Source: Blattabacterium sp. (Cryptocercus kyebangensis)
Lineage (GTDB): Bacteria; Bacteroidota; Bacteroidia; Flavobacteriales; Blattabacteriaceae
Assembly (NCBI RefSeq): GCF_003226855.1
Contig: NZ_CP029820.1
Coordinates: forward strand, 62,001 to 126,000
Direction: 5' to 3'
Length of the DNA stretch: 64,000 nucleotides
Positions 1-64,000 of the stretch are shown one piece after another (the stretch's first letter is position 1; each line of letters starts with the position of its first letter). A model generated the notes under the pieces. It saw only the letters and a list, made by a program, of their open reading frames with translations. It had not been told where the DNA came from and searched no databases. Made by a program: the position numbers and the translations under genes.

Positions 1-302
1 GAAAATGCACATATTCTAAAAAAATTGAATATAAATCATCAATCAATAATGATAAAGTTAGATAGTATTATATCTTCTTATCCTAAAATAAAATATTGAT
101 TTGGATTCCTATTACTAAAAATTTAAGTAGTAATGTTATACAAATGTTTAAAATAGAAGAATCCTATGCAAAGATTTTGATAAATAAATTTATTTATAGA
201 GAACATATTTTATATGAAATTTTTACAAAATCGTATATAATTTCTCAATTATTCATAAATAAAGGATTTACATAAAAAAATATTCAAAAAATTATTGAAG
301 AT
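1..302 (+). pseudogene. clpB: Decayed N-terminal domain of ClpB
   Basis: This stretch has no intact frame of its own but translates into a recognisable ClpB N-domain in two frames. Frame 1, open from the window edge to the TGA at 97-99, contains an ILKKLN motif as in flavobacterial ClpB. From about position 99 the similarity continues in frame 3 (motifs REHILYEIF and LFINKGFT) up to a TAA at 273-275, then runs on in the same frame into the intact ORF that starts at 303. The frame change fits loss of one A in an AAAATAAAAT run at 85-94. The TAA sits where relatives have a glutamate codon (GAA to TAA). The upstream end of the gene lies outside the window. No other gene is seen in this stretch. 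Confidence 0.8.
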
Positions 303-2486
303 ATGAGAAAAAAAAGTAGTAATGTAGTTTCTAAAACAGAAGAAAATACTTATAATTCTTTGGATAAATATGCAAAAAATCTTAATGAATGGGCAAATAA
401 AGGAAAATTAGATCCTGTTATTGGACGTGATGAAGAAATACGTAGAGTTTTACAAATATTATCTAGAAGAACAAAAAATAATCCTATTTTAATTGGAGAA
501 CCAGGAGTTGGAAAAACGGCGATAGCTGAAGGATTAGCACATCGTATTATTAACGGAGATGTTCCAGATCATTTAAAAAATAAACAAGTTTTTTCTTTAG
601 ATATGGCTTCTATCATTGCAGGAGCTAAATATAAAGGGGAATTTGAAGAACGTCTAAAATCTGTTATCAAAGAAGTAATATCTTCAAATGGAGAGATTAT
701 TTTATTTATTGATGAAATTCATACATTGGTAAATTCAGGTGGTGGAGAAGGATCTATGGATGCTGCAAATATTTTAAAACCGGCATTAGCAAGAGGGGAA
801 CTACGTGCTATAGGAGCCACTACTTTGAATGAATATCAAAAATATTTTAAAATAGATAAAGCTCTAGAAAGAAGATTTCAACAGGTATATATTGAGGAAC
901 CCTCTATAACAGATTCTATATCTATTTTACGTGGTATTAAAGAAAAGTATGAAAGCTATCATAAAGTAAGAATTCAAGATAAATCTATTATCTCTGCAGT
1001 AGAATTATCTCAACGTTATATTAACGAACGTTTTTTACCAGATAAAGCTATTGATCTTATTGATGAAGCAGCTTCAAAAATAAGGATGGAAATAAATTCT
1101 AAACCAGAAAAATTAGATGTTTTACATAGAAAAATAATGCAAATGGAGATTCAAATAGAGGCTATAAAAAGAGAAAAGGATGAAAAACAATTAATTTTTT
1201 TAAAAAAAGAATTAGATAAATTGAATGAAGAAAAAAGAAAATTTCAAGCTCAATGGCAAAGTGAAAAAGATTTGGTAGAAGGAATACAAAAATCTAAAGA
1301 TAAAATAGAAAATTTTAGATTTGATTCGGAACAAGCAGAAAGATCAGGAAATTATGGAAAAGTAGCTGAATTGAGATATGGAAAAATAAAAGAAGAAGAA
1401 AATAAGGTAAAATTATTCGAAATAGAATTAAAGAAAAAAGAGGATAAAGGGGTAAAAATAATTCAGGAAGAAGTATCTAAAGAAGATATAGCTCAGGTTG
1501 TTTCTAAATGGACCGGAATTCCAATTAAAAAGATGTTACAAAGTGAAAAAGAAAAGTTATTGTTTTTGGAAAAAGAATTACATCAAAGAGTAATAGGGCA
1601 AAATGAAGCTATTAAATCTATTGCAGATGCTATACGTCGTTCTAGAGCTGGACTTCAAGATGAAAAAAAACCTATAGGATCTTTTCTCTTTATGGGTAGT
1701 ACAGGCATTGGAAAAACGGAACTTGCTAAAACGTTGACTGAATATCTTTTTGATAATGAGAAAAATATGGTACGTATCGATATGAGTGAATATCAAGAAC
1801 GTCATTCTGTAAGTAGACTTATTGGAGCTCCTCCTGGATATATCGGTTATGATGAAAGTGGACAATTAACAGAATCTATACGTAGAAGACCTTATTCGGT
1901 CATTTTATTAGATGAAATAGAAAAAGCCCATTCTGATGTATTTAATATACTTTTACAAGTATTAGATGATGGAAGATTAACAGATAATAAAGGTAGAATT
2001 GTTAATTTTACAAATACCATTATTATCATGACTTCTAATATAGGATCGGATATTATTCAGGAAAATTTAGATCAAGAAATATCTATTAATAAAATGGAAA
2101 CGATCAAAAATTCTTTAATAGATTTATTAAAGAATATTGTTAGACCAGAATTCATTAATCGTATTGATGAAATAATTTTATTTAAACCTCTTTCTAGAAA
2201 AGAAATTAAAGATATTGTAAAATTACAAATGAAAAAATTAGGAAAATTATTATCGAATAAAAATATTTTTATAGAAGTGACCAATGAAGCAATAACATAT
2301 TTTTCTGAAAAAGGTTATGATCCCTATTTTGGTGCTAGACCATTAAAGAGACTAATTCAACATGATATTCTAAATAATCTTTCCAAAGAAATACTTAAAG
2401 GAAAAATCCATGATAATGATAGAATTTTAGTAGATTTTTTTAAAGAAAAGGGAATTGTATTTAGAAAATTAAAATATGAACAATAA
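303..2486 (+). CDS. clpB: ClpB disaggregase lacking the N-domain (727 aa)
   Basis: ClpB is a hexameric AAA+ disaggregase that works with DnaK to rescue aggregated proteins in the cytoplasm. The ORF has D1 (Walker A GEPGVGKT at residues 65-72, Walker B FIDEIH at 135-140), a coiled-coil middle domain with the ClpB-type [18 protein letters not shown] stretch, and D2 (Walker A GSTGIGKT at 465-472), so it is ClpB rather than ClpC. Family members are about 860-870 aa; the missing 140 residues are the decayed stretch just upstream. The ATG at 303 lies in the linker between N-domain and D1, close to where E. coli ClpB has an internal start giving a natural short isoform. The gene overlaps era by 11 nt. 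Both ATPase domains look functional; expression depends on initiation at this internal site. Confidence 0.9.
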
Positions 2487-3393
2487 AGTGATTAATCATA
2501 AACATAAATCTGGTTTTGTTAATATTATAGGATTTCCAAATGTAGGAAAATCAACATTAATGAATTCTCTTGTAGGTGAAAATATATCTATAATCACCAA
2601 TAAACCACAAACGACTCGTCATAGAATATTGGGAATAATAGATCAATATAACTACCAAATTATTTTTTCGGATACTCCTGGAATTATGATAAAACCGATT
2701 TATTCTATGCAAAAAATCATGATGAAATATGTAAAAAGATCTTTAGAAGACGCTGATATTATTTTATTTACCACAGAAATAGGAAAATTTCATTTATTTA
2801 ATAAATATTTCTCCTTTTTGAATTCTCTTAAAGAAAAAAAGATTCCTATTCTTATATTAATCAATAAAATTGATAAAATTGGAGTGGAATATAGTGAAAC
2901 TATGTTGTATGATACGATCAATTATTGGAATAATTTTTTTCCTGATTCAGAAATATTACCAATATCTGCATTAAAAAACATAAATCAAGATTTATTAATG
3001 AATAAAATTTTAGATTTGTTATCTAAAGGCCCCCCTTATTATCCTAAAGGATTTTTAAGTGATAGATCCGAACGATTTTTTGTAAATGAAATAATTAGAG
3101 AAAAAATATTATTAATGTATAAAAAGGAAATTCCTTATTCTGTGGAGATTTTTACGGAAAAATTTCGGGATGGAAAGAATAGCATACATATATGTTCTTC
3201 TATATATGTAGAGCGTGATTCACAAAAAGGGATTTTGATTGGTAAAAAAGGAGATTCTATAAATAGATTAGGATTTTTTTCTATAAAAGGAATAGAGAGT
3301 TTTTTTAAAAAAAAAGTATGGTTAAGATTAAATGTAAAAATATGCAAAAATTGGCGTTCAAATTATAAAAAACTCCAAAATTTTGGATATTAG
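2476..3393 (+). CDS. era: GTPase Era
   Basis: Era is an essential GTPase that binds the 3' end of 16S rRNA and helps mature the 30S subunit. Visible are the G1 loop GFPNVGKST (residues 19-27), G3 DTPG (66-69), G4 NKID (130-133) and a C-terminal KH domain with GILIGKKGDSI near residue 255. At 305 aa it has the usual length. The ATG at 2476 overlaps the end of clpB by 11 nt, so the two are probably cotranscribed and coupled. The stop is 2 nt from the stop of convergent tyrS, with no room for a terminator. Confidence 0.96.
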   Translation: MNNKVINHKHKSGFVNIIGFPNVGKSTLMNSLVGENISIITNKPQTTRHRILGIIDQYNYQIIFSDTPGIMIKPIYSMQKIMMKYVKRSLEDADIILFTTEIGKFHLFNKYFSFLNSLKEKKIPILILINKIDKIGVEYSETMLYDTINYWNNFFPDSEILPISALKNINQDLLMNKILDLLSKGPPYYPKGFLSDRSERFFVNEIIREKILLMYKKEIPYSVEIFTEKFRDGKNSIHICSSIYVERDSQKGILIGKKGDSINRLGFFSIKGIESFFKKKVWLRLNVKICKNWRSNYKKLQNFGY

Positions 3394-3395
3394 AT

Positions 3396-4682
3396 TTAAT
3401 CTATTTTTAGAATGAGAAAAATTTTTTTTCCGAACTGAAGTAAAATATATTTTTTTTTTATTACATTCTCTTTTTTAAGAAGTATATTTTCTCTGATTAT
3501 TTTTTTATTTATAGAAATGGAATTTAAATTTAAAGCACGATTAGCCTCACTTTTAGACTTAAAAAGGCTGCTTTTTTTTAATAAATCTAATAAAAAAATA
3601 CCTTTTCTAAACTCTTTTTTAGGTAAAATCATATGTGGAATATTCTCATATAGAGAAATAAGAATCTTTTCATTTAAAGATGACAATAAATTACTTGTAT
3701 ATTTTTTTCCAAATAAAATATGCGAAATTTTAAACACTTTTTCATAAGATTCTTTGCCATGAACCCATTTAGTTATTTCCGATGCTAATTTTCTTTGTAA
3801 TAATCTTTTTTCTGGATTTTTTCTATGTTTTAAAATTAATTTTTCAATTTTTTTTTTTGAAAAAAAAGTATATATTTTGATAAAATTTTCAATTTCAACA
3901 TCCGAAACATTCATCCAAAATTGATAGAATTTATATGGAGAGGTACGATTTCCGTCTAACCATATATTTTCCCCTTTCTCACTTTTTCCAAATTTTAATC
4001 CATTAGTTCTTGTAACTAAAGGAAAAGTAATTCCATATGCTTTTTTCCCTGTTTTTTTTTTAATAAGTTCTATTCCAGTAGTTATATTTCCCCATTGATC
4101 AGAACCACCCACTTGTAGTAAACAATTTTTTTTCTTATTTAAATAAAGGAAATCATATCCTTGTATAAGAGTATAAGTAAATTCCGTGAAAGATATTCCT
4201 TGATGTTTTTTATTATTTTGAATACGTTTTTTAACAGAATCTTTAGATATCATGTACTTTATAGTAAAGTATTTTCCTATATTTCTGACAAATTCCAAAA
4301 AAGAAATATTTTTAATCCAATCAAAATTGTTTATAAATTCTATTTTTTCTGAATAATTATTTAATAGTTTAGATAATTGTTTTTTAATAGATTCTATATT
4401 TTTTTGCAATGTTTCTTTATTTAAAAAAATTCTTTGATCATACTTTCCTGATGGATCTCCTATAAAACCTGTTGCCCCACCAATTAATATTAAAGATTTA
4501 TGCCCCATTTTTTGAAAGTGAATTAATATAATAATTGGGAGTAAGCTCCCTATGTGTAAAGAATCCGATGTAGGATCGAATCCCATATATATAGTAGTCT
4601 TTTTTTTTAATTGTTTTTCTACACCAGGAACTCTATTTTGTATTAATCCCCTCCAAGAAAGTTCATCAATAATGTTTTTCAT
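3396..4682 (-). CDS. tyrS: Tyrosyl-tRNA synthetase
   Basis: This class I aminoacyl-tRNA synthetase charges tRNA-Tyr. It has a HIGH-type motif (SDSLHIGSL) near residue 40, the substrate loop GGSDQWGN near 195, a KFGKS motif near 230 and an S4-like RNA-binding domain at the C-terminus, for 428 aa, which is normal for the bacterial TyrS type. The ATG at 4682 starts the family-typical N-terminus. It stands alone on its strand, converging on era. The next gene on this strand is the AddB-like one about 660 nt upstream, so tyrS probably has its own promoter in 4683-4792. Confidence 0.96.
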   Translation of the reverse strand: MKNIIDELSWRGLIQNRVPGVEKQLKKKTTIYMGFDPTSDSLHIGSLLPIIILIHFQKMGHKSLILIGGATGFIGDPSGKYDQRIFLNKETLQKNIESIKKQLSKLLNNYSEKIEFINNFDWIKNISFLEFVRNIGKYFTIKYMISKDSVKKRIQNNKKHQGISFTEFTYTLIQGYDFLYLNKKKNCLLQVGGSDQWGNITTGIELIKKKTGKKAYGITFPLVTRTNGLKFGKSEKGENIWLDGNRTSPYKFYQFWMNVSDVEIENFIKIYTFFSKKKIEKLILKHRKNPEKRLLQRKLASEITKWVHGKESYEKVFKISHILFGKKYTSNLLSSLNEKILISLYENIPHMILPKKEFRKGIFLLDLLKKSSLFKSKSEANRALNLNSISINKKIIRENILLKKENVIKKKYILLQFGKKIFLILKID

Positions 4683-4792
4683 GTTAAAAATTAAGGTATC
4701 TTTATAGATTTAGTTTGTATTATGAAACTTTTCCTAAAAAAAACTATACAATATAATTTTTTAACTTTTTTTTTTAGTTTCATTCATATAAT

Positions 4793-5089
4793 ATGGAATT
4801 TTTTTTTTATGAAAAAAATTTTTTTTTATTAAAAATATATATTTTTTTATTGCCTATTAGTAGTTTTTTTTTCTTTTTTTATTTGTTAACGATAAATAAA
4901 AAAACTGATTTATATATTATATTTTCAATTTTACAGTTATTTTGTGGTATTTATATATTTTTTTATTTGATTATTAAATATGATATTTTGAATTCAATTA
5001 AAACTATCATTAATTTTATTTTTTCATATCTTATGATTCTTTTTTTCAAGACTATATTTTTGATAAATTATAGGAATAAAAAAATTTAA
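4793..5089 (+). CDS. Small hydrophobic membrane protein, unrecognised
   Basis: This 98-aa frame begins with ATG and is almost entirely phenylalanine, isoleucine, leucine and tyrosine, with about three to four predicted membrane segments separated by short charged turns (for example NKKTD near residue 35 and NYRNKK at the end). I do not recognise a family. The pattern is vaguely like DUF4293, a small membrane protein of Bacteroidota, but this is only a guess. It is divergent from tyrS with a 110-nt gap. In such an A+T-rich genome a hydrophobic frame of this size can arise from a decayed gene, so its reality is uncertain. Confidence 0.4.
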   Translation: MEFFFYEKNFFLLKIYIFLLPISSFFFFFYLLTINKKTDLYIIFSILQLFCGIYIFFYLIIKYDILNSIKTIINFIFSYLMILFFKTIFLINYRNKKI

Positions 5090-5338
5090 TAAATTATTAA
5101 AAATTATTTTCTTTACTTTTTATGGTTTTTTTTAGAAAAAATAGATAGAATAGAATTTTTATAATCTACACTTACAAAAGTTAAACAATCAATTTTATAA
5201 TAAAGGACCATAATATAATGGAAGTATAAAAAAATTTATTCAAAATAGATTCTATACTTCTATAGATCTTATTGAGATTAAAATTTTTTCAAATACTGTA
5301 AAGAGGAGGAAACTATATATATAAAAATATGAAATATA
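5090..5338. other. Gene-poor spacer with an inverted repeat
   Basis: This 249-nt stretch is one of the longest without a gene apart from the window start. No frame of note and no tRNA is seen. It has an 8-bp inverted repeat, GAAGTATA at 5221-5228 and TATACTTC at 5253-5260, which could form a stem with a 24-nt loop, and a purine-rich GAGGAGG at about 5303-5309, which is unusual in a genome that otherwise shows almost no Shine-Dalgarno sites; the ATG that follows opens only a seven-codon frame. It lies between the small membrane ORF and the end of the nuclease gene. It may be a decayed gene or an untranslated RNA. Confidence 0.4.
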
Positions 5339-7552
5339 TCAAAAATCACTAATTTTTTTTTCTATAATTGGAATTTTTGGATTTAAAATTTCAGAAATTT
5401 TATTAATCAGTAATGGTAGAAAAATTTTTACATAACATTCATATGTAATAAACTTTTTTTTTTGATGAAAAAAAATTACAGGAATTGTTAATATTGAATT
5501 ATTTTTATCTTTTTCTGGTGAAACAATAGAAATAATTGGTGGATGAATTTTGCATCCTAAAAAGATAGTGGATTTAAACCATAAATACATATAAATCAGT
5601 AATTGCATAGTATTTCGATAATTGGGATCTTGAAATATATTTTCAATTTTATTCAAAGGAATATGTATTTTTTTTGTTTTTGATATTCCTATTTTATAAT
5701 CAATAATACGTGTAATTCCATCATATTCGTCTATTCGATCTATGATTCCATATAAATTAACTTTATGATTCCCAATGTCCAATATTGTAGAAGTACTAAA
5801 TTCTAATTCTTTAATCAAAATTTTATGACCTTTATGAACAAATTTCTCCTCCCAGGAAATAAAATTTTTTATATAATTTTTTATTATAGAATTGATTAAC
5901 ATATTTTTACCTTTTATAAAGGGATTTTTTATAGATTTTAATAATACTTTTTCTGTAATATATTCGTAATTTTTTTTCATTTTATTGATCCAATCTATAG
6001 TAATTAAATATCCTTTAATAGGATGATATAAGATTTCTAATATTTTGTGTATTATTTTTCCTACTTGTTGTTTTAGCGAAATTTTTTCTGGATCATTTAA
6101 TCCAAGAATTTTTTTGTAGTAAAAAAGAAGAGGATTATAATTATACAGATTAATGGAAGAAGGAGATAAACCATTAGTAGATATTTTATCTAAACGTTGA
6201 ATCATTGATTCTGTTTTTTTTATCACAATAGGAGATATTTTCGATTTTGAAAATAGAAATGGAAAATTTTTTTTCTTTTCTGTGATAAGTTTTGAACTTA
6301 TTTCTATTTGATGAATAAAACGACTTTTTTCTCCAGAATTAAGTTCATCTGGTTGATTTTTGTAAATCAAATAAATATTTCTTGAATTTCTCAAAATTTT
6401 TCTAAAATGATAATGGTAAATTTCTTCATTTTCTTGAAAAATGGGGAGATTGAATTTATTTCTAATATCAAAAGGAATAAAAGTATTATATTTTTTTATT
6501 CTATCTGTTGGAATAAAACCTTCATTAACGGAAGTTATAATTGTATTTTCAAAATTTTCAAAATTGGACTCCATAAATTCTATTATATGCAATCCTTTTG
6601 GATTATTTCGTCTATATGGTATTTTTTCTGTATTTATAAATTGTTTATAGATATTGAATAAGTCTTTTATTCCAAAAAAATGATTTTCTGCTTTTCTGAC
6701 TAATATTTTTATTTTTTGCATATAAATCTCCAATTTCGAAAGAAATTTTAATTCTAATAAATGTTTTTTTGAATTTGAAAAAAATAGAATTTTCAATTTT
6801 CTAATAAAACTTAGAATACCAATAATACATTTCTTAGTATTATGAGTTTTTATTTGAAAAATGATATTTATATCACTTTTAGATAAATATTTATTTATTG
6901 TGGATTCTGGAATAAAATTTGAATTTTCCGTATTCCATTTATCTACTATAAACGATAAATTTTTTTTGATAAAAAATTTTTGTATATACCCATCTGATAA
7001 TATTCTTAGTATATCTTTTCCATAAAATTTTTTTAATTTTTCCTTTTTTAACAATAATTCAAAAATTGAAAAAAATGTAGAATGAATAGGGAGATTTTTT
7101 AATGGATAATTGATGGATATAGATAGATTTTTACCTAAAATTTTTTTTAGGGAATTAAATAATGGGATCGCTAAATATTTATCTCCTAAAATAAGACCAA
7201 TTTTATATGGTTTTACCCCATTTTTTATCATTTTATAGACCAATTTTTCTACTATTTTAACTTGTTCTATTTCTTTAGAAACACTAATGATTTTTATATG
7301 ATTAAGATAAATATCGTTTATTGAAGTTTTTTTTATCTTTTTTTTAATGAGAAAATCGGAAGGATCTTTTATTAGCATATTTTTTTTATACAAATTATAT
7401 ATAGATCCTTTTTCTAATTGTATTATCTTTTTTATGAATTCTTTTTCACATTTATTTAATAGTTGTAGTCTGGAAATAAATAGTATGATTCGTATATCTA
7501 AGTTTTTTGATAAAAAATTATTTAAACGAGAAATAGCTATTCTAAAAATCAT
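5339..7552 (-). pseudogene. AddB-like PD-(D/E)XK nuclease, C-terminal part of a split gene
   Basis: This 737-aa frame is the larger part of a Bacteroidota helicase-nuclease-like protein resembling AddB/RecB, which takes part in double-strand-break repair. The C-terminal quarter has the nuclease core: GIIDRIDEYDG, then IIDYKIG (the D-x-K motif) and a QLLIYMYLW helix matching the family's Q-x-x-x-Y motif. The N-terminal part of the protein is in another frame just upstream. The first ATG, at 7552, lies inside the conserved KGIGYTGM segment and is not a natural start. Without a rescuing frameshift only a fragment without the N-terminal domain could be made. The active-site residues themselves still look intact, so the break may be recent. 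Confidence 0.72.
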
Positions 7553-7575
7553 TCCAGTATAACCGATCCCTTTTT

Positions 7576-8061
7576 TTATAAGAATGTTTTTAAGAATTTT
7601 ATAGGATTCATAAATTTCTCTCCAAAAAAGTAATTTTTTTTTTCTATTAAATTATTTTCTAGATTAGGATTCCATTTTTTAATTTTTTCGGTAGAAATGA
7701 TATAAGAAAAAAAATATTCAATATTAATCAAATTAAGATCCAAATCTTGGAAATCATTTAAAATATTAGGAGCCCATTTTAAAAAATCATTAAATTTTTT
7801 GGATAAATCACTATTTTCTTTTTTTAAAAGATAAAAAAAATGAAAAAGTATATGAGATTTATGAAAAATATACAAACCGGATATTTTTTCTATAAATTGT
7901 TCTATTGTATATATTTCTGTAAAAATATTTTTTTTAAACTGGTGTTTTTTTTTAATATATTCTATAATAGAATCGTTAAACGATATCAATATCAATTTTT
8001 TTTTCAAATATTTTTTTTGCATTAATAAATATTGAATTATTTGATCAATTTTTTTTATCAC
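7576..8061 (-). pseudogene. AddB-like nuclease, N-terminal part of a split gene
   Basis: This 161-aa frame matches the start of the same Bacteroidota AddB-like protein (motifs FTEIYTIEQFIEKISGL and FLKWAPNILNDFQDLD). It starts with GTG at 8061 and overlaps the end of ribF by 17 nt. It ends at a TAA within CTTATAAAAAAAGGG; reading the same bases one frame back gives IKKGIGYTGM, which continues smoothly into the following frame. One missing base near 7572-7582 explains the break. The two parts together would make about 900 aa, the normal family length. Confidence 0.72.
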
Positions 8062-9010
8062 AATAAAAAATTTTGTTTAAACGATTTCTTTCAAAAAAAT
8101 ATTCTATTTTTATTTGATCTTTTTTTATTTGTTTTTTCAGATCCTGAAGGGATCTAAATTTTTTTTCTTCACGAATTCTTTTAACGATAAAAATATCAAT
8201 TTTTTTTCCATATATTTCTTGATAAAAGTCGAAAATATGCACTTCAATTTTTATTTTTTTATTTTTTTTATCAACAGTAGGACAGATTCCTATATTCATC
8301 ATCCCTTGATAAAAAGGATTAAAAATATTTATTTTTACAGCATAAACTCCTTTTTTTGGAATTAATTTTTTTTCATCTATTTGTATATTAGCTGTGGGAA
8401 AATCTAATGTTTTTCCTATCCCTTTCCCTTTTATCACATAACCAGATAAGCTATATAAATAACCTAAAGCCTTATTAGCCCATTCTATATTTCCTTTTAA
8501 AAGAGATTTTCGTATATTGGTAGAACTAATAATTTTTTTTTTATATTTATAAGGATTTACTTGATAAAATTGGAATCCATATGATTTAGAAAATTTTTTT
8601 AATTGATGGGAAGATCCATCTCTATTTTTTCCCAAATGAGAATCATATCCAGTTATAATTTTCTTAATTTTCATTTTAGAAAACAAAATTTTTTGGAAAA
8701 AATCTTTAGTTCTTAATTTTGAAAAATCTTGGGTAAAAGGATGTACAATCAAATGTTCTATTCCGGTTTTTTTTATATGATGGATTCTTTCAGAAAGAGT
8801 ATTTAAATATAGAATATTTTTTCTTGGAATTAGTACTTCTTTAGGATGTGGATTAAAAGTTAGTAAAACAGAACAATACTTTCCTCTTGCTCTAAAAATT
8901 AAATTTTGAATCACTTTTTTATGTCCTATATGAACTCCATCAAAAAAACCAAGTGTAAATACACACGGTAAAAAGGAAGAAAATTCATCAATGAATGAAT
9001 AAATTTTCAA
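8045..9010 (-). CDS. ribF: Bifunctional riboflavin kinase / FAD synthetase
   Basis: RibF phosphorylates riboflavin to FMN and adenylates it to FAD. The N-terminal nucleotidyltransferase domain shows GFFDGVHIGHKKV (residues 22-34) and TFNPHPKEV; the C-terminal flavokinase domain shows GKGIGKTLDFPTANI and GVYAVKI. At 321 aa it is full length. The start used is TTG at 9010, which gives the family-typical N-terminus; no ATG fits better. It is divergent from atpD across a 95-nt spacer and overlaps the downstream AddB-like gene by 17 nt. With ribE in this window it shows flavin synthesis is retained. Confidence 0.95.
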   Translation of the reverse strand: MKIYSFIDEFSSFLPCVFTLGFFDGVHIGHKKVIQNLIFRARGKYCSVLLTFNPHPKEVLIPRKNILYLNTLSERIHHIKKTGIEHLIVHPFTQDFSKLRTKDFFQKILFSKMKIKKIITGYDSHLGKNRDGSSHQLKKFSKSYGFQFYQVNPYKYKKKIISSTNIRKSLLKGNIEWANKALGYLYSLSGYVIKGKGIGKTLDFPTANIQIDEKKLIPKKGVYAVKINIFNPFYQGMMNIGICPTVDKKNKKIKIEVHIFDFYQEIYGKKIDIFIVKRIREEKKFRSLQDLKKQIKKDQIKIEYFFERNRLNKIFYCDKKN

Positions 9011-9090
9011 AATTTTTTATCTTTTTTTCTCTTACATTTATATTTACAAATATATATGATTAACGTATACTATATAATACTAATTAATAG

Positions 9091-10614
<1,524 letters not shown>

Positions 10615-10632
10615 CAGATATTATGAAATAAT

Positions 10633-10869
10633 ATGCAGGTAACGATTATTGATTTTAAAAAAATCTTATATCAAGATATAGCAATTTCTATTATAGCTCC
10701 TGGATTGAATGGTTATTTTCAAATATTAGAAAATCATGCTTCATTTATTTCTGTATTGGGTTATGGATTAATAAAATTAAGTAAATCATTTAATGAAAAA
10801 ATTTTTAAAATAAAAATAAATGGAGGATTTTTACGAGTTAAAAATAATTTTGTTGTAGTTATTTTATAG
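10633..10869 (+). CDS. atpC: ATP synthase F1 subunit epsilon
   Basis: Epsilon is part of the rotor stalk. This 78-aa protein corresponds to the N-terminal beta-sandwich only (ISIIAPGLNGYFQILENHASF near residues 17-37). The C-terminal helical hairpin that inhibits ATP hydrolysis in other bacteria is absent, which is also usual in Bacteroidota. It begins 18 nt after atpD and its last codons overlap convergent pdxA tail to tail by 6 nt. Confidence 0.93.
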   Translation: MQVTIIDFKKILYQDIAISIIAPGLNGYFQILENHASFISVLGYGLIKLSKSFNEKIFKIKINGGFLRVKNNFVVVIL

Positions 10870-11907
10870 AAATCTAGATTTAGAAGAGATTATTTTCATA
10901 TATTCTTTTCTATTTTTAAAAATTTTTATAGCACTAAAAATAGCTTCTTTAAAAGAATTTTCATTGGCAATTCCTTTTTTAGCAATATCATATGCTACTC
11001 CATGATCTGGAGAAGTACGTATATGAGAAAGACCAGCCGTAAAATTAACTCCTTCATTAAAAGTTAATGTTTTAAAAGGGATTAACCCTTGATCGTGATA
11101 CATTGCTAAAACAGCATCAAAATTTCTATAACTATTATTTCCAAAAAAACTATCTGGGGGATAAGGCCCAAAAACTAATAATCCTTGATCTTGAAATAAA
11201 ATATCAATAGCTGGTTTAATTTTTGTTTTTTCTTCGTCACCTAATAAACCATTTTCTCCTGAATGAGGATTACATCCTAAAACGGCAATCTTAGGTTTTT
11301 CTATAGAAAAATCAATTTTTAAAGATTTATGTAAAATTTTTATGGATTTTAAAATTTTTTTTATGGTTATTTTTGAACTAACATTTTTTAATGGTAAATG
11401 ATGGGTCATTAATGCTATTTTTAATGATTCATGAATCATTAACATTAAGGATTCTCCATCTAAAACACTTTGTAAATATTCAGTATGACCTAAAAAATGA
11501 AATCCTTTAAAATTCATCCATTTTTTGTTTACAGGGGCTGTAACAAGCACGTCAATTCTTCCATCTTTTAAAGCTTTTGTTGCTTTTTTTAAAGATGAAA
11601 TAGGATATTTTCCTGATTCAGGGGTTATTTTGATTAAGTCAAATCTAACATCTTCTTTCCATATATTTAAAACATTGATTTTATAATCGACAATTTCTTT
11701 TAAGTTTTTTATTTCTCGTATATTATTTACTTCAATATTTAAAATTTTTCCATAATAAGAACATAATTTTGTAGATCCGAATAAAACTGGGGTGAAGAAA
11801 TCCAAAAGTTTTTTTTTACGACATACTTTTAAAAATATTTCTATTCCTATTCCATTAATATCTCCTGTTGAAATTCCAACTTTTATTTTCTTTTTTTTAT
11901 AATTCAT
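10864..11907 (-). CDS. pdxA: 4-hydroxythreonine-4-phosphate dehydrogenase
   Basis: PdxA oxidises 4-phosphohydroxy-L-threonine in the DXP-dependent pathway to pyridoxal phosphate. The 347-aa frame has the early ISTGDINGIGIE motif, HTEYLQ and ALMTHHLPL in the middle, LGCNPHSGENG near residue 210 and the metal/substrate segment AMYHDQGLIPFK near 270. The start is ATG at 11907, divergent from ribE with 55 nt between. The stop overlaps convergent atpC. PLP is needed by many amino-acid enzymes, so retention fits a nutritional symbiont. Confidence 0.96.
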   Translation of the reverse strand: MNYKKKKIKVGISTGDINGIGIEIFLKVCRKKKLLDFFTPVLFGSTKLCSYYGKILNIEVNNIREIKNLKEIVDYKINVLNIWKEDVRFDLIKITPESGKYPISSLKKATKALKDGRIDVLVTAPVNKKWMNFKGFHFLGHTEYLQSVLDGESLMLMIHESLKIALMTHHLPLKNVSSKITIKKILKSIKILHKSLKIDFSIEKPKIAVLGCNPHSGENGLLGDEEKTKIKPAIDILFQDQGLLVFGPYPPDSFFGNNSYRNFDAVLAMYHDQGLIPFKTLTFNEGVNFTAGLSHIRTSPDHGVAYDIAKKGIANENSFKEAIFSAIKIFKNRKEYMKIISSKSRFL

Positions 11908-11962
11908 AGCATATTATGAAATAAATATTTTAATTTAAAAAAAATATGGATAAATTTCAATT

Positions 11963-12553
11963 ATGTTTACTGGTATAATAGAATGTACTACTCAAGTACA
12001 TCGATTAAATCATCAAAAAAATAATCTTTTTATTACTTTTAAAAATCCATTTTTAGATCAGATTAAAATTAATCAAAGTATTTCCCATAACGGAATATGT
12101 TTGAGCCTCATAGAGATAAAGAATGGTACTTATTCAGTAATAGCATCGGAAGAAACTTTACGTTGTACTAATTTAAATTTTTTAAAGGTTGAAGATGAAG
12201 TTAATTTAGAACGTGGAATGAAAATTCATGAAAGATTGGATGGACACATAGTACAAGGACATATAGATACAATAGCTAAAATTATTGAAATAAATAGAAA
12301 AAATGGTAGCTGGTTATTTTCTTTCAAATCTAGAGAAAAATTAGAAAACTTAGTTGTAGAAAGAGGTTCTATTTCTGTTAATGGAATTAGTCTGACTATA
12401 ACAAAATGTACTAATAAAATATTTAGTGTATCTATTATTCCTTATACTTATGAAAAAACAAATCTTCATTTTATGAAGGTTGGAGATTTTGTTAACCTAG
12501 AATATGATATACTTGGAAAGTATATTATAAAAAAATTCATTTTTTTGGAATAA
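11963..12553 (+). CDS. ribE: Riboflavin synthase alpha chain
   Basis: This enzyme makes riboflavin from two molecules of dimethyl-ribityl-lumazine. It starts with the family signature MFTGIIE and has two repeated lumazine-binding domains (about residues 1-90 and 91-190) with matching NGICLSL and NGISLTI motifs and GHIVQGHID. It has 196 aa, the usual length. It ends 4 nt from convergent pckA, so there is no space for a dedicated terminator. Some genomes call this gene ribC. Confidence 0.95.
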   Translation: MFTGIIECTTQVHRLNHQKNNLFITFKNPFLDQIKINQSISHNGICLSLIEIKNGTYSVIASEETLRCTNLNFLKVEDEVNLERGMKIHERLDGHIVQGHIDTIAKIIEINRKNGSWLFSFKSREKLENLVVERGSISVNGISLTITKCTNKIFSVSIIPYTYEKTNLHFMKVGDFVNLEYDILGKYIIKKFIFLE

Positions 12554-12557
12554 AAAT

Positions 12558-14141
12558 TTATTCTATTTTAGGTTCTCCAGATAAAATTTCTTTATCCGTG
12601 TATTTTCTGTATATATCAAAATTCTTTATAAATTTTTTTACAAGATTTTCTACTTGATTTTGATATATTTTCTTATTTTTCCATGTTTTTTTTGGATTCA
12701 AAATATTTGGAGATATACCTGGACAGTATTTTGGAATATAGAAATTGAATATAGGATATTTTTCGTAATCTACGCTAGATAAACATCCATCTAAAACACA
12801 TTGAACAATTTTTCGTGTATATTTTAATTTTATACGAAATCCCCTAGATTCCCCTAAAGAGATAAGTCCTGTATTTACCATCCATACTTTTATTTCCGAA
12901 TTATTTAATTTTTTTATTAGCATTTTTGTGTATTGAACAGGATTTAATGGCATAAATGGAGCACCAAAACAGGAAGAAAAAGTAGCTTGTGGTTCCTTTA
13001 TATTTAATTCTGTTCCAGCTACTTTAGAAGTGTAGCCCAATAAAAAATAATAAGCAGATTGTGCTTTATTTAGTTTTGCTATAGGAGGTAATACACCAAA
13101 AGCATCATAGGTTAGAAAAAAAATATTTCTAATATTGGAAGAAAGTAATTTTTTTTCGATGTTTTTGATGAAATCAATAGGATAACTTACTCGCATATTT
13201 TGTGTAATAGAATCATTAAAAAAATCCACTTCTTTGGTCTCTTTTTTTAAAATTACATTTTCCAACATTGCTCCTTTCTTGATAGCATGATAAATCATAG
13301 GTTCTTTTTCTTTAGAAATACCCAATATTTTTGCATAACAACCTCCTTCAAAATTAAAAATAATATTGTCATCAGTCCATCCATGCTCATCATCACCTAT
13401 TAATTTCCTATCAGGATCATTAGAAATAGTAGTTTTTCCAGTTCCAGATAATCCAAAAAAAAGAGCTGTGTCTTTTTTTAATTTACCAATATTTGCAGAA
13501 CAATGCATAGGAAAAACATTTTTATATATAGGAAGTATAAAATTGAGAACAGAAAAAATAGATTTTTTTATTTCTCCTGTGTATCCTGATCCACCAATTA
13601 ATACAATTTTTTTTTTAAAATTTAATATGGTAAAATTTTTTCTATTTGTTCCATCCGTCCTTGGATTAGCCTGAAATCCAGGAGCACATAGTAATAACCA
13701 ATCTGGTAAAATTTTTTCAATTTTAGAAATTCTAAAAAAAAGATTATGAACAAATAGATCAGACCATGGATATTCACTAATAGAACGAATATTAAGTTGA
13801 TAACGTTTATCAGAACAAAGATATCCATCTCTTACGTATAAGTTTTTTTCGGATAAGTATCCGACTACTTTTTGATATATACGATCAAATTTTTTAGAAT
13901 CAAAAGATTGATTAAATTTTTCATCCCACCAAATTTTTTCATTTGTAATGTTATCTTTCACAATAAATCGGTCTTCAGGAGACCGTCCCGTAAATAAACC
14001 TGTATTTACGGATAAAACTCCTGATTTGGTTTCTACCCCCATTTTATTTTGAATAATTATATTTTGTAATTCTTCAGGAGATAATTGCCAATTATTTGAA
14101 GAATTTAATATTCCATAATTTTCTAGATAAAGAGAACTCAT
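12558..14141 (-). CDS. pckA: Phosphoenolpyruvate carboxykinase (ATP)
   Basis: PckA converts oxaloacetate and ATP to phosphoenolpyruvate, the entry step of gluconeogenesis. Visible are TGRSPEDRFIV near residue 51, GGSGYTGEIKKS near 183, the P-loop GLSGTGKT (230-237) and the metal-binding GDDEHGW followed by FNFEGGCYAK. Its 527 aa is the usual ATP-type length. The ATG at 14141 is divergent from acpP across 90 nt. A host supplying amino acids rather than sugars would make this enzyme important, together with gdhA and tpiA in this window; that link is inference. Confidence 0.97.
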   Translation of the reverse strand: MSSLYLENYGILNSSNNWQLSPEELQNIIIQNKMGVETKSGVLSVNTGLFTGRSPEDRFIVKDNITNEKIWWDEKFNQSFDSKKFDRIYQKVVGYLSEKNLYVRDGYLCSDKRYQLNIRSISEYPWSDLFVHNLFFRISKIEKILPDWLLLCAPGFQANPRTDGTNRKNFTILNFKKKIVLIGGSGYTGEIKKSIFSVLNFILPIYKNVFPMHCSANIGKLKKDTALFFGLSGTGKTTISNDPDRKLIGDDEHGWTDDNIIFNFEGGCYAKILGISKEKEPMIYHAIKKGAMLENVILKKETKEVDFFNDSITQNMRVSYPIDFIKNIEKKLLSSNIRNIFFLTYDAFGVLPPIAKLNKAQSAYYFLLGYTSKVAGTELNIKEPQATFSSCFGAPFMPLNPVQYTKMLIKKLNNSEIKVWMVNTGLISLGESRGFRIKLKYTRKIVQCVLDGCLSSVDYEKYPIFNFYIPKYCPGISPNILNPKKTWKNKKIYQNQVENLVKKFIKNFDIYRKYTDKEILSGEPKIE

Positions 14142-14195
14142 TTTCTATTGTATTTCTTAATAAAACAAATTTATATACGATTTATAAAAGTTTAC

Positions 14196-14203
14196 TAATT
14201 TTG
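14196..14203 (+). promoter_or_regulatory. Candidate -7 element (TAATTTTG) of acpP
   Basis: TAATTTTG matches the Bacteroidota primary-sigma -7 consensus TAnnTTTG exactly and ends 28 nt before the acpP ATG. No clear -33 TTG is seen at the right distance. The match is short and the region A+T-rich, so it is a candidate only. Confidence 0.4.
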
Positions 14204-14231
14204 TGTTAGAAAAAATAAAAATTAAGATCCT

Positions 14232-14498
14232 ATGTCTGATATTGCATCAAGAGTAAAGTCTCTTATTGTAGAAAAATTGAGTGTAGAAGAAAATGATATT
14301 TTTCCTAAGGCTAGTTTTACCAATGATTTAGGTGCAGATTCCTTAGATATAGTAGAACTTATTATGGAATTTGAAAAAGAATTTAATATTAGTATTTCTG
14401 ATGAAAAAGCAGAAAAAATAACAACTGTAGGAGAAGCTATTGAGGCTATCCAAAATATTTTAGATGATAAAAAAAAAGAGGATAACAATTCTGATTAG
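14232..14498 (+). CDS. acpP: Acyl carrier protein
   Basis: AcpP carries growing acyl chains on a phosphopantetheine arm in fatty-acid synthesis. The 88-aa acidic protein has the attachment site LGADSLD with serine at residue 37. The acidic lysine-rich tail after residue 78 is a little longer than in E. coli. It is followed closely by fabF and rnc, a conserved acpP-fabF-rnc order that implies one operon. The long open frame on the opposite strand is a shadow. Confidence 0.98.
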
Positions 14499-14525
14499 AA
14501 AGTATTGATTCTTTTTTATATGTTT

Positions 14526-15788
14526 ATGAAAGAATTAAATAGAGTAGTAGTTACTGGTCTAGGATCTATTACGCCAATAGGAAATAATTTAGAAGAATAT
14601 TGGATTTCCCTTGTTAGTGGAAAAAGTGGAGCAGAACCTATTACCTATTTTGATACTAAAAAATATAAAACTAAATTTGCTTGTGAATTAAAAAATTATG
14701 ATCCCAATATTTTTTTTAGTAAAAAAGAACAACGAAAATTGGATCCTTGTGCACAATATGGAATTTTAGCTTCCTCTGAAGCCGTAAAAAATAGTGGAAT
14801 CAATTTTATAGAAGAGAATAGGGAACGTATTGGAGTTATTTGGTCTTCTGGAATTGGAGGTCTTCTAAACTTAGAAGAGTCTATTTCTGATTATGTGGAT
14901 GGAGGTAGATGTCCTAAATTCAGTCCTTTTTTTATTCCTAAAATGTTAATAGATATTACTGCTGGATTTATTTCTATGAAATATGGACTTCATGGTCCTA
15001 ATTATGCTACTGTATCCGCTTGTGCCTCATCTTCTAATGCTATTGTAGATGCTTATCATTTAATATGTTTAGGAAAAGCGGATATTATGATAACTGGTGG
15101 GTCCGAGGCCGCTATTACACAAAGTGGAGTCGGTGGGTTTAATGCATTACATGCATTATCCACTAGAAATGAGGATTATAAAACGGCTTCACGTCCTTTT
15201 GATAAGGATAGAGATGGGTTTGTTTTGGGAGAAGGAGCGGGATGTCTAATCTTGGAAGAATACCAGCATGCTAAAAATAGAAAAGCTAATATATATGCTG
15301 AAATAGGAGGAGTAGGAATGTCTGGAGATGCTTATCATATAACCGCTCCTCATCCAGAAGGGAAAGGAATTATTATTGCTATGAAATCGGCTATAAAAGA
15401 TGCTGGAATTGCATATAGAGAAGTTGATCATATTAATTCTCATGGAACTTCTACTATTTTAGGAGATCTTGCAGAAGTAAAAGCTATTCAAAAAGTTTTT
15501 CATGAAAGTATATATAAAATTGATATTAATTCTACTAAGTCTATGACAGGTCATTTATTAGGTGCAGCAGGAGCTATAGAAGCTATTGCGACTATACTTC
15601 CTTTAAGTAAAAAAATTATACCTCCAACTATTAATTTATTTCAAATAGATAAGAAAATAGATTCCAAAATTAATTTTACTCCAAAAAATGCAATAAAAAA
15701 AGAAATAAGAATTAGTATATGCAATACTTTTGGTTTTGGAGGACATAACGTTTGTATTTTATTTAAGAAAATAGATGTTAAAAGATGA
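14526..15788 (+). CDS. fabF: 3-oxoacyl-ACP synthase II
   Basis: FabF condenses malonyl-ACP with acyl-ACP in chain elongation. The Cys-His-His triad is visible: ACASSSNAI near residue 165, NSHGTST near 305 and TGHLLGAAGA near 340. I place the start at ATG 14526 because it gives MKELNRVVVTGLG, as in relatives; an ATG at 14520 and a TTG at 14505 are in frame and would add two or seven residues. The TTG is preceded by AGAAAG and cannot be excluded. The end overlaps rnc by 14 nt. Confidence 0.96.
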   Translation: MKELNRVVVTGLGSITPIGNNLEEYWISLVSGKSGAEPITYFDTKKYKTKFACELKNYDPNIFFSKKEQRKLDPCAQYGILASSEAVKNSGINFIEENRERIGVIWSSGIGGLLNLEESISDYVDGGRCPKFSPFFIPKMLIDITAGFISMKYGLHGPNYATVSACASSSNAIVDAYHLICLGKADIMITGGSEAAITQSGVGGFNALHALSTRNEDYKTASRPFDKDRDGFVLGEGAGCLILEEYQHAKNRKANIYAEIGGVGMSGDAYHITAPHPEGKGIIIAMKSAIKDAGIAYREVDHINSHGTSTILGDLAEVKAIQKVFHESIYKIDINSTKSMTGHLLGAAGAIEAIATILPLSKKIIPPTINLFQIDKKIDSKINFTPKNAIKKEIRISICNTFGFGGHNVCILFKKIDVKR

Positions 15789-16488
15789 AGATTCTATTTT
15801 AGTTAGTAGATTAAAGAAAATATTAGGATTTTGTCCCAAAAGAATAAGTTATTTAAAAGAAGTATTCATACATAGTTTTTCTCCAAAAAAAAGAAATAAA
15901 AATTATTATATAGATTTTCAAAGATTAGAATTTTTAGGAGATTCCGTATTAAATTCTATTATTTCTCATTTTTTGTATGAAAAACTTCCTGAAAAAAAAG
16001 AAGGAGAGTTAACTCAAGTACGATCTAAAATCGTATGTAGAAGAAATTTAAATGAAATTTTTAAAAAACTAACGCTAACAGAGATTTTCTTTAAAAAAAA
16101 GAAACCAATTATATCTGATAATATATTTGGAAATGCTCTTGAATCTTTAATAGGATTTATTTATTTAGAAATCGGATATCAGGGTTGTAAAAATTTTGTG
16201 TATAAAAAAATATTACATTTTCATGTAAATATTGCGAAATTGCAGAAGGAAATTTTTAGTTATAAAGTATGGATCATAGAATGGTCTCAAAAAAATAAAT
16301 TTTTGATAAATTTTAATACTTTTAAAATAGAAAAAAATAAAAATATAATTACTTATTTATCTGAATTTACCATATCTGAATATGGAATTCAAACAGAGGG
16401 TAGAGGTCCTTCAAAAAAAAAATCAGAGGAACTTGCAGCAAAAAAAGCTTATTTTCTTATTCAAAAGAAGTGTAAAAAAAATATTTGA
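15775..16488 (+). CDS. rnc: Ribonuclease III
   Basis: RNase III cuts double-stranded RNA in rRNA and mRNA maturation. The catalytic domain has the signature RLEFLGDSVLN (residues 50-60) and the second acidic motif GNALESLIGFIYLE near 121-134. The C-terminal double-stranded-RNA-binding domain (about 165-235) ends with the usual KKKSEELAAKKAY run. At 237 aa it is complete. It overlaps fabF by 14 nt, and coupled translation is likely. A perfect hairpin at the end of rpsO in this window could be one of its substrates. Confidence 0.95.
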   Translation: MLKDEDSILVSRLKKILGFCPKRISYLKEVFIHSFSPKKRNKNYYIDFQRLEFLGDSVLNSIISHFLYEKLPEKKEGELTQVRSKIVCRRNLNEIFKKLTLTEIFFKKKKPIISDNIFGNALESLIGFIYLEIGYQGCKNFVYKKILHFHVNIAKLQKEIFSYKVWIIEWSQKNKFLINFNTFKIEKNKNIITYLSEFTISEYGIQTEGRGPSKKKSEELAAKKAYFLIQKKCKKNI

Positions 16489-16540
16489 TATTTGAAAGTT
16501 ACAATGTATAAAAAAATTGATCAAGAAAATATATGATGTT

Positions 16541-17323
16541 ATGTTTAATAAAGAAAAAAAATTTTCTTATATAAAAAAAGGTTCAGGTCATCCATTAATA
16601 TTACTTCATGGTTTAATGGGTGGATTAAGTAATTTTAATGCACTTTTAGATTTTTTTCCAAAAAAAGGATATAAAGTAATAATCCCTTCTTTACCTCTTT
16701 ATAAAATGCCTCTATTTCTTACAAATATTTCCAGTTTATCTAAATATATTATTCAGTTTTTAATAGAAATAGGAATTGAAAATTCTACATTGATAGGGAA
16801 TTCTCTAGGAGGACATATTGCTTTAATTATAGCAAAAAAAAGAATAGATTTAGTACATTCTTTAGTTCTTACAGGAAGTTCTGGATTATTTGAAAAAGCT
16901 TTTGGAGATGCTTTTCCTAAAAGAGAAAACTATGAATATATTAGAAAAAAGTCACAAGAAGTATTTTATAATCCTAAAATTGCTACTAAAAAATTAGTAG
17001 ATGAAGTATTTCATATTGTGAATGATAAAAAAAAGGGAATTAAAACTTTATATATTGCGAAAAGTGCTATGAAATACAATATGTCTAAAGATTTATCTGT
17101 AATTCAACAACCTATTTGTTTAATTTGGGGGAAACAAGATCCTGTAACTCCACCAGGGGTAGCAGAAGAATTTCATAGATTGTTGCCTCATTCAGAATTA
17201 TATTGGATAGATAAATGTGGACATGTTCCTATGATGGAACATCCCAAAAAATTCATAAAAATATTAGAAAAATGGTTATCTAAATTTGGTTTAGATCATG
17301 AAAATATTTTCTGTAAAGTTTAA
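16541..17323 (+). CDS. Alpha/beta hydrolase, Bacteroidota conserved
   Basis: This is an alpha/beta-fold hydrolase of unknown substrate, highly conserved in flavobacteria next to engB. It has the oxyanion-hole LLHGLMGG, the nucleophile elbow GNSLGGH, the acid loop IWGKQDPVTPP and the catalytic histidine in DKCGHVPMMEHP. I chose the ATG at 16541 because it gives an N-terminus like relatives (260 aa); an in-frame TTG at 16517 would add eight residues. It overlaps engB by 26 nt. The all-intact triad argues that it is an active enzyme, perhaps an esterase. Confidence 0.88.
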   Translation: MFNKEKKFSYIKKGSGHPLILLHGLMGGLSNFNALLDFFPKKGYKVIIPSLPLYKMPLFLTNISSLSKYIIQFLIEIGIENSTLIGNSLGGHIALIIAKKRIDLVHSLVLTGSSGLFEKAFGDAFPKRENYEYIRKKSQEVFYNPKIATKKLVDEVFHIVNDKKKGIKTLYIAKSAMKYNMSKDLSVIQQPICLIWGKQDPVTPPGVAEEFHRLLPHSELYWIDKCGHVPMMEHPKKFIKILEKWLSKFGLDHENIFCKV

Positions 17324-17933
17324 AAAAAGTATAGAAAAATCCAGTCAGTTTTTTTGTTCTACTTTTCCTGAATATGCTTTTTTGGGGCGTTCTAATGTAG
17401 GTAAATCTAGTTTGATTAATTTTATTATTAATTCTAAAAAAGAAGCTAAAGTATCTTCTTATCCTGGAAGTACGAAATTTATTAATTTTTTTTTAATCAA
17501 TCATAAATGGTATTTAATAGATTTACCTGGATATGGTTATTCTTTGCAAAAGAATAGAAAAATAGAAAAAAAAAAATTAATAATAGATTATGTTTTTTAT
17601 AGAAAAAATTTAGTTTGTTTATTTTTATTGATAGATTGTAGAATAATTATACAGAAAATAGACCTAGATTTTATACAAAAGTTAAAAAATTATAAAATCC
17701 ATTTTTGTATTGTTTTTACGAAAACGGATAAAATAAATACAAGAATTCTTGATAAGAATATAAATTTTTGTAAAGGGAAAATTGAAAAAAATTTTTTTTC
17801 AATTCCTAAATATTTTAAAGTTTCCGTAAAAAAAAGATATGGAAGAGAAAAAATAATTCAATATATTCAAAGTTTTAATGAATCTTTTGAAAAAAAAACT
17901 TATAGAGAAAAACTTATTATTCCTAATTCATAA
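17298..17933 (+). CDS. engB: Ribosome biogenesis GTPase EngB (YsxC/YihA)
   Basis: EngB is a small GTPase required for assembly of the large ribosomal subunit. Motifs are G1 GRSNVGKSS (residues 30-38), G3 DLPGYGYS and G4 TKTDK. The 211-aa length is typical. The start ATG at 17298 lies inside the hydrolase gene (26-nt overlap). Its 3' end overlaps the convergent aroQ gene by 34 nt, so the C-terminal 11 or so codons are read on both strands, an example of the compaction here. Confidence 0.94.
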   Translation: MKIFSVKFKKSIEKSSQFFCSTFPEYAFLGRSNVGKSSLINFIINSKKEAKVSSYPGSTKFINFFLINHKWYLIDLPGYGYSLQKNRKIEKKKLIIDYVFYRKNLVCLFLLIDCRIIIQKIDLDFIQKLKNYKIHFCIVFTKTDKINTRILDKNINFCKGKIEKNFFSIPKYFKVSVKKRYGREKIIQYIQSFNESFEKKTYREKLIIPNS

Positions 17934-18328
17934 GATTTTAATCCAAATCCAAAAATAGTCCCTTTACAAACAGAAGATAAAAATGATTTTTGTCTAAAAA
18001 ATTCTCTTGAATGAATATTAGAAATATGAACTTCTATTACTGGAGTAGAGATTGATTTAATAGCATCAGCAATTCCTAAAGAAGTATGAGTATATGCACC
18101 TGCGTTGAGAACAATTCCATTGGATTCGAATCCTATATCATGTAGGATATCTATGATTTTACCTTCATGATTACTTTGATAATAGCTCATTTCTATAGAT
18201 TCAAAAATTTTTTTTCTTTTTAATTTATTAAAATAGTTTATAAAATTTTCAGTACCGTATAATTCTGGTTCTCTTTTTCCTAAAAGATTTAAATTAGGAC
18301 CATTAATAATGCTAATTTTTTTCATCAA
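17900..18328 (-). CDS. aroQ: 3-dehydroquinate dehydratase, type II
   Basis: AroQ performs the third step of the shikimate pathway to aromatic amino acids. The 142-aa protein has the type II hallmarks NGPNLNLLGKREPELYG with the catalytic tyrosine, NAGAYTHTS near residue 78, and EVHISNIHSREFFR with the catalytic histidine near 102. It overlaps the upstream pseudouridine synthase gene by 17 nt and converges on engB with a 34-nt overlap. Retention fits provision of essential aromatic amino acids to the host. Confidence 0.96.
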   Translation of the reverse strand: MMKKISIINGPNLNLLGKREPELYGTENFINYFNKLKRKKIFESIEMSYYQSNHEGKIIDILHDIGFESNGIVLNAGAYTHTSLGIADAIKSISTPVIEVHISNIHSREFFRQKSFLSSVCKGTIFGFGLKSYELGIISFSL

Positions 18329-19061
18329 AAAAATTTTTTAGAGTATTATTTATTTCTTTTTTATTTAAAAAACACCAACATCCTATCTTAATATCTTTTT
18401 TAGTAAATCCTCCAAAATTAATTCTATCCAATTGAATGACTTGATAAGTTAATTTTTTAAAAATACGTTTAATTACTCTATTCCATCCTATGTGCAATCC
18501 AATTTTTATTCTATTTTTTCTTTTTTCTCTATATATAAAATCTACTTTTACTCTTCCTTCCTTGAGAAATATTTTTCCTTTTTTAATTCTATAGATATCT
18601 TCATCGTGAATTTTTTTATTTAGTAAAACATGATATATTTTTTTTACATTATATTTTGGATGAGTTAATTTTTCAGTTATGAATCCATCATTGGTAAGAA
18701 GTAAAACTCCTGTAGTTGAACGATCTAATCTTCCGATAGGAAAAATTCTACAATCGGAAAAATTGGGAATTAAACTCATAACTGTTTTTCTATTAAATGG
18801 ATCATGTGTAGAAGTAATAAATCCTTTAGGCTTATTAAGAAGTATATATATTTTTTTTTTATTTTTAATTCGATTTCCATGAAGTTTTATAACATCATTT
18901 ACGTGTATAATTGTTCCCAATTTAGTAACGGGAATTCCATTAACTTTTACGATCCCTGATTGAATTAATTTATCTGCCTCTCTTCTAGAAGAAATACCAG
19001 AATTGGATAAATAATGATTTAATCGTATAAATTCCTTTTTTTTATTTTGAATATTATTCAT
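18312..19061 (-). CDS. rluB: Pseudouridine synthase, RluB/RsuA type
   Basis: This enzyme isomerises a uridine in ribosomal RNA. An N-terminal S4 domain (about residues 12-60, with SNSGISSRREADKLI) is followed by the catalytic domain with the signature GRLDRSTTGVLLLTNDG, whose aspartate is the nucleophile. Its 249 aa matches RluB of flavobacteria; RluB, RluE and RsuA cannot be told apart with certainty by eye. It lies between mvk (30 nt upstream) and aroQ (17-nt overlap) in one likely operon. Confidence 0.88.
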   Translation of the reverse strand: MNNIQNKKKEFIRLNHYLSNSGISSRREADKLIQSGIVKVNGIPVTKLGTIIHVNDVIKLHGNRIKNKKKIYILLNKPKGFITSTHDPFNRKTVMSLIPNFSDCRIFPIGRLDRSTTGVLLLTNDGFITEKLTHPKYNVKKIYHVLLNKKIHDEDIYRIKKGKIFLKEGRVKVDFIYREKRKNRIKIGLHIGWNRVIKRIFKKLTYQVIQLDRINFGGFTKKDIKIGCWCFLNKKEINNTLKNFFDEKN

Positions 19062-19091
19062 TTTAATTTCTAATTTTTTGGATCATAGTAC

Positions 19092-20033
19092 TTAAAAACG
19101 AAATAAAACTTCTGTTGTATACTTTTTTAAAATTTTTCTAGAAATATCATAATTTGGAGTAAATCCTAAAACAAATCCCCCTCCCCCAGAACCACATAAT
19201 TTTAAATAATGAAGGTTTGTAAAAAGACTTTCTTCCCATATTTTCCAAAATATTTTTGGAATCATAGGACGAAAGTGAATAAAAACCCAAGTAGAAAGTA
19301 ATTTTACGTTTTTTAGCATAATTTTAAAATTTCCTTTTAAAAAGGATTCAATACATTTTTCATTATATTTCATAAATTCTTCTTTTAATATTTTTTTGAA
19401 TTCATTATTTTTTAATTTTAAGAAAAAAAAATTTTCTATCATAGAAGAAGTTTTTCTAGAAAAACCAGAATCCAATAAAAAAATAGCTCCTCTTCCTTTA
19501 AATTCATTTTTTTTAGGAATTTTTATGGTAGAAATATTTGTTTCTGAACGAATGAGTAAGGGAAGATTAAAATAACAAATTAAAGGATCTATTCCTGAGC
19601 TTTTCCCATGGAAAAAAGATTCCATTTGACTAAATATTTTTTTTAAAATTATTATATTTTTGTTATTTAAACATTTTTTTAGTTTTTTTTTAGCATATTT
19701 ATCATAAATAGCGGAAACTAAAGCTCCTGAACTACCTATTCCATATCCTTTAGGAATATTTGATTGGAAATAAATTCCTTTTTGAATATCTTCGTGTAAT
19801 CTTTTAAGATCAATTTTTGCTAAATTTTTTCTATTTTTCTTTAAAAGAAATAAAAATTTATAATATTTTTTTAATTCGAAATTGGAATAAAAAAATTCTT
19901 TATTTTTGGTAGAATTCAGGAATTTTAAAGATCCTTTATAAAAATTATAAGGAATAGAAAGACCACTAGAATTTTCTATAATTCCGTATTCTCCAAATAA
20001 GAGAACTTTAGCAGGAAAAAAAGATTGTTTCAT
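19092..20033 (-). CDS. mvk: Mevalonate kinase-like GHMP kinase
   Basis: This 313-aa GHMP-family kinase closely resembles the flavobacterial protein annotated as mevalonate kinase, which makes mevalonate 5-phosphate for isoprenoid synthesis. Motifs are the N-terminal AKVLLFGEYGII, the ATP-binding loop GYGIGSSGAL near residues 93-102, SFFHGKSSGIDP near 140 and the C-terminal LCGSGGGGFVLGF. The isoprenoid user uppS lies just across the divergent nadK promoter region. The substrate is assigned from family resemblance; other GHMP kinases are possible but less likely. Confidence 0.82.
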   Translation of the reverse strand: MKQSFFPAKVLLFGEYGIIENSSGLSIPYNFYKGSLKFLNSTKNKEFFYSNFELKKYYKFLFLLKKNRKNLAKIDLKRLHEDIQKGIYFQSNIPKGYGIGSSGALVSAIYDKYAKKKLKKCLNNKNIIILKKIFSQMESFFHGKSSGIDPLICYFNLPLLIRSETNISTIKIPKKNEFKGRGAIFLLDSGFSRKTSSMIENFFFLKLKNNEFKKILKEEFMKYNEKCIESFLKGNFKIMLKNVKLLSTWVFIHFRPMIPKIFWKIWEESLFTNLHYLKLCGSGGGGFVLGFTPNYDISRKILKKYTTEVLFRF

Positions 20034-20180
20034 GCTTTTTTTCTTTACTTTATTGAATAATAAAAAATAAAATAAATTTAATTAAAACCATTAAAATTAT
20101 TTTTTTGGGGATGAAATTTTTTAAAATGATACTTTGTATTTTTTTTTTACAATATTTTGGATAATTAACAATAAATTACG

Positions 20181-21065
20181 ATGAAAATAGCCTTATATGG
20201 ACAAAAGTTTGGGAAAAAAAATATTCCATATCTGAATCAGTTCATTGGCTATGTATCTAATCATTCAATAGATATATATATTGAAAAATCATTTTTTAAT
20301 ATTTTATCTTCTTTTGAAGAATTTAAAAATCTTAATATTCCTGTTTTCTCTAATTATAAAGAATTAAAAAAAGATTTTAGTTTAATGTTTACTTTTGGAG
20401 GAGATGGGACAATATTATCTGCTCTAACTTTTATTAGAGATACTGGAATTCCTATTGTAGGTGTAAATACAGGAAATTTAGGATTTTTAGCAACCTTTAA
20501 TAAAGATGTTTTTATTAAAAAAATAGATCAAATTTTCAATCGCAAATTTCATTTGATTCCTAGAAGTTTATTATGGTTAGAAACTTCTATTACGGATCAT
20601 AATCCATTTTTTAATTTTGCATTAAATGAGATTGTAATTCTACGAAAGGAAACTGTATCTATGATTACTATAGATGCTTATATAGATAATCAGTTTTTAA
20701 CTTCCTATTGGGCTGATGGGTTAATTATTTCTACTCCTACTGGATCTACTGGATATTCTTTAAGTTGTGGGGGACCTATTATTACTCCTGAAAATAAAAA
20801 TTTTGTTATTACACCTATATCTCCCCATAATTTATTTTCACGCCCGTTGATTATTTCCGATTGTCAAAAAGTTCATTTAAAAATACATAGTAGAGTAAAG
20901 TACTATTCCTTATCTATGGATACTAGACTTACATCTTTAAAAAAAGATAATGAATTATATATTAGAAAAGCTCCTTTTTATATATATATTATTCAAGAAG
21001 AAAAATATACTTATTATAAAACTTTACGAGAAAAATTATTATGGGGGATGGATCAAAGAAATTGA
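20181..21065 (+). CDS. nadK: NAD kinase
   Basis: NadK phosphorylates NAD to NADP. The 294-aa protein has the GGDGT motif (FGGDGTILSA near residues 72-81), the NTGNLGFLA loop and the STPTGSTGYSLSCGGP motif that binds NAD. It is divergent from mvk across 147 nt, where TTTG at 20133-20136 and TATTTTG at 20153-20159 form a weak, imperfect promoter match. The downstream uppS gene is 80 nt away with its own candidate promoter. Confidence 0.96.
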   Translation: MKIALYGQKFGKKNIPYLNQFIGYVSNHSIDIYIEKSFFNILSSFEEFKNLNIPVFSNYKELKKDFSLMFTFGGDGTILSALTFIRDTGIPIVGVNTGNLGFLATFNKDVFIKKIDQIFNRKFHLIPRSLLWLETSITDHNPFFNFALNEIVILRKETVSMITIDAYIDNQFLTSYWADGLIISTPTGSTGYSLSCGGPIITPENKNFVITPISPHNLFSRPLIISDCQKVHLKIHSRVKYYSLSMDTRLTSLKKDNELYIRKAPFYIYIIQEEKYTYYKTLREKLLWGMDQRN

Positions 21066-21108
21066 TGATAAGTTATAAAAAATCTATTTTTACTTTACTT
21101 TTTATTTA

Positions 21109-21116
21109 TATATTTG
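21109..21116 (+). promoter_or_regulatory. Candidate -7 element (TATATTTG) of uppS-bamA-skp
   Basis: TATATTTG fits the Bacteroidota TAnnTTTG consensus and ends 29 nt before the uppS start codon, inside the 80-nt gap after nadK. A -33 element is not evident. Confidence 0.4.
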
Positions 21117-21145
21117 TTTATTAGTTATTATAGAATGATTGATAT

Positions 21146-21874
21146 TTGAAATTGTTAGAAAAAATAGATTTAAATAGTCTACCTCATCACGTAGCAATTA
21201 TTATGGATGGGAATGGTCGTTGGGCGGAAAAAAGAGGAAAATTAAGAACATTTGGACATGAGAATTCTATGAATTCTGTAAGAGATTCCATAAATGGATG
21301 CAAAGAATTAGGAATTCCTTACATAACTTTATATGTTTTTTCTTCAGAAAATTGGAATCGACCAAAAAAAGAAATAGATGATTTAATACGTTTATTTCAA
21401 GAAAATTTAAAAAATTCTTTAGAAGAAATTCATGATAAAAATGTAAAAATTATTGTTATAGGAGAAATAAAAAAATTTCCTATTATGATCCAAAAGGAAT
21501 TACTTTTTTTTATAAAAAAAACAAAAAATAATACATCTATAACGTTAGTTTTAGCTTTAAGTTATGGATCTAGAGAGGAAATTTTAAGGGCAACAAAAAT
21601 TATCGCCAATAAAGTTTCTATAGGAAATTTATCATTAAAAGATATCAATTTTTATTCTTTTCAAAATCATTTATATACCAATAAAATACCAGATGTCGAT
21701 CTTATTATTAGAACTAGTGGAGAACAGCGTATTAGTAATTTTTTGCTTTGGCAATCTGCTTATGCAGAATTATATTTTACGAATATTTTATGGCCAGATT
21801 TTCGTAAAAAAGATTTTTTCGAAGCCATAATAAATTATCAAAAAAGAAAACGTCGTTTTGGAAAAGTTTTATAA
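21146..21874 (+). CDS. uppS: Isoprenyl (undecaprenyl) diphosphate synthase
   Basis: UppS extends farnesyl diphosphate by cis-condensation to the lipid carrier for peptidoglycan and other wall polymers. It shows HHVAIIMDGNGRWAEKRG with the catalytic aspartate at about residue 21, YVFSSENW near 65 and the C-terminal RTSGEQRISNFLLWQSAYAE. The start is TTG at 21146; a nearby ATG at 21135 opens only a four-codon frame. The end overlaps bamA by 17 nt, a pair conserved in Bacteroidota. With murF it indicates retained peptidoglycan synthesis. Confidence 0.95.
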   Translation: MKLLEKIDLNSLPHHVAIIMDGNGRWAEKRGKLRTFGHENSMNSVRDSINGCKELGIPYITLYVFSSENWNRPKKEIDDLIRLFQENLKNSLEEIHDKNVKIIVIGEIKKFPIMIQKELLFFIKKTKNNTSITLVLALSYGSREEILRATKIIANKVSIGNLSLKDINFYSFQNHLYTNKIPDVDLIIRTSGEQRISNFLLWQSAYAELYFTNILWPDFRKKDFFEAIINYQKRKRRFGKVL

Positions 21875-24404
21875 ATCAAAAAATTTATTTTTATTCCCGT
21901 TAATTTTTTTTCTTTTATCAAATATATCGTTTTCTAAAACGGAAAAGAAAAAGAATCATAAGAACCTTGAAATAATTCAGAAAGAAAAAAATAATGAGTT
22001 ATTTTCATCTTTTCTTATTAAGAATATTTTTGTCATGGGGAAAACAAAATATGATCGTGATTTTATTTCAAATTTATCTGATATTTATCCAGGAAATAGA
22101 ATTTCTTTACCAAGTAGAAAGGTAGATCAAGCCATTAAAAAATTATGGAAAAGCCATCTTTTTGGAAAAATATTTATCTATAAAAAAAATAGACCATCTT
22201 CAAATCCAAATGAAATAGATTTATTTTTTGATTTGGAAGATTTAATAGAAGTTCACAAAATAAATGTAAAAGGAACTGGAATAATTCGATTTTATTCCAT
22301 TGAAAAAATAAAGTCAGGAGACAAAATTTCTGAAGATTCAATTCAAATTATTAAAAACGATATTAAAAATTATTATATAAAAAAAGGATATAATGAAATT
22401 TCTATAAAAAGTAAATGGAATATTTATGATGGAAAAAACATTTTAAATATATATGTAGATAAAGGGAAAAAAATAGAAATAGAAGATATTTTATTTGATG
22501 GAAATAACCTTTTTTCTAAAGAAGAATTACTTAATCTTATGGTTAAGATAAGAAAAAAATTTTTTATACCAATAATAGGAAATCCATTTTATTTTTCTCA
22601 CGAAAATATAAAAGAGGATTTGAAAAATATTCGACATAAATATCAATCAATGGGATTTTTAGATGTTCAAGTCATTTTAGATTCTATATGGAAAAATAAT
22701 TCTGGTAATTATGGAATGAAAATTAAGATTTCTGAAGGAAATAAATATTTTTTAGGGAATGTTAATTTTGTTGGTAATACTATTATTAAAACGGATTTAT
22801 TAAAAAAATTTTTTTCTTATAAAACAGGAGATGTTTATGATAAAGTTGGAATTGATAAAAATATTTTCAGTTCAGAGTACGAATCTAGTATTCTCTCACA
22901 ATATCTAAATATTGGACATTTATTTGTAAAAATAATTCCAATAGAAAAAAGAATGGAAAATAATAAAATTCATTTAGAAATAAAAATAGAAGAAAATAAA
23001 CCAGTATATATAAATAAAGTAAATATATCAGGAAATACAACTACCAAAGATCATGTTATTAGACGTGAATTAACTACTTATCCAGGGTCTTTATTTTCTC
23101 CTAAAAAAATAAAGTTTAGTATACTTCGTTTAGTTGATTTGAATCTATTTGATAATAGTAAAATACATCCTTTAATTCACCAAAATAAAGAAAATAATAC
23201 TCTAGATATAGAATGGCGTATAATTGAAAAAAATTCTAATCAAATTCAAATACACGGAGGATATGGAGGGGATGACCTTATTGGAAATTTTAAATTAAAT
23301 TTCGGAAATTTTTCTCTAAGTAATTTTTTTAAATTTAGATCATGGAATCCTCTACCTCAAGGAGATGGACAAAAATTTTTTTTGTTTACTAAATTTAGTA
23401 AGGATATAAAATCTTATGGATTTTCTTTTATAGAACCTTGGATAGAGAGAACAAGTCCTACATCACTTGGTTTTCATTTAAATTATTCAAAAAAGAAAAT
23501 AAAAAAATCAGAAAATGTTTTTTTCTTGCCTAGATTTTTCAATTCTGATACAACAGTTCATGAAGGATTTACAGATAAAATAGAAATTTCTTTGACTTTA
23601 AAGAAACCATTAGTTGTTTTAGATCCATATTCTAAAATTAAATTATCTATGGATTATGAGGCTTTGAATTACAATACAAAACTATTTTCAGATCACAATA
23701 GAAAATTGAGATATACTAATATAAAATCTTTAATTTCTTTACAAAGAATTTCGGATGATCCAGATTTTATTTTTCCTTTTAAAGGATCAGAAATAGAATT
23801 GATTGGAATATTTACTCCACCTTATTCCATTTTATTTAAAAATACTAAAAGATTTAAAATCTATTGGATGGAGTTTTTCAAAATTAAAATAAATACTTTT
23901 TGGTATAAAAAAATTATAGATAATATAGTGATTAAAGTGGGTAATGAATTTGGATTTTTAGGAAGATATGATAAAACGAAAATATTATTTCCAATACAAA
24001 GATTCCATATGGGTGGAGATAAAAATTCATTTGGTTCAAAAATAGAAAATATAGATCATATTCCATTAAGAGGATATTCTTCTAATAGAAAGAATCCAGA
24101 AAATATTTCACCAGATGATGGAGGATTGATTTATAATAAATCCATTTTGGAAGTTCGTTATTTGATTAAGGAATTTTCTAATACATCCAAGTTTTGGACC
24201 AATCTTTTTATAGAAGGAGGAAATATTAGTGATTCTTATAAAACATTTAATCCGTTAAAAATGAAAAAATCATTTGGGGTTGGATTCCGTATTTTTTTAT
24301 TTCCTATAGGATTTTTTGGATTAGATATAAGTAATCCTATAGATAGGAAATCCTTTTCTATTAAATCAGGATGGAAGACTAATTTTGTTATAGGTCAAGA
24401 TTAA
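21858..24404 (+). CDS. bamA: Outer-membrane protein assembly factor BamA
   Basis: BamA inserts beta-barrel proteins into the outer membrane. The 848-aa protein starts with a signal peptide (hydrophobic NLFLFPLIFFLLSNISFS), followed by about five POTRA repeats (for example IRFYSIEKIKSGDKIS, VNISGNTTTKDHVIRREL) and a C-terminal 16-strand barrel beginning near residue 450, with the conserved RGY in PLRGYSSNR near 740. The start is TTG at 21858, overlapping uppS by 17 nt. It is followed by the chaperone gene skp. Presence of BamA shows an outer membrane with proteins is maintained. Confidence 0.95.
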   Translation: MEKFYKSKNLFLFPLIFFLLSNISFSKTEKKKNHKNLEIIQKEKNNELFSSFLIKNIFVMGKTKYDRDFISNLSDIYPGNRISLPSRKVDQAIKKLWKSHLFGKIFIYKKNRPSSNPNEIDLFFDLEDLIEVHKINVKGTGIIRFYSIEKIKSGDKISEDSIQIIKNDIKNYYIKKGYNEISIKSKWNIYDGKNILNIYVDKGKKIEIEDILFDGNNLFSKEELLNLMVKIRKKFFIPIIGNPFYFSHENIKEDLKNIRHKYQSMGFLDVQVILDSIWKNNSGNYGMKIKISEGNKYFLGNVNFVGNTIIKTDLLKKFFSYKTGDVYDKVGIDKNIFSSEYESSILSQYLNIGHLFVKIIPIEKRMENNKIHLEIKIEENKPVYINKVNISGNTTTKDHVIRRELTTYPGSLFSPKKIKFSILRLVDLNLFDNSKIHPLIHQNKENNTLDIEWRIIEKNSNQIQIHGGYGGDDLIGNFKLNFGNFSLSNFFKFRSWNPLPQGDGQKFFLFTKFSKDIKSYGFSFIEPWIERTSPTSLGFHLNYSKKKIKKSENVFFLPRFFNSDTTVHEGFTDKIEISLTLKKPLVVLDPYSKIKLSMDYEALNYNTKLFSDHNRKLRYTNIKSLISLQRISDDPDFIFPFKGSEIELIGIFTPPYSILFKNTKRFKIYWMEFFKIKINTFWYKKIIDNIVIKVGNEFGFLGRYDKTKILFPIQRFHMGGDKNSFGSKIENIDHIPLRGYSSNRKNPENISPDDGGLIYNKSILEVRYLIKEFSNTSKFWTNLFIEGGNISDSYKTFNPLKMKKSFGVGFRIFLFPIGFFGLDISNPIDRKSFSIKSGWKTNFVIGQD

Positions 24405-24431
24405 TTAATATCAGATAAATACAGAAAATAT

Positions 24432-24938
24432 ATGAAAAAAAATACTATTTTTTATTGTCTATTGTTTTTTTTATTATTTGGAATAGGAAATTCCTTATTT
24501 TCTCAAGAAAAATGTCATCAAAAAATTGTTTGTCTTAATAGTTTTATTCTTTTAGAAAAAATGCCTGAATTTTCTAAAGTTCAGAAAGAATTGGAAAAAT
24601 TGAGTAAAAATCATGAGAATATTTTGGCAAAATTGGCAAAAGAATTTCATAAAAAAGCAGAAAAATTTCAAAAAAATAGAAATCCAATTCTTAAAAAAGA
24701 ATTAGAAATATTACAAGCTAGAGCTAAGGCCTATCAAAAGACAGCTTCAGATGATTTATCCAAAAGACAAAATAAATTATTAGACCCAATCTATAAAAAA
24801 ATAGAAAAAGCTATTAGTATAGTAATGGAAAAAGATAAAACTATTGTTCGAGTTGATGATTGTAGTCCTGGTAAAGGTGTTTTGGTTAATAAAGGAATAG
24901 ACATTACGGAAGATGTAAAAAAAGAATTGGGATTTTAA
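24432..24938 (+). CDS. skp: OmpH/Skp-like periplasmic chaperone
   Basis: Skp holds unfolded outer-membrane proteins in the periplasm for delivery to BamA. This 168-aa protein has a cleavable signal peptide (about residues 1-24) and a long charged coiled coil (residues 50-115, rich in lysine and glutamate), the two tentacle helices of the family. It is 27 nt after bamA, matching the common bamA-ompH order. A tRNA-Phe gene faces it on the opposite strand after 8 nt. Confidence 0.9.
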   Translation: MKKNTIFYCLLFFLLFGIGNSLFSQEKCHQKIVCLNSFILLEKMPEFSKVQKELEKLSKNHENILAKLAKEFHKKAEKFQKNRNPILKKELEILQARAKAYQKTASDDLSKRQNKLLDPIYKKIEKAISIVMEKDKTIVRVDDCSPGKGVLVNKGIDITEDVKKELGF

Positions 24939-24946
24939 TGAAGAAA

Positions 24947-25019
24947 TGGTATCTCCCGGAATCGAACCGGGGACACAAGGATTTTCAGTCCTTTGCTCTA
25001 CCTACTGAGCTAAGATACC
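24947..25019 (-). tRNA. tRNA-Phe (GAA)
   Basis: The reverse strand folds as a 73-nt cloverleaf: acceptor GGTATCT with AGATACC, a D-arm GCTCAGTAGGTAGAGC, anticodon loop CTGAAAA giving GAA, and a T-arm with GGTTCGATTCC. The discriminator is A and the CCA end is not encoded. It sits in antisense between skp and lptC. Confidence 0.97.
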
Positions 25020-25029
25020 AACCAAAAAA

Positions 25030-25037
25030 CAAAAATA
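25030..25037 (-). promoter_or_regulatory. Candidate -7 element (TATTTTTG) of tRNA-Phe
   Basis: On the reverse strand TATTTTTG matches TAnnTTTG and lies 10 nt before the first base of tRNA-Phe. It overlaps the leader of lptC on the other strand, which may constrain that leader. Confidence 0.45.
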
Positions 25038-25050
25038 CAATAATAAAATA

Positions 25051-25590
25051 ATAAGTAAAAAACTAAAGAGTTTTATAAGTATATTTTTTTTATTGGTGTT
25101 TTCTTTTCTTTCTTGTACAAGAAAAGAAATTTTTTTTAAATTTAAAAAAAATAAAAAAGAAATACCTAAGAGGATTTTTATTCGTATAAGTATTTTATAT
25201 AAAGAAAATGGAATTGTTCGATCATTTATATATTCTCCAATTATGAAGGAATATTCCATTTATACATTATTTCCAAATGGATTAAAATTATTTCTTTATG
25301 AAAAAAAAACCAATAAGTATACTTATCTTAGTGCAAATTGGGTTAAATCAATTGAAAGAATATTTTATCATATTAAAGGAAATATTATTATTATGAATTC
25401 TAATGGAGATTTTTTAAAAACGGAGGAAATATTTTGGAATAAAAAATATAAAAAAATATTTAATAATAAGTATACCATTATATATTGTTCCGATGGAACG
25501 GTATTAAAAGCTATGAATGGGATGGAAGCTACTGATGACCTAAAAAAAATTAAGCTAAAAAATATTAGTGGTATTCTTCCTATACAATAA
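25051..25590 (+). CDS. lptC: LptC-like lipoprotein (LPS export), start codon unclear
   Basis: LptC is the membrane-anchored component of the lipopolysaccharide export bridge in the periplasm. The protein resembles the Bacteroidota LptC family: an N-terminal lipobox ending FSFLSC, then beta-strand-rich sequence with SANWVKSIERIFYHIKGNIIIMNSNG and a typical TEEIFWNKK segment. The frame is open from within the tRNA-Phe complement, and a good lipoprotein signal (SKKLKSFISIFFLLVFSFLSC) begins just after two ATA codons at 25048-25053. No ATG, GTG or TTG precedes it. The first standard codon is TTG at 25093, which would leave only about seven residues before the cysteine. I give 25051 as the tentative start. 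It is followed after 11 nt by the CNNM/CorC gene. Confidence 0.7.
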   Translation: MSKKLKSFISIFFLLVFSFLSCTRKEIFFKFKKNKKEIPKRIFIRISILYKENGIVRSFIYSPIMKEYSIYTLFPNGLKLFLYEKKTNKYTYLSANWVKSIERIFYHIKGNIIIMNSNGDFLKTEEIFWNKKYKKIFNNKYTIIYCSDGTVLKAMNGMEATDDLKKIKLKNISGILPIQ

Positions 25591-25601
25591 AAGGATTCCT
25601 A

Positions 25602-26879
25602 ATGATTTTTCATATTAGTATAGTTTTTATTACTATACTTCTATCTGCTTTTTTTTCCGGTATGGAAATGGCTTTAATTTCTTCCAGTTTATTTCAAATA
25701 GAATTAGAAAAAAAGAAAGATTCTTTTCGTTCTAAATTACTTTCTAAAAGCATTAAAGAACCAAAAAAATTTATAACTACAATGTTAATTGGGAATACCA
25801 TATCTTTAGTCGTATATGGAATTCATATGGAGAAATTATTTCTATATATTTTTCCAAAATGGTTATTAATTCACGATAATTTTTTTTTCCTTCTTTTTTT
25901 AGAAACAATAATTTCCGCTACTATTATTCTTATTGTTGGAGAATTTATTCCTAAAATTATCTTTAGCGCATATTCTAATGAATTATTAAGCTTATTTATT
26001 GTTCCTGTATATGTTCTAGATAATCTTTTATCTCCTGTTACAAATTCTATTATTTGGATTTCCAATATATTTTTGAAATTTTTTGGAGAAAAAGAAGATA
26101 ATAGAACTAAAATTTTTGATAAAGAAGATTTAATTTATTTTGTATCAGAAAATATAGAGAATAATATTCATGGTATAGTAGAATCGGAAGTAGAGATTTT
26201 TCATAAAGCTTTAGATTTTTCTGAAAAAAAGGCAAGAGATTGTATGGTACCAAGAAAAGAAATAGTATCTTCCAATATATATACTTCTTCTATTGATAAA
26301 ATTCGTCATAAATTTACGGAAAAAGGACTATCAAAAATTATCATTCATAAAAATAATATAGATAATATTATAGGATATATTCATTATTTAGAAATTTTGA
26401 AAAAACCCAAAAATATAGAATCTATAATTAGACCTGTAGAATTGGTTTACATGACTACTCCAATACGAGAAATAATGGATCTTCTTATTAAGAAAAAAAA
26501 AAGTATAGCTATAATATTGGATGAATATGGTGGAACAGCTGGAATGATAACAATAGAGGATATATTAGAAGAATTTCTTGGAGATATAAGAGATGAACAC
26601 GATGAAATTAAATTTGTTGAAAAAAAATTGAATGATAATGAATTTTTATTTTCTGCTCGTTTAGAAATTGATTTTATTAACGCAAAATATAAATTAGGTA
26701 TTCCAAAATCTGAAGAATATGAAACCTTAGGAGGTTTAATTGTTTTTCATACAGGATCTATTCCTAATAGTGAAGAAAAAATAATTATTGGCGATATTTT
26801 GTATATTGAAGTTAAAAAGGTATCTAAAAATAAAATAGAAGAAGTTTTTCTTAGATTTATTAGAAAAAAGAATTTATAA
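25602..26879 (+). CDS. CNNM/CBS/CorC-type membrane protein (hemolysin family)
   Basis: This 425-aa protein has an N-terminal CNNM (DUF21) domain with about four membrane segments (residues 1-150), a pair of CBS domains (about 200-320, with CMVPRKEIV and EYGGTAGMITIEDILEEFLGDI) and a C-terminal CorC_HlyC domain (about 335-425). Relatives are thought to transport or regulate magnesium or cobalt; some flavobacterial members are called GldE. The order lptC, this gene, ppiD is conserved in flavobacteria. The substrate is not known from sequence. Confidence 0.88.
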   Translation: MIFHISIVFITILLSAFFSGMEMALISSSLFQIELEKKKDSFRSKLLSKSIKEPKKFITTMLIGNTISLVVYGIHMEKLFLYIFPKWLLIHDNFFFLLFLETIISATIILIVGEFIPKIIFSAYSNELLSLFIVPVYVLDNLLSPVTNSIIWISNIFLKFFGEKEDNRTKIFDKEDLIYFVSENIENNIHGIVESEVEIFHKALDFSEKKARDCMVPRKEIVSSNIYTSSIDKIRHKFTEKGLSKIIIHKNNIDNIIGYIHYLEILKKPKNIESIIRPVELVYMTTPIREIMDLLIKKKKSIAIILDEYGGTAGMITIEDILEEFLGDIRDEHDEIKFVEKKLNDNEFLFSARLEIDFINAKYKLGIPKSEEYETLGGLIVFHTGSIPNSEEKIIIGDILYIEVKKVSKNKIEEVFLRFIRKKNL

Positions 26880-26882
26880 TAG

Positions 26883-29009
26883 ATGAGTTTTTTAGAAAAA
26901 ATTAGAAAAAATACATGGATTTTATTTTTTTTTATAGGAATTTCTTTATTGGCTTTTATATTGGATCCAGATATTTTATTTAAATTTTTTACCAGAAATT
27001 CTAATATTGTTGGTAAAGTAAATGGAGAAAATATTTCTATAAAAGAATATGTTAATTGTTTTCAATTTTTAAAACGATTTCGTCAAGGAGAATCCGATTT
27101 TTACTTAAAAAATGAAGCTTGGAATTTATTAATTCATGAAAAATTATTAAATCAACAAGCAATAAAATTAGGATTACAAATTACAGAAAAAGATTTTTGG
27201 AATGCTATATCTAAACAATCTATATATAGTTATATTCCTGAATTTCAGGATTATAATGGTAATCTAGATATGAATAAATTTCAATTATATTTAAAAAAAT
27301 TAGAAAAAAAATCCATTGTAAATAATTCTCAAATTGAAGAAGAAAAGAATATTTGGTCTTATGAAAAAAATCATATCCCAAAAAGAATTCTTGCAAAAAA
27401 ATATATAGAAATGCTAATGTATGGACTAAACACATCCTTAGTAGAAGCGGAATTGAATTATAAAGAAAAAAATTCTTTTTCTATTGTTGATTATATTTTT
27501 ATTCCTTATTCAGAAATAGAACATAAATATAATATTTCTTTAGGAAAATCTGAGATTCAAGACTATGTTAAAAAACATAAATTCCTTTATAAAAAAGAAG
27601 ACTTAAGAAGTCTTAGTTTTTCAATTATTCGATCAAAACCTTCTTTAGAAGATGAGATGGACATGAAAAACAAAATGAAAGAATTATTTCAAAAATTTAA
27701 GTATACTAATCAAAATTCTATTTTTGTTTCAAATCAATCTGAAAAACCTTTTGATTCCAATTTTTATCTAAAAAAAAATCTTCCTATTTTTTTTCAAAAT
27801 TTTGTTGTTCAAAACAATAAAAATGGAAGTATGTTTGGTCCTGTAAAAGTAGGTAATACATATGTAATAGCAAAAATTATTGGTAAAAAAATGATATCTG
27901 ATTCTGTTTTATCAAGTCATATATTAATTTCTCATAAAAATGCTATACGTTCTTCTAATAGAAGAACTGAAAAAACAGCTGAAAAAATTGCTAAAAAAAT
28001 ATATAATATTGTTAAAAAAGATCCTTCTAAATTTGATTTATTGGTTCAAGAAAAATCTGATGATACAGTTAATGAAAAAAAAAATCAAGGAAGTTTAGGA
28101 TGGTTAAAATATGAAGAACAAAATTCTGTTGGAACATTTAATATTTTTAATGAAGAAAATAAAAAAGGGGCGATTGGATTGACAAAAACTGAATTTGGAT
28201 ATCATATTCTAAGAATAGATAAAAAAAGTCCCACTGAATCTGCTTATCAATTTGCTATAATTATAAAAACACTTATTCCATCTAGAAAGACAGAAAATTC
28301 TATTTCTAATAATGTTAGAAAATTTCTTATAGAAAATAAGAATTCTAATTTGAATACATTTATTAAAAATTCAAGAAAAAAAGAATATGAAACTATATTC
28401 TTGAAAAATATTAGATCTAATCAATGGGAAATAAATGATTTAAATACAGAAGCAGATAGAGAAATTATTAATTGGTCTTTTGAAAAAAAAAGAAAAGAAG
28501 GAGACATTAAAATAATATCTAATTCAAATAGAGATTTTATTATTGTATATCTTTCAAAGATTCAAAAAAGAGGATTCCCTATTGAAAAAATAAAAAATAA
28601 CTTGACTTCATTTCTTATAAAAAAGAAAATAGAAAAATTATTCTATAATATGGTAAAAAGAAATTCTATTTCTGGGAATTTAGAAAAAATAGCATTTTCT
28701 TTTTCTAAAAAGATAAAAAAACATTACAAAATTAATTTTTATGATTCTATGATTAATAATTATAAAGAACCTAAAGTTGTTGGTTTTTCTTTTTCTTTAA
28801 AATTAAAGAATACTTCTAAACCTATTTTTGGTAAAAATGGAATTTTTTTTATAAGACCATTAAAACATATTTTTACTTCTAAAAAACCTTCTTATTTTTC
28901 TTATGAAATAGAAGTTTTAAATTCTTTTTTGAGAAAAAAAATTATAGAATCTTTAGCAAAGAGATTAATAAATAAATCGAACATAAAAGATTATAGAAAA
29001 AACATTTAG
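26883..29009 (+). CDS. ppiD: PpiD-like periplasmic peptidyl-prolyl isomerase
   Basis: The 708-aa protein has a single N-terminal membrane segment (about residues 10-30), a SurA-type chaperone region (to about 330) and a parvulin rotamase domain (about 335-450, starting at LSSHILISHKNAI and ending GYHILRID). It assists folding of exported proteins at the periplasmic face of the inner membrane. It starts 3 nt after the CNNM gene, so they are cotranscribed. The C-terminal 200 residues are poorly conserved and lysine-rich. Confidence 0.9.
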   Translation: MSFLEKIRKNTWILFFFIGISLLAFILDPDILFKFFTRNSNIVGKVNGENISIKEYVNCFQFLKRFRQGESDFYLKNEAWNLLIHEKLLNQQAIKLGLQITEKDFWNAISKQSIYSYIPEFQDYNGNLDMNKFQLYLKKLEKKSIVNNSQIEEEKNIWSYEKNHIPKRILAKKYIEMLMYGLNTSLVEAELNYKEKNSFSIVDYIFIPYSEIEHKYNISLGKSEIQDYVKKHKFLYKKEDLRSLSFSIIRSKPSLEDEMDMKNKMKELFQKFKYTNQNSIFVSNQSEKPFDSNFYLKKNLPIFFQNFVVQNNKNGSMFGPVKVGNTYVIAKIIGKKMISDSVLSSHILISHKNAIRSSNRRTEKTAEKIAKKIYNIVKKDPSKFDLLVQEKSDDTVNEKKNQGSLGWLKYEEQNSVGTFNIFNEENKKGAIGLTKTEFGYHILRIDKKSPTESAYQFAIIIKTLIPSRKTENSISNNVRKFLIENKNSNLNTFIKNSRKKEYETIFLKNIRSNQWEINDLNTEADREIINWSFEKKRKEGDIKIISNSNRDFIIVYLSKIQKRGFPIEKIKNNLTSFLIKKKIEKLFYNMVKRNSISGNLEKIAFSFSKKIKKHYKINFYDSMINNYKEPKVVGFSFSLKLKNTSKPIFGKNGIFFIRPLKHIFTSKKPSYFSYEIEVLNSFLRKKIIESLAKRLINKSNIKDYRKNI

Positions 29010-29035
29010 TTACGTTTTATAGAGAAATAAATTCT

Positions 29036-29251
29036 TTATTTTTTAATAGATTTTTGTTTTTTTTCATAAAAATAATCAATACTACTTTTTCTTATTTCAT
29101 TCTGAATTTTATGTTTTGCATTTCTTAAATATCTTATTCCATCTCCCATATTACGAGCTATATACGGTATTTTTTTTGGTCCGAATATTATTATAGCTAT
29201 AAAAATAATAAAAAAACTTTCTTCAATACTAATAAATAAAAAATTTATCAT
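29036..29251 (-). CDS. tatA: TatA/E family protein
   Basis: TatA is the pore-forming component of twin-arginine translocation. The 71-aa protein has one N-terminal membrane helix (about residues 5-22), the hinge motif FGPKKIP (23-29) and an amphipathic helix (ARNMGDGIRYLRNAK). Its ATG overlaps the secDF stop by 4 nt (ATGA), so it is translated from the same message. No TatC is seen in this window; whether the system is complete cannot be judged here. Confidence 0.88.
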   Translation of the reverse strand: MINFLFISIEESFFIIFIAIIIFGPKKIPYIARNMGDGIRYLRNAKHKIQNEIRKSSIDYFYEKKQKSIKK

Positions 29252-32172
29252 TTTTTTTCTATTTTTTTAGATAGATCATATACTATAGATGATGCTATAA
29301 ATATAGAAGAATAAGTACCAATACCTATTCCAAGGAACAAAGCTAACATAAAACCACGAATAGTGGTCCCTCCAAAGAAAAAAATAGTACAGATAACTAA
29401 CATAGTCATGAATGAAGTATTCATAGTTCTAGTTAAAGTTAGATTAATTCCATCATTTATAATTTTATAAAAAGAAGAAGAAGGGTTAATTTTTGATATT
29501 TTTCGAATTTTGTCATAAACCACTACTGTATCATTGACAGAATAACCTATTATAGTCAATAACGCAGCAATAAAAGTTTGATCTATTTCTAGAATAGGAA
29601 TCCATTTATGAAAAAGAGAAAATATTCCAAGGACAATAATTGTATCATGTAGTAAAGAAATTACAGCACCTAAACCAAATTGCCATTTTTTAAATCTAAT
29701 AAAAATGTAAAAAAATATTACTAATAAGGATAAAGATATTGAAATAAATGCATTGTTAGTAATATCTTTAGCTATAATAGGTCCTACTTTTTCTATAGAT
29801 AAGATTCCTAAAGGTTTTTCTTTTCCTAATATTTTAAAACTATTAAAATCTATAGGACCTAAATAAGGTTTTAATGTTACAAACATTTTTTCCAAAATTT
29901 CTTTATCTACTTGATTACTTTCACTCCATATTTTGTATTTAGTTATTACCTTCAATTGATTTTCCTTTCCAAATGTTTTTACTTCTGGAGATGATGGGAT
30001 TCCATTTTCTATAAAAGATTTGGACAAAAGAAAAGAAATTTTATCTGGAATAACTTTATGATCAAAACGAATAAGATAAGAACGTCCTCCAACAAAATCT
30101 ATTCCCAAGTTCAATCCTTTATAAAAAAAGGAAAAAAAACTAATCATAATACAAATAAAGGATATGGAATAAGTTAATTTTCTTTTAGATAAAAAATCCC
30201 ATTGAATATTTTTAATTTTATTAATTAATATTTTATGGTAGTTAAAGGAAATTTTTCTATACTTATTTAAATGAAATTCTAAGAATAATCTTACTAAAAA
30301 AATAGAAGAAAAAACGGAAGTAAAAATTCCAATAATTAATGTCGTAGAAAATCCTTTAATAGGACCTATTCCAAAGTAAAATAAAATAAGTCCACATAAT
30401 AGAGTGGTTATTTGACCGTCAATAACAGAAGATAAAGCCCCCTTTCGTAGGGAATAGCTATTATTGATAGACGTACGAATAGAATTTCCATTTTTTATCT
30501 CTTCTTTAATTTTTTCATAAAAAAGTACATTAGCATCCATGGACATTGCTAATGTCAATATTATTCCAGAAATTCCAGGAAAAGTTAATATAGCATTTAT
30601 AGAAATAAGAATTCCAAATATAAATATCAAATTAAAAATTAATGCTATGTTAGCATATAATCCAGGGATATAATAATAAAAAAAGATCCAAATAAATACG
30701 AAAAATATGGCTATAAAAAAAGATAATATTCCTTTCTGTATAGATTCCTTTCCTAAAGAAGGGCCTATTATTTCAGATTGAATTATTTTTACTGAAGTTG
30801 GTAATCTTCCTGCATTTAATATGTTTACTAAATCTTCGGACTCTTGCAAAGATAAACTACCTGATATTTGAGACATCCCATTTGGTATTATTGATTTAAC
30901 AATAGGAGCTGTATAAACTAAATTATCTAGAACTATAGCTATATTTTTTCCAATATTTTTTTCAGTAAGCATTTTCCAATTCCTAGATCCAATCTGATTC
31001 ATTTTTATATTGACAGATATTTCATTAAATGGTCCAAAAGATTTATATGCTCTAACAATCATATCTCCATTTAACGGATAAATTTCTTTTTCAGAACTTG
31101 TTTTTTTTATAGAAAATAATTGAAAAAATTTTGTTTTTTTATATTGATATTTCTTATATCCCCATAAGAATTTTATATCTCGTAAATTATACGGTAAAGA
31201 TTCTTTAGCCTCATCTGAATTCAGAAATTTATTAACGATATTCATAGATTTTTGATCTACTAACCCTACTATTGGATTATTAGTATATTTAATAATATAA
31301 GGGATATTTAATAAATCTATTAAAGACCGATTTTTATTTATTTTATTTCTGAATAATATTTTAGTTTTATCTTCATTTTCGACTATTTTTTTATTCCAAT
31401 TTTTGGAAAATTTTTTATTTATCTCTTCAAAGTAGGGTATAATTTCTTGTAAATTATATATTTCAAAAAAATTTAATTCAGCTTTTTTTTGCAAAATATT
31501 TTTTATTCTATCAATATTTTTTATTCCAGATAATTCTATTAAAATTCTATTTGAATTATTAATTCGTTGTATATTAGGCTGAATGACTCCAAATTTATCT
31601 ATTCTAGATCTAAGAATATTATAAGTGGAAGAAATAGATTTTTCTATTTTTTTTCTAAGAATTTTTTCTATTTCTTTATTGGAACTACTATAGTTTATTT
31701 CATCTATATGAGATCTTACTCCAAATAAATCCGAAATAGAAAAATCTATGTTCTGTTTTTTTTTTTCTTGATAAAAAGAGTTTAGAAAAGAAGAAATATA
31801 ATTAGTATTTGGATTTTTTTCTTTTTTTTTATCCGCATTTTCCAATGATTTTAAAAAAATAGGATTTTTAGAATTATCAGAAAACTTTTTTAATAAATCT
31901 TTTTCAGATATTTCTAATATCATACTTATTCCTCCTTTTAAGTCTAATCCTAGATTTATGGATTTATTTTTATCAAAAAAATGATTATATTTTAAAAATC
32001 CTATTCTTTTTTTAGATTCAAGATATTTTTTTGTTTTTTCTAAATTTCCATTAGAATAAACGTAAGCCTTTTTTTCTAAATTAGAAATATAAAAACTAAA
32101 AGAGATATAGTACAAACAAATGGTAGTTAATGAAATAACTGTAAAAATTGTAAAAAAATTTCTTATACGCAT
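29248..32172 (-). CDS. secDF: Fused protein translocase subunit SecDF
   Basis: SecDF uses the proton gradient to pull preproteins through SecYEG. The 974-aa protein is SecD (six membrane segments, LGLDLKGGISMILEI near residue 75 and SMDANVLFYEKIKEE near 545) fused to SecF (LGIDFVGGRSYLIRF near 690, SVNDTVVVYDKIRK near 880). The fusion is normal in flavobacteria. It is divergent from the ABC exporter across 88 nt and translationally coupled to tatA. It is full length with no sign of decay. Confidence 0.97.
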   Translation of the reverse strand: MRIRNFFTIFTVISLTTICLYYISFSFYISNLEKKAYVYSNGNLEKTKKYLESKKRIGFLKYNHFFDKNKSINLGLDLKGGISMILEISEKDLLKKFSDNSKNPIFLKSLENADKKKEKNPNTNYISSFLNSFYQEKKKQNIDFSISDLFGVRSHIDEINYSSSNKEIEKILRKKIEKSISSTYNILRSRIDKFGVIQPNIQRINNSNRILIELSGIKNIDRIKNILQKKAELNFFEIYNLQEIIPYFEEINKKFSKNWNKKIVENEDKTKILFRNKINKNRSLIDLLNIPYIIKYTNNPIVGLVDQKSMNIVNKFLNSDEAKESLPYNLRDIKFLWGYKKYQYKKTKFFQLFSIKKTSSEKEIYPLNGDMIVRAYKSFGPFNEISVNIKMNQIGSRNWKMLTEKNIGKNIAIVLDNLVYTAPIVKSIIPNGMSQISGSLSLQESEDLVNILNAGRLPTSVKIIQSEIIGPSLGKESIQKGILSFFIAIFFVFIWIFFYYYIPGLYANIALIFNLIFIFGILISINAILTFPGISGIILTLAMSMDANVLFYEKIKEEIKNGNSIRTSINNSYSLRKGALSSVIDGQITTLLCGLILFYFGIGPIKGFSTTLIIGIFTSVFSSIFLVRLFLEFHLNKYRKISFNYHKILINKIKNIQWDFLSKRKLTYSISFICIMISFFSFFYKGLNLGIDFVGGRSYLIRFDHKVIPDKISFLLSKSFIENGIPSSPEVKTFGKENQLKVITKYKIWSESNQVDKEILEKMFVTLKPYLGPIDFNSFKILGKEKPLGILSIEKVGPIIAKDITNNAFISISLSLLVIFFYIFIRFKKWQFGLGAVISLLHDTIIVLGIFSLFHKWIPILEIDQTFIAALLTIIGYSVNDTVVVYDKIRKISKINPSSSFYKIINDGINLTLTRTMNTSFMTMLVICTIFFFGGTTIRGFMLALFLGIGIGTYSSIFIASSIVYDLSKKIEKK

Positions 32173-32228
32173 TCTAATGATTTTTATGGTAAAAATATAA
32201 AAATTAGAGTAGAATAAAATTTTCTAAT

Positions 32229-32236
32229 TATCTTTG
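32229..32236 (+). promoter_or_regulatory. Candidate -7 element (TATCTTTG) of the ABC exporter
   Basis: TATCTTTG matches TAnnTTTG exactly and ends 24 nt before the ATG of the exporter gene, in the divergent spacer with secDF. Confidence 0.45.
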
Positions 32237-32260
32237 CTTTTAGCGGATTAAGCAAATTCA

Positions 32261-34093
32261 ATGAATGCACTTGAAAAAATTTTGTCTTATTCAAAACCTT
32301 ACAAATATCACTATATTCTAAATATATCGTGTAATTTTTTACATTCTTTATTCTCAGTTTTATCTATAATATCTATTTCACCTGTACTAAGTATTTTTCT
32401 TAAAATTACTGATGTAAAAAAAGAAAATAAAACAACATTTTTAAACTTTTTAGATGGTTCCTTTAATTTTATTCAAAAATATTTTCATTATTACATAAAT
32501 ATTTTATCAGATAAATACGGGAAAATAAATACACTTGGAATTTTTTGTATTTTTATTATCTTACTTTGTTTCCTAAGAAATACTTTTAGATATTTAGCTG
32601 AATATTTCATGATAGGAATCAGAACATCTATTGTAAGAAATATTAGAAATGATTTTCATCGAAAAATATTGTCTATTCCCACAATGTTTTTTTATGATAA
32701 AAAAAATGGAGATTTGATGTCAAGATTATCTAATGATGTAAATGAAATAGAAGTATCTATTGTAAATTCTTTAGCAAATATAATTAGTTCTCCAATTATG
32801 GTTTTTTTTCATTTGCTTACTTTATCTTTTATGAGTTATCAGTTAACTTTATTTACTTTTATTTTACTTCCATTAATGGGAGCATTAATTTCTATTATAG
32901 GAAAAAGTTTGAAAAAAGATGCAAGAGGGGCTCAAAATCAATTAGGAGAATTATTTTCGGTTATAGAAGAAACCTTGAATTTTACAAAAATTATAAATAT
33001 TTTTAATGCAGAAAATCAGATTCAAAAACGTTTTGAAAAAGTATCTGAATGTCAAAAAAAACTTTCTGCACGTGTGAATCGTAAAAAAGAATTAGCTTCT
33101 CCTATTAGTGAATTTCTAGGTACTATTACTATGATCTTGATTGTTTGGTATGGAGGTAAACTCTTTTTAGAAAAAAAAGGAATGGCTCCAGAAATACTTT
33201 TTTCTTTTGTAGGGCTTTTTTTTCAAATTATTAATCCAGCAAAAAATTTAGTTAATTCTATATCAAATATTCAAAAAGGGAAGGCTTCTGCAGAACGAAT
33301 TGTAGAAATATTAAATACTAAATGTTTTCAACATGATAAAAAACAATCAAAATCTATTTTTCATTTTGAAAATGAAATTTTATTTCGTAATGTTTCATTA
33401 ACATATAATAAATTAGTATTAATTCAGGATTTAAATTTTTCTTTAAAAAAAGGAAAAACTATAGCTCTAGTTGGAAGATCTGGAAGTGGGAAATCTACTA
33501 TCGCCAATTTACTTGCTAATTTTTATGAAGTTTCTTCTGGAGAAATAACTATTGATGGAATTAATATTAGTTACTTAAAAACTAGAGATTATAGAAAGTT
33601 ATTAGGAATGGTAACGCAAATACCAGTTCTTTTTAATGATACTATTTTAAATAATATTGCATTAGGATTGGAAGAAAAAATATCTATAAATTCTGTAATA
33701 AAAGCAGCTAAAATTGCAAATGCTCATTATTTTATTAAAAAACTTCCAAATGGATATAATACTGTTATTGGATATAATGGAAATAAATTATCTATGGGGC
33801 AAAAACAAAGGATTAGTATTGCTAGAGCTGTATTAAAAAATCCTCCAATTATGATTTTAGATGAAGCCACTTCATCTTTAGATACAGAATCAGAAGTAAT
33901 GATTCAAAATTCTTTAAATAAGATGATGAAAAATTGTACTTCATTAATCATAGCTCATAGATTATCTTCTAATATTATAAAAAATGCGGATTATATCATA
34001 GTTTTAGAAAAAGGGAAGATCATAGAACAAGGACCTACTCATGTTTTAATTTCCAAAAAAGGGACTTACAATAATTTCCTGCAAAGTTTTTAA
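32261..34093 (+). CDS. ABC exporter, MsbA-like
   Basis: This 610-aa half-transporter fuses a six-helix membrane domain (about residues 15-330) to an ATPase domain: Walker A GRSGSGKST near 405, signature LSMGQKQRISIARA near 510, Walker B IMILDEATSSLD and the H-loop IIAHRLSS. It resembles MsbA-type lipid exporters, and flipping of lipid A or another lipid is a plausible job given lptC and bamA nearby; a peptide or drug exporter role cannot be excluded. It is followed after 4 nt by the TerC gene. Confidence 0.9.
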   Translation: MNALEKILSYSKPYKYHYILNISCNFLHSLFSVLSIISISPVLSIFLKITDVKKENKTTFLNFLDGSFNFIQKYFHYYINILSDKYGKINTLGIFCIFIILLCFLRNTFRYLAEYFMIGIRTSIVRNIRNDFHRKILSIPTMFFYDKKNGDLMSRLSNDVNEIEVSIVNSLANIISSPIMVFFHLLTLSFMSYQLTLFTFILLPLMGALISIIGKSLKKDARGAQNQLGELFSVIEETLNFTKIINIFNAENQIQKRFEKVSECQKKLSARVNRKKELASPISEFLGTITMILIVWYGGKLFLEKKGMAPEILFSFVGLFFQIINPAKNLVNSISNIQKGKASAERIVEILNTKCFQHDKKQSKSIFHFENEILFRNVSLTYNKLVLIQDLNFSLKKGKTIALVGRSGSGKSTIANLLANFYEVSSGEITIDGINISYLKTRDYRKLLGMVTQIPVLFNDTILNNIALGLEEKISINSVIKAAKIANAHYFIKKLPNGYNTVIGYNGNKLSMGQKQRISIARAVLKNPPIMILDEATSSLDTESEVMIQNSLNKMMKNCTSLIIAHRLSSNIIKNADYIIVLEKGKIIEQGPTHVLISKKGTYNNFLQSF

Positions 34094-34097
34094 TAAA

Positions 34098-34817
34098 ATG
34101 AAAGATTTTATCTTCAGTTATATTACAGATATTACTGAAAATCCTATAGTATCTTTTTCTATTATAGGAAATTTATTTTTAATAGAAAGTATTTTATCAA
34201 TAGATAATGCAGCTATGTTAGCCTCTATGATTATGAGGTTAAAAAAAGAGGATAGAAAAAGGGCTTTAAAATATGGAATTTTTGGAGCTTATTTTTTTAG
34301 AGGAATTAGTCTAATATTCGCTTCTATTTTGATTAAAATTTGGTGGTTAAAACCATTAGGAGGAATATATTTAGTTTATATTGGAGTCAGTCATTTTTTT
34401 TCTAAAAAATTTATTCCAAAGAATTCTAAAAAAAATAGAATATTTCGAGATTCTTTTTGGAAAATTCTTATTTCTATAGAAATAATGGATCTAGCTTTTT
34501 CCATTGACAATATATTTGCTTCTGTTGCTTTTTCAGAAAATTTTATATTAATTTTTTTAGGAGTTTTCATAGGAATTTTAACTATGAGATTTACTACTCA
34601 AGGAGTTGTAAAATTAATGGAAATTTATCCTTTTTTAAAAGATTCTGCCTTTTCCGTTATTTTATTACTTGGAATAAAACTTATATTTTCTATTTTTGAA
34701 AAAAAATATTATACAAATAAAAATATTTCTTTAGAAAGCCTTTTTTCATTTATCACCGTAATTTTATTTTTATTTCCAATTTTTTATACTTGGATATCCA
34801 AAAAAAAGTTAAACTAA
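34098..34817 (+). CDS. TerC family membrane protein
   Basis: The 239-aa protein has about seven membrane segments and the family's acidic intramembrane motifs IESILSIDNAAMLA and EIMDLAFSIDNIFA. TerC/Alx proteins are linked to manganese export and to metal loading of exported proteins in other bacteria; the role here is inferred. It begins 4 nt after the ABC exporter gene and overlaps convergent pdhC by 9 nt. Confidence 0.9.
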   Translation: MKDFIFSYITDITENPIVSFSIIGNLFLIESILSIDNAAMLASMIMRLKKEDRKRALKYGIFGAYFFRGISLIFASILIKIWWLKPLGGIYLVYIGVSHFFSKKFIPKNSKKNRIFRDSFWKILISIEIMDLAFSIDNIFASVAFSENFILIFLGVFIGILTMRFTTQGVVKLMEIYPFLKDSAFSVILLLGIKLIFSIFEKKYYTNKNISLESLFSFITVILFLFPIFYTWISKKKLN

Positions 34818-36005
34818 TATGATCATTGGATCTTCTAACATTTTTTTTAAAAAAGAAAGAAAATTACTACCTGTAGCTCCATCTATAATTCTATGATCAC
34901 AAGATAAAGTAACTTTCATAATATTTCCTATTACAATTTTGGAATCTTTAATAATAGGCTTTTCTGTAATAGATCCTACAGATAGAATAGAAGAATTAGG
35001 AAGATTAATAATAGAAGTAAAGAATTCTATTCCATACATTCCTAAGTTAGAAACTGTAAAAGTACTATTTTCTAGTTCTTCTGGTTGTATTTTTCTTGAT
35101 TTTGAACGAAATACTTTATCTTTTATTTCTTGGGAAATTTGTAATAATGATTTTTGATCAGCATTTTTAATTACTGGAACAATTAATCCATCTTGTATAG
35201 CTACCGCTATACCAATATTAATATAGGAATGGTATAGGATTTCTTCTTCTTTCCAAGAAACATTTATATTTGGATCTTTTTTTAAAGATATAGCTACGGC
35301 TTTAATAATGATATCATTAAAAGATATTTTTTCTTCTGTAGAAAGTTTATCATTTAAATTTTTTCTTAATTTAATCATTTTTTCTGCATTAATTTCTATG
35401 AAAAGATAATAGTGGGGAGCTGTAAATTTAGAATATATTAAATGTTCTGATATTCTTTTCCTAATAGAAGAAATGTTTATTTTTTTTTCTTCTTTTTTAT
35501 CCTTTGATTTTCTTATTGTATTTAATTTTTTTTCGTAAGCTTCGATGTCTCTTTTAACAATACGATTATTTTTTCCACTTCCTTTTATCCTATTTATAGA
35601 AATTCCTATTTCTTTTGCTATTTTTTTTGCTAAAGGAGAAATAAAAATTCTATATTTTTTTTTTTTTTCAGGATAATGGTCAATTTTTTTTTCCTTTTTT
35701 AGATGACCTTCTTTTTCTATTTTCAATAATAAATTAGGTTTTTCTATTAGTGAACTTATATCTTCATCTTTTTCTCCAATAATAGCTAACATATCATTAA
35801 CACGTGTTTTTTCTCCTTCTTTTACACCAATAAAAAGTAAAAATCCACTTACATCAGTTTCAAAATCTTGAATAGCTTTATCGGTTTCAATTTCCACTAA
35901 AATATCTCCTTCTGATACTTTATCTCCTACTTTTTTATTCCATTTGATTACAGTTCCTTCCTCCATTGTATCGCTCAATTGAGGCATGGATATTATTTCT
36001 GCCAT
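34809..36005 (-). CDS. pdhC: Pyruvate dehydrogenase E2 (dihydrolipoamide acetyltransferase)
   Basis: E2 transfers the acetyl group to CoA in the pyruvate dehydrogenase complex. It has one lipoyl domain with the attachment lysine in ETDKA near residue 42, an E3/E1-binding domain (about 128-165, SPLAKKIAKEIGI), and the catalytic domain with DHRIIDGATG near the C-terminus. I set the start at ATG 36005, which gives MAEIISMPQLSDTM as in relatives (398 aa); the frame is open to 36038 but the added 11 residues are not family-like. It follows pdhA by 38 nt. It overlaps convergent TerC by 9 nt. Confidence 0.95.
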   Translation of the reverse strand: MAEIISMPQLSDTMEEGTVIKWNKKVGDKVSEGDILVEIETDKAIQDFETDVSGFLLFIGVKEGEKTRVNDMLAIIGEKDEDISSLIEKPNLLLKIEKEGHLKKEKKIDHYPEKKKKYRIFISPLAKKIAKEIGISINRIKGSGKNNRIVKRDIEAYEKKLNTIRKSKDKKEEKKINISSIRKRISEHLIYSKFTAPHYYLFIEINAEKMIKLRKNLNDKLSTEEKISFNDIIIKAVAISLKKDPNINVSWKEEEILYHSYINIGIAVAIQDGLIVPVIKNADQKSLLQISQEIKDKVFRSKSRKIQPEELENSTFTVSNLGMYGIEFFTSIINLPNSSILSVGSITEKPIIKDSKIVIGNIMKVTLSCDHRIIDGATGSNFLSFLKKMLEDPMIILV

Positions 36006-36043
36006 TATTTTAACGTTTTTTTTTAACAATATCACCAAAAATA

Positions 36044-37048
36044 TCAGGTAGGTGTAACTTCATCTAAAAAAGGGTAATTAGATTCATAATAAACAGAATC
36101 ATACATTTTTTTAATAGAAGAAATATCCGAATTTTCTGCAAAATCAACACAGGAATCTACTTTTTTTTTTATTTTATTTTCAATAAAGTTTAACCTTTCT
36201 ACAGTTTCCCATTTATTTTTTATGATAAAATTTTTTATTTTTAAAATAGGATCTTTTTTTTTAAATGAAAGAATTTCTTCTTTATTACGATATAATTCTG
36301 AATCCGACATGGAATGTCCTCTATACCTATAAGTTTTAATATCTAAAAAAGTAGATCCATTTCCCCTTCTAGCAAATTCAATAGCTTTATAAGTTGCTTT
36401 TGCTATTTTTTTAGGATCCATTCCATCTACAGGATAAGAGGGCATCCCATATGATAAGCCAATTTTATAAATTTCTTTTACATTTGTGCTTCTTTCTACG
36501 GAAGTTCCCATAGCATATTGGTTATTTTCGCAAATAAAGACAACTGGTAATTTCCATACCATAGCCATGTTAAAAGTTTCGTGTAAGGATCCTTGTCTAA
36601 CAGCTCCATCTCCCATAAGTGTTAATGTAACTGCATCTCTATTAAAATATTTATCTGCAAAAGCAATACCAGCACCTAAGGGAATTTGTCCTCCTACAAT
36701 TCCATGGCCACCGTAAAAACGATGTTTTTTACTAAAAATATGCATAGATCCTCCAATTCCATGGGAGGTCCCTGTTACTTTACCTAAAAGTTCTGCCATA
36801 ACTTTTTTTGGATCTACGCCCATAGAAATAGGTAATATATGACATCTATAAGCCGTAATAATTTTATCTTTAGAAAGATCCATAGCATGGGTTATTCCAG
36901 CAGGAATAGCTTCTTGTCCATTATATAAATGTAGAAATCCTCTAATTTTTTGTTTTAAATATAAGGAACGACATTTATTCTCAAAAATTCTCCAAAAAAA
37001 CATGTCTTTAAACCATTTCAGGTAAGTTTCTGTGGTAATTTCTTTCAT
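36044..37048 (-). CDS. pdhA: Pyruvate dehydrogenase E1 alpha
   Basis: E1 alpha with E1 beta decarboxylates pyruvate using thiamine diphosphate. The 334-aa protein has GQEAIPAG near residue 44, HGIGGSMHIF near 95, the ThDP motif beginning GDGAVRQGSLHETFN and ending at NN near 180, and the phosphorylation-loop-like YRYRGHSMSD near 250. The E1 beta gene is not in this window. Its leader holds a strong -7 match (37080-37087) and a perfect stem-loop (37056-37073). It forms an operon with pdhC. Confidence 0.96.
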   Translation of the reverse strand: MKEITTETYLKWFKDMFFWRIFENKCRSLYLKQKIRGFLHLYNGQEAIPAGITHAMDLSKDKIITAYRCHILPISMGVDPKKVMAELLGKVTGTSHGIGGSMHIFSKKHRFYGGHGIVGGQIPLGAGIAFADKYFNRDAVTLTLMGDGAVRQGSLHETFNMAMVWKLPVVFICENNQYAMGTSVERSTNVKEIYKIGLSYGMPSYPVDGMDPKKIAKATYKAIEFARRGNGSTFLDIKTYRYRGHSMSDSELYRNKEEILSFKKKDPILKIKNFIIKNKWETVERLNFIENKIKKKVDSCVDFAENSDISSIKKMYDSVYYESNYPFLDEVTPT

Positions 37049-37055
37049 AAAAGAA

Positions 37056-37073
37056 ATAACTTTACGAAGTTAT
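37056..37073 (-). other. Perfect 7-bp inverted repeat in the pdhA leader
   Basis: ATAACTT and AAGTTAT are separated by four bases, 8 nt upstream of the pdhA ATG and just downstream of the candidate -7 element. It would form the 5' end of the mRNA or could be an operator for a dimeric regulator. Confidence 0.5.
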
Positions 37074-37079
37074 CGTATA

Positions 37080-37087
37080 CAAATTTA
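37080..37087 (-). promoter_or_regulatory. Candidate -7 element (TAAATTTG) of pdhA
   Basis: The reverse strand reads TAAATTTG, an exact TAnnTTTG match, 31 nt from the ATG. A TTTG occurs only 14 nt upstream, closer than the usual -33 spacing. Confidence 0.45.
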
Positions 37088-37117
37088 ATCATATAAATCT
37101 ACAAAGAATTTAGATAA

Positions 37118-38422
37118 TTAGATAAAAGAAATCAAACTCTCTAATGTATTTTTTCTAGAACCTTTGATCAGTATATAATCTGTTTTAACAGATACATTTT
37201 GTATCCATTGTATAAATATATTTTTATTAGAAAATTTTCTAATTTTATTGGAAGTTTTGATATTCGTATTAAAAAATATTTTTCCTATCAAAAATATTGA
37301 ATTTATATTGCTTTTTTCCAAGTAAAAAATAATTTTTTTATGTTCATCCTCAGAATAATTTCCTAATTCTAACATATCACCTAATATAGCTATTTTATTT
37401 CCTTTAATTTTATTATTAAAAAAAGTAAGAGCTTTTATCATGCTACTTGGATTAGCATTATAGCAATCTATAATGATTTTAATATTTTTTTTTTCTAAAA
37501 TTTGGGAACGATAATTTTTAGGAATAAATTCTTCTATAGTTTTTTTAATTTTTTTTAAAGGTACTTGAAAATAAATTCCAATAGTTATAGAAGAAGCTAT
37601 ATTGTATAAGTTATAATCTCCTACTAATTGGGAAACTATTTTTATATTTTCAATACATAAAATAGATCTTAATCCAATTTTATTCCATAAATATTGAACT
37701 ATGATATCTGAATTTGAATCTACTTTTTCCGAAAAAATATATCTATTAATTCCTATACTTTTAATTAATTGTATTGGATCATCTCCATTTACAAAAACTT
37801 TCTTTTTGTTTTTTTTTAAAAAATCGTATAATTCTAATTTTCCACGAATAATTCCTTTTATATTTTTAAATCCTTCTAAATGAGATTTTCCAAAATTAGT
37901 TATATATCCATAATCTGGATTAATTATGAAGCACATTTTTTGTATTTCTTTTTCATGATTTGCTCCAATTTCTATAACTGCTATTTGTGTTTTTTTATGC
38001 ATAGATAACATTGTTAATGGAATTCCTATATGATTATTAAAATTGTTTTTAGTAGAATGAACATTTTCATATTTCTTAGAAAGAATAGCTGTTAATAATT
38101 CTTTGGTAGTGGTTTTTCCATTGCTTCCTGTAATAGCAATAATAGGTATATTTTTTAGTTTATATCTATGATAAATAGCTAATTTTTGTAAAAAAAGTAA
38201 GGAATTTTTTACATAAAAAATATTTTTATGAGGAGAAGAATATTTTCTATTATCTACTATAGCTATCATTGCTCCATTTGAAATAGCTTCATGAGCAAAT
38301 TGATTTCCATCAAAATTTTTTCCTTTTAAAGAAAAAAAAATAGAGTTTTTTCTTACTTTTTTACTATTTATTTCTATTCCAGAGGAAATAGAATAAAAAT
38401 TATATAAATTTCGTATAGTCAT
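37118..38422 (-). CDS. murF: MurF, UDP-MurNAc-tripeptide:D-Ala-D-Ala ligase
   Basis: MurF adds the terminal D-Ala-D-Ala to the peptidoglycan precursor. It has the ATP-binding loop ITGSNGKTTTKELL near residue 100, NNHIGIPLTML near 130, EIGANHEKEI and the C-terminal DCYNANPSSM and LGDMLELG. I choose ATG 38422 (434 aa) because MTIRNLYNFY aligns with the usual MurF N-terminus; a longer frame to 38470 would overlap cdaA by 20 nt. It shows that peptidoglycan synthesis is kept. Confidence 0.94.
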   Translation of the reverse strand: MTIRNLYNFYSISSGIEINSKKVRKNSIFFSLKGKNFDGNQFAHEAISNGAMIAIVDNRKYSSPHKNIFYVKNSLLFLQKLAIYHRYKLKNIPIIAITGSNGKTTTKELLTAILSKKYENVHSTKNNFNNHIGIPLTMLSMHKKTQIAVIEIGANHEKEIQKMCFIINPDYGYITNFGKSHLEGFKNIKGIIRGKLELYDFLKKNKKKVFVNGDDPIQLIKSIGINRYIFSEKVDSNSDIIVQYLWNKIGLRSILCIENIKIVSQLVGDYNLYNIASSITIGIYFQVPLKKIKKTIEEFIPKNYRSQILEKKNIKIIIDCYNANPSSMIKALTFFNNKIKGNKIAILGDMLELGNYSEDEHKKIIFYLEKSNINSIFLIGKIFFNTNIKTSNKIRKFSNKNIFIQWIQNVSVKTDYILIKGSRKNTLESLISFI

Positions 38423-38450
38423 ACATATTTTAGTAAATAGATAAAAAATT

Positions 38451-39218
38451 TTAAAGAAGATCCTTTTCAAGTTTCATTTTTAAATTATTAATATTAGTAA
38501 TAACTGTTCTTTTTTGATCCTTAATATAAGATATATAACCTGTTTCTTCAGAAATAACTAGACAAATAGAATCTGTTTTTTCGGATAATCCAATAGCCGC
38601 CCTATGACGAAGACCTAAACGAGATGGAATTTCTTTATTGTAAGAAACAGGAAGGATGGCTCTTGTTCTTACTATTTTGTTCCCTATAATAATTACTGCA
38701 CCATCATGTAATGGGCTATTTTTATAAAAAATACTTTCTAAAATAGGACTATTCACTTTAGCATCCATTTCATCTCCATTTTGTATAAATTCTTTTATAT
38801 CTTGATATAATTGAATTACAATTAAAACTCCCGTTTTGTCTCCTGATAGAATTGCACAAGATGTTACAACACTATCTATAGTTTCCGTTTTCACGGAAAA
38901 TCTTGATTTTTCGAATTTTCCAAAAATAGAAAGAATAAATTTTTTAAAAAAAATCCTGCTACCAACTATAAGAAGAAATTTTCTTATTTCTGGTTGAAAT
39001 AGAATAATTAAAGCTAAGAACCCTCCTTTGAAAAAAATGCTTATAACTATGCTAAGGAGTTTCATTTTATACGCTTCTACTATTTTCCAGAAGACAAAAG
39101 TTGCAATAATTCCGTAAAAAATATTTAAAGCAGCTGTATTATAAACAAGTCTATATACCTGGAATAAAATAATAGCTACTAGAAAAATATCTAAAATATC
39201 AATGAAAGAAATTTTCAA
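38451..39218 (-). CDS. cdaA: Diadenylate cyclase CdaA (c-di-AMP synthase)
   Basis: CdaA condenses two ATP into the second messenger c-di-AMP, which controls osmolyte and potassium balance. It has three N-terminal membrane helices (about residues 5-75) and a DAC domain with the catalytic motifs DGAVIIIGN near 170 and GLRHRAAIG near 205. The 255 aa length is typical. The start is TTG at 39218. It lies 55 nt after folP, an order conserved in Bacteroidota. No phosphodiesterase is seen in this window. Confidence 0.94.
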   Translation of the reverse strand: MKISFIDILDIFLVAIILFQVYRLVYNTAALNIFYGIIATFVFWKIVEAYKMKLLSIVISIFFKGGFLALIILFQPEIRKFLLIVGSRIFFKKFILSIFGKFEKSRFSVKTETIDSVVTSCAILSGDKTGVLIVIQLYQDIKEFIQNGDEMDAKVNSPILESIFYKNSPLHDGAVIIIGNKIVRTRAILPVSYNKEIPSRLGLRHRAAIGLSEKTDSICLVISEETGYISYIKDQKRTVITNINNLKMKLEKDLL

Positions 39219-39273
39219 AAAATATAAAAATGAAAAAAAGGAATTATGATAATATAAATTTATTAATAAAAAC

Positions 39274-40104
39274 TTAGAAAATTTTTCTATAATATTGTAC
39301 CAATTTTATACATTCTACGGCTTCTTTTACATCATGAACACGTAACAATTTTATTTTTTTTAAAAGAGCTAATGTATGAATGATAGAAGTCGCATTTAGA
39401 GATTTTTCAGAAGAAATATTAAGAATATTGTGAATCATAGATTTTCTAGAAATTCCTCCTAAAATTAAATGATCCCCAAATCCTAGTAAAGATAAATGTT
39501 TTAATAATTGGAAATTTTGTTTTACAGTTTTTCCAAAACCAAATCCAGGATCTAAAATGATATCATTAATTCCATATTTTTTCAATAGAAAAATTTTTTT
39601 AGCAAAAAAATTATTTATTTCTATAATTGTATTATAATAATATGGATTTTTTTGCATATTCTCTGGAATTCCCTTCATGTGATTTAATATATATGGGATT
39701 TTAAGTTTCGATAATAAGGAGAACATTTTTGGATCTAGCATACCTCCAGATATGTCATTTATCATTATGGCCCCTTCTTCTACAGCTATTCTTGCTATTT
39801 CACTTCGAAAAGTATCTATAGATATTCTAACATTTGGAAATTTTTTTATTATAGAACGAATGGGTTGTATAATACGTTTTATTTCTTCTTTTTCTGTTGG
39901 ATATTTGGATCCTGGACGAGTAGAACAACCCCCAATATCTATGAAATCAGATCCTTCATTTAATAGATTTTCTACATGTTTTAATATACTGAATTCAGAA
40001 TGAAACTTACCTCCATCATAAAAAGAGTCAGGGGTTAAATTAACTATTCCCATAACTTTTGGTTCTTTAAACGAGAATAAAGTTCCTGCACAATTAATTG
40101 TCAT
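39274..40104 (-). CDS. folP: Dihydropteroate synthase
   Basis: FolP joins para-aminobenzoate to dihydropterin pyrophosphate in folate synthesis. Motifs are MGIVNLTPDSFYDGG near residue 18, DIGGCSTRPGS near 57, the loop NDISGG near 115 and DPGFGFGKT near 192. At 276 aa it is complete. The ATG at 40104 is divergent from the DUF1599 gene across only 39 nt. The 3' neighbour cdaA probably shares its transcript. Confidence 0.96.
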   Translation of the reverse strand: MTINCAGTLFSFKEPKVMGIVNLTPDSFYDGGKFHSEFSILKHVENLLNEGSDFIDIGGCSTRPGSKYPTEKEEIKRIIQPIRSIIKKFPNVRISIDTFRSEIARIAVEEGAIMINDISGGMLDPKMFSLLSKLKIPYILNHMKGIPENMQKNPYYYNTIIEINNFFAKKIFLLKKYGINDIILDPGFGFGKTVKQNFQLLKHLSLLGFGDHLILGGISRKSMIHNILNISSEKSLNATSIIHTLALLKKIKLLRVHDVKEAVECIKLVQYYRKIF

Positions 40105-40143
40105 TAAAAAACTATTTTTAATTCATTTTTAAAATTAAATGAG

Positions 40144-40659
40144 ATGAATCATATTTCCATTGATTTTATCATAAAAGAATGTAAAAAATTATTTAAAAAA
40201 AAATTAAAAGATTATGATTTATCGTGGAGAATCATAAAAATATATTCTATGATAGATCAAATTTTTATTAAAGTACTTCGTATACACAATATTCAAAAAA
40301 GAGGATATCAAAAAGTGAAAGAAGAAAATGTGATAGATACATATATAGATGTTATAAATTATATTATCATTACTCTAATAAAATTAAATACTTCTCATAA
40401 TTTTGAAAAAAATATTTCTCATTCTAAGATTATTTGTCTTTATATTCAACAATTTAATAAAATTAAAAATTGGAAAAAAAATATAGAATTATATAAGAAA
40501 AAAATGGAGACCCCTTCAATAGAAAAAATATTAGGATATATTTTCTATTTGAAAAAAAAAAAAGAAAAAATTTTATCTAAAAAATTGGAAATAATTTGTT
40601 TAAAAATTTTAAAAATAACAATCCTTTTATTAAGAAAGGATATGAGAAAAAATAAATGA
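40144..40659 (+). CDS. DUF1599 family protein
   Basis: The 171-aa protein resembles the DUF1599 family of Bacteroidota (also described as a nucleotide-modification-associated domain), with CKKLFKKKLKDYDLSWRI near residue 13, SMIDQIFIKVLRIHNIQ near 33 and a helical C-terminal half. Function is unknown. Flavobacteria commonly have folP, DUF1599, a DoxX protein, then tpiA; here the DoxX gene is missing. The second half is very lysine- and isoleucine-rich and may be drifting. It is cotranscribed with tpiA, 51 nt downstream. Confidence 0.75.
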   Translation: MNHISIDFIIKECKKLFKKKLKDYDLSWRIIKIYSMIDQIFIKVLRIHNIQKRGYQKVKEENVIDTYIDVINYIIITLIKLNTSHNFEKNISHSKIICLYIQQFNKIKNWKKNIELYKKKMETPSIEKILGYIFYLKKKKEKILSKKLEIICLKILKITILLLRKDMRKNK

Positions 40660-40710
40660 AATTTTTTTTATATTATAAAAAATTCATCTTAGATTAGAAG
40701 AAACTGAAAA

Positions 40711-41469
40711 ATGAAAAAAAAAGTTATAATTGCAAATTGGAAAATGAATCACGATTTCTATGAAACTACTTCTTATCTTAGAAACTTATTAAAAATAATT
40801 TATGAAAATAAGATTCATCACAAAAAAAAAATAATTATTGCTCCATCTTTTCCTTTTTTACATATTTCAAATCAAATTTTACAGGGGACTACTTTAAGTA
40901 TTGCTGCACAAAATATCCATCAAATGGAAAACGGATCTTATACAGGAGAAGTATCGGCATCTATGTTAAGATCTATAGGAATTAAAAAAGTAATATTAGG
41001 ACATAGTGAACGTAGAAAATATTTTACAGAAACAAATGATATTCTAATCAAAAAAATTAAAATTTCATTAAAATATGGATTTCATATTATTTTCTGTATA
41101 GGAGAAACAGGAATAGATAGAAAAAAAGAAGAACATTTTTTTACGGTAAAAAAACAATTAGAAAAAACAATTTTTCATTTTTCTTTAGAAAAGATAAACT
41201 CTTTTATTATAGCATACGAACCTATATGGGCTATTGGGACTGGAAATACTGCTTCTCCTGAAGTAGTTCAACTTATGCATCAATACATTCGTTCCTTATT
41301 TTTGAATAAATATGGAGAAACTGTTTCCAATGATTTATCTATTTTGTATGGAGGAAGTATAAACGATATGAATGCAAGAGATCTTTTTTTACAGAAAGAT
41401 ATCGATGGTGGACTTGTTGGAAATTCTTCACTTCAAATGAAAAATTTTTTGAAAATTATTCAATCCTAA
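40711..41469 (+). CDS. tpiA: Triosephosphate isomerase
   Basis: TpiA interconverts dihydroxyacetone phosphate and glyceraldehyde 3-phosphate. It has NWKMNHD at residues 9-15, the GHSERR loop with the catalytic histidine near 98, AYEPIWAIGTG with the catalytic glutamate near 170, and YGGSINDMNARDL near 215. The 252 aa length is normal. It serves gluconeogenesis together with pckA. The tRNA-Arg gene follows on the same strand. Confidence 0.97.
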   Translation: MKKKVIIANWKMNHDFYETTSYLRNLLKIIYENKIHHKKKIIIAPSFPFLHISNQILQGTTLSIAAQNIHQMENGSYTGEVSASMLRSIGIKKVILGHSERRKYFTETNDILIKKIKISLKYGFHIIFCIGETGIDRKKEEHFFTVKKQLEKTIFHFSLEKINSFIIAYEPIWAIGTGNTASPEVVQLMHQYIRSLFLNKYGETVSNDLSILYGGSINDMNARDLFLQKDIDGGLVGNSSLQMKNFLKIIQS

Positions 41470-41506
41470 TTTTTATTTGTTATCTTTATGATTGTAAAAA
41501 ATATTT

Positions 41507-41580
41507 GGCCTCGTAGCTTAATTGGATAGAGCATCTGACTACGGATCAGAAGGTTATGGGTTCGACTCCCTTCGAGGTCT
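41507..41580 (+). tRNA. tRNA-Arg (ACG)
   Basis: A 74-nt cloverleaf: acceptor GGCCTCG with CGAGGTC (one G-U pair), D-arm GCTT/GAGC, anticodon stem TCTGA/TCAGA with loop CTACGGA giving ACG (read as ICG), and a T-arm around GGGTTCGACTCCC. The discriminator base appears to be T, the T-stem has a T-T mismatch, and CCA is not encoded. TATCTTTA at 41481-41488 may be its -7 element. Confidence 0.95.
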
Positions 41581-41592
41581 CATCTTTTTTTT

Positions 41593-42456
41593 TTATCCTA
41601 AATAAGGTTTTAGTATTTTACTTCTAGAAGAATGTTTTAATCTTTTTAAGGCTATGCTTTCTATTTGTCTTACACGTTCTCTTGTTAAATCACAAGATTG
41701 TCCTACTTCTTCTAAGGTCATTGGTGGAGATCCATTTAATCCAAAATGTAAAATGATAACTCGACGCTCTCTTTCACTTAAAGTTTCCAAAATTCTTTTT
41801 ATATCTTTACGAAGAGACTCCTTTTCTAAATGTTCATCTGGACGAGGAGATTCATCAGATTTTACTAAATCGTATAGATTAGAATCCTCCCCATCTATTA
41901 ATGGAGCATCCATAGAAATATGTCTACCTGAATTTTTTAGAGATTCTTCTACCTCTTTTTCATTCATTTCTAAATGTTCAGCTATTTCTCTTGCAGAAGG
42001 TGTTCTTTGAAGTTCTTGCTCTAATTGAGCAAGAGTTTTAAGGATTTTGTTCAACAATGCCAATTTATTTGTAGGTTGACGAATAGAACGTGACTGTTCT
42101 GCTATAGCCTGTAATATAGCTTGTCTTATCCACCATACAACATAAGAAATACATTTAAATCCTCTTGTTTCATCGAATCTCAATATTCCCTTGATCAAAC
42201 CTAGATTACCTTCATTAATTAAATCACATAAACTTAACCCTTGATTTTGATATTGTTTTGCAACAGAAACCACAAAACGTAAATTTGCATTTACTAGTTT
42301 ATCTATAGCGGAGGAATCTCCTTCTCTCGCTCTACGTGCATATTCAACTTCTTCTTCTGGAGTCAATAATGGAATTTTTCCTATTTCATGAAGATATTTA
42401 TCTAAAGATTCAGATTCACGATTTGTGACTTGTTTAGTGATTTTAAGTTGTCTCAT
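41593..42456 (-). CDS. rpoD: RNA polymerase primary sigma factor RpoD
   Basis: This is the housekeeping sigma of the short flavobacterial type (287 aa, lacking region 1.1). It has region 2 (LRFVVSVAKQYQNQGLSLCDLINEGNLGL and YVVWWIRQAI near residues 65-115), region 3 (SMDAPLIDGEDSNLYD) and region 4 with the helix-turn-helix near the C-terminus (MTLEEVGQSCDLTRERVRQIE). In Bacteroidota it recognises TAnnTTTG at -7, and several such sites occur in this window. It follows pnp by 18 nt. Confidence 0.97.
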   Translation of the reverse strand: MRQLKITKQVTNRESESLDKYLHEIGKIPLLTPEEEVEYARRAREGDSSAIDKLVNANLRFVVSVAKQYQNQGLSLCDLINEGNLGLIKGILRFDETRGFKCISYVVWWIRQAILQAIAEQSRSIRQPTNKLALLNKILKTLAQLEQELQRTPSAREIAEHLEMNEKEVEESLKNSGRHISMDAPLIDGEDSNLYDLVKSDESPRPDEHLEKESLRKDIKRILETLSERERRVIILHFGLNGSPPMTLEEVGQSCDLTRERVRQIESIALKRLKHSSRSKILKPYLG

Positions 42457-42474
42457 GTTTTTTTATTATTTTAC

Positions 42475-44622
42475 TCATTTTTTAGGATGAGGTAAAAGTA
42501 CTTTCCTAGAAAGTTTCATTTTTTTATTTTTATTATCAATTCCCATAAATTTTACATCTATGATATCTCCAATGTGTAATTCGTCTTCTATATTACTTAG
42601 TCTTTTCCATCCTATTTCAGAAATATGCAACAATCCTTCCACTCCTTTAGATATTTCAACAAAAGCTCCAAAATCTTTGATAGATTTTACTTTTGCTTTA
42701 TAAACCTTTCCGATTTCAGGTACAAAAGTAATTTCTTTAATTCTATGAACTGCTTCCTCCATTTTTTTATAATCTTTTCCTATAATTTCAATATAACCCA
42801 TATTCCCTTTTTCTTCAATTAAAATACTTGTCTCTGTACAAGATTGTATTTCTTGAATAACTTTTCCACCAGGACCAATTACAGAACCTATAAAATTTTT
42901 TGGGATATTGAAAGTATATATTTTAGGAGCATTAGGTTTCAATTTTTTTCTATATATAGGTAAAGTTTCTAGCATTTTTTTTAGAATAAACATACGTCCT
43001 TCTAAAGCTTGTATTAAAATTTGATTTAAAAGATCATAGGTGAATCCTTGTATTTTTTTTACATCCATTTGACATGCTGTAATTCCATATTTTGTTCCTG
43101 TTATTTTAAAATCAAGGTCTCCAAAACTATCTTCGTCTCCCATAATATCAGATAAAATAACTTTTTTTTCTTTATCTATAAATAATCCCATAGCAATACC
43201 GGAAACAGGTTTTTCAAGAGATATTCCTGCATCCATTAATGCTAAACTTGCTGCGCAAACTGTAGCCATAGAAGAAGATCCATTAGATTCTAAAATATCC
43301 GATACTACACGAATCGTATAAGGATTATCAGGTATAACATTTTTTAATGCACGTTGTGCTAAATTTCCATGTCCTACTTCACGTCTAGATACACCTCTAA
43401 TTGGACGTATTTCTCCTGTGGAAAAAGGAGGAAAATTATAATGTAGATAAAATTTTTCTTGATTTTCCATGATTACATTATTAATTCTATTAGCATCTAA
43501 AGAGGATCCTAATGTTACTGTAGTTAATGATTGAGTTTCTCCTCTAGAAAATAAAGCAGAACCATGAACTCCAGGAAGATAATCCACAATACTCCATATT
43601 TCTCGTATTTTTTTATTAGTTCTTCCATCTAACCGAATTCCTTCTTCTAAAATCATATTTCTGGTTATTTTTTTTTTTATTTCTTCAAAACATTGATCTA
43701 TAAAAATTTCATTTTTTTCTCTATCATTTATAGGTAATTTTTTTTTAAAATTATTTAATATTTTATATTCTTGAATAGATCTGGTTTTTTTATCCAAAAA
43801 GTTTTTATATAATTTGTAAATTTTTTCGTATGAAAAAGAAAAAAGTTTTTTTTTCATAGTTTTTTTTTCCAATAAACATGGATCTTCTATATTATTATTT
43901 TCATAAAATGAAAAGAAAGGATTCTTGGATTTTAGTTGTAGTAGTTTTTCTACCAATCTGTTTTGGGCTTTTATTTGAATTTTAATTTCTTGATGAGCTA
44001 TAGTAACCGCGTTAATAAATTCATCTTCTGTGATTTCTTTCATTTCTCCTTCTATCATAATAATGGAATTAGTAGAAGCTCCTACTATTAGATCTATATC
44101 AGATTTTTCCAATTGATCTAAACTTGGATTTAGAATAAATTTTCCATTTACACGTATGATACGAATTTCTGATATAGGTCCATTAAATGGAATTCCAGAA
44201 ATAGATAATGCTGTAGAAGCAGCTAGTCCAGCTAATCCATCTGGTAAAACTGTTTTATCGTATGATAATAAAGATATCATGATTTGTATTTCTTTTCGAA
44301 AAGATTCAGGGAAAGTAGGCCTTAAAACACGATCTACCAATCTCATTGTCAAAATTTCTTCATCAGAAGGTCTTCCTTCTCTTTTTATAAATCCACCAGG
44401 AATTTTACCTCCTGCAGAATATTTTTCTCTATAATCTACTGTTAGTGGTAAAAAATGGGTTTCATTATTTATTTCTTTGGAAACTACTACAGTAGCTAAT
44501 AATATTGTATTTCCTATACGTATGATAGCTGAACCATCTGCTTGTTTAGCTAATTTTCCTGTTTCTATAATAATAGTACGTCCATCTCCTAGAGAGATAA
44601 TTTCCTTTACTGTATCTAACAT
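42475..44622 (-). CDS. pnp: Polynucleotide phosphorylase
   Basis: PNPase degrades RNA 3' to 5' using phosphate. Two RNase PH domains (about residues 1-220 and 315-545, the second with the acidic DEDSFGDLDFKITGT), a KH domain (GSVIGPGGKVIQEI near 590) and an S1 domain (GKVYKAKVKSIKDFGAFVEI near 655) are all present, for 715 aa. It lies 129 nt after rpsO; the spacer has a hairpin and a tandem repeat that may be part of its control. In E. coli this gene pair is regulated through RNase III cleavage of the spacer. Confidence 0.97.
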   Translation of the reverse strand: MLDTVKEIISLGDGRTIIIETGKLAKQADGSAIIRIGNTILLATVVVSKEINNETHFLPLTVDYREKYSAGGKIPGGFIKREGRPSDEEILTMRLVDRVLRPTFPESFRKEIQIMISLLSYDKTVLPDGLAGLAASTALSISGIPFNGPISEIRIIRVNGKFILNPSLDQLEKSDIDLIVGASTNSIIMIEGEMKEITEDEFINAVTIAHQEIKIQIKAQNRLVEKLLQLKSKNPFFSFYENNNIEDPCLLEKKTMKKKLFSFSYEKIYKLYKNFLDKKTRSIQEYKILNNFKKKLPINDREKNEIFIDQCFEEIKKKITRNMILEEGIRLDGRTNKKIREIWSIVDYLPGVHGSALFSRGETQSLTTVTLGSSLDANRINNVIMENQEKFYLHYNFPPFSTGEIRPIRGVSRREVGHGNLAQRALKNVIPDNPYTIRVVSDILESNGSSSMATVCAASLALMDAGISLEKPVSGIAMGLFIDKEKKVILSDIMGDEDSFGDLDFKITGTKYGITACQMDVKKIQGFTYDLLNQILIQALEGRMFILKKMLETLPIYRKKLKPNAPKIYTFNIPKNFIGSVIGPGGKVIQEIQSCTETSILIEEKGNMGYIEIIGKDYKKMEEAVHRIKEITFVPEIGKVYKAKVKSIKDFGAFVEISKGVEGLLHISEIGWKRLSNIEDELHIGDIIDVKFMGIDNKNKKMKLSRKVLLPHPKK

Positions 44623-44721
44623 GTTTTATTTTTTACTTTTGGATTTTTAAAAAAAAAAGAAATAATAAAAATTACGTTTCTTTTATTATGTGTGTAGTAT
44701 GAATGATATGAAAAGAAATTA

Positions 44722-44739
44722 TCTGTATGTTCTGTATGT
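44722..44739. repeat. Tandem 9-bp repeat in the rpsO-pnp spacer
   Basis: TCTGTATGT occurs twice head to tail, immediately next to the hairpin at the end of rpsO. Two copies only. Confidence 0.7.
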
Positions 44740-44756
44740 AATGATCTTTGATCATT
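44740..44756 (-). other. Perfect stem-loop across the rpsO stop codon
   Basis: AATGATC, a 3-nt loop and GATCATT form a perfect 7-bp stem that overlaps the rpsO stop codon. No T-run follows on the rpsO strand, so it is not a classical terminator. A processing or mRNA-stability element is plausible. Confidence 0.5.
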
Positions 44757-45030
44757 TTCTTAATCCTAGGATTTTTATAATTTTTTTATAACTATTTATA
44801 TCCTTTTTTTCTATATATTTCAATAATTTTTTTCTTTTTCCTACTAATCTTATTAGTGATCTTTCTGTATTAAAATCTTTTCTATTATTTTTTAGGTATT
44901 TACTTAAATGATTAATCCGATAAGTGAATAAAGCTATTTGAGATTGAGAAGATCCTGTATCCAAAACAGAAGTTCCATACGTTTTAAATATTTCTTTCTT
45001 TTTATTTTCAGTTAAATACATTAAATACAT
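44752..45030 (-). CDS. rpsO: 30S ribosomal protein uS15
   Basis: S15 binds the central domain of 16S rRNA early in 30S assembly. The 92-aa frame has the family core with GSSQSQIALFTYRINHLSKYLK and RSLIRLVGKRKKLLKYIEKKD. Its N-terminus reads MYLMYL, because the first nine bases are a tandem repeat; the normal start corresponds to the second ATG at 45021, giving 89 aa. Either start could be used. A TAACTTTA at 45052-45059 on this strand is a near match to the -7 element. It is followed by pnp and rpoD. Confidence 0.95.
   Translation of the reverse strand: MYLMYLTENKKKEIFKTYGTSVLDTGSSQSQIALFTYRINHLSKYLKNNRKDFNTERSLIRLVGKRKKLLKYIEKKDINSYKKIIKILGLRK
45012..45029. repeat. Tandem 9-bp repeat at the rpsO start codon
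   Basis: TTAAATACA is repeated twice (45012-45020 and 45021-45029), duplicating the start region so that the protein begins MYLMYL instead of MYL. Confidence 0.75.
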
Positions 45031-45094
45031 AATACAATATCTTTAATCTGATAAAGTTAAAAATATTTTAGAAATATATATTTATACTTTTACT

Positions 45095-46600
45095 TTATTT
45101 TAATTTAAGTATAGAATCTAGATATTTTCTATCATTAGATAAACGAGGAACTTTATTTTGACCTCCTAGTTTTTTATGAATTTTTAACCAATCGTAGAAT
45201 AATCCAGTTCTAGCTATATATATAATAGGAGGACGTAAAACTATATTTTTATATCGCTTAATTTCATAATCAGAATTCAATAATTTTAATTCATTATCTA
45301 AAACATCCCGAAAATAGGATAAATCTTCTGGAGGTTTTTTAAATTCTATAATCCATTCATGAGCTCCTGAATTTTTTTTGTTCATGTAAATTGGTCCGGC
45401 TGTATATTCATGAATAATAGAATTTGTTTTCAAACAAGTTTTTTTTAAAGCTATTTCTGCATTTTCTATAATTAATTCTTCTCCAAAAGAATTTATATAA
45501 TGATTTGTTCTTCCGGAAATAGATATCCGATATGGAGATATACTAGTAAATTTTATAGTATCTCCAACTATGTATCTCCATAATCCAGCATTGGTAGAAA
45601 CGACTAAAGCATAATTTTTATTTAATTCTACCTTATCAATAGGAATAATTTTTGGATAAGGGTTATGGAATTCTTCCATAGGAATAAATTCATAAAAAAT
45701 TCCATGATCTAATAAAAGTAAAAGACCCTCAACGTTTTTTTGGTCTTGTACGGCAAAAAATCCTTCGGATGCACTGTATACATTATAATAATTTATAGGA
45801 TGGGTAAATAAATCATTATACTGTTTTATATAGGGATTAAAACTAACACCTCCATGGAATATAACTTCTAAATTAGGCCATATTTCATTTATTTTTTTTT
45901 TATTGAATTCGTTTAATAATCGATTTAAAAAAATTAATAACCAAGAACAAACTCCTAATAAAATACGAACATCTTTGGATGCAGTTACTTTTACTAAAGT
46001 TTCTAATTTTTTTTCCCATTCACTCATTAAGGCTATTTTTTTTCTAGGAATACTAATATATTCTGCCCAAAATGGAAGATTTTTTATTAAAATGGATGAC
46101 AAATCTCCATAAAAAGTGTTGTAATTTTTACATAATTCATGACTTCCTCCTAAACGTAGAGCTTTCCCAAAGAATACTTTTGTTCCTGGATGATTATGAA
46201 TATATATAGAGAGCATATCTTTTCCTGCTTTGTAATGACAATCATGCATAGAAAAATTAGTAACAGGAATGTACTTACTTTTTGTATTGGTAGTTCCAGA
46301 AGATCTAGCAAACCATTTTACTTTTCCAGGCCATAATATATCCTTTTCTCCTTTACGAATTCTTTTAATGATAGGAATTAAATCTATATAATTGCATACA
46401 GGAATTCTTTCAGAAAATTGTTTATATTCTTTAATATCTCGAAATCCATATTTTTTTCCAAATTCTGTATTTTTTGCATAAACCATCATTTGATGGATTA
46501 ACCTATGTTGTATTTCTATTGGATATCGTATGATCGATTCTATTTTTTTTATTCTTTTTTTTATAAAAGAAGATGTTAAATATCCAGATAAATATTTCAT
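45095..46600 (-). CDS. GH3 family acyl-adenylate-forming protein
   Basis: This 501-aa protein belongs to the GH3 family (plant relatives conjugate amino acids to auxin or jasmonate by acyl adenylation), which is widespread and uncharacterised in Bacteroidota. It shows the ATP-binding ARSSGTTNTKSKYIPVT near residue 103, YNVYSASEGFFAVQD near 285, and LWRYIVGDTIKFTS and SGRTNHYINSFGEELI in the C-terminal half. It ends 64 nt upstream of the rpsO start on the same strand and starts 22 nt after the ubiE stop. The acyl substrate is unknown. Confidence 0.88.
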   Translation of the reverse strand: MKYLSGYLTSSFIKKRIKKIESIIRYPIEIQHRLIHQMMVYAKNTEFGKKYGFRDIKEYKQFSERIPVCNYIDLIPIIKRIRKGEKDILWPGKVKWFARSSGTTNTKSKYIPVTNFSMHDCHYKAGKDMLSIYIHNHPGTKVFFGKALRLGGSHELCKNYNTFYGDLSSILIKNLPFWAEYISIPRKKIALMSEWEKKLETLVKVTASKDVRILLGVCSWLLIFLNRLLNEFNKKKINEIWPNLEVIFHGGVSFNPYIKQYNDLFTHPINYYNVYSASEGFFAVQDQKNVEGLLLLLDHGIFYEFIPMEEFHNPYPKIIPIDKVELNKNYALVVSTNAGLWRYIVGDTIKFTSISPYRISISGRTNHYINSFGEELIIENAEIALKKTCLKTNSIIHEYTAGPIYMNKKNSGAHEWIIEFKKPPEDLSYFRDVLDNELKLLNSDYEIKRYKNIVLRPPIIYIARTGLFYDWLKIHKKLGGQNKVPRLSNDRKYLDSILKLK

Positions 46601-46622
46601 TATGATGGAATTTTTTAATCAA

Positions 46623-47364
46623 TCAAAAATAAATTTTTGAACCAATTTTTTTGGATAAATAAATAGAAACAATTCCAAAAGTCAATTCTTTTGTAGAATA
46701 AGTTTTAAATCCGTGGTATTTTAAAAGTTTTTTCATTTTTTTCCCATAATAAGAAAAATATTTAATAGATTCTTGTAAATAGTTATAAGCAAAATGGTTA
46801 TTAGAGATAAAATTTCCTATTTTAGTTAAAATAGAATGAGAATAAAGATTATAAAATATTTTTATATAAGGATTCGAAGGATTGGAAAATTCTAAAATTT
46901 CTAAAATTCCTAAAGGCTTTAGAATCCTATATATTTCTTTGAAAGAAAGATGAAGGTATTGAAAGTTTCTTATTCCAAATGCAATAGTAACTACATCAAA
47001 AGTATTTTTTTCAAAAGGAATATTTTGTGAATAACCTCGAATTAGGGTTATTCTTTTTTCCAAAGAATTATTTTTTATTTTATCCTTTGCTATTTTTAGC
47101 ATTTTTTCAGAAGGATCTAAACCTATAATAGAAGCATTTCTAAATTTTTTCGCTAGCAAAATAGCTAAATCTCCAGTTCCAGTAGCCAAATCTAATATTT
47201 TTTTTATTTTTTTTTTTAATAGTGGTTAGCAAATTTATTACTTTTTTTCTCCATAGTATATCTATTCCAAAAGATAAAATATGATTAAGAAAATCATATT
47301 TTGAAGATATTTTATCGAACATTTTTGTTAATTTATCTTCTGATAAAAGAGAATTTTTGTTCAT
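46623..47364 (-). pseudogene. ubiE: Menaquinone methyltransferase UbiE/MenG, frameshifted in a poly(A) run
   Basis: UbiE/MenG methylates demethylmenaquinone, the last step of menaquinone synthesis. The N-terminal part (ATG 47364, with LTKMFDKISSKYDFLNHILSFGID) and the C-terminal part (from LDLATGTGDLA, then DPSEKMLKIA and FDVVTIAFGIRN) are in different frames. The change happens in an A11-T-A8 tract at 47198-47217. Removing one A restores INKKILDLATGTG-like sequence and a full-length protein of about 245 aa. All methyltransferase motifs are otherwise intact. It may still be expressed through slippage on the poly(A) tract, as shown for some genes in other endosymbionts. Confidence 0.82.
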
Positions 47365-47466
47365 AATATGAATTAAAATTTACTTAAGTTAAGAAAAACG
47401 ATTCTTTTTAAAGAATTTTCTTTTTTTTACTTTTTATTTTTAGTTATTATTTTTATTAAACAAAGA

Positions 47467-48606
47467 ATGATTCGATCAATAATTACAGGAACTGGACACT
47501 ACTTACCAAAAAAAATTATAAGGAATAATCATTTTTTAAAACATACATTTTACGATAAAAAAGGATTAAAAATTGAAAAATCTAATGAAGAAATTATCAA
47601 AAAATTTCAAGAAATTACAGAAATAGAAGAAAGAAGATATATAAATAATTCCTTATTCAATTCTGATATAGCTTCTATAGCTGGAAAAAGAGCTTTGATC
47701 AATTCTAAAATTGATAAAGAAAAAATAGATTATATTATTTCTGCCCATAATTATGGAGATATTAATCCTATTTCTTTACAATCTGATATAATGCCTTCTA
47801 TAGCTTCTAAAGTGAAAAATAAACTTCAAATAAAAAATAAAAAATGTCGTCCATATGATATGATTTTTGGTTGTCCAGGATGGATAGAAGGGATGATATT
47901 GGCGGATCAACTTTTAAGATCTAAAAACGCTCAAAATATTTTGATTACTAGTTCTGAAACTTTATCTAAAGTAATAGATCCGCATGATAGAAATTCTATG
48001 ATTTTTTCAGATGGAGCGGGAGCAGCCGTTTTATCCTCTATAGAAATAGAAGAAGAAAATCAAGGAATTATTCATTATGACTCTCAGTGCAATAATAATG
48101 AAGAACTATATTATTTAACTAATGGCCCTTCTTTGAATCCCAATTATAAAAAATCTTTAGTGAATATTAGAATGAATGGAAGACGTATTTATGAATATGC
48201 ATTAAAAGAAGTTCCAAATATGCTAAAAAGTATACTAGATCATGCTAATTGGCATATTAAGGATATTAACAAGATTCTTATTCATCAAGCTAATGCAAAA
48301 ATGGATTATGCTATTTTAAAAAGATTGTTGAAATTGTATAAGTATTCATCTTCAAACAAAGATTTTTGTAAAAATTTAATGCCAATGACTATTCAAAAGT
48401 TTGGAAATAATTCTGTATCAACTGTTCCGATACTATTGGATTTAATTATTCAAAGAAAGATGCCTCCTCATGAAATTAATCCTGGAGATACCATATTAAT
48501 GGCTTCATTAGGAGCAGGAATGAATATTAATGGAATGATTTATCGTTTTCCTAAAAAAAAAATTAAAAAATATTATGAAAAAAAAAATACATCCAGAAAA
48601 TTATAG
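47467..48606 (+). CDS. fabH: 3-oxoacyl-ACP synthase III family protein
   Basis: This 379-aa thiolase-fold enzyme is of the KAS III type that starts fatty-acid synthesis from acetyl-CoA. The Cys-His-Asn set is visible: FGCPGWIEGM near residue 138, ILIHQANAKM near 278 and KFGNNSVST near 320. The sequence matches a Bacteroidota subgroup distinct from the classic FabH, so its acyl substrate is not certain. It is divergent from ubiE across 102 nt and overlaps rpmE2 by 32 nt. Confidence 0.86.
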   Translation: MIRSIITGTGHYLPKKIIRNNHFLKHTFYDKKGLKIEKSNEEIIKKFQEITEIEERRYINNSLFNSDIASIAGKRALINSKIDKEKIDYIISAHNYGDINPISLQSDIMPSIASKVKNKLQIKNKKCRPYDMIFGCPGWIEGMILADQLLRSKNAQNILITSSETLSKVIDPHDRNSMIFSDGAGAAVLSSIEIEEENQGIIHYDSQCNNNEELYYLTNGPSLNPNYKKSLVNIRMNGRRIYEYALKEVPNMLKSILDHANWHIKDINKILIHQANAKMDYAILKRLLKLYKYSSSNKDFCKNLMPMTIQKFGNNSVSTVPILLDLIIQRKMPPHEINPGDTILMASLGAGMNINGMIYRFPKKKIKKYYEKKNTSRKL

Positions 48607-48829
48607 ACCTGTTGTATTTAAAGATATTAACAACGAAACTCTATTTATTTGCAGATCTACCGTAAATACAAAAGAATCCATTCAAATAGATGAATCTATT
48701 TATCCACTATATAAAATGGAAATATCCAGTTATTCTCATCCATTTTTTACTGGAGAAAAAAGATTTTTAGGGAAAACAGGACCAGCAGAAAAATTTAAGA
48801 AAAAATACGAAAAATATAAAAAATTTTAA
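48575..48829 (+). CDS. rpmE2: 50S ribosomal protein bL31, type B
   Basis: The 84-aa protein begins MKKKIHPENYRPVVFKD and contains HPFFTGEKRFLG, both typical of L31 type B. It lacks the zinc-binding CxxC of the other L31 type, so it needs no zinc. It overlaps the end of the KAS III gene by 32 nt in a different frame and is followed after 24 nt by the GlmU-like gene. Confidence 0.95.
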   Translation: MKKKIHPENYRPVVFKDINNETLFICRSTVNTKESIQIDESIYPLYKMEISSYSHPFFTGEKRFLGKTGPAEKFKKKYEKYKKF

Positions 48830-48853
48830 TATCAAATATAAATTATCTTATAT

Positions 48854-50059
48854 ATGGATTATTTCATATTATATGATGGTAATAAAGAATGGAAAAATTT
48901 ACTTCCTATAACATTTACTAGACCTGTATCAGAAATTCGATTAGGAATCTTTACAATAAGAGAAAGATGGGAAAGGTATATTGGAGGAAAAGCTTTTGTA
49001 CTTACAAAACCATTTCTTTCAAAAAAATATTCTTTTGGAATAGAAAAAAAAAAGGGGAGGCACAAAAATATATTACTAATCAATTCTTCATTTATTCCCA
49101 ATGAAAAATTGATTCAAATAATTTTTGAATTAAAAGAAAATGAGGCTATCTTTTTTAAAGAAAAAATGGTAGCTGTACGAAAATCCCTTTTTTTTTATAG
49201 AATAGATACTCCATTTTTAAAAAAATATAAAAAAATATATCATATTAACGAGGTTATTTATATTCAATACCCATGGGATATATTTATAAACAATGAAATT
49301 CTATTAAAACAAGATTTTAATTTTTTAACAAAAGGAAAAAATTCTTTTTCTCTATTTGGAAATAATCACCTTATTTCTAAAGAAAAAATTTTTTTAGAAG
49401 AAGATATGACAACAGAAAATATTGTATTAAATGCAAAATTTGGTCCAATTTATCTTGAAAAAGAAGTTCAAATCATGGAGGGATCTATGATTAGAGGACC
49501 AGTCGCTATTTGTAAAAATACAACCTTAAATATGGGATCTAAAATATATGGGGGGACTACCATTGGTCCTTATTGTAAAGTAGGAGGCGAGATAAAAAAT
49601 TCTGTTATTTTTTCTTATTCTAATAAAGCTCATGATGGGTTTTTGGGAAATACGGTTTTGGGAGAATGGTGTAATTTGGGAGCTGGAACAAATATTTCTA
49701 ATTTGAGAAATGATTATTCTAAAGTTAAAGTTTGGAATTACGAAAAAAAAAGCTTTTTTCCTATTGATGTGCAATTTTTTGGTATGATCATGGGAGATTA
49801 TTCAAAATCTTCAATTAATACTCAATTTAATACAGCCACAATAGTAGGTGTAAATACAAATATTTTTGGATATGGATTTCCTCCTAGATATATTCCTTCT
49901 TTTTCTTTAGGAGGAATACAAAATATAAAAAAAGTAATTCCTTTTGGAAAGGTTTGTGAAACCGCTGAGATAATGATGAATAGAAGAAATATTTCTTTTT
50001 CTCTTTTAGATAAAGAAATTTTAGAATATTTATATCATTCGATGAATGATGAAATATAA
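48854..50059 (+). CDS. GlmU-like sugar nucleotidyltransferase family protein
   Basis: The 401-aa protein belongs to a Bacteroidota family annotated as GlmU-like. The N-terminal half (to about 190) resembles a degenerate nucleotidyltransferase (ITFTRPVSEIRLGIFTIRERW) and the C-terminal half is a left-handed beta-helix of hexapeptide repeats (GPIYLEKEVQIMEGSMIRGPVAI and GTTIGPYCKVGGEIKNSVI). Substrates are unknown; a role in envelope polysaccharide or aminosugar metabolism is a guess. It is cotranscribed with rpmE2. Confidence 0.82.
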   Translation: MDYFILYDGNKEWKNLLPITFTRPVSEIRLGIFTIRERWERYIGGKAFVLTKPFLSKKYSFGIEKKKGRHKNILLINSSFIPNEKLIQIIFELKENEAIFFKEKMVAVRKSLFFYRIDTPFLKKYKKIYHINEVIYIQYPWDIFINNEILLKQDFNFLTKGKNSFSLFGNNHLISKEKIFLEEDMTTENIVLNAKFGPIYLEKEVQIMEGSMIRGPVAICKNTTLNMGSKIYGGTTIGPYCKVGGEIKNSVIFSYSNKAHDGFLGNTVLGEWCNLGAGTNISNLRNDYSKVKVWNYEKKSFFPIDVQFFGMIMGDYSKSSINTQFNTATIVGVNTNIFGYGFPPRYIPSFSLGGIQNIKKVIPFGKVCETAEIMMNRRNISFSLLDKEILEYLYHSMNDEI

Positions 50060-50161
50060 CTTATTTTTTACCTTAGAAAATACAAAATATAAATAGGATT
50101 ATAATATGAATTTTTTCTAAAAATTGGTTATTTGGTTTTTAATATAAATAAAAATGATTTT

Positions 50162-52447
50162 ATGCTGAAACATAATTTAGGTTATCCTAGAATAGGAATA
50201 CAAAGAGAATTGAAAAAATCTTGTGAAGATTATTGGTCCAATAATATAGGATCGAAGGATTTATTTAATATTGGTTATAAAATACGAAAAGAAAATTGGA
50301 AAACACAAGAAAATGCTGGTTTAGATTTGATTCCGTGTAATGATTTTAGTTTTTACGATCATGTTCTAGATATGTCTTTCTTATTGGGATCTATTCCAGA
50401 ATCTTATTCTTCAATTCCTATGATCCATGATATAGATCTTTATTTTTCCATGGCTAGAGGTTTTCAAAGAGATGGATGGGATATAAAGGCTATGGAAATG
50501 ACTAAATGGTTTAATACTAATTATCATTATATAGTTCCAGAATTTTACAAAAATCAAAAATTCTATATTTTATCCAAAAAAATATTTGATGAATTTGACG
50601 AAGTAAAGAAAGTGGTAAAAAAAATTCCAAAACCTATTTTGATAGGTCCTGTTACTTATCTTTTTTTAGGAAAAGAAAAAGAAAATTCATTTCATAGAAT
50701 GGATTTAATTGAAAATATTGTCCCCGTTTATATACAAATAATTAAAAAATTAAAGGATCAAGGAGCTACTTGGATTCAAATAGATGAACCAATTTTAGTT
50801 TTAGATTTATCTCAAAAAGAAATAGAAGCATTTAAATATGCTTATCAAGAAATATATAAAATTTGTTCGGAAATAAATATTTTATTAACATCCTATTTTG
50901 ATGGAATTTCAGAAAATATTTTTCTTCTTAAAAATCTTACTATACCAGCTTTACATATTGATCTAATAGAAGATCCAGAACAATTAGAAAAAATCTTAGA
51001 TTTTTTAATAGATAAAAAAACGATTTTATCTTTAGGATTAATCGATGGAAGAAATATTTGGAAAAATAATTATGTTCATTCCATTAAAAAAATTGAAAAA
51101 TCCATAAAAATATTAGGAGAAAAAAGAGTTATGATTGCACCTAATTGTTCTCTTTTACATGTACCTATAGATATAGGATACGAATATTCTATTCATATGG
51201 ATATCAAAGAAAGAATGTCTTTTGCTAAACAAAAAATTTATGAATTAAGCGATTTAGAAAATATTATAAAAGGAAATGAATCCATTTTACTAAAAAATTT
51301 GGATTCTTTGGAAAAAACAAAAACTTCTTTTATTTTTCATGATAAAAAGGTTAAAGAAAGAGTGACAAAAATTAAAGGGAAAGATATAAAAAGAAAAAGT
51401 CCTTTTAGGATTCGTCAAAAAAAACAGCATAAAAAATTTAATCTACCTTTATTTCCAACTACAACTATTGGATCATTCCCTCAAACAAAAGAAATTAGGA
51501 ATTTAAGAAGTAAATTCCGAAAAAAAAAGTTAAGTAAAGAAGAATATGAGAACAAAATTCAAGAATTTATTATAGATGTTATTCGAAAACAAGAAAAAAT
51601 AAATTTAGATGTTTTAGTACATGGAGAATTTGAGAGAAATGATATGGTTGAATTTTTTTCAGAAAAACTAAAAGGTTTTCTTTCTACTGAAAATGGATGG
51701 GTCCAAAGTTATGGAAGTCGTTGTGTAAAACCTCCTGTTATTTATGGAGATATAAGTAGGATGAGTGATATGACTGTAAAGTGGATATGTTTTGCGAAGT
51801 CTAAAACAGATAAATTAATGAAAGGAATGTTAACCGGACCTGTAACTATTTTGCAGTGGTCTTTTGTTAGAGATGATCAACCTATTTCTACTACGGCCTA
51901 TCAGATTGCTTGGGCTATTAGAGATGAAGTAAAATCCTTAGAAAAATCTGGAATTCAGATTATTCAAATTGATGAACCTGCTATTAGAGAAGGATTACCT
52001 TTGAAAAAAAAAGATTGGAATTCTTATTTTAATTGGTCTATTAAAGCCTTTCGTCTTTCTTCAAGTGGAGTAGAAGATGAAACACAAATTCATACACATA
52101 TGTGTTACAGTGAATTTAATGATATATTGAAACATATAGCCGATCTAGATGCCGATGTTATTACTATAGAAACTTCTAGATCTAAAATGGAGTTATTAAA
52201 GGCTTTTTCAGAATTTTCTTATCCGAATGAAATCGGTCCAGGAGTATATGATATTCATTCTCCAAGAATCCCTACTGTAGAAGAAATATTCGATTTAATT
52301 CGAAAAGCTTCTAATAAAATACCAATTAAAAATATTTGGATTAATCCAGATTGTGGATTAAAAACTAGAAGATGGGAGGAAGTAATAAAATCACTTAAAA
52401 ATATGACCGAATCGGCAAAAATAGCTCGAAAAAAATTGATCAATTAG
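50162..52447 (+). CDS. metE: Cobalamin-independent methionine synthase
   Basis: MetE moves a methyl group from 5-methyltetrahydrofolate to homocysteine. I place the start at ATG 50162, giving MLKHNLGYPRIGIQRELK (761 aa), as in other MetE; a TTG at 50132 would add ten unlike residues. The C-terminal catalytic domain has FPTTTIGSFPQTKEIR, HGEFERNDMVEFF, the zinc ligands in THMCYSEF and the last cysteine in NPDCGLKTR. It supports methionine supply to the host and needs no cobalamin. Confidence 0.97.
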   Translation: MLKHNLGYPRIGIQRELKKSCEDYWSNNIGSKDLFNIGYKIRKENWKTQENAGLDLIPCNDFSFYDHVLDMSFLLGSIPESYSSIPMIHDIDLYFSMARGFQRDGWDIKAMEMTKWFNTNYHYIVPEFYKNQKFYILSKKIFDEFDEVKKVVKKIPKPILIGPVTYLFLGKEKENSFHRMDLIENIVPVYIQIIKKLKDQGATWIQIDEPILVLDLSQKEIEAFKYAYQEIYKICSEINILLTSYFDGISENIFLLKNLTIPALHIDLIEDPEQLEKILDFLIDKKTILSLGLIDGRNIWKNNYVHSIKKIEKSIKILGEKRVMIAPNCSLLHVPIDIGYEYSIHMDIKERMSFAKQKIYELSDLENIIKGNESILLKNLDSLEKTKTSFIFHDKKVKERVTKIKGKDIKRKSPFRIRQKKQHKKFNLPLFPTTTIGSFPQTKEIRNLRSKFRKKKLSKEEYENKIQEFIIDVIRKQEKINLDVLVHGEFERNDMVEFFSEKLKGFLSTENGWVQSYGSRCVKPPVIYGDISRMSDMTVKWICFAKSKTDKLMKGMLTGPVTILQWSFVRDDQPISTTAYQIAWAIRDEVKSLEKSGIQIIQIDEPAIREGLPLKKKDWNSYFNWSIKAFRLSSSGVEDETQIHTHMCYSEFNDILKHIADLDADVITIETSRSKMELLKAFSEFSYPNEIGPGVYDIHSPRIPTVEEIFDLIRKASNKIPIKNIWINPDCGLKTRRWEEVIKSLKNMTESAKIARKKLIN

Positions 52448-52490
52448 ATGATAAAGTATCCAGAATATCTTATTTTGTAAAATTTTTGAA

Positions 52491-52937
52491 ATGACGTTAC
52501 AGAATAAAGAGGAAAAAATTAAAAAGGAATTATTTCTTCTAAAGAATTGGGAGGAAAAATATGAATATATTATCGATTTAGGAAAAAAATTATCAAAAAA
52601 ATCCGATATTTTTAGATCCGAAGATAAATTAATTCATGGATGTCAATCTAAGGTTTGGTTAGAAGCTAAATTAAGAGGAGTTCGTGTTTTTTTTGATGCA
52701 GATAGTGATGCTCTTTTACCTAGAGGAATGGTCGCTCTTATGATTCGTATATATTCAGGACATTTTCCATTTGAAATTATTTCATCTAAGGCCAATTTTA
52801 TTTCTGAAATAGGATTTCGAACATTTTTATCTCCAATTCGTGCTAATGGTATACTTTTATTTTTAAAAAAAATTAAGTTTTATGCAATAGCTTTTAATGA
52901 AAAAATTTCTGTTAGATTGAATGGTAAAACCCCATAG
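52491..52937 (+). CDS. sufE: Cysteine desulfuration protein SufE
   Basis: SufE accepts sulfur from the desulfurase SufS for iron-sulfur cluster assembly. The 148-aa protein has the active-site loop HGCQSKVWL with the reactive cysteine near residue 51, and the family fold. It starts 44 nt after metE. The other suf genes are not in this window. Confidence 0.92.
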   Translation: MTLQNKEEKIKKELFLLKNWEEKYEYIIDLGKKLSKKSDIFRSEDKLIHGCQSKVWLEAKLRGVRVFFDADSDALLPRGMVALMIRIYSGHFPFEIISSKANFISEIGFRTFLSPIRANGILLFLKKIKFYAIAFNEKISVRLNGKTP

Positions 52938-52968
52938 AAATTTTACCATTCTTTTATAAAAAAAAATT

Positions 52969-54324
52969 ATGAGGTTCCAAACTATTAATCCTGTCGATAA
53001 TAATATATTAAATACTTATTCTTTTATAGAGGATAAAGAAATTAATGATAAACTTACTGTAGCTAATAAAGCATATGAAGAATGGAGATATCTTTCTTTT
53101 TATTCTAGGATTGAATATATTAATAAACTAACATCTTCCATACAAGATGTTTTAGATATTTTATCGTATTTAATAACTCAAGAAATGGGAAAACCTATAA
53201 CGCAATCACGTATAGAAGTAAATAAAAGTATCAATTTGTGTAAATATTATGCTGATTTAGAAGAATCTATTTTTTTTAAAAATATCTATACTGAATATGA
53301 AAAGTCTTATATTCGATTTGAACCTATAGGTCCTATATTAGGGATTATGCCTTGGAACTATCCTATTTGGCAAATCATAAGATATGCGATTCCTAATATT
53401 TTATTAGGAAATGTAATTATTCTTAAACCTTCTATAAATACGGCAGGTTGTTCTATTCTCTTAGAAAAAATATTTATTGAATCTGGGTTTCCAAAAGGGA
53501 TTTTTCAAGTTTTTTTAATAGACATCCCTAAAATAGAATTAGTAATAGGGAACCCTATCATACAAGGAGTTTCCTTTACAGGAAGTCATTTAACTGGGAG
53601 TCATATAGGACATTTAGCAGGTAAGTATATTAAAAAATCGGTTTTAGAATTAGGAGGAAATGATGCTTTTATTGTCATGAAAGATGTAAATAATATTCAA
53701 AAAACGGCAAAATTGGCTACAGAGTCTAGATTGAATAATACAGGACAATCCTGTATTTCTGCTAAACGTTTTATTATAGATCATTCTATTGTCAATGATT
53801 TTATAGATGTCGTTATTCAAGAAATGAAAAAATATCATAAAGGGGATTTATATGAGGAATCTACTAAGATTGGTTATATATCTCGTTCAGATTTATCGGA
53901 AAAATTGTATAAACAATATAAGACCATTATTTCTAATGGTGGTAAAATATGCTTAGAAACTATAAGAAATGGAAACTTTTTTTCTCCTTCTTTATTAAAG
54001 ATAGAAGATAATAATTTCTTTTTTTCAGAGGAAATATTTGGACCAATAGGATTAGTTTATACTTTTTATAATGAAAAAGAAATTCCTTCTATTGTTAATG
54101 CTACATGTTATGGTTTAGGAGCATCTATATGGACTAAAGATTTAAAAAAAGCAGAAATATTATCCAAAAAAATAAATACTGGAATGGTATTTGTAAATGA
54201 AATTGTAAAATCAGATCCTCGTTTCCCTTTTGGAGGAGTCAAAAAATCTGGATATGGAAGAGAACTTTCTGTTCTATCCATAAAAGAATTTTCTAATTGG
54301 AAAACCATTATTATAAAAAAATAA
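52969..54324 (+). CDS. Aldehyde dehydrogenase (succinate-semialdehyde type)
   Basis: This 451-aa NAD(P)-dependent aldehyde dehydrogenase oxidises an aldehyde to an acid. It shows IMPWNYPIWQ near residue 125, the catalytic glutamate in VLELGGNDAFIV near 228, and the cysteine in NTGQSCISAKRF near 262. It most resembles succinate-semialdehyde dehydrogenases (GabD/Sad), but the substrate is uncertain. It is 31 nt after sufE and ends 2 nt from convergent rpoN. Confidence 0.86.
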   Translation: MRFQTINPVDNNILNTYSFIEDKEINDKLTVANKAYEEWRYLSFYSRIEYINKLTSSIQDVLDILSYLITQEMGKPITQSRIEVNKSINLCKYYADLEESIFFKNIYTEYEKSYIRFEPIGPILGIMPWNYPIWQIIRYAIPNILLGNVIILKPSINTAGCSILLEKIFIESGFPKGIFQVFLIDIPKIELVIGNPIIQGVSFTGSHLTGSHIGHLAGKYIKKSVLELGGNDAFIVMKDVNNIQKTAKLATESRLNNTGQSCISAKRFIIDHSIVNDFIDVVIQEMKKYHKGDLYEESTKIGYISRSDLSEKLYKQYKTIISNGGKICLETIRNGNFFSPSLLKIEDNNFFFSEEIFGPIGLVYTFYNEKEIPSIVNATCYGLGASIWTKDLKKAEILSKKINTGMVFVNEIVKSDPRFPFGGVKKSGYGRELSVLSIKEFSNWKTIIIKK

Positions 54325-54326
54325 AA

Positions 54327-55826
54327 TCATAAAATCTTTCGCATTCTTGAAACGGAAATTTTCATTTTATTTCTGTATTTAGCTACAGTTCTTCTTGCCA
54401 CTATATATCCTTTTTTTTTGAGAATTTTTGATAATTTTTCATCAGTAAGTGGTCTTTTTTTATTTTCTTTTTCAATATATTCTCCTAATAATTTCTTGAT
54501 TTCAATGGAAGAAATTTCTTTTCCATCTTCATTAATCATTTTTTCAGAAAAAAAACTTTTTATCAAGAAAGTGCCGTATGGAGTATTTACATATTTACTG
54601 TTAGCAACACGAGAAACCGTGGATATACCTACTCCAATTTTTTGGGATATATTTTTTAAAATCATAGGTTTTATTTTGTATGGATCTCCAGTAAAAAAAT
54701 ATTCTTTTTGATAATCCATAATAGCGTTCATCGTTAACATTAATGTATTTTGACGTTGTTTTATCGAGTCAACAAACCATTTAGCAGAATCTATTTTTTG
54801 TTTTATAAAAAAAATAGTATTATTATCATTTCTTTTCAGATTTCTTCCTTTTGAATACTTATAAGATCTTAACATATCTAAATATAAGGAAGATATTTTT
54901 AGTTCTGGTGTATTTCTATGATTTAGAGATAATTCCAACTTACCATCTACTATACAAATAGTAAAATCTGGAATTAAATGATCTAAATTTTTAGTATTTT
55001 CAGAATATATTTTTCCTGGTTTTGGATTCAATTTTTCTATTTGATCAATAGCTTTTCTTAAATTTTTTCTTGTTATTCTTAATTTATTTTGCAGTTTTTG
55101 ATAATGTTTTTTTGTAAAAAATTCAAAATTATTTTGTATAATATCTTTGGCAAGATTAACCTCTGGTGATTTTTTTTTATTTTCTAATTGTAGAAGAATA
55201 CATTCTTGTAAATCTCTAGCTCCTATTCCTATAGGATCTAGTTTTTGTATATAATTTAAAAGCAATTTTTCAATTTTTTCTTCAGTAACAGATATTCCAA
55301 GTATCAAAAATATGTCATCTACTATAGAAGGTAGATTTCTTCTTATATATCCGTTTTCATCTATATTTCCTATTATAAAATCTGATATCAATAAATCTTC
55401 CTTATTTAAAAAACGAAAAGTATGCAATTGATTTTTTAAATATTCCTGAAAAGTAATTCCAGAAACTATGGGTATATATTTTTTTTCACTATAATTTTGA
55501 TTGGGTATATTATTTTTGAAATCTAAAATTTCATCATCACTTAAGTATTCATCAATATTTATTTCATAACTATCTATGGATGAATTTTGATCTTCTGAAA
55601 GATCAGAATCCATCATATTTTCTGATATATCTGAATTTTCATCTTCTTCACTACTACTCATAGAATTCAATACATCTTCTTCCATTTCCAATGCTGGATT
55701 TTCTTCCAATTCCTGTTTTACTCTTTGTTCAAAATCCAAAGTGGATAATTGAACCAATTTCATTAGCTTAATTTGCTGGGGGGAAAGTTTTTGTTTTCCT
55801 TTTTGTAATAATTTTTGTTTTAACAT
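54327..55826 (-). CDS. rpoN: RNA polymerase sigma-54 factor
   Basis: RpoN directs RNA polymerase to -24/-12 promoters that need an ATP-driven activator. It has the glutamine-rich region I (KQKLSPQQIKLMKLVQLSTL), an acidic region II, the core-binding domain and the C-terminal RpoN box ARRTVAKYR, for 499 aa. All parts look intact. It follows asnS by 3 nt. In a genome this small a second sigma factor is notable; no activator gene occurs in this window. Confidence 0.95.
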   Translation of the reverse strand: MLKQKLLQKGKQKLSPQQIKLMKLVQLSTLDFEQRVKQELEENPALEMEEDVLNSMSSSEEDENSDISENMMDSDLSEDQNSSIDSYEINIDEYLSDDEILDFKNNIPNQNYSEKKYIPIVSGITFQEYLKNQLHTFRFLNKEDLLISDFIIGNIDENGYIRRNLPSIVDDIFLILGISVTEEKIEKLLLNYIQKLDPIGIGARDLQECILLQLENKKKSPEVNLAKDIIQNNFEFFTKKHYQKLQNKLRITRKNLRKAIDQIEKLNPKPGKIYSENTKNLDHLIPDFTICIVDGKLELSLNHRNTPELKISSLYLDMLRSYKYSKGRNLKRNDNNTIFFIKQKIDSAKWFVDSIKQRQNTLMLTMNAIMDYQKEYFFTGDPYKIKPMILKNISQKIGVGISTVSRVANSKYVNTPYGTFLIKSFFSEKMINEDGKEISSIEIKKLLGEYIEKENKKRPLTDEKLSKILKKKGYIVARRTVAKYRNKMKISVSRMRKIL

Positions 55827-55829
55827 GTT

Positions 55830-57254
55830 TTAGAATTCTGCATTATTTGGTGTCCTTGGAAAAGGTATGACGTCCCTAATATTTTTCATTCCTGTAATAA
55901 ATTGAACTAAACGATCAAATCCTAAACCAAATCCACTATGAGGAACAGAACCAAAACGACGTGTATCTAAATACCACCAAAGTTTTTTATCATCTATTTT
56001 TGTATCTTTCATACGCTTCAATAAAAGATCATAACGTTCTTCTCTTTGAGATCCTCCGATTATTTCTCCTATTTTTGGGAACAAAATATCCATAGCTCTA
56101 ACTGTTTTACCATCGTTATTTATACGCATGTAAAAAGCTTTAATACAGGAAGGATAATCAAAAACAATTACAGGATGTTGAAAATGTTCATTCACTAAAT
56201 ATTGTTCATGTTCTGATTTTAAATCCATACCCCAAATTACTGGATGAAAAAATTTTTCTTTTTTATTTTTTTTTTCAAGAATTTTTATAGCTTCAGTATA
56301 ACTAATCCTTTTAAACGGAAATTTTAATATAAGTTCTAGTTTCTCTAGAATGGAAGAATTTTCCTCTTGATTCCATTTTTTTATATTTTCTTTTAAAAAG
56401 GATAAATCTTCTACACAATTTTCAATAATATATCGTATGATAAATTTTAAAAAATCTTCTGCTAAATTCATATTTTCTTCTAAATGATAAAAGGCAATTT
56501 CTGGTTCTATCATCCAAAATTCGGATAAATGTCGTGAAGTATTGGAATTTTCTGCACGAAAAGCAGGTCCAAAAGTATAGACTTTTCCCAAAGATAAAGA
56601 AGCCGTTTCTGCTTCTAATTGTCCAGATACACTAAGATAGGTTTTACATTGAAAAAAATCTTTTTTATAATCTATTATATTCCCTCTTTTTACACATGGA
56701 ATATTTTTTAAATCCATAGTTGTAACCTGAAACATATTTCCAGTTCCTTCAGAATTTGAAGTAGTAATAATTGGAGTATTTATATAAAAAAATCCATGTT
56801 CATGAAAATATTTGTGTATAGAAAAAGCTATATGGTGACGTATACGCATAATGCTACTAAAAATACTTGTACGAAAACGCAAATGTGCTTGTTTACGAAG
56901 TTTTTCTAAACTATGTTTTTTAGGTTGTAAAATAGATTTTTGAAAATTTTTGGAATCTACTTCTCCATATATACTTATATAAAAAGATATAATTTCTATA
57001 GATTGTTTTTTCCCTATACTTTCTTTTATGATTCCTATAACTTTAATAGATGTTCCAATTGTTATTTTTTTTATCAAGTTTTTATCTATTTTTTTAGATA
57101 AAACGATTTGAATATTTTTAATTGTAGATCCATCGTTTAATGCGATAAAAATAGAATTTCGAAAAGAGCGTATCCATCCCTCCACTAAAACTTTTTTAGA
57201 TAAAAAAGTTTCCCCTTTATTCAATAATTCTTTAATCGAATATTTTTTTATCAT
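55830..57254 (-). CDS. asnS: Asparaginyl-tRNA synthetase
   Basis: This class II synthetase charges tRNA-Asn. It has an N-terminal OB-fold anticodon-binding domain (about residues 1-110), the motif 2 region FRAENSNTSRHLSEFWMIEPE near 235 and the motif 3 GFGLGFDRLVQFI near the C-terminus. Its 474 aa is standard. It lies 15 nt after frr on the same strand and 3 nt before rpoN. Confidence 0.96.
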   Translation of the reverse strand: MIKKYSIKELLNKGETFLSKKVLVEGWIRSFRNSIFIALNDGSTIKNIQIVLSKKIDKNLIKKITIGTSIKVIGIIKESIGKKQSIEIISFYISIYGEVDSKNFQKSILQPKKHSLEKLRKQAHLRFRTSIFSSIMRIRHHIAFSIHKYFHEHGFFYINTPIITTSNSEGTGNMFQVTTMDLKNIPCVKRGNIIDYKKDFFQCKTYLSVSGQLEAETASLSLGKVYTFGPAFRAENSNTSRHLSEFWMIEPEIAFYHLEENMNLAEDFLKFIIRYIIENCVEDLSFLKENIKKWNQEENSSILEKLELILKFPFKRISYTEAIKILEKKNKKEKFFHPVIWGMDLKSEHEQYLVNEHFQHPVIVFDYPSCIKAFYMRINNDGKTVRAMDILFPKIGEIIGGSQREERYDLLLKRMKDTKIDDKKLWWYLDTRRFGSVPHSGFGLGFDRLVQFITGMKNIRDVIPFPRTPNNAEF

Positions 57255-57269
57255 GAAATATCCAAATTT

Positions 57270-57824
57270 TTATATTTTTAAAATTTCTTTTTCTTTATAA
57301 AGAAAAAAATTATCAATATTTTTAATATATTCAATCGTTATTTTTTGTATCCTATTTTCTCCTGATTTAGATAAATCTTGGGCTAATTTTAATTTTTTTA
57401 TGGATTGATTATTTTTTTTTCGTACTATTCTCACGGATACTTTTGCCTTTTCTGTTTGTTTTTTGATTCTTTTCATCAAATTTTTTCTTCCTTCTTCTGT
57501 AATAATAGGAAGATTAATGTGAATATATTCCCCTTTGTTAGTAGGCATAAATCCTAAATTAGTATCTATAATAGCTTTATCTATATGTGAAATGATAGAA
57601 CGATCCCAAGGTTGAATAGTTAGATTCATATTGTCTACAATAGTAATATTGGCTACTTCTATTAAAGGTAAAAAGCTCCCATAACACTTTATTTTTATTT
57701 TTTCCAAAAAGGAGAGAATGGATTTACTACCTAAACGAATTCGATGAATTTCTTCTTGTAATTTTTTTAAAATTATTTCCATGTCTTTTTTACAAGAAAA
57801 AAAAATTTTATTTAATTCATCCAT
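57270..57824 (-). CDS. frr: Ribosome recycling factor
   Basis: Frr splits the post-termination ribosome together with EF-G. I choose ATG 57824, which gives MDELNKIFFSCKKDMEIILKK (184 aa), as in the family; the frame extends to 57860 but that would overlap pyrH and is not family-like. Visible are the helical hairpin with IHRIRLG near residue 27, INLPIITEEGRKNLMKRIKKQTEKAKVSVR and a final helix. The pyrH-frr order is conserved in many bacteria. Confidence 0.95.
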   Translation of the reverse strand: MDELNKIFFSCKKDMEIILKKLQEEIHRIRLGSKSILSFLEKIKIKCYGSFLPLIEVANITIVDNMNLTIQPWDRSIISHIDKAIIDTNLGFMPTNKGEYIHINLPIITEEGRKNLMKRIKKQTEKAKVSVRIVRKKNNQSIKKLKLAQDLSKSGENRIQKITIEYIKNIDNFFLYKEKEILKI

Positions 57825-57834
57825 AATTTTTTTA

Positions 57835-58545
57835 TTATTTTTTAATAACCAAGGTTCCAATTTCTTCTCCTGAAATTACTTTTTTAAAATTACCTTTTCT
57901 ATTGATATCAAAAATAATAATGGGTAAATTATTTTCATTTCCTAAAATAAAAGCGGTTTGGTCCATCACTTTGATTCCCATTTGATAAGCCATATCGAAG
58001 GATATTTTTTTTAATTTTTTAGCATATTTATCTTTTTCTGGATCTGTAGTATAGATCCCATCAACTCTAGTCCCTTTCAATAAAACATCGGCCTTTATTT
58101 CTATAGCACGTAAGACAGCGGCTGTATCTGTAGTAAAATAGGGATTTCCTAATCCTGCTACAAATATAACTACTCTTCCTTTTTCTAAATGATGAATAGC
58201 TCTATCCTTGACAAAGGGTTCCGCTATTTGATCCATTCTAATAGCTGTTTGTATAGAGGTACATATACCTACGTTTTCTAAGTAAGATTGTAGGGCTATT
58301 CCGTTTATAACAGTAGCTAGCATTCCCATATAATCTCCCCCTATACGATCTATCGTACTATTTAACCTAGAAAAACCTCTAAATATATTTCCACCACCAA
58401 TAACTATAGCTACTTGAGCCCCCATATCGACAACCTTTTTTACTTCTTCAGCATATTGCTGAAGACGAGTAGAATGAAATCCAAAATTCTTATTTCCCAT
58501 AAGAGATTCTCCGCTTAATTTCAATAATGATCTTTTATACTTCAT
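57835..58545 (-). CDS. pyrH: Uridylate kinase
   Basis: PyrH phosphorylates UMP to UDP in pyrimidine synthesis. The 236-aa protein has LLKLSGESLMG near residue 6, VIGGGNIFRG near 46, DYMGMLATVING near 71 and FVAGLGNPYFTTDTAAVLRAIE near 128. Its ATG overlaps the gdhA stop by 4 nt (ATGA), which suggests coupled translation. Confidence 0.97.
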   Translation of the reverse strand: MKYKRSLLKLSGESLMGNKNFGFHSTRLQQYAEEVKKVVDMGAQVAIVIGGGNIFRGFSRLNSTIDRIGGDYMGMLATVINGIALQSYLENVGICTSIQTAIRMDQIAEPFVKDRAIHHLEKGRVVIFVAGLGNPYFTTDTAAVLRAIEIKADVLLKGTRVDGIYTTDPEKDKYAKKLKKISFDMAYQMGIKVMDQTAFILGNENNLPIIIFDINRKGNFKKVISGEEIGTLVIKK

Positions 58546-59972
58546 GGAAAAATTCCTAATTTTTCATAAGAATCTATGATTTTATTTATGGAAAGTACAA
58601 AGGCAGAAGTTCGCATGGTTTCTATTTTTAATGATTTTTTTAGATCATGAATTTTATGAAATCCACTAATCATTGTATCTTCTAATCCACTACGTACTAA
58701 ATCTATTTCTCTTGGTCCTCTCAAAATAATTTTTTTCTCTTCTTTTGGAATTTTTTTATGACAAATAGTTTCAATGACCTGCAAAAGTTCAGAATTCATA
58801 TTTTCATTAAATCGTTTTTCCATACGTCCATAACGTACATGACTTAAATTTTTTAACCATTCAAAATAAGAGACTGTAACTCCTCCAGCATTTAAATAAA
58901 TATCTGGAACTATAATTACCCCCATTTTTCCTAATATTTCATCTGCTTCAGGAGTTACCGGTCCATTTGCCGCTTCTCCAATAATTTTAGCTTTAATACG
59001 ATTAGCATTATTCTTATGTATAACATTTTCTAATGCAGCAGGGATAAGTATGTCACATTCTAATTCTAACGCTTTCTCTGTATTTTCAATATTTTTTGAT
59101 CCTGGAAAATTTAATATGGATCCAGTATTTTTTAAATGTAGTATCACTTTGGATACATTCAATCCTTTTTGATTGTAAATAGCACCCTCTCTTTCTGCTA
59201 AGGCAACAATAATAGCACCTGATTCATGAAAAAAATTAGCGGCATGATAACCTACATTACCTAGACCTTGTATTATAATTTTTTTACCATCTAATCCTAA
59301 ATCAAGACCAATAGAACACATATATTCTTTCATACAACATAATTCTCTAATTCCATAAAAAACTCCTAATCCAGTTGCTTCTTTTCTACCTCTAACTCCT
59401 CCTTGAGAAATAGGTTTCCCCGTTACACAGGCTAGTGCATCTACTTCTCCAGGAATTATAGATAAAAAAGTGTCAAAAATCCAGCTCATCTCTCTCTCTC
59501 CAGTTCCATAATCAGGAGCTGGAACATCAATTCCTGGACCTATAAAATTTTTTTTAATTAATTCAGAAGTATAACGACGTGTAATCTTTTCTAGATTTTC
59601 TACAGAAATAGTTTGTGGATCTATTTTAATTCCACCTTTAGATCCACCAAATGGGACATCTACTATAGCACATTTATATGTCATAAGCGCAGCTAAAGTC
59701 ATAATTTCATCTTGATTTACTTTTATACTATATCTGATCCCACCTTTACAGGGTAGTTTATGATGAGAGTGTTGTACCCTATAGGCTTCAATAACTTTGA
59801 TTTCTTTTCCTATTTTTACAGGAAAGTGCATCCGATATACAGCATTACAATATTTAATTTGTTCTAAAAGTCCTTTTTCAATAGAAATAAATCGTGCAGC
59901 TTTATCAAAATTTTTTTCTATATAACTAAAAAAATTATATATATCAGCTTTACTTTTATTTTTTTTTGACAT
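58542..59972 (-). CDS. gdhA: Glutamate dehydrogenase
   Basis: GdhA interconverts 2-oxoglutarate plus ammonia and glutamate. The 476-aa protein has CKGGIRYS near residue 75, VPFGGSKGGIKIDP near 106, the catalytic DVPAPDYGTGEREM near 150, and the dinucleotide fold GLGNVGYHAANFF near 235. In Blattabacterium this enzyme is a main route for assimilating ammonia from host nitrogen waste; that role is established for the genus and inferred here. It has a long leader (169 nt to leuS) with a -7 match and overlapping palindromes. Confidence 0.96.
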   Translation of the reverse strand: MSKKNKSKADIYNFFSYIEKNFDKAARFISIEKGLLEQIKYCNAVYRMHFPVKIGKEIKVIEAYRVQHSHHKLPCKGGIRYSIKVNQDEIMTLAALMTYKCAIVDVPFGGSKGGIKIDPQTISVENLEKITRRYTSELIKKNFIGPGIDVPAPDYGTGEREMSWIFDTFLSIIPGEVDALACVTGKPISQGGVRGRKEATGLGVFYGIRELCCMKEYMCSIGLDLGLDGKKIIIQGLGNVGYHAANFFHESGAIIVALAEREGAIYNQKGLNVSKVILHLKNTGSILNFPGSKNIENTEKALELECDILIPAALENVIHKNNANRIKAKIIGEAANGPVTPEADEILGKMGVIIVPDIYLNAGGVTVSYFEWLKNLSHVRYGRMEKRFNENMNSELLQVIETICHKKIPKEEKKIILRGPREIDLVRSGLEDTMISGFHKIHDLKKSLKIETMRTSAFVLSINKIIDSYEKLGIFP

Positions 59973-60045
59973 AAAAAAAAGTTTTTACACATTTTTAAAT
60001 CTAAAATGAAAAAATTCAAAAAAAAAATGCTGTATTTGTTGAATA

Positions 60046-60053
60046 CAAATCTA
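60046..60053 (-). promoter_or_regulatory. Candidate -7 element (TAGATTTG) of gdhA, next to palindromes
   Basis: The reverse strand reads TAGATTTG, an exact TAnnTTTG match, 74 nt upstream of the gdhA ATG. It overlaps ATTTGT-TGAAT-ACAAAT (60034-60050), a perfect 6-bp inverted repeat that could be an operator or a transcript stem. Confidence 0.4.
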
Positions 60054-60141
60054 CGTTTTATGTTGAAATATTTTTTAAATATACAAAATATCTATTTGAA
60101 CATAGATTATTTTAATTATTAATTAATAAACTGATATTTAA

Positions 60142-62979
60142 TTAAATAAATAAAATATTTATTATTTTATATTGAATAATAATTACTTTTTGTAATACTT
60201 TTTCTTTTAAAAAGAATATAGTTTTAGGATGATTTAAAATTTTGTATTTTATTTTTTCTACTGTTAGATTTGAGTCAAAAATCTCTTTAAATTTTAATTT
60301 CCCATTAAACATAATTGGATATGTAATTTTTTTTTCTACAAGAAATTTTGGATTAAAAATAGGTATAGGTGAAAATAAAATAGATTTTTTACCTCCTAGT
60401 TTTTTCCAAATTTCCTCAGATATATGAGGAGAAAAGGGAGCCATTAATTTAACTAGAGGTTCCAATATTTTTCTTTTATTACATTTTAAAATAGTTAATT
60501 TATTAACCATCATCATCAAATAACTAATAGATGTATTAAAAGAAAAGGATTCTATTCTTTCCTTTAATTTTTTGATTGTGTAATGCAAAATTTTCAATTC
60601 CTTAAATGTTGGAGATAAATCACTAATTTGAAATAATCCATTTTTATGGAATAAACGCCAAAATTTATTTATAAATTTTTTTATTCCATTTATTTTTTGA
60701 TCATTCCAAGGTTTAGATAGTGTAATTGGACCTAAAAACATTTCGTAAATACGAAAAACATCTGATCCATATTTATCAGAAATATGATCTGGATTTATAA
60801 TATTGTATTTAGATTTGGACATTTTTTCTAATTTTCTTTTACAAAAGAAAATTCCTTTTTCTAAAAGAAATTTGGAATTTGAAAATTCAGGGTTCCATTG
60901 TTTCAATTTATTTATATTTAATTGGTTATTATGATTGATTAGAGAAATATCTACATATATTTCTTGAAATGATAAACCATCCTTATTTTTCAATAATCCA
61001 TAGGAAACAAATATATTTTTTCCAATAATTTTTAATATAATAGCAGAATGAATAAGTATCATCCCTTGATTTAATATTTTATTAAAAGGTTCTTCTTTTT
61101 TTATCCATCCTCTATCTTTAAGAAATTTATGCCAAAATCTTGCATAAATTAAATGCCCTGTAGAATGTTCAGAACCCCCGATATATAGATCTATATTCTT
61201 CCAATAATTTTCTTTTTTATTGTCCAAAAAAAATTTTTTATTATGAACATCCATATAACGAAGAAAATACCAACTGGATCCAGCCCAACAAGGCATTGTA
61301 CTAGTTTCTATTGGAAATACATATTTATTATCAATAAGAGTATTTGAAACTATTTTCATATTTTTTTCGTCCCAAGCCCAATTTTTTACTCTCATTAATG
61401 GAGATTTTCCGTCTTTTGGATGATAATTTTTTATTCTTGGCAAAAGAAGAGGAAGTTTTTCCATTGGAATAGTTTTAGGTATTTTATTTTTAAAATAAAT
61501 TGGAATGGGTTCTCCCCAGTACCTCTGTCTAGAAAAAACAGCGTCTAGTAACCGATAACTGTTTTTTTTTATTCCAATGTTTTTATTTTTCAAAATTTGG
61601 ATTATTTTTTCCCTGGCTTCTTTTTCTTTTAATCCATTTAAAAAATAAGAATTAATGCAAATTCCATTTTTTCCTTCATAAAGTTCATCTTTATTATTTT
61701 TAGTTTTTTCAATAAAAACTGGTAAAATTTCTAATCCAAATTTTTTTGCAAATTTTAGGCTATCTTTTTCATGACTAGGTATACCTACTATAGATTTTGT
61801 TTGAGGATCTACAGAAAAATAATTACTAACATAAATAGGAATTTTTTTACCATTAATAAATGGATGTAGAACATAGTTTCCTGTAAAAAAACCTGAAATA
61901 TTTTTTTCTTTTTCTGATTCTTCTACATAATTTTCTTGTTTATTCAAATATTCAATAAGATTTTTTTTATGATAAGGAATAGTAATTTTTTCTAATAATG
62001 GATGATCTGTAGATACAATAATAAAGGTCATTCCAAATACAATTTCTGGACGAAAAATAAAAGATTCTATTTTTTTATCATTTTTATTATTAGAGAAAAG
62101 AAGTTCTAAAAATATGGTAGCCCCTGTTTTTTTACCAATCCAATTATATTGTAGTTTCTTAAGAGAATTAGAACATTTAATAAGATCTAGCCCTTTTAAA
62201 AGTCTTTCTACGTAAGCGGTAATTCTTATATGCCATTGAAGCATTTTCTTCTTATAAATTGGATATCCACCTCTTTGACTTTTTCCATTTTTTATTTCAT
62301 CATTAGCTAATACAGTCCCTAGATCCGGGCACCAATTAACCGTATTTTTACATAAAAATGCCAATCGGTAATTTAAAAGAATCGAATCTTTTTTTAGAGA
62401 ACTAAATTTTTTCCATTTTTTTGAATCAAATTTATAGTTAAAGGGAGTACTAGCATTAACAGATAAATTTCCGTTTTTATTAAATTCTTTAATTAAAAAG
62501 TTTATAGGCTTAGCTTTTTCACTATCTTTATCGTACCAAGAATTAAAAATTTGAATAAACATCCATTGAGTCCAACGATAATAATCTGGGTTACTGGTGC
62601 ATAATTTACGACTCCAATCGAAAGACAGACCTATTTTATCCATCTGTTTTTGATATTTTTGTATATTTTTTCTAGTAGTTTCGTAAGGATGCTGTCCAGT
62701 TTGAATGGCATATTGTTCTGCAGGAAGGCCAAAAGAATCAAATCCTATAGGATTTAGGACGTTATAACCTTCTGCACGTTTATATCGTGCATAAATATCG
62801 GATGCTATATATCCTAAACAATGTCCTATATGAAGACCGGCTCCGGAAGGATAAGGAAACATATTTAAAATATAGTATTTTTTTTTTGTGTAATTCTCGT
62901 TTTCTTCTGTATGAAAAATATTGTTTTTTTTCCAATATATTTGCCAACGTTTTTCTAATTTTCGAAAATTATATTCCAT
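60142..62979 (-). CDS. leuS: Leucyl-tRNA synthetase with eroded editing motifs
   Basis: LeuRS charges tRNA-Leu. The 945-aa protein has the HIGH motif (LHIGHCLGY, residues 49-57), the catalytic WAGSSWYFLRYMD near 565, and KMSKS at 719-723, so aminoacylation looks intact. The CP1 editing domain is present in size but its hallmark segments are changed. The threonine-rich TTRPDT-type motif reads FRPEIV (309-314), and the GTGAVM(A)VP...HD region is TKSIVGIPSHEKD (394-406). This suggests weak or absent proofreading. The gene is divergent from mgtE and 169 nt upstream of gdhA on the same strand. Confidence 0.94.
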   Translation of the reverse strand: MEYNFRKLEKRWQIYWKKNNIFHTEENENYTKKKYYILNMFPYPSGAGLHIGHCLGYIASDIYARYKRAEGYNVLNPIGFDSFGLPAEQYAIQTGQHPYETTRKNIQKYQKQMDKIGLSFDWSRKLCTSNPDYYRWTQWMFIQIFNSWYDKDSEKAKPINFLIKEFNKNGNLSVNASTPFNYKFDSKKWKKFSSLKKDSILLNYRLAFLCKNTVNWCPDLGTVLANDEIKNGKSQRGGYPIYKKKMLQWHIRITAYVERLLKGLDLIKCSNSLKKLQYNWIGKKTGATIFLELLFSNNKNDKKIESFIFRPEIVFGMTFIIVSTDHPLLEKITIPYHKKNLIEYLNKQENYVEESEKEKNISGFFTGNYVLHPFINGKKIPIYVSNYFSVDPQTKSIVGIPSHEKDSLKFAKKFGLEILPVFIEKTKNNKDELYEGKNGICINSYFLNGLKEKEAREKIIQILKNKNIGIKKNSYRLLDAVFSRQRYWGEPIPIYFKNKIPKTIPMEKLPLLLPRIKNYHPKDGKSPLMRVKNWAWDEKNMKIVSNTLIDNKYVFPIETSTMPCWAGSSWYFLRYMDVHNKKFFLDNKKENYWKNIDLYIGGSEHSTGHLIYARFWHKFLKDRGWIKKEEPFNKILNQGMILIHSAIILKIIGKNIFVSYGLLKNKDGLSFQEIYVDISLINHNNQLNINKLKQWNPEFSNSKFLLEKGIFFCKRKLEKMSKSKYNIINPDHISDKYGSDVFRIYEMFLGPITLSKPWNDQKINGIKKFINKFWRLFHKNGLFQISDLSPTFKELKILHYTIKKLKERIESFSFNTSISYLMMMVNKLTILKCNKRKILEPLVKLMAPFSPHISEEIWKKLGGKKSILFSPIPIFNPKFLVEKKITYPIMFNGKLKFKEIFDSNLTVEKIKYKILNHPKTIFFLKEKVLQKVIIIQYKIINILFI

Positions 62980-63131
62980 GTTTATTTTATTTTAAATTCT
63001 ATATAAAAAATTCAATAATTTTATTACGTAATTTTAGTGGTTTCTGTGAAAAACAATATTTAATTTAAAAATATAATTATCCATAATTATTTGATAATAA
63101 TAAAAAAGAGTTTTTCTAAAAAAGAAAAGAA

Positions 63132-64000
63132 ATGTTTAATAACCATCAAGATTATTTAGAAAATAATTTTAACCAAAAATTTTTAAATAATCAAACTATT
63201 AGTTATTTGGTAACATTAATTCAAGATGATCCGGATAATTCTGTAGAAATATTTATTTTATTGAAAATAAATAAAGCTACTTCCGTTTTTAAATTTTTAG
63301 ATTTTTTTATAAAAAAAAAAATTATTGAAGGTCTTCCATCTATTAAAATGATGGAATTCATGAATCAACTATCTGTAGATGATCGTGTCTCTTTTTTAGA
63401 GGATCTACCAAAAGATTCTTTAAAAGATTTGATTAAATATTTAAATCCGGAAGAAAAACGTAAAACTTTAATTTATTTAGGATATCCTGAAAATAGTGTA
63501 GGACGTCTTATGATTCCATTTTATCTTGCTGTAAAAGATACTTGGAGGGTTAAGGAAGTTTTAGAATATATACGAAAAGAAGGGAAAAATAGTGATGTAA
63601 TAGAAATTATTTATATAGTAAATCAAAAAGGAAAATTAGTGGATGATATAAAAATAAGAGAATTTTTATTAGTAGATATAGATACTAAAGTAGAAGAATT
63701 AATGGATGGAAGATATACTGCTGCTTTAAGTGTTACCGATACAGAAGAAGAAGCCAATAAAATATTTTCTATGAATAATAGAGTTTCACTTCCAGTAATA
63801 GATGATAAAAAAAATTTGCTTGGAATAGTAACTATAGATGATATATTATGGGTTTTAAATGAAAATTATAGAGAAGATATTCAAAAAATAGGGGGGATGG
63901 AAGTTTTGAATCAATCTTATTTAAATGTTCCTTTATCTAAATTAATTAAGAAAAGAGCTGGATGGTTAATCTTATTATTTATAGGTGAAATGTTAACGAC
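63132..64000 (+). CDS. mgtE: Magnesium transporter MgtE (cut by the window edge)
   Basis: The ATG at 63132 opens a frame that runs off the end of the window. The 289 residues visible are the cytoplasmic part: the N-terminal MgtE domain (superhelix, about residues 15-130) and two CBS domains (about 140-260, with YPENSVGRLMIPFYLAV, MDGRYTAALSV and GIVTIDDILWV). The membrane part begins at RAGWLILLFIGEM near the edge. It imports Mg2+ across the inner membrane. It is divergent from leuS across 152 nt. Confidence 0.93.
   Translation, partial: MFNNHQDYLENNFNQKFLNNQTISYLVTLIQDDPDNSVEIFILLKINKATSVFKFLDFFIKKKIIEGLPSIKMMEFMNQLSVDDRVSFLEDLPKDSLKDLIKYLNPEEKRKTLIYLGYPENSVGRLMIPFYLAVKDTWRVKEVLEYIRKEGKNSDVIEIIYIVNQKGKLVDDIKIREFLLVDIDTKVEELMDGRYTAALSVTDTEEEANKIFSMNNRVSLPVIDDKKNLLGIVTIDDILWVLNENYREDIQKIGGMEVLNQSYLNVPLSKLIKKRAGWLILLFIGEMLT

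Follow-up and report, generated by a model that had tools for sequence, protein, structure and literature searches.

Apparent loss of leucyl-tRNA synthetase proofreading across the genus Blattabacterium, with the CP1 domain retained

Our analysis of the window, i.e., the whole stretch of 64,000 nucleotides from Blattabacterium sp. (Cryptocercus kyebangensis), points to an active leucyl-tRNA synthetase (LeuRS) whose CP1 domain would no longer deacylate mischarged tRNA-Leu; we put at roughly 90% the probability of this reading, in which the loss is ancestral and genus-wide and the domain is retained as a scaffold. We infer both the catalytic inactivity of CP1 and its scaffold role from sequence comparisons. 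In the mechanism that we propose, T247, T248, D345, and the GTG loop (E. coli numbering is used unless otherwise indicated), whose role would be to hold the mischarged aminoacyl ester in place and hydrolyse it, would have disappeared in the common ancestor of Blattabacterium through relaxed selection during intracellular life, and CP1 would have been kept as a built-in scaffold for fold, tRNA handling, and core orientation. The lineage would have lost proofreading selectively, LeuRS being one of the enzymes affected. Editing loss in host-restricted bacteria is already published, and the Blattabacterium LeuRS is a further, well-resolved case; what deserves further attention is that the combination of losses is selective and shared by the whole genus.

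The leuS gene (Table 1) codes for a protein that scores 754.8 bits against TIGR00396 (leuS_bact), above the curated cut-off of 548.4, with an anticodon-binding domain recognised by PF08264 (60.3 bits). It is the only full-length LeuRS match in the genome, a reduced, host-restricted one of 637,356 bases in two contigs. LHIGH and KMSKS are both read in the translation, which bears out the preliminary description of an intact synthetic site as far as these two motifs are concerned.

Table 1. Position of the leuS gene, its synthetic-site motifs, and its CP1 editing-site lesions in the window.
Feature	Position	Strand	Basis
leuS, leucyl-tRNA synthetase, 945 aa, single copy	60142..62979	-	ORF; TIGR00396
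Intact HIGH motif (synthetic site), residues 50-53	62821..62832	-	translation; alignment
IFRPEI in place of the threonine-rich motif TTRPDT, residues 308-313 (E. coli 247-252)	62041..62058	-	alignments
CP1 editing domain (residues 279-463) with its fold preserved and its editing site apparently lost	61591..62145	-	PF13603; alignments
QTKSIVGIPSHEKDS in place of the GTGAVMAVPGHDQRD motif, residues 393-407 (E. coli 331-345), with S407 at the position of the catalytic D345	61759..61803	-	alignments
KMSKS motif, intact, residues 719-723	60811..60825	-	translation

Loss of the proofreading motifs had been proposed for positions 61744-62058, which correspond to residues 308-412 of the LeuRS ORF. The threonine-rich motif has indeed lost its three threonines (it reads I247 F248 R249 P250 E251 I252), with the correction that the change of D251 to E is conservative and that R249 and P250 are kept. 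The second motif is lost as well (Q331 T332 K333 S334 I335 V336 G337 I338 P339 S340 H341 E342 K343 D344 S345), and the changes across both motifs comprise T247I, T248F, D251E, T252I, G331Q, G333K, M336V, and D345S. The aspartate of “HEKD” is not the catalytic one: it sits at position 344, which is variable in the genus, and position 345 is S. A phmmer alignment to the Thermus LeuRS (1h3n), independent of our first alignment, runs gap-free through both motifs in an identical register.

With T247, T248, T252, and D345 all lost (now I, F, I, and S), no known route to hydrolysis by CP1 is left. The single change D345A inactivates editing in the E. coli LeuRS and makes the enzyme error-prone (PMC4932531), the counterpart of Asp345 is essential in several other LeuRS (PMC3834818), and the respective roles assigned to the two residues are promotion of catalysis for Asp345 and protection of the correct product for Thr252 (PMC9023258). 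A site devoid of T252 that had kept its activity would be predicted to attack Leu-tRNA-Leu. The E. coli D345A enzyme (PMC4932531) and the Blattabacterium LeuRS both lack the catalytic Asp in a folded CP1, but the former is an engineered single change, whereas many site residues are gone in the latter. The fold of the window CP1 is recognised over its full length by PF13603, a sequence-profile test (132.7 bits, profile positions 2-184 of 185), and the domain, of about 200 aa, is undeleted. It differs in this from the LeuRS of Mycoplasma mobile, in which no CP1 is known. AlphaFold predictions for CP1 and for the whole protein, run with six sequences, had pLDDT values of 49 and 36, too poor to show the pocket or the fold.

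We compared 37 Blattabacterium LeuRS with those of 20 free-living Flavobacteriales, an alignment that the preliminary description had proposed as a check. TTRPDT and D345 are present in 20/20 of the free-living relatives, and the loss is found in all 37 Blattabacterium: position 345 is S in 33, C in 4, and D in none, and D251 is kept in none, E being found in 37/37. T248 and G331 each persist in 1/37, T252 in four lineages (L006-L009), and T247 in seven, the residual T252 and T247 indicating that the site is not uniformly scrambled. One could argue that editing is kept by equivalent residues at shifted positions, or that the loss is an artefact of alignment or sequencing. We rejected this explanation, which we hold to be extremely improbable: the 37 genomes are concordant, the two alignment methods give one register, and we found no evidence in its support. 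Shifted but conserved residues, which the preliminary description named as a possible refutation, were looked for in the CP1 of the genus by sequence (not structural) alignment, and none was found; the only conserved threonine columns are 257 and 305, neither of them catalytic, and no conserved aspartate column was found anywhere in CP1 among the 37 sequences, which excludes a shifted catalytic aspartate. Together with the full-length profile match, this agrees with the idea of a domain retained yet apparently inactive.

We scored the columns in which at least 95% of the free-living relatives share one residue, and considered them kept when found in at least 90% of Blattabacterium. Under this rule, 70/85 columns are kept in the catalytic core and 27/31 in the anticodon domain, for only 11/42 in CP1, where the survivors are mostly prolines, glycines, and phenylalanines; the lesions fall in the motifs that contact the ligand, and 97-100% of Blattabacterium retain P250, F254, G255, P312, P339, F348, S384, and G409. 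The CP1-to-core divergence ratio is about 2.15 in Blattabacterium vs. about 1.47 in free-living relatives, and dN/dS between close pairs is about 0.2-0.7 in CP1 and 0.1-0.36 in the core. Weak purifying selection, then, still acts on CP1, which argues for its persistence as a scaffold; the domain would be constrained for something other than proofreading, a scaffold role being the simplest reading. Several replacements are conserved in the genus (E251, S262, F326, I338, and S345), and the editing site is thus not simply drifting. These residues might even suggest that CP1 was repurposed, with E251, S262, F326, and S345 forming a new site, either for some other ligand or with a different hydrolytic chemistry, all the more so as seven CP1 columns have moved to a new residue fixed in more than 90% of the genus and position 345 is always S or C. 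Against such a new site, the surrounding positions 248, 249, 330, 331, 333, and 344 vary freely, the swaps are conservative (D to E, V to I, A to S or G) and fit packing or helix capping, and CP1 evolves relative to the core at about 2.1x in the genus vs. about 1.5x in the free-living relatives. We give repurposing very little credit and favour a retained scaffold.

A more serious alternative is that post-transfer editing was lost and fidelity was saved by a more selective synthetic site, leaving little mistranslation. In our alignment, the differences D39N, P54C, and Y80F (window numbering), fixed in the genus near HIGH, could be seen in this light; D39N and P54C are found in 37/37 Blattabacterium LeuRS, at positions where the free-living relatives nearly always have D and P. 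On the other side, we saw no change in the MFPYPSG motif or at the synthetic-pocket positions Y499, Y527, H533, and H537 that were aligned, and the L570 position, linked to specificity, is L in 36/37 Blattabacterium. A precedent exists in human mitochondria, whose LeuRS combines a degenerate CP1 with a stricter site of activation (PMC4267643), and a review indicates that higher specificity can accompany editing loss (PMC11415595). As summarised in PMC4267643 from Lue and Kelley 2005, the mitochondrial enzyme keeps a defunct CP1, as Blattabacterium would; its synthetic site is the stricter one, whereas the positions checked in Blattabacterium suggest no such change. We consider this compensation possible but unlikely, and an enzyme with an intact synthetic site and an inactive CP1 scaffold remains our preferred reading.

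Norvaline is a product of LeuABCD keto-acid chain elongation, for which leuA is required. We did not find leuA in the window genome, in its nearest relatives G007 and G035, or in G025, a distant lineage that probably lost it separately; the supply of norvaline in the window genome is therefore probably low or limited. The missing leuA is in line with a report that the Blattabacterium of Cryptocercus and Mastotermes have lost the synthesis of branched-chain amino acids (PMC9603385). In E. coli carrying the D345A LeuRS, norvaline reached about 9% under microaerobic conditions, norvaline being costly mainly then, and no isoleucine misincorporation was seen in vivo (PMC4932531). Of the two amino acids that the earlier prediction named as misincorporated, only norvaline is thus plausible, and even this in part, given the absence of leuA. 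Loss of leuA was also considered as the cause of the editing loss, and rejected: leuA is present in 11 of the 15 Blattabacterium sampled, all 15 being without the LeuRS editing motif, and G072 has no leuA and keeps the motif.

LeuRS is not the only synthetase concerned, as shown by the other editing sites, several of which the preliminary description had suggested checking. ThrRS is 403-445 aa long and devoid of its editing domain in 13/13 Blattabacterium genomes; in the window genome (L147, G000:C1:459000-462500, outside the window), the entire N-terminal editing domain is missing, and the sole SAD domain belongs to AlaRS. Family members with smaller genomes retain the ThrRS editing domain. 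In PheT, E334 (E. coli numbering) is replaced in 13/13 genomes, by G in the window genome, where the B3/4 domain is kept; this domain decays further in some Blattabacterium lineages. The PheRS beta chain of the window genome (L091, G000:C1:45000-48500, outside the window) has about 708 aa vs. about 820 in free-living relatives, and another domain may be missing from it. DTD was not found in the same 13 genomes. The editing motifs of IleRS, ValRS, and AlaRS are intact in nearly all Blattabacterium sampled, the small exceptions including a D to N change in the ValRS HD motif of G028 and Thr to Ser changes in the motifs of two enzymes, ValRS of G007 and IleRS of G020. No trans-editing CP1-type domain was found in the window genome beyond one match, which is ValRS itself. 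At the sequence level, proofreading has certainly been lost in LeuRS and ThrRS, and E334G has probably inactivated editing in PheRS. We would give even odds to a broader proposal: the ancestor would have lost three of the six main cis-proofreading activities (LeuRS, ThrRS, and PheRS) together with DTD, those of IleRS, ValRS, and AlaRS being kept under selection; the lineage would have been error-prone at Leu, Thr, and Phe codons since its origin, beyond the two-enzyme limit suggested by Mycoplasma, and the order of losses would be predictable across reduced genomes.

At the scale of the family, the full LeuRS motif is kept in a 1.3-Mb relative (G076) and in the 340-kb genus g20, and most of it in g21 and G090 (309,299 bp). 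It is degenerate, with different lesions in each, in Karelsulcia, g24, g25, and g26; in g24 (about 190 kb, L076-L084), a shortened CP1 of about 140-150 aa has no recognisable motifs. All parts of the family, g24 included, largely preserve the IleRS motif, and most members preserve the ValRS motif, of which g24 keeps most. A simple genome-size rule for LeuRS editing loss is ruled out by the g20 genomes, which have the full motif at 340 kb. In the LeuRS-core tree, Blattabacterium form one clade (support of 100) with Karelsulcia, g24, and g25 as sister group (97) and g20 outside, and at least two changes of editing-motif state are needed. D345S, D342E, and A334S are common to Blattabacterium and Karelsulcia, and g25 keeps D345; a single early loss of function and parallel losses are both possible histories.

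Reviews state that most host-restricted bacteria lack editing in many synthetases (PMC10057733, PMC11020763). The editing-defective synthetases of Melnikov et al. 2018 (PNAS), as presented in reviews (PMC10057733, PMC7373986, PMC11020763), share with our case a reduced genome, a kept synthetic site, lost editing, and intact free-living relatives; unlike that set, Blattabacterium is resolved across a genus and a family, with Leu, Thr, and probably Phe editing lost and Ile, Val, and Ala editing kept. The same three enzymes are affected in Mycoplasma, where, according to PMC7373986, losses are known for LeuRS, ThrRS, and PheRS and no Mycoplasma is known with all three, whereas we infer the three together in Blattabacterium. 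Mistranslation at Leu and Phe codons was measured in Mycoplasma by Li et al. 2011, as related in PMC7373986 and PMC4014445. Among the papers searched, none joined Blattabacterium with translational fidelity. That the Leu/Thr/Phe trio has also been reported lost in mycoplasmas suggests a rule and not random decay. The family forms a natural series in which to ask what proofreading cells can spare, as smaller-genome relatives keep the LeuRS and ThrRS motifs and genomes of about 190 kb keep the IleRS motif and most of the ValRS motif; moreover, the clade of the window genome lost leucine synthesis, and related species can be used to test norvaline supply against the cost of editing loss.

We also observed that another LeuRS of the genus (L004, G007:C2:119322-122147) changes frame at residues ~468-494, where the conserved DAVFSRQRYWGEPIP reads KKIVIDYEMPFFPDRGTGVNLFQF with the ORF remaining open; two compensating indels, sequencing errors, or slippage are the probable cause.
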